From the NCBI GenBank assembly GCA_030640045.1, contig DAOWKF010000070.1:1-14483 (forward strand): 14,483 nucleotides of DNA, in the 5' to 3' direction. Positions 1-14,483 of the stretch are shown here, in pieces (the stretch's first letter is position 1; every line of letters begins with the position of its first letter). The translations under genes were made by a program, and so were the position numbers. The notes under the pieces are model-generated. The model did no database searches. It saw only the letters and a list, made by a program, of their open reading frames with translations, and had not been told where the DNA came from. This stretch comes from Candidatus Omnitrophota bacterium (GTDB lineage: Bacteria; NPL-UPA2; BS750m-G34).

Positions 1-2
1 AT

Positions 3-320
3 CGTTTTAAACTTCCCCGTTTTAGCGAAGTGGAGCACAGGGTAGTTAAGGGTATAGACCTTTTGATTGTTGCCAGGGTCCACAACCGATACTGGATCCC
101 TCAGATTATTGAGGGGAGGGCAACTGAGAAAGACGTTGCGGAAATCCTTGAGAAATTTAAAAAACTCCATTATCGTATTTCGTGTAAACCTTTAATCTGT
201 TTGAGCGGGATTGAAACAGATGCAAAATTAGCTGCTCAGGAAGCGGACCTGGATATCTGGGAGTTAGACGATATCAATACCCTGCTCGATATGTATAATC
301 AATGTCCTCTGGTAATTTAA
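3..320 (+). CDS. C-terminal part of an unrecognised protein, cut by the left window edge
   Basis: The reading frame is open back to base 3 with no stop, so the gene probably starts outside the window. A GTG at 30 would be a possible internal start but has no ribosome binding site. The visible 105 residues have an alternating strand/helix pattern: a buried strand (DLLIVARV), a short strand ending IPQIIEG, an amphipathic helix, another strand (KPLICLSGI), and a tail with IWELDDINTLLDMY. The layout recalls the C-terminal half of PD-(D/E)XK nuclease-like or Mrr-like folds, where such a tail is common. However, the usual E-x-K signature is not clear (only IEGR is seen), so I do not assign a function. 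It ends 18 bases before the thymidylate synthase and probably belongs to the same transcript. Confidence 0.6.
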   Translation, partial: RFKLPRFSEVEHRVVKGIDLLIVARVHNRYWIPQIIEGRATEKDVAEILEKFKKLHYRISCKPLICLSGIETDAKLAAQEADLDIWELDDINTLLDMYNQCPLVI

Positions 321-338
321 CGGATAGAAGAGAATAGT

Positions 339-1157
339 ATGGATGGATATATTCCTGTTTTGACGGTTGAGGGAGACAATCTCCCGGAGGCATGGGAAAA
401 GGCGTGTTTACAGACGTGGGAAAAAGGTATAGCGATATCTACAGAATACGATCGGCCTGAAGATCCTCCAAGCCGCGATGCAACCATGATTATGGTGATT
501 AATGACCCTATGGCTGAACCCAGGATTAGCCGCGCCTTTCCGGGAGGATTGGATGACCTTGAGGTATACCGGCAGGAAGTAGTTGACGGCGTGCATGACC
601 ATTGGATTAATCCTGATGAAGGTAAATGGACTTATACCTATCATAAACGTTTATTTGCCTATGAGGTGGAGGGAAAAGTGATTGACCAGATTAGCTATAT
701 TATCCAGAAACTCTCTGACGTTCCGTATTCCAGGCGGGCGCAGGCAATTACCTGGAAACCCTGGATGGATCCTGCGACCAATGATCCACCCTGCCTTCAA
801 AGGATGTTTTTCCGTCTGGTTAAAAAAGGAGACGGGTATCTCTTAAATATGAATACCCATTGGCGTTCCAGAGACGGCTGGAAGGCGAGTTTTATGAATA
901 TTTTTGCCCTGACATCTTTGCAGGATTTGATAGCCAAAAAGATATCCGAGAAGATGGGTGTGACAGTCTCCTGCGGCCGCTATGTGGATATCTCCGATAG
1001 TTTCCATATATACGGTTCATATTACAAGGATTTTGAAAAATTTTTAAAGACCTTGAAACTTAGAAGTTTTGCTGAGAGAACCTGGACAATGGAATTTGCC
1101 GAACCGTTTTTTGAAGACGGAAGAAAGAGGCTTGGAAAGGAGAAAGAACAGGCCTGA
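339..1157 (+). CDS. thyA: thymidylate synthase, archaeal-type branch
   Basis: Predicted to methylate dUMP to dTMP in the cytoplasm using methylenetetrahydrofolate or a related C1 carrier. The 272-residue protein keeps the thymidylate synthase landmarks in order: an arginine pair at R132-R133 (phosphate binding), a nucleophile context DPPC with C152, then RSRD with R176, S177 and D179, N187 in FMNIFAL (the dUMP-selecting asparagine position), and H223/Y225 in SFHIYG. The YTYHKR segment (98-104), the DQISYII segment and the RRAQAITW segment resemble archaeal ThyA more than E. coli ThyA. The N-terminal 90 residues diverge most. The ATG at 339 is 18 bases after the upstream stop, with only a weak purine stretch (GAAGAGA) ahead of it. 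The stop overlaps the next start (TGATG). Substrate specificity (dUMP rather than dCMP) is inferred from N187. The alternative would be a pyrimidine methylase or hydroxymethylase of the same fold. Confidence 0.82.
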   Translation: MDGYIPVLTVEGDNLPEAWEKACLQTWEKGIAISTEYDRPEDPPSRDATMIMVINDPMAEPRISRAFPGGLDDLEVYRQEVVDGVHDHWINPDEGKWTYTYHKRLFAYEVEGKVIDQISYIIQKLSDVPYSRRAQAITWKPWMDPATNDPPCLQRMFFRLVKKGDGYLLNMNTHWRSRDGWKASFMNIFALTSLQDLIAKKISEKMGVTVSCGRYVDISDSFHIYGSYYKDFEKFLKTLKLRSFAERTWTMEFAEPFFEDGRKRLGKEKEQA

Positions 1158-1639
1158 TGAAAAGACAACTATGGGCTCCATGGCGAATGGAATATATCTT
1201 GCGTCCGGGTAAGGACGGTTGTTTTTTTTGTAAAAACAGCAAGGAGAGAAAAGACGCTGCTAATTTCATCCTCTACCGCAATAAGTGGAGCTTTATTATA
1301 TTAAATATCTATCCCTATTCATACGGCCATCTTATGGTGGCGCCTTTTCGGCATGCCCGTTATTTTAGTAAACTAAAGGATGAGGAACTCCTTTATTTTA
1401 TGAAGGCTGTCCAGGTCGCGGAGAGCGGGCTTAAGTCCGCCATAAAGCCGCAGGGACTAAATATAGGCATGAATATGGGGAGAGTGGCGGGGGCAGGTAT
1501 AAGAAACCATATCCATCTCCATGTCGTACCCCGATGGGAAGGTGATACAAATTTTATGCCGATTCTTTCCGAAGAAAGAGTGCTGCCCGAGAGATTGGAA
1601 GTTACGTATAAAAAGCTGAAACCCTATTTTAAGGAGTGA
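1157..1639 (+). CDS. HIT-family protein, Ap4A phosphorylase/hydrolase-like
   Basis: A 160-residue histidine-triad protein. The triad is at H118-I-H120-L-H122, with H120 the expected nucleophile that forms a nucleotidyl intermediate. GH at 57-58 in the YGHLMVAP segment is also typical. The N-terminus (LWAPWRMEYI) and the CFFC pair at C22/C25 match the branch of HIT proteins that includes the mycobacterial Ap4A phosphorylase, so turnover of dinucleoside polyphosphates or other nucleoside phosphoramidate-like substrates is likely. The exact substrate cannot be read from sequence. ATG 1157 overlaps the thymidylate synthase stop by one base, so translation is probably coupled; AAAGGAG at 1136-1142 is slightly far upstream. 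The C-terminus runs into the ribosome binding site of the next gene. Confidence 0.88.
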   Translation: MKRQLWAPWRMEYILRPGKDGCFFCKNSKERKDAANFILYRNKWSFIILNIYPYSYGHLMVAPFRHARYFSKLKDEELLYFMKAVQVAESGLKSAIKPQGLNIGMNMGRVAGAGIRNHIHLHVVPRWEGDTNFMPILSEERVLPERLEVTYKKLKPYFKE

Positions 1640-1644
1640 TGAAC

Positions 1645-2397
1645 ATGAATAAATTACAAAAGAAACTGGTTGTTTTTGTTCTTGTCTTATCCCTGGCCGT
1701 TTTCGTATCTATGTGTAAGGTGTTAAAGGTAGTTATCGGGGAGAAGGAAAAGAGTGAGGCGTTATCCCTGAAGGTTGATGACCTTACCAAAAAGGGCAAG
1801 GACATTAAAGGAAAGCTTGAAGGAAAAGAGAAAGAGCTGGCCAAGGCTAAACTCAATCTGGAAGATTTAAATTTCGAGGTAAAGGAAGAAAAAAAGAAGG
1901 CCGATTCTTTTAAAAAGAGATATGAAACTGAAAAAAAGAAGGCAGAGGATTTAAACCTTAGTCTGAATAAATTGAAACTGACCATGAAGGAAGAGAAAAA
2001 GAAGACAGGGGAATTAGCTGCCGGGGCGGAAAAATTAAAAGAGGAAAAAGTTGTTTTATCGCAAAAGCTAAAGGGAATGAAAGTCGCCCAGGAGGCACTG
2101 GAGGCATTTGTTGCAGAAAGGAAAGAGGAACCAACTGAAGAAAAAGCAGGTGCAGTAAAACCTAAGACAACTACTACTATAAGCAGCGGCAGGATAGTCA
2201 CAATTTATCCGCAGGGACTTTTAGGGATAGAACTCAAAACGAGTTCTCATGATAGGAGTTATAGCGGTAAGATTGTGAAGGGACAGAGAGAGATGATGGT
2301 ATCTAACGTTCATAGCCATATGATTATTCTTGAAGTAAGTGAAGGCGAAGACATGAGTGGTTTTAATAAAGATGATAACATTAAATATATAAGATAG
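1645..2397 (+). CDS. membrane-anchored coiled-coil protein
   Basis: No family recognised. Residues 8-23 form one hydrophobic span after a basic N-terminus (MNKLQKK), with C24 just behind it. The sequence before that cysteine (VSM) is not a proper lipobox, so a membrane anchor is more likely than a lipoprotein. Residues about 31-155 are almost all K/E/L heptads, a long parallel-type coiled coil. A T/E/P-rich linker (about 155-180) leads to a 70-residue beta-rich C-terminal domain starting at GRIVTIYPQG. The topology would place coil and C-terminal domain outside the cytoplasmic membrane. The ATG at 1645 is preferred over GTG 1636 and ATG 1639 because AAGGAG at 1631-1636 sits 8 bases before it. 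The gene is followed 8 bases later by a second membrane protein, so the pair may form an envelope structure; that is inference. Confidence 0.75.
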   Translation: MNKLQKKLVVFVLVLSLAVFVSMCKVLKVVIGEKEKSEALSLKVDDLTKKGKDIKGKLEGKEKELAKAKLNLEDLNFEVKEEKKKADSFKKRYETEKKKAEDLNLSLNKLKLTMKEEKKKTGELAAGAEKLKEEKVVLSQKLKGMKVAQEALEAFVAERKEEPTEEKAGAVKPKTTTTISSGRIVTIYPQGLLGIELKTSSHDRSYSGKIVKGQREMMVSNVHSHMIILEVSEGEDMSGFNKDDNIKYIR

Positions 2398-2405
2398 GGG
2401 GAAGC

Positions 2406-2675
2406 ATGGAAGAAAATATTCAAAAGAAACCAGAGGAACAGAAATCACCAGGGCCGGGTCTCAGGCCGGGCGGACAAGGTTTTACCACAACACCTCTTCC
2501 TAAAGTTTTCACTCCTCCGCCTACTATGGGCCCTCCGCGTGAACTCGCTAAAGAAAAGAAAGATGTAACAACATTTTTTCTTTTATTAGTCATTATATTT
2601 ACTATCCTTTCTGTATTGATTCTTGTATCTATAGGGTTGGATAGAATCCCGGATTTTTTAGTTAAATTGTTTTAA
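2406..2675 (+). CDS. small proline-rich single-span membrane protein
   Basis: An 89-residue protein of unknown function. Residues 1-52 are hydrophilic and rich in P, G, K and E (PGPGLRPGG, TPPPTMGPP), which suggests a disordered cytoplasmic or linker segment. Residues about 55-77 are one strong transmembrane helix, followed by a short tail. The ATG at 2406 follows GGGGGAAG at 2396-2403, a plausible ribosome binding site at close spacing. It lies 8 bases after the coiled-coil gene and 18 bases before the dGTPase gene, so all three should share a transcript. The pairing with the coiled-coil membrane protein is the only functional hint. Confidence 0.65.
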   Translation: MEENIQKKPEEQKSPGPGLRPGGQGFTTTPLPKVFTPPPTMGPPRELAKEKKDVTTFFLLLVIIFTILSVLILVSIGLDRIPDFLVKLF

Positions 2676-2693
2676 TATCTTCGCGCACGATTT

Positions 2694-3815
2694 ATGCTTA
2701 CCCGCCTGGATATTGAGAAGTTAGAGGAGGAGAATTTAGCTCCCTACGCAAGTAGAAGCGGAGAGAGTAAGGGAAGAATTCATTACGAGAGAGAGCATAA
2801 TTATCGTTCGCCATTTCAACGCGATAGGGACCGCATTATCCATTCCACGGCTTTTCGCCGCCTGGAATATAAGACCCAGGTATTTGTCAACCATGAAGGA
2901 GACTACTATCGCACACGCCTTACCCATACTATCGAAGTAGCACAGCTTGCCCGCTCCATCAGCCGCGCGCTTAGATTAAATGAGGATTTAAGCGAGGCCA
3001 TTGCCCTGGCTCACGACCTGGGTCATACCCCTTTTGGTCATTCAGGGGAAGATGCCATGCACAAGCTTATGAAAAAACACGGGGGCTTTGAGCATAATGC
3101 CCAGGGCCTGAGAGTCGTAGACAAACTTGAAAAAAGATACTCAAATTTTCCAGGGCTGAATCTAACGTGGGAAGTAAGAGAAGGTATTATAAAACACCAT
3201 ACTGATTATGACTGGCCTAAGATAAAGGCATTTGATCCGTCTGTCCCTCCGTCGTTAGAGGCACAGGTTGTCAACGTCGCAGATGAGATTGCATATAATA
3301 ATCACGATCTCGATGATGGTCTAACAGCAGGTCTTATTACTGAAGATGACCTGAAAAAGGTAGGGCTCTGGGACAGGGCATATAAAAGTACTGGAGAAAA
3401 ATTTGGGACAATCCGCAGGCTTATTAATACCCAGGTAACGGACATTATCGTTAATACGGAAAAGAGATTAAAAAAGATTGGACTGAAAGATAGTAATAGT
3501 GTCAGAGAGATGAAAAAAAATGTTGTGGGTTTCAGCGATGAGATGGAAAAAGAGAACAGGAGACTTAAGAGAGCGTTAAACCAATTAGTCTATCACCACT
3601 ACAGGGTCGTCAGGATGGCTAATAAGGCCAGGCGGTTTATTGAAGAGCTATTCAGGACTTATATTCGTGATCCTTCGCAACTCCCACCCGGCACACAGAA
3701 GAAGATAAAAGAGGATGATCTCTATCGGGCCATCTGTGATTATATAGCGGGTATGACTGACCGCTTTGCCGAAGAGGAATATAAGAAATTATTTATTCCG
3801 CATGAAAGAGTTTGA
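2694..3815 (+). CDS. dgt: dGTPase-like HD-domain dNTP triphosphohydrolase
   Basis: Predicted to hydrolyse dGTP and possibly other dNTPs to the deoxynucleoside and triphosphate, trimming dNTP pools. The 373-residue protein keeps the metal-binding HD set: H78 in RLTHTIEVA, H107-D108 in ALAHDLGHTPFGH (with H111 and H116), and D197 in NVADEIAYNNHD. The segments PFQRDRDRIIHSTAFRRLEY and TQVFVNHEGD are typical of the deoxyguanosinetriphosphate triphosphohydrolase-like branch that is shorter than E. coli Dgt. The ATG at 2694 fits the family N-terminus (APYASRS about 15 residues in), but no Shine-Dalgarno is visible, so it may rely on coupling. Its place in a run with a thymidylate synthase and a HIT protein suggests nucleotide-pool duties. 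Confidence 0.9.
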   Translation: MLTRLDIEKLEEENLAPYASRSGESKGRIHYEREHNYRSPFQRDRDRIIHSTAFRRLEYKTQVFVNHEGDYYRTRLTHTIEVAQLARSISRALRLNEDLSEAIALAHDLGHTPFGHSGEDAMHKLMKKHGGFEHNAQGLRVVDKLEKRYSNFPGLNLTWEVREGIIKHHTDYDWPKIKAFDPSVPPSLEAQVVNVADEIAYNNHDLDDGLTAGLITEDDLKKVGLWDRAYKSTGEKFGTIRRLINTQVTDIIVNTEKRLKKIGLKDSNSVREMKKNVVGFSDEMEKENRRLKRALNQLVYHHYRVVRMANKARRFIEELFRTYIRDPSQLPPGTQKKIKEDDLYRAICDYIAGMTDRFAEEEYKKLFIPHERV

Positions 3816-3834
3816 AAAAAAATATAAAAAAGTA

Positions 3835-3863
3835 TTGCGCGATTTATACGAATGCGATATAAT
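3835..3863 (+). promoter_or_regulatory. sigma70-like promoter for the small lysine-rich gene
   Basis: TTGCGC at 3835-3840 and a perfect TATAAT at 3858-3863 are 17 bases apart, in the 88-base gap between dgt and the small gene at 3904. The -35 keeps only the TTG core. The start point would be near 3870, giving a leader of about 34 bases that includes a strong purine ribosome binding site. Confidence 0.5.
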
Positions 3864-3903
3864 TAAAATTGGAATTAGAAAAGAAGGAAGGGGGGTGTTT
3901 TAA

Positions 3904-4038
3904 GTGGCAGAGAAGGTAGCAAAGGTTGGTATCAAGAAAGTAGCAGGTTATTTATATTTTGTCGACAAGAAAGGTGATATCTCCAGGGCTAAAATGGTCC
4001 GTGGCGGTAAGAGAAAGAAAAAAAAGAAAAAGAAATAG
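3904..4038 (+). CDS. 44-residue lysine-rich basic protein
   Basis: GTG at 3904 opens a 44-codon frame ending in TAG. A strong ribosome binding site (AAGGAAGGGGGG, 3884-3895) lies 8 bases ahead, a promoter precedes it and an intrinsic terminator follows it 14 bases after the stop, so this is a complete small transcription unit. The middle reads GYLYFVDKKGDISRAKM, which could form a small beta hairpin. The last nine residues are K or R, carried by an A8 run and an A5 run. Such a tail suggests RNA or DNA binding, but I recognise no family. The start could also be a later codon, but none has a comparable ribosome binding site. Its 3' part overlaps the outer limit of the L,D-transpeptidase frame, read in a different frame. 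Confidence 0.7.
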   Translation: MAEKVAKVGIKKVAGYLYFVDKKGDISRAKMVRGGKRKKKKKKK

Positions 4039-4720
4039 TTCTTTTTTTATAAAAAGGCCCTCTAAGCGATTAGAACGAAAAGAGGGCTTTTTTATTTTGC
4101 TCCCCCTTTTGTTTTTTTTCGGAGCAGCGATCGCTGGAGATCTGGATAAAGGGGAGATAGGTGAAAGGAATATAAGGTTTTTATTTTCTTCCGGGATATG
4201 CCCCGGTTCTTTTTTATATGCTCCCAAAAAGAACGAGACACTCTATAGTATCTCTCGAAAATTTAATATGTGCCCGGGACTTTTAAAAGAGATTAATGAT
4301 ATTAGCGAGGGGGAGAAACTCCCGAATAGGTTAAAGATAGTTTCTGCAAATTTTTCAATCGTAATAGAACGCGAGAAAAATGTATTGACTCTATATAGAG
4401 ACGGAAAATTTTTTAAAGAATATAGCGTGGCGAGCGGCCGCGATTTTTCTACGCCGCTCGGAGAATATTGGATTATGAGTAAATTAATAAACCCGCCATG
4501 GGTGTCTAACGGAAAGGTTATAGAATCTTCCGACTCTGACTATCCTTTAGGGACGCGGTGGATGGGGCTATCCGATACACGCGTAGGCATACACGGCACC
4601 AAGGACCCGCAATATATCGGACAGTATGTAAGCAGCGGATGTATACGCATGCATAACAGGGATGTTGAGGAATTGTTTAAGATTGTGCCGTTCGGGACAA
4701 AGGTTATTATTAAAGAATAA
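3959..4720 (+). CDS. L,D-transpeptidase (YkuD domain) with signal peptide and LysM-like segment; start uncertain
   Basis: Predicted periplasmic peptidoglycan cross-linking enzyme. Counting from TTG 3959, a basic stretch (18-42) leads to a hydrophobic signal core at 44-59 (FFILLPLLFFFGAAIAG). A short LysM-like stretch follows at about 86-128 (LYAPKKNETLYSIS, later LKIV), then the YkuD domain at about 131-253. That domain has IHGTKD with H212 and SSGCIRMH with catalytic C228. The start is unresolved. TTG 3959, GTG 3974 and GTG 4001 all lie inside the upstream small gene and lack a good ribosome binding site. The first internal candidate, TTG 4097, would remove the basic part of the signal peptide. 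I give the outer limit. The frame also runs through a terminator hairpin. Function is sure; the N-terminus is not. Confidence 0.85.
   Translation: MSTRKVISPGLKWSVAVRERKKRKRNSSFFIKRPSKRLERKEGFFILLPLLFFFGAAIAGDLDKGEIGERNIRFLFSSGICPGSFLYAPKKNETLYSISRKFNMCPGLLKEINDISEGEKLPNRLKIVSANFSIVIEREKNVLTLYRDGKFFKEYSVASGRDFSTPLGEYWIMSKLINPPWVSNGKVIESSDSDYPLGTRWMGLSDTRVGIHGTKDPQYIGQYVSSGCIRMHNRDVEELFKIVPFGTKVIIKE
4052..4093 (+). terminator. intrinsic terminator after the small lysine-rich gene
   Basis: GCCCTCT (4057-4063) pairs perfectly with AGAGGGC (4081-4087) around a 17-base loop. An A5 run precedes the stem and T6 (4088-4093) follows, so the stem can extend with A-U pairs. It lies 14 bases after the small gene's stop but inside the open frame of the L,D-transpeptidase, where it encodes part of the basic segment before the signal core. 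Confidence 0.8.
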
Positions 4721-4727
4721 TTTGAAA

Positions 4728-4751
4728 AACTATTAGCTGTAACTATTAGCT
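4728..4751 (+). repeat. 11-base direct repeat upstream of the pilT promoter
   Basis: AACTATTAGCT occurs at 4728-4738 and again at 4741-4751, two bases apart (13-base period). The second copy touches the first base of the -35 box. The position suits a regulator binding as a dimer on one DNA face, but no regulator is identified. Confidence 0.5.
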
Positions 4752-4779
4752 TAACATTTTATTTATATTGATGTATAAT
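4751..4779 (+). promoter_or_regulatory. sigma70-like promoter for pilT and the cobalamin genes
   Basis: TTAACA (4751-4756, five of six consensus bases) and a perfect TATAAT (4774-4779) are 17 bases apart. Transcription would start near 4786, just before AAGGAG (4788-4793), which is 6 bases before the pilT ATG. The leader is therefore too short for a riboswitch. No other promoter is evident before the cob genes, so this is likely their promoter too. Confidence 0.7.
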
Positions 4780-4799
4780 GGCCTCAAAAGGAGTAAATA

Positions 4800-5963
4800 A
4801 TGAGTGAATATAAAGGGTTTTATAAAATTGATAACTTTCATAAGATTTTGAATAAGGTAGTTGAGATAGGTGCATCGGACCTTTTCCTTATCCCGGGCAA
4901 TGTGCCTGTGATAAGGGACCAGGCTGATGGAAAGCTTTATTCTATTAAAAAATATTTTTCTAAGGATATAAATTTTCCCACTTTAAAAAAAGAAGATACA
5001 GCGTTTTTGGAAAATAAGATGCTCACCCAGCGGGGTTTTAGTTCTTCAAAGGAATTTCAGGATTTCAACTTTAGCTATGAGGCAGATGGTGCAAGATTCA
5101 GGGTAAATCTCAACCGGAATGTCAATGGCACAGGATTTGTCCTGAGGCGTATTCCTCCCAAGACCCCTACCATAGAAAGTCTAAAATTTACGCCTATGGC
5201 TGAAATGAGATTAAAATATATGGCTAAAGAGTATGACCGGGGTTTAATCCTTGTCACCGGCCCTACCGGCTGTGGTAAGAGCACAACCCTGGCATCACTT
5301 ATCCACGAGATGAAATTGATACATCATTATAATCTTGTTACTATCGAAGATCCTATTGAGTTTGTCTATAAACCAGAGGATGTTAAGGAGGATTTTCAAC
5401 TGGATAATATTATTCAGCGGGAAGTAGGCCTGGATACACCTTCTTTCTATGATGGGCTCAAGAATGCCTTGAGACAAAACCCGAATGCCATTCTTGTGGG
5501 AGAGATAAGGACAGAAGAGGTAATGGAAGAGACGCTTGCTGCTGCCAATGCAGGACATCTCCTCATGGGGACGTTACATGCCAACGATGCCAGGCAGGCA
5601 ATTGAGCAGATAGTGGAACTATTACCGTCACAGAAGCCCGAGACAGTTTATAAGAAGTTAGCCAATGTGCTTGTGGCAATCGTCTCCCAGAAGCTTTTAC
5701 CCAAAACCGATGGGACAGCCAGAATCCCTTGTTGTGAGATGTTGATCCGCACACCTTCCATTGTAGGCCTGCTCCAGGAAGGACAGATTATTGGTATAAA
5801 GGATCACTTGAGAGGTAATCCTGACCACAAAGATGAGCCTTTGAGTTATTTCGATGAACTGCGCTATTTGGCTAAAGAAGGTATTATCTCAGAAGATCTG
5901 GCCAAACGCACCTCCGGAAGCATCAAGGATATGGATTTGATTTTACGGGGGATTATGAAGTAG
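4800..5963 (+). CDS. pilT: PilT-like type IV pilus retraction ATPase
   Basis: Cytoplasmic hexameric motor ATPase of the PilT/PilU family, which would drive pilus retraction. Motifs in the 387-residue protein: Walker [10 protein letters not shown] at 154-162, Asp box TIEDPIE at 181-187, Walker [10 protein letters not shown] at 229-237, and His box [12 protein letters not shown] at 252-263. The N-terminal domain has the usual [16 protein letters not shown] opening. It differs from textbook PilT at RTEE (237-240), where RD-x-E is usual. It is also about 40 residues longer, with a less conserved C-terminus after [16 protein letters not shown]. No other pilus genes are in the window, so PilT and PilU cannot be told apart. 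ATG 4800 has AAGGAG at optimal distance. CobT starts 8 bases after the stop. Confidence 0.85.
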
Positions 5964-5971
5964 GAGAGACT

Positions 5972-7027
5972 ATGTCTAAAATTGAGAAAATTATCAATGC
6001 TATAAAATCAGTAGATCCTGTGCTTTTAGATAGAGCGCAGAAGAGATTGGATAATCTCACAAAACCCCGGGGAAGTCTTGGAAGGCTTGAAGAGGCAGCT
6101 AAGAGAATAGCTGCAATTACAGGGAAAGAAAAACCTGAGTTAAAACAAAAAGTAATATTTACCCTTGCCGGTGACCATGGCGTAGCCAGGGAGGGAGTAA
6201 GCGCCTTTCCTCAAGATGTAACGCCACAGATGGTCGAAAATTTTTTGAGAGGCGGGGCAGGTATAAATGTGTTAGCCCGTCATGTAGGCGCGAGGGTGGT
6301 GGTTGTGGATATAGGGGTTGGAGTAGATATCCCGCCGAGAGAAGGACTCCTGAACCGTAAGGTTGGTTATGGAACAAAAGATATGGTTAAAGGCCCGGCA
6401 ATGACCAGAGAAGAGGCTATAAAGGCCATAGAGACAGGTATAGATATTGTCGGAAAAGAATTTAAAAAAGGCGTGGATATAGTCGGAACAGGTGATATGG
6501 GGATAGCTAATACTACTCCCTCAAGTGCAATATGCAGTGTTATGACCGGCGCCGATGTAAAAGAGGTTACAGGCAGGGGGACCGGAATAGATGACGTAAG
6601 CCTGAAGCATAAGATAGATGTGATTAAAAAGGCAATAGATATAAATAGACCTAATAGAGATGATCCTATTGATGTCCTGGCCAAGGTAGGCGGGTTTGAG
6701 ATAGGAGGGATTGCAGGGATAATATTAGCGTGCGCGAGCAGGCGAATACCTGTTGTAATAGATGGTTTTATTTCAGGCGCCGGAGCATTAATTGCATGCG
6801 GACTTGCGCCGCAAGCAGCAGATTATATATTCTCAAGCCATGAGTCCGTGGAGGCAGGACACAAAAAGATGTTAGAGAAGATAGGCGTAAAGGCGTATCT
6901 CGACCTTAATTTACGATTAGGAGAAGGCACAGGGGCAGCCTTAGCAATGGACATTATTGAAGCCGGTGTAAAGATACACAATGAGATGGCCACCTTTGGT
7001 GAAGCCGGTGTTTCAGAGGAGAAGTGA
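5972..7027 (+). CDS. cobT: nicotinate-nucleotide:dimethylbenzimidazole phosphoribosyltransferase
   Basis: Activates the lower ligand base of cobalamin by moving phosphoribose from nicotinate mononucleotide to dimethylbenzimidazole or another base, giving alpha-ribazole phosphate. The 351 residues match the usual family length. Motifs: [11 protein letters not shown] at 31-41, LAGDHGV at 65-71, [11 protein letters not shown] at 172-182, and [11 protein letters not shown] at 315-325, in which E318 is the expected catalytic base (E317 in the Salmonella enzyme). ATG 5972 follows TAGGAGA (5961-5967), where the pilT stop lies within the ribosome binding site. The gene ends in a GTGA overlap with cobS. 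It is the first of a four-gene cobalamin string whose members share one strand with no gaps. Confidence 0.95.
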
Positions 7028-7803
7028 AAAGATTTTGCCTTGCGTGGAATTTTTTGACCTGCTTCCCATTAGGTTCCAAGAGTAAAATTACCCCCACCGA
7101 ACTCAGTCAGGCCATGGCCTTTTTTCCGATTGTGGGACTGGCAATGGCAGTATTCCCGGTAATATTTGTTCTAATATCTTACCCATTTTTGCCTCCCATA
7201 CTTAGCTCATTAATAATTGTCCTCATTTTTATTTTTGTAACTCGCGGACTGCACCTCGACGGACTGGCTGATACAGTAGACGGGCTTTCAGGGGGAAGAG
7301 ATAAAAAAGAGATACTGGCTATTATGCGTGACAGCCATATCGGCAGTATGGGGGCAATAGCCCTTTTTTTTCTAATTTCTTTTAAGGTAGCACTTCTTAA
7401 TGAAATCTGGGTAAATGCGGATAAAGTTAATCTCTTAAAGGCGATTTTTCTTTTTCCGGTCATGGGCCGCTGGTCACTGGTTACTACAGCATGGCTCCTG
7501 CCCTATGCGCGTAAAGAAGAAGGGGTGCCCACAGCAGGATGGCTTGGCCTGGGGGAGGTATTCGCAAAGGGGGTTACAATTAAAGAATGGCTTCTCTCGA
7601 CTCTTTTCGCAGGTGTTGTAGCTTTTTTCACACTTAAATTTTACGCGCTTCTATTCTTACCTCTGGTATTTCTTACCAGCCTCTTTTTTATAAAATACTT
7701 TAAGCGTAAAGTGGGAGGGGTGACCGGGGATGTTTTTGGCGCGGTAAATGAATTGATAGAAGTAACCTCTCTCGGATATATACTTTTATTTTTTATATTG
7801 TGA
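7024..7803 (+). CDS. cobS: cobalamin synthase (adenosylcobinamide-GDP ribazoletransferase)
   Basis: Membrane enzyme that joins adenosylcobinamide-GDP to alpha-ribazole (phosphate), the last assembly step of the cobalamin nucleotide loop. The 259-residue protein has about six hydrophobic spans. The family motifs are present: [13 protein letters not shown] at 75-87, [10 protein letters not shown] at 102-111, and [13 protein letters not shown] at 231-243, whose acidic residues probably bind metal. GTG at 7024 overlaps the cobT stop by four bases (GTGA), and the gene ends in the same GTGA arrangement with cbiB. This indicates coupled translation, and fixes the start since no other codon fits as well. 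Confidence 0.94.
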
Positions 7804-8741
7804 GTAGTTTTATATTCGTTGGCGCATATATCCTCGATCTTATTTTGGGTGATCCTGAGAAAATGCCGCATCCGGTCAGGGCGATGGGATGGGCTATTGA
7901 AAAAGTAGAAGGGCCTTTAAGAAAAAAATTTAAGAAAAAGGAAACGATTGCCGGGATGATACTTGTTTTTAGCCTGGCAGCTATTACCTTCCTTGTTACA
8001 TTCATTGTTTGCTTTTTTTCTTTCAAGATACATAAATTTTTCGGTCTGGCTGTAAGTATTATTCTGGGTTATACTACTATTTCAGTTAAGTCTCTTCTTG
8101 ACGCAGCAGCAAAAGTTAAGAAAGAACTTTTACAGAAAAACTTAAGCCGCGCCGGGATTAAGCTGTCGCACATTGTTGCAAGGGATACCAATAATCTTTC
8201 GGAAAAAGATGTAATACGGGCTGTGGTCGAGACAGTGGCTGAGAATACTACAGACGGAATTACTGCGCCGCTCTTTTATTTAGCCCTGGGCGGGGCGCCT
8301 CTGGCCATGGCATACAAGGCGATCAACACCTTAGATTCGATGATTGGCTATCGGGATAAGAGATATATTAAATTCGGACGTGTTGCTGCTATAGTCGATG
8401 AGGTAGTTAATTTTATCCCGTCCAGGATTTCAGCTCTGGGGTTTGTAATTTCTTCCTGGTTTTCCGGTTTAGGTGTAGGCGCAGGTCTTCGTTTTATATC
8501 CAGATGCGCGTTAAAGGTTAATACCTTAAACAGCGCTATCACCGAAGGGGTAGTTGCTTCTATCCTTGGAGTAAGACTCGGCGGAGTGAACTATTACAAA
8601 GGAAAGAAAATTTTAAAGCCGTATCTTGGTGAGGGAAAGAGGGCGCTTGAGATAGATGATATTAACCGCACCTCTAAACTTGCCTTTCTTACGAGTCTTA
8701 TCTTTGCGGTTATAGTTTTATTGATAAAAATAATATGGTAA
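7800..8741 (+). CDS. cbiB: adenosylcobinamide-phosphate synthase
   Basis: Integral membrane enzyme that attaches aminopropanol (phosphate) to adenosylcobyric acid; also called CobD in the aerobic-pathway naming. Length 313, typical. Motifs: LGDPEKMPHPVRAMG at 16-30, ARDTNNL at 127-133, ETVAENTTDGITAPLFY at 144-160, GGAPLAMAYKAINTLDSMIGY at 164-184, and NFIPSRI at 204-210. Hydrophobic spans lie near 4-16, 50-75, 80-92 and at the C-terminus. GTG 7800 overlaps the cobS stop by four bases. The stop overlaps the next ATG by seven bases. The next gene would supply its aminopropanol-phosphate substrate, so order and function agree. Confidence 0.94.
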   Translation: MSSFIFVGAYILDLILGDPEKMPHPVRAMGWAIEKVEGPLRKKFKKKETIAGMILVFSLAAITFLVTFIVCFFSFKIHKFFGLAVSIILGYTTISVKSLLDAAAKVKKELLQKNLSRAGIKLSHIVARDTNNLSEKDVIRAVVETVAENTTDGITAPLFYLALGGAPLAMAYKAINTLDSMIGYRDKRYIKFGRVAAIVDEVVNFIPSRISALGFVISSWFSGLGVGAGLRFISRCALKVNTLNSAITEGVVASILGVRLGGVNYYKGKKILKPYLGEGKRALEIDDINRTSKLAFLTSLIFAVIVLLIKIIW

Positions 8742-9817
8742 AACACGGTGGTAATGTATGGGCAATTGAGAGAAAATCTCATCATAGATTTGACCGGTTC
8801 CTGGATTTTAGCTCGAATATAAATCCATTAGGGCCTCCCACGCGGGTAAAAGAGGCAGTGCTTAACGGAGTTAAAAAATTGCCTTGTTATCCTGACCCGG
8901 AATATATCCGCTTGAGGAAAGGGGTATCCAATTTTCTCGGGGTAAATTTATCATCCGTCTTTGTCGGGAATGGCATCAGCCAGATTATAGATCTGGTGAG
9001 CCGCTCTTGCAATTTTAAAGAGGCAGTTATAGTAAATCCTACATACAGTGAATACGAGCAGGCGTGTCTTAAGGCTAAGATTCCTGTAACCAATTTCGTT
9101 ATGAAAGAGAAAGATAATTTTATCTTGGATGAGGAGATATTTTATAAAATTCTGGGGACAAAAAAAGAGGCGGCTATATTTTTATGTAACCCGAATAACC
9201 CAACAGGGACTTTTATCCAGCGTCCATTTTTTGAAAGATTACTAAAAAAGGTATCTTCAAAGAGGCAGTGGCTGATAGTTGATGAGGCATTTATTGATTT
9301 CACCCCGCATGGCCGTAAGGATAGCCTTATCCATCTTATTAATACATATCCGCGTCTCGTTGTCCTCTGGTCGCTAACAAAGATATTTAGTATCCCGGGT
9401 TTGCGTATAGGCGCAGCAATAGCGAACAATAAGATTATTGAAAGGCTTCAAGCCATAGCCCCGCCGTGGAGTGTAAATATTTTAGCTGAAGAGGCCACCA
9501 TGGCCTCCCTGAAAGATAAAACCTTTTTAAAGAAAACAAGCTGCTGGATTAAAAAGGAGAAAAAATATCTTTCAAACAGTCTCAAGAAGTTTGATAACTT
9601 AAAGGTCTATCCTTCGGAGGCACCTTTTTTCCTTATCAAGATATTGAATAAGCGTATTAGCGCTCGCGCGCTAAGCAATAAACTTCTTTCTCATAAAATT
9701 CTTATCAGGGATTGTTCTAATTTTCAACACCTGGATAGATTCTTTTTTCGTATAGCTATTAAGGATAGAACAAGCAATAGAAGACTCATTTTTGCATTAA
9801 CAAGATATATAAAATGA
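8735..9817 (+). CDS. cobD: threonine-phosphate decarboxylase (CobD), PLP-dependent
   Basis: Predicted to decarboxylate L-threonine O-3-phosphate to (R)-1-amino-2-propanol phosphate, the side arm added by CbiB. It is a fold-type I aminotransferase-like enzyme of 360 residues: LDFSSNINPLGPP at 23-35 (characteristic of CobD), GNG at 78-80, NPNNPTG at 152-158, VDEAF with D183, SLTK with K216 as the PLP lysine, and GLRIG with R224. HisC is the close relative. The N-terminal motif and the position directly after cbiB favour CobD. The cysteine-rich C-terminal extension found in Salmonella CobD is absent. ATG 8735 overlaps cbiB by seven bases; the stop overlaps larE by four (ATGA). Confidence 0.87.
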   Translation: MVKHGGNVWAIERKSHHRFDRFLDFSSNINPLGPPTRVKEAVLNGVKKLPCYPDPEYIRLRKGVSNFLGVNLSSVFVGNGISQIIDLVSRSCNFKEAVIVNPTYSEYEQACLKAKIPVTNFVMKEKDNFILDEEIFYKILGTKKEAAIFLCNPNNPTGTFIQRPFFERLLKKVSSKRQWLIVDEAFIDFTPHGRKDSLIHLINTYPRLVVLWSLTKIFSIPGLRIGAAIANNKIIERLQAIAPPWSVNILAEEATMASLKDKTFLKKTSCWIKKEKKYLSNSLKKFDNLKVYPSEAPFFLIKILNKRISARALSNKLLSHKILIRDCSNFQHLDRFFFRIAIKDRTSNRRLIFALTRYIK

Positions 9818-10611
9818 TTGCAGAAGAAAAATTTGTAAAGTTAAAAGCTATCCTGCGTGAGATGGGTAGTGTAATTATTGCCTATTCCGGGGGGGTGGAT
9901 AGTACTTTTTTAGTCAAGGCAGCTAAAGACACCCTGGGGGAAAAGGCCCTGGCAGTAATTGGCACCTCGCCCGCATATCCTCAAAAAGAATTTAAAGAGG
10001 CGAAGGATTACGCGCGGGAGATAGGTATACGATATGTAGTCATCGAGACTAAAGGAATCTCAGACCCGTCTTTTTCTTCTAACACGCGCGAACGCTGTTA
10101 TTATTGTAAAAAAAGGCTTTTTAGTAAAATTAAAGAGAGAGCTATGAAAGAGGGCATACAGTTTATTCTGGATGGAACTAACATGGATGACCAAAAGGAT
10201 TTTCGACCGGGGAAGAGGGCCTTGCAGGAATTAAATGTCCGAAGTCCCCTTCTTGAGGCCGGTCTTTCCAAGGAAGAGATTAGAAAACTTTCGCGGGATC
10301 TCAAACTCCCTACATGGGATAAGCCTGCTCAGGCCTGTCTCTCTTCACGCTTTCCTTACGGAGAGGAGATAACCGAAGAGAAACTTAAGAGGATAGAAGA
10401 GGGGGAGAGGTTTATTCAGTCCCTCGGGTTCAGGCAGGTCAGACTCAGGCACTATGGGAAACTGGCCCGGATTGAAGTTGATAAGGAAGATATCCAAAGA
10501 TTTTTTAAAGACAGCGTGAGAGAAAAAATTATAGATAAACTCTTAAACCTCGGCTATACCTACGTTACACTTGACCTCGAAGGATATCGCACAGGGAGTT
10601 TGAATAAATAA
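9814..10611 (+). CDS. larE: LarE-type ATP-dependent sulfur transferase, three-cysteine form
   Basis: LarE thiolates the pyridinium biscarboxylate precursor of the nickel-pincer nucleotide cofactor used by lactate racemase and relatives. The 265-residue protein has the PP-loop SGGVDSTFL at 25-33, RERCYYCKKRLF at 92-103 with C95 and C98, DGTNMDDQKDFRPG at 120-133, and AQACLSSRFPYG at 172-183 with C175. C175 matches the sacrificial cysteine of Lactobacillus LarE. The added CxxC matches LarE proteins that hold a [4Fe-4S] cluster through three cysteines and deliver sulfur catalytically. ATG 9814 overlaps cobD by four bases. No larA, larB or larC is in the window, so the acceptor could differ. It is the last gene before the AT-rich island. 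Confidence 0.87.
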   Translation: MIAEEKFVKLKAILREMGSVIIAYSGGVDSTFLVKAAKDTLGEKALAVIGTSPAYPQKEFKEAKDYAREIGIRYVVIETKGISDPSFSSNTRERCYYCKKRLFSKIKERAMKEGIQFILDGTNMDDQKDFRPGKRALQELNVRSPLLEAGLSKEEIRKLSRDLKLPTWDKPAQACLSSRFPYGEEITEEKLKRIEEGERFIQSLGFRQVRLRHYGKLARIEVDKEDIQRFFKDSVREKIIDKLLNLGYTYVTLDLEGYRTGSLNK

Positions 10612-10657
10612 CCTTTTTACGAAAAGTTTGTGAATCTATTTAGTATTATCTGGCTAA

Positions 10658-12820
10658 TCACGATAGATTATAATATTTTTTATAATAGCTTAGTCTTTTT
10701 CTGAAGAATTTTTCTAAATATTCTACTTTTCTATCTCTGTAATCATAAATATATTTATTCTGAATATCACCTCTTTGAATTCTACCAATATACTGTGTCA
10801 ACTTTCCAGAAAAAGCAAATGGATATACTAAAAATAAAGAGTCTAAATTATCGAAATCAGAACCTTCTCCTATTAATTGCCCTGTTGCTATTAATATCTG
10901 AAAATTATTTGACTTAATTTGCTTTATTTTTAATTTTCTCTCTGACTCCTTTAAATCTCCAGTTAAAGTTATTGTTTCATATTCACGCTTTAGATAATAA
11001 TTTAAAACATCAACATGATCCTTACGTTCTGTTAAAACAAGCACTCTTAGATTCTTATTAACACAACTTTTAATATCATCTACTATTTTTTGGTTTCTAT
11101 TTGAATCAAAAATTAAAATTTTAGATAAAATTTGAAAATCATCAGTTTTTATTTTAAAGGGGATAAAAAGGTCAGTATCTTGGATTATTATCTTAGGTTT
11201 TCCATTAATGCTTTTCTGATGATGTTTAATAGATGATATGTCACTATTTTTGATTGTATATAAAATTCTACCAAGATAAATAAAGATTAATTTAGCATCA
11301 TTATTTTTTCTTTCTGGGGTAGCTGTTAATCCATATAAATAATAAGGATTAAACCTTGTTATTACGTTACGAAACATTCTTGCAGGCATATGATGACATT
11401 CATCTACAATAATCATCCCGAATTCTTTGCTAATACTTTTAAAATCAGAAATTCGATTATATGTTTGAATCATTCCCACACTAACTTTTTCACCTAAACT
11501 TTTTTTACCTGCACCAAATTGACCTATCTCTCTTTTAGGAATGTTTAAAAAATCTTCAATCCGTTCAATCCATTGGTTATAAATTTGTTTTTTGTGTACT
11601 AATATCAAAGTACGTTGTTGTAACTTTTTTAAAATTTCAATTCCAATGATAGTCTTTCCAGAACCAGGAGGTGCGACAAGAATTCCATTATCTGATAAAA
11701 TTATATTTTGAACAGCTTCTCTTTGGTAGTCAAATAATTCTAAATCTGAATTATACTTGATTAAGTCGGATTGAGTTCTGTTATCTTTGATCTCATATTT
11801 AATTTCATGTTTATTTAAGAAATCACATAGATCATCAAAAAAACCTCTTGGAATAGCAACAGTATCTCCATCTGTTTCAATAAGCTTAAAATATTTCTCA
11901 ATATTGTAAACATTCAAACCCATCCGCTTCTTAATTATATAATCATAATTTAAAAAATTTAGATTTTCTTTTAAGAAATTAACCAATATCTTAGGTAAAT
12001 TAGACTTATTCAAATATATATGATCATTTAGATTAATAAATAATTTTTTTCCAGAACCATATTTGTAAAATCTTTTATCTTGACTGAATTCATTGTATAA
12101 ATTATCTAATCTTTCAATAGGTATTTTTTCTATATTTAGTAAAAATTCCCACTGCTCTTCATATGGAATGAAATTTTCCCTATAATCAATAAAGATTGAA
12201 TTATTTTTCTTCCTTGAATTTCCTTGTAATGGCAATACGATTAAGTTTCCTATTCCTTTGCCGCTCAACAAATCCTGATTTGGGAAAAGTCGATCAAAAC
12301 TATCTTCTTTGTCAAACTGATCGACTATCTTAACATTTTTAAGTAATGAGAATATAATTTTTCTACTTTTATAAGCAGGATATTTATCAATGAAAAATAA
12401 CCATACATGTCCACCTTTACCAGAACGAGATCTTTCTAAATAAGCAGGAAGATTAAATTTCGCACATTCATGAATAAAATTCACAGAATCATTTTTCCAA
12501 TTATCACCATCAAAATCTGCTGCAATAAAACAGGAAGTATTATCATCTAACAATGGATATATACCGTATGTTTTAATTCCGCTTAAATGTTGTTTAATAT
12601 AATTTTCATTTAAAGATGGATATTTTTTATTGTCACAATCCTTACATTTTCCTTTTTTCAATTTCAAACATAACTGATTTTTCCATTCATTTAAACAAAC
12701 AGGAGTGTAGCCACTGGCAGATTTATCAGCTTTTTCCCAACGAACTGCAAAAATATCCTTCCTTCCTTTAAAAAGGTTGTTATATATCTCAATCTTATCT
12801 TTTGAAGATAATCTTTCCAT
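10658..12820 (-). CDS. TOTE-type archaeo-eukaryotic primase fused to a superfamily II helicase
   Basis: A 720-residue conflict-system protein. The N-terminus (7-62) has the FKGRKDIFAVRW opening and four cysteines (C42, C51, C59, C62) likely to bind zinc. The primase domain follows: AADFDGD with D102 and D104 as metal ligands, LERSRSGKGGHVWLFF with H138, FDRLFPNQD at 175-183, and GNLIVLPLQG at 191-200. These match the AEP domain named for TOTE conflict systems. After a linker (about 240-355), the helicase has APPGSGKT (383-390), VDECHH (472-477), GLTATPER (497-504) and TQYIGRIQR (675-683), an XPB/RecG-style DNA translocase set. No nuclease domain is seen. ATG 12820 has only a weak AAGATGA ahead. 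The gene is very AT-rich compared with its flanks, suggesting acquisition. A role against invading DNA is inferred. Confidence 0.85.
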   Translation of the reverse strand: MERLSSKDKIEIYNNLFKGRKDIFAVRWEKADKSASGYTPVCLNEWKNQLCLKLKKGKCKDCDNKKYPSLNENYIKQHLSGIKTYGIYPLLDDNTSCFIAADFDGDNWKNDSVNFIHECAKFNLPAYLERSRSGKGGHVWLFFIDKYPAYKSRKIIFSLLKNVKIVDQFDKEDSFDRLFPNQDLLSGKGIGNLIVLPLQGNSRKKNNSIFIDYRENFIPYEEQWEFLLNIEKIPIERLDNLYNEFSQDKRFYKYGSGKKLFINLNDHIYLNKSNLPKILVNFLKENLNFLNYDYIIKKRMGLNVYNIEKYFKLIETDGDTVAIPRGFFDDLCDFLNKHEIKYEIKDNRTQSDLIKYNSDLELFDYQREAVQNIILSDNGILVAPPGSGKTIIGIEILKKLQQRTLILVHKKQIYNQWIERIEDFLNIPKREIGQFGAGKKSLGEKVSVGMIQTYNRISDFKSISKEFGMIIVDECHHMPARMFRNVITRFNPYYLYGLTATPERKNNDAKLIFIYLGRILYTIKNSDISSIKHHQKSINGKPKIIIQDTDLFIPFKIKTDDFQILSKILIFDSNRNQKIVDDIKSCVNKNLRVLVLTERKDHVDVLNYYLKREYETITLTGDLKESERKLKIKQIKSNNFQILIATGQLIGEGSDFDNLDSLFLVYPFAFSGKLTQYIGRIQRGDIQNKYIYDYRDRKVEYLEKFFRKRLSYYKKYYNLS

Positions 12821-12868
12821 TTATTTCATCTTTTAATTTTTGTAAATTTGATTATGGTTTGTATTAAC

Positions 12869-12925
12869 AACTAACATAAAGATGAGTGACGGCGGAACAC
12901 CGTTCACTCCATTAACTAGTTAGAA
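12869..12925 (-). other. attC-like imperfect hairpin between DUF2442 and the primase-helicase gene
   Basis: Outer arms CTAAC (12871-12875) and GTTAG (12919-12923) are complementary. After short unpaired spacers, an inner stem pairs GAGTGA-CGG (12884-12892) with CCG-T-TCACTC (12900-12909), leaving one extra base, and can extend by ATG/CAT with a second extra base. Both extra bases are on the same arm. The loop is CGGAACA. The total is about 57 bases. This matches the plan of integron attC sites (RYYYAAC ... GTTRRRY outer boxes, inner stem, one-sided extrahelical bases); the outer boxes fit 6 of 7 positions each. It starts 9 bases after the DUF2442 stop, where an attC would sit in a cassette. 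A transcription-pausing or regulatory hairpin is the alternative. It lacks a clean T-tract, so it is not a standard terminator. Confidence 0.45.
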
Positions 12926-12931
12926 AATTTA

Positions 12932-13192
12932 TTATTTGTAGTTTAAAGGATATCTTTCTGGATTTTCTAAAATTTCTGTGGATAAATCAACATCTAATTC
13001 TGGCCAGTATAGATGGTGATTATGGAAGAGTTTTACATTAATTATTGATGATATTTTAGTATTTTTGAACCAGGGATATTTTTCGAAAGGAAGAAAATAT
13101 TCTTTCGCTTTCAATAGAATCCAGAATCCATGCTCAGAAATATTAGTTATTTCTGGTTTTAAGGTGTTTTTCCCATTTTTTAATAATTTCAT
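12932..13192 (-). CDS. DUF2442 small protein, putative antitoxin-like partner
   Basis: An 86-residue protein with the DUF2442 pattern: NISEHGFWILL near 18-28, YFLPFEKYPWF at 32-42, then LFHNHHLYWPELDVDLS at 55-71 and an ending ENPERYPL. DUF2442 genes often travel next to DUF4160 genes in bacterial genomes and are suspected toxin-antitoxin-like pairs; no activity is established that I can state. The ATG at 13192 is supported by AGAAAGG seven bases ahead. This makes the gene overlap the end of the DUF4160 gene by 50 bases, an unusually long overlap. AT-rich like the rest of the island. The attC-like hairpin follows the stop. Confidence 0.82.
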   Translation of the reverse strand: MKLLKNGKNTLKPEITNISEHGFWILLKAKEYFLPFEKYPWFKNTKISSIINVKLFHNHHLYWPELDVDLSTEILENPERYPLNYK

Positions 13193-13391
13193 TTTTATGC
13201 CTTTCTATAATTTTCTGTAAAAAATTTAATTCTTTTTTGGATAAGCCAGAATAATTTGCTAATGAAATTATCGGTTCTAACCAAAATTTCGCTTCACCAT
13301 CAGGGGACACAATATGAATATGAATTCTATCTTCCTCTTTGGAGAAAAAATGGAATCTATATTTCCCTTCTTTGAATACTGTTGGACTCAT
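13143..13391 (-). CDS. DUF4160 small protein
   Basis: An 82-residue protein matching the DUF4160 pattern: SPTVFKEGKYRFHFFSKEED (2-21), IHIHIVSPDGEAKFWLEPI with its HIH core, SLANYSGLSKKELNFLQKII, and a C-terminal W-x-x-HL helix. The family usually has PPHIHV at the core; here it is RIHIHI. ATG 13391 follows TGAGGAAA eight bases upstream, and an extended -10 promoter lies just ahead, so this is the first gene of the - strand unit. It is translated before and overlaps DUF2442 by 50 bases. The function of the family is not known to me beyond the suspected toxin-antitoxin association. Confidence 0.84.
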   Translation of the reverse strand: MSPTVFKEGKYRFHFFSKEEDRIHIHIVSPDGEAKFWLEPIISLANYSGLSKKELNFLQKIIERHKNEIIKKWEKHLKTRNN

Positions 13392-13410
13392 AAACTATTT
13401 CCTCAACATA

Positions 13411-13439
13411 ATTATAACATATTCTATTTTATTTTCCAT
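13411..13439 (-). promoter_or_regulatory. extended -10 promoter of the DUF4160-DUF2442 unit
   Basis: On the - strand, TATAAT (13416-13411) is preceded by TG one base upstream, giving a TGnTATAAT extended -10. The -35 region 17 bases upstream (ATGGAA) is poor, as is common with extended -10 promoters. The start point would fall near 13404, with TGAGGA and the DUF4160 ATG right behind it. Confidence 0.5.
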
Positions 13440-13440
13440 A

Positions 13441-13480
13441 GTTTTTTAAGGATTTGTTTTTTAAGGATTTTTAAGGATTA
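13441..13480 (-). repeat. tandem 15-base repeat upstream of the DUF4160 promoter
   Basis: GTTTTTTAAGGATTT occurs twice without a gap at 13441-13455 and 13456-13470. A partial third copy (TTTTTAAGGATT) follows at 13468-13479. It ends just upstream of the -35 position of the - strand promoter. Read on that strand it gives A-tracts next to AATCCTT. It could be an UP-like element, an operator array, or a scar near the right end of the island. Confidence 0.6.
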
Positions 13481-13514
13481 ATTTGAAAAACGATATATTT
13501 TTTCAAGATAATTG

Positions 13515-13543
13515 TTGATTGGAGTGTGTGGGTTCTTTATAAT
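13515..13543 (+). promoter_or_regulatory. sigma70-like promoter of ftsY
   Basis: TTGATT (13515-13520) and a perfect TATAAT (13538-13543) are 17 bases apart. The predicted start point, about seven bases after the -10, coincides with the ATG at 13550. Confidence 0.55.
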
Positions 13544-13549
13544 AACAAT

Positions 13550-14479
13550 ATGCTAAGATTATTTCGCAGGGAAAAACACGCTACACTAAAGCAGGGGCTT
13601 TTTAAGACGCGGCTTTCTTTAAAAGAACAGCTTAAGGTTTTTTTGAAGAAAGGGAAGGTGGATGTAGATATCCTTACCGAGCTTGAAGAGATACTTATTT
13701 TAGCTGACTGTGGTGTCAAGATAACAATGGAGGTAATGGCGTCTTTGAAAGATTCTATTGTAAATAAAGGATTAAAACAAAGGGAAGAGGTCTATTGGGA
13801 GTTGAAAGGAGCCCTTAAAAATTTTTTATCTAATTCACCGCGCGCTTTATCTATATCCCCTTCGCCGGCAGTCTTTTTATTTGTAGGCGTTAATGGAAGC
13901 GGGAAGACTACCTCGCTTGCAAAACTCGCTTATCGATTTAAGAAGGAGGGTAAGAAGGTGCTGCTCGCAGCCGGTGATACCTTTCGGGCGGCAGCCATAG
14001 AGCAGTTAAATCACTGGGGTGATAGATTGGGGGTTGATGTAATCCGGCATGATTATGGCGGGGATAGCGCAGCTGTGGCGTATGATGCGGTTACTGCAGC
14101 AAGGTCCAGAGGGATAGATTGTCTCCTGATAGATACTGCGGGCAGACTCCAGACAAAGGTGAATTTGATGGAGGAGTTAAAAAAGATGTCAAGAGTGATC
14201 GCCAAGGTTTTGCCGCAGACCCCTCATGAGAAGATCCTTGTCGTGGATTCTACTTTTGGCCAGAACTCCATTTCCCAGGGGAAGCTCTTTCACGAGTTTA
14301 TAGATTTGACAGGGATGGTTTTAGCTAAACTCGATGGTTCGGCAAAAGGCGGGGCAATATTGGGCCTTGAGAATGAATTAGGCGTGCCTGTTAAGCTCGC
14401 TGGCGTGGGAGAAGGAATAGAAGACCTGGTAGATTTCGATCCGGGGGAGTATATTGATTCACTACTAAGTATTGATTGA
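13550..14479 (+). CDS. ftsY: signal recognition particle receptor FtsY
   Basis: SRP receptor GTPase that docks ribosome-nascent chains with the SRP at the inner membrane. The 309-residue protein has a short basic N-terminus (MLRLFRREKH), a helical N domain (about 20-95), and a G domain: GVNGSGKT at 113-120, DTFRAAA at 143-149, DTAGR at 195-199, AKLDGSAKGG at 259-268, and GVGEGIEDL at 285-293. The long acidic A domain of E. coli FtsY is absent, as in many bacteria. The usual TKLD is AKLD here, a common mild variant. I prefer ATG 13550 over the GTG at 13526, which would add eight residues but lies upstream of the -10 box and therefore outside the predicted transcript. No Shine-Dalgarno precedes 13550. 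The GC level returns to that of the non-island genes. Confidence 0.93.
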   Translation: MLRLFRREKHATLKQGLFKTRLSLKEQLKVFLKKGKVDVDILTELEEILILADCGVKITMEVMASLKDSIVNKGLKQREEVYWELKGALKNFLSNSPRALSISPSPAVFLFVGVNGSGKTTSLAKLAYRFKKEGKKVLLAAGDTFRAAAIEQLNHWGDRLGVDVIRHDYGGDSAAVAYDAVTAARSRGIDCLLIDTAGRLQTKVNLMEELKKMSRVIAKVLPQTPHEKILVVDSTFGQNSISQGKLFHEFIDLTGMVLAKLDGSAKGGAILGLENELGVPVKLAGVGEGIEDLVDFDPGEYIDSLLSID

Positions 14480-14483
14480 CAGG

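Follow-up and report, generated by a model that had tools for sequence, protein, structure and literature searches.

A TOTE-family primase-helicase and a putative DhiTA-type toxin-antitoxin pair in an AT-rich block between larE and ftsY of an Omnitrophota genome

RESULTS

Organization of the larE-ftsY block

The window analyzed here is a 14,483-nucleotide stretch from a Candidatus Omnitrophota bacterium (assembly GCA_030640045.1, contig DAOWKF010000070.1). Positions 10652-13540 form an AT-rich block with a GC content of 26.7%, in contrast to 42.1% across the remaining window. The block contains three minus-strand open reading frames (ORFs) and is flanked by the plus-strand genes larE and ftsY, which bears out the layout given in a preliminary description made from the sequence. 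The ORF order likewise places the DUF4160-DUF2442 pair upstream of the primase-helicase in the same direction, as described there. Neither an integrase nor a transposase ORF occurs in the block, and a search for long terminal repeats found none. The following features were annotated.

9814-10611, plus strand: larE, left border; 93% nucleotide identity with the sister genome
10627-10649, minus strand: 23-base stretch common to the window and the sister genome (score reached by 2 of 2000 shuffles)
10658-12820, minus strand: AEP (TOTE-family) primase-SF2 helicase, 720 amino acids (aa) (ORF, Pfam, and alignments)
10772-11743, minus strand: SF2 helicase domains, ResIII/DEAD and Helicase_C (Pfam; nearest solved relatives, XPBII/Rad25)
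12101-12799, minus strand: AEP-TOTE primase domain with four conserved Cys, DxD, SxxxxH, and a third acidic residue (Pfam PF22548, 287 bits; location backed by genome search)
12884-12909, minus strand: hairpin within the DUF2442/primase-helicase spacer (fold z-score, -2.3; 6 of 200 shuffled sequences fold at least as well)
12932-13192, minus strand: DUF2442 protein, 86 aa, DhiA-type antitoxin by homology (Pfam, 46 bits; relatives)
13143-13391, minus strand: DUF4160 protein, 82 aa, DhiT-type toxin by homology (Pfam, 55 bits), first gene of the pair
13411-13438, minus strand: promoter-like site upstream of DUF4160, with an extended -10 (consensus match only)
13550-14479, plus strand: ftsY (ATG at 13550, stop at 14479; start by ORF caller, GTG at 13526), right border; 95.5% nucleotide identity with the sister genome

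The DUF2442 gene is separated from the primase-helicase by a 111-base spacer containing the hairpin, a gap that weighs against assuming a single transcript over the trio. The hairpin is not terminator-like, a scan returned no terminator-like sites, and the hairpin sequence had no match in viral contigs or other loci. Promoter-like matches in the region number 21, versus 19.4 expected.

Comparison of the larE-ftsY spacing in a relative, as the preliminary description had proposed, showed that the gap of the sister genome is filled by a different, unrelated ParE-Phd pair, also AT-rich and antisense. Toxin-antitoxin (TA) cargo is therefore exchanged at this site, and the AT-rich island of the preliminary description is supported as an acquired block. 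In the sister genome, the 23-base stretch falls within the last parE codons; it is possibly the scar of an earlier ParE-Phd pair. That the block is an assembly artefact, joined from another organism's DNA, is extremely improbable. The source genome comes in 138 contigs, is 71% complete with 3.4% contamination, and shows a strain mixture in the form of a second partial ftsY. However, the flanks on either side match the sister genome at 93-95.5% identity, the gap of that genome is AT-rich and antisense as well, and the common 23-base stretch sits at the junction.

The primase-helicase and known systems

The profile search suggested in the preliminary description matched residues 8-240 to Pfam AEP-TOTE with 287 bits (cut-off, 27). 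The helicase half matches ResIII (111 bits, residues 360-504) and Helicase_C (39 bits, residues 586-683). D102, D104, S133, H138, D176, GKT, DExH, and R680 are invariant in 20 diverse aligned sequences including the window, as are C42, C51, C59, and C62 across 27 closer sequences including the window. Pfam and the invariant residues thus agree with the initial reading of a primase with intact DxD and H motifs joined to a complete SF2 helicase. The nearest relative is 67% identical. AEP-helicases of the same family are common (7058 of 8000 scored candidates matched), and no assigned function for them was found in open PMC full text.

TOTE stands for TPR, OB, TBP, and Effector, a name given in PMC12458937 after Aravind et al. 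2022. The window protein shares with TOTE systems the N-terminal AEP-TOTE domain fused to an SF2 helicase, and this part of the earlier likeness to TOTE conflict systems stands. The remainder does not: Pfam detected no TPR or OB family in the three block genes and both neighbors, and no TATA-binding protein gene within the block and the two neighbors. A TOTE system proper was rejected on the absence of the TPR, OB/cold-shock, and TBP partner genes from the block, where the partner is instead a putative TA pair.

The nearest solved AEP domains are PDB 7nqd and 7nqf, which we take to be the CRISPR-associated primase-polymerase (CAPP). The PADLOC CRISPR-associated PrimPol model scored 222 bits, and the corresponding NCBIfam model scored 113 bits, below its cut-off of 200. 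The window protein differs from CAPP, its closest solved AEP relative, by the fused helicase, and no cas family was found by Pfam among the seven window proteins. A CAPP identity was rejected on the sub-cut-off score and the lack of cas neighbors. The nearest solved helicase cores are of the XPB-II/Rad25-type SF2 (PDB 6p4f and 5tnu), from which the window protein differs by its fused primase and its occurrence with toxins and restriction genes.

The DUF4160-DUF2442 pair

By homology, the two small genes are a predicted TA pair of the DhiTA kind. For relatives, DUF4160 has been reported to inhibit growth and DUF2442 to relieve this inhibition, with autoregulation (PMC8198452), and toxicity and rescue have also been suggested (PMC12724237). 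The same Pfam pair occurs in DhiTA of Dickeya dadantii (PMC8198452) and in the Thermus plasmid "PEM" (PMC12724237). DhiTA and the window pair have in common the domain order on one strand, with the toxin gene first, overlapping genes, and similar lengths; the overlap is 50 bases in the window and 3 in Dickeya (PMC8198452). The NCBIfam DhiT equivalog scored 20.3 bits against a cut-off of 100, which places the window pair, known here through homology, on a distant branch. Given the narrowness of that model, the score would count against the toxin being DhiT itself, not against a TA pair of the DUF4160/DUF2442 kind. The DUF4160 and DUF2442 profiles matched no solved structures (E 0.1). Relatives of the DUF4160 protein on other contigs reach 94% identity; one (P0220) is a DUF4160-DUF2442 fusion, and three loci in viral contigs carry relatives. 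The suicide arm that the preliminary description considered could be provided by such a pair.

An obligate three-gene module of DUF4160, DUF2442, and AEP-helicase, as proposed there, is very improbable. The genes share strand and order in the window, and a loose counterpart exists on an Azotobacter plasmid, where DUF4160-DUF2442 lies upstream of an AEP-helicase with one gene between. However, this DUF4160 is only 29% identical to that of the window, and the intervening gene is present without the DUF pair at L186 and L193. In Bacteroidota, DUF4160 occurs in 20 of 29 primase genomes versus 131 of 366 others (p=5.9e-4), a co-occurrence that is raised at the level of whole genomes, without neighborhood. 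Against the module, among 286 genomes of the phylum to which the nearest genome belongs (G009, probably Patescibacteria), 11 carry the primase, 5 carry DUF4160, and none carries both, although chance would predict only 0.2 shared genomes. DUF4160 was found in 0 of 45 stretches flanking other primase-helicases (profile scan; some stretches are short contigs) and in none of the 4 genomes searched from a group of 7. The DUF4160 profile recovered 34 of 35 loci, the same loci as its training set; the DUF2442 profile built here recovered 0 of the 35 DUF4160 loci and is too narrow to show DUF2442 absence. Primase without DUF4160 and the reverse are both common, the very outcome that the preliminary description had named as refuting its proposal. 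A conserved trio was rejected on this ground and on the lack of DUF4160 in the 45 flanking stretches.

Genes upstream of close relatives

Of 27 close relatives, window included, 16 have a toxin/TA, RhuM, or restriction gene upstream and on the same strand (15 of the 26 others, two through genes further up). Downstream, such a gene was found in 1 of 25 (p=1.8e-5). The same-strand upstream partners identified by Pfam are as follows.

Window: DhiTA (putative)
L002: MntA-HepT
L098, L099, L102, L165: Fic
L101: RHH-PIN (VapBC-like)
L126: AbiEi-AbiEii
L134: AbiEii
L003-L006: RhuM
L164: TdeIII endonuclease and methylase
L162: NOV_C, with SNF2 helicase and 5mC methylase further up
L120: WYL regulator, with HsdR further up

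The bias persists without L120 and L162 (14 of 27, p=1.4e-4) and when the RhuM clade is treated as a single case (p=2.9e-4). Three counts speak against coupling: restricted to TA toxins proper, the bias is 9 of 27 upstream versus 1 of 25 downstream (p=0.012); on any strand, it is 18 of 27 versus 4 of 25 (p=2.7e-4); and 11 of the 27 have no such upstream partner. The pattern was first suggested by loci that remain in its count; among seven loci added later (L134, L162-L165, L169, and L170), a toxin or restriction gene accompanies the primase-helicase in four. At L170, the primase-helicase follows a serine recombinase.

The close-relative set is uneven, with proteins of about 1000 aa (L120-L122, L127, and L134) and partial ones (L102, L126, and L165). 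Outside it are L104 (a 138-aa primase fragment with Fic upstream, 90% identical to the Fic of L098), L119 (primase-helicase over two ORFs, with an opposite-strand peptidase upstream), and the duplicates L097 (of L002) and L125 (of L005). The neighbor classes exclude the distant larger Bacteroidota proteins (about 33% identity; L105-L118 and L128-L133), L096, and L103. The downstream neighbor is missing at a contig end for L006 and L102, and those of L007, L134, and L165, without a Pfam scan, were counted as negative. For L003, L098, L121, L124, L126, and L164, whose first neighboring ORF was small or overlapping, the next larger ORF was scanned.

In the tree, sister branches carry differing partners. 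The window adjoins L162 (restriction-like; SH-aLRT, 88) and L002 (MntA-HepT; 81), both below the 95 mark, and L098 (Fic) is sister to L164 (TdeIII) with an SH-aLRT of 99. Partner labels are partly clustered (25 changes versus a shuffled mean of 30.2, 0 of 200 as low), and some partners were therefore simply inherited.

Plasmid and viral relatives

A relative is present in 100 of 72,556 plasmid records, and 42 of the 100 are conjugative. In a sample of 27 (about 30-34% identity), a TA-type gene is immediately upstream in 6, the gene table being incomplete and "immediately upstream" meaning the listed gene. The background was 1 TA-type gene among 145 in three 50-kb stretches of three sampled plasmids (p=5.6e-5); without an NYN gene, the count is 5 of 27 (p=3.6e-4). 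For the two HipA genes, the distance to the primase-helicase is 289 and 460 bases, and a divergent RES-MbcA/ParS pair (L185) was left out of the count. The other 21 of 27 have no upstream TA partner.

Many plasmid relatives adjoin transposases or recombinases: in 7 of 27 sampled plasmids the primase-helicase faces three tyrosine recombinases, and others have TniQ or Tn3-type genes. Together with the plasmid occurrence and the recombinase at L170, this is what would be expected if the AEP-helicase served an integrative or transposable element as its primase-helicase, with the TA pair stabilizing that element. We consider this improbable. The block lacks the integrase, transposase, and long terminal repeats of such an element, relatives also lie beside restriction genes, and the protein is rare on plasmids, which argues that it is not their usual replicase. 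Phage records gave no match at E 1e-30, and of 19 primase-helicase loci in viral contigs, one (L134) is near full length; two further scans yielded none. A phage origin was rejected on these grounds. As a putative mobile mix of toxins and defense genes, the block resembles the TA/restriction cargo of Tn7-like transposons (PMC8649781, available part), but it has no transposase, and that part of the source does not mention this AEP-helicase.

DISCUSSION

The block combines a DhiTA-type TA pair, as predicted by homology, with what would be a stand-alone TOTE-family AEP-helicase. What is new here is that relatives of this primase-helicase often lie directly behind varied toxin, RhuM, or restriction genes; no link between TA systems and AEP-helicases was found in open PMC full text. 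With confidence just short of even, we favor a constant primase-helicase that is coupled to, or travels with, interchangeable growth-arrest cargo, in a block acquired horizontally at larE-ftsY. Small gene sets of a selfish or defensive kind would turn over at the larE-ftsY spot, and the block may be one of them. In the most likely mode of action, the toxin operon would be autorepressed and the antitoxin labile. The AEP-helicase would engage and process invading DNA by unwinding and priming, while growth arrest or attack on DNA would come from the toxin or nuclease encoded upstream. As an addiction module, the toxin may also prevent loss of the gene set. Gene content, intact motifs, turnover at the site, and the upstream bias with changing partners among close relatives are observed here; toxicity and neutralization come from published work on DUF4160/DUF2442 relatives, and functional coupling, co-expression, and DNA targeting are what we infer.

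A serious, if less probable, alternative is that the spot collects TA pairs and accessory genes that are neighbors by chance, without functional link. The gap of the sister genome holds its unrelated TA pair alone, and the nearest identities of 94% for DUF4160 and 67% for the primase-helicase indicate that the two have differing histories. Toxin genes lie downstream at L100, L123, L127, L179, L186, and L191, and the plasmid sample shows no difference between upstream (6) and downstream (3, within two genes) TA genes (p=0.47). A chromosomal control took 49 upstream genes of the same stretches; the 25 of 69 families listed for them include restriction and Kiwa genes but no TA toxin. A defense-island effect without coupling would explain part of the upstream pattern, and operon layout alone favors same-strand genes upstream, which speaks against coupling. 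However, general clustering predicts neither the same-strand upstream bias among close relatives nor the gaps of 45 bases or fewer (3-39) to the partner at 13 of the 22 partnered loci in the two samples, with starts taken from the ORF caller.

A stronger form of the coupled reading, which we regard as possible though unlikely, is a modular immune or stability system. A constant AEP primase-SF2 helicase core would serve DNA recognition or processing, and swappable upstream toxins would serve as output (DhiTA, MntA-HepT, Fic, VapBC-like, AbiE, HigBA, HipA, RhuM, and restriction endonucleases).

For this uncultured lineage (9 genomes), larE-ftsY emerges as a spot of TA exchange. If the modular reading is true, many "ordinary" TA and restriction loci would gain an AEP-helicase partner, and it would become testable whether the toxin acts, or is retained, only with the primase-helicase.

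The AT-rich block and its primase-helicase

The block has a GC content of 26.7%, versus 42.1% in the remaining window, and contains three genes, all on the minus strand between two plus-strand neighbors, in agreement with the preliminary description.

9814-10611, + strand, larE, left neighbor of the block
start at 13550, + strand, ftsY, right neighbor of the block

The largest block gene encodes a 720-aa protein in which an AEP-TOTE primase domain (287 bits) precedes an SF2 helicase (ResIII, DEAD, Helicase_C). An alignment of 20 sequences, with identities down to 32%, shows no variation at the primase residues DxD (D102, D104), H138, and D176 or at the helicase GKT, DExH, and motif VI arginine, confirming the proposed fusion of an intact primase to a helicase. 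The protein's four cysteines are likewise invariant among 27 closer sequences. TOTE conflict systems are named, according to PMC12458937, for their TPR, OB, and TBP partners; the block differs in being without them. No AEP-TOTE primase was found in the other eight genomes of this phylum examined, among which the sister genome G001 is only 58% complete.

The remaining two genes, overlapping by 50 bases, encode DUF4160 and DUF2442 proteins and, judged by sequence, are a toxin-antitoxin (TA) pair of the DhiTA kind. The DUF4160 protein represents a distant branch, since it scores only 20 bits against the NCBI DhiT model (cutoff of 100). In Dickeya, PMC8198452 describes growth inhibition by DUF4160 (DhiT), not seen on coexpression of DUF2442 (DhiA), and repression by the pair of its own promoter. 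For a Thermus plasmid, PMC12724237 reports stabilization by the pair and zero transformants from a construct that carried DUF4160 and lacked DUF2442; the two also appear among the TA annotations in a marine survey (PMC12654330). Relatives of the window's DUF4160 occur on other contigs with up to 94% identity, and one (P0220) is a DUF4160-DUF2442 fusion. Three near-tandem TTTTTAAGGATT-like repeats lie immediately upstream of DUF4160 (13440-13480) and are a possible operator.

The three genes do not recur as a unit

The proposal that the pair and the primase-helicase form one recurring module was not upheld. DUF4160 was absent from 45 stretches (43 distinct) flanking other primase-helicases and from the four genomes searched of a set of seven. 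In the phylum of G009 (the genome that carries locus L002), probably Patescibacteria, AEP-TOTE matches occur in 11 of 286 genomes (9 above cutoff) and DUF4160 in 5, with none carrying both (chance expectation, 0.2). Neither the flank scans nor this nonoverlap supports the trio as a unit. Co-occurrence exceeded chance at the genome level in Bacteroidota, the phylum of the Dysgonomonas genome (AEP-TOTE in 29 of 395, DUF4160 in 151, both in 20; P = 5.9e-4), where mobile-gene load or kinship may account for it. On one conjugative plasmid, from Azotobacter, a DUF4160-DUF2442 pair lies upstream of an AEP-helicase. Its DUF4160 is 29% identical to the window's, and the one additional gene in between occurs without the pair at plasmid loci L186 and L193, making independent assembly more likely.

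Toxins and other partners alternate upstream of the primase-helicase

What recurs is the same-strand position directly upstream of the primase-helicase. We compared the neighborhoods of 27 loci encoding primase-helicases with 42% or greater identity to that of the window (window included; L002-L008, L098-L102, L120-L124, L126, L127, L134, L162-L165, L169, and L170). A TA toxin or pair occupies this position in nine, RhuM in four, and a restriction-type set in three.

Same-strand upstream partners among close relatives
DUF4160-DUF2442: window
MntA-HepT: L002
Fic: L098, L099, L102, L165
RHH-PIN: L101
AbiEi-AbiEii: L126
AbiEii: L134
RhuM: L003-L006
TdeIII endonuclease and methylase: L164
NOV_C protein (SNF2 helicase and 5mC methylase farther upstream): L162
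WYL-type regulator behind HsdR: L120

Such partners lie upstream in 16/27 loci versus downstream in 1/25 (P = 1.8e-5), the sole downstream case being a Zeta toxin (L127). The bias persists when either strand is counted (18/27 versus 4/25; P = 2.7e-4), when only TA toxins are counted (9/27 versus 1/25; P = 0.012), and when L120 and L162 are left out (14/27; P = 1.4e-4). Of the 11 unpartnered loci, L163 has a Pif1 helicase upstream, L170 a serine recombinase, and L127 a CHAP protein; the others have opposite-strand genes (e.g., RecQ, Zeta toxin, and Fic) or none recognized. In Dysgonomonas, the AEP-helicase follows genes of its own strand for a TIR-domain protein, HsdR, and RhuM (L005:1113-5955).

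In a quick tree of 54 primase-helicases (some branches long, support by SH-aLRT only), the closest neighbors of the window are L162 (restriction-like set; support of 88) and L002 (MntA-HepT; 81). L164 (TdeIII) is sister to L098 (Fic), and L134 (AbiEii) to L120 (HsdR set), both with support of 99. Partner labels change 25 times, against a minimum of 13 and a shuffled mean of 30.2 (0/200 shuffles as low). Partners are therefore partly inherited and often exchanged.

AEP-helicase matches, every one below 60% identity, occur in 100 of 72,556 plasmid records. From the 60 matches listed we sampled 27, for the most part a single record from each species. In six, the nearest gene listed upstream is of TA type (HipA in two; HigB-HigA, AbiEii, NYN, and an MbcA/ParS/Xre antitoxin in one each), compared with 1 of 145 non-TA genes directly behind a TA gene in three 50-kb stretches of three sampled plasmids (P = 5.6e-5). 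A same-strand TA gene lies within two genes downstream in three, so that this sample has no upstream-downstream difference (P = 0.47). The gap to the upstream partner is at most 45 bases in 13 of 22 partnered loci from both sets.

Seven of the 27 plasmid AEP-helicases, all alphaproteobacterial (L175, L181-L184, L194, and L197), face three consecutive tyrosine recombinase genes, resembling "recombinase in trio" elements, and others neighbor TniQ or Tn3-type genes; part of the family thus looks like transposon cargo. A conserved 181- to 187-aa protein (L174:3328-3873, L186:2325-2876, and L193:2307-2870; 68 to 77% identical among copies), whose gene overlaps the AEP-helicase start by 8 bases, is possibly a dedicated partner; the copy at L174 matches no Pfam family.

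Gene turnover between larE and ftsY

The window and G001, from the same genus, share 93% (larE) and 95.5% (ftsY) nucleotide identity. The shorter G001 gap carries another pair:

L011:748-1352, antisense, ParE toxin (108 aa) and Phd/YefM antitoxin (93 aa)

The gap is therefore a TA exchange spot whose contents turn over. Because the G001 gap is also AT-rich (29% GC), this composition is common to differing cargo and does not mark a single module.

A 23-base stretch 3' of larE is common to both genomes (2/2000 shuffles reach its score). In G001 it falls in the parE end (ILLNRFTNK); in the window, the same frame, immediately past the primase-helicase stop codon, reads IILNRFTNFS and then a stop. 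Common intergenic ancestry is a possible explanation. Since the alignment of 15 plasmid homologues, among the matches listed, extends to G001 ParE residue 104 or 105 of 108, the stretch may instead be the scar of a former ParE-Phd pair.

At a contig end of the window's own bin lie the final 44 residues of another ftsY (89% identical; L019:5775-5906). RNase Y-like and further genes come after it, and the bin is therefore a strain mixture.

Possible coupling of toxin-antitoxin and primase-helicase

Neither the domains nor the two kinds of gene are new. In the open full-text literature searched, whose scope leaves out the likeliest place (Aravind et al. 2022), no description of AEP-helicases paired with exchangeable toxins upstream turned up. 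Simple coresidence of a TA pair and a primase-helicase in a cargo spot is a serious rival to functional coupling. The 111-base spacer between DUF2442 and the primase-helicase holds a hairpin (z-score of -2.3) that is not terminator-like, so putative read-through is possible. The sequence of this GC-richer hairpin (12884-12909) had no match among viral contigs or the other loci compared. The pair would have the TA action reported in the literature for its DUF4160/DUF2442 relatives; under coupling, the TA operon would also drive, or guard, the primase-helicase, and the latter would act on invading DNA.
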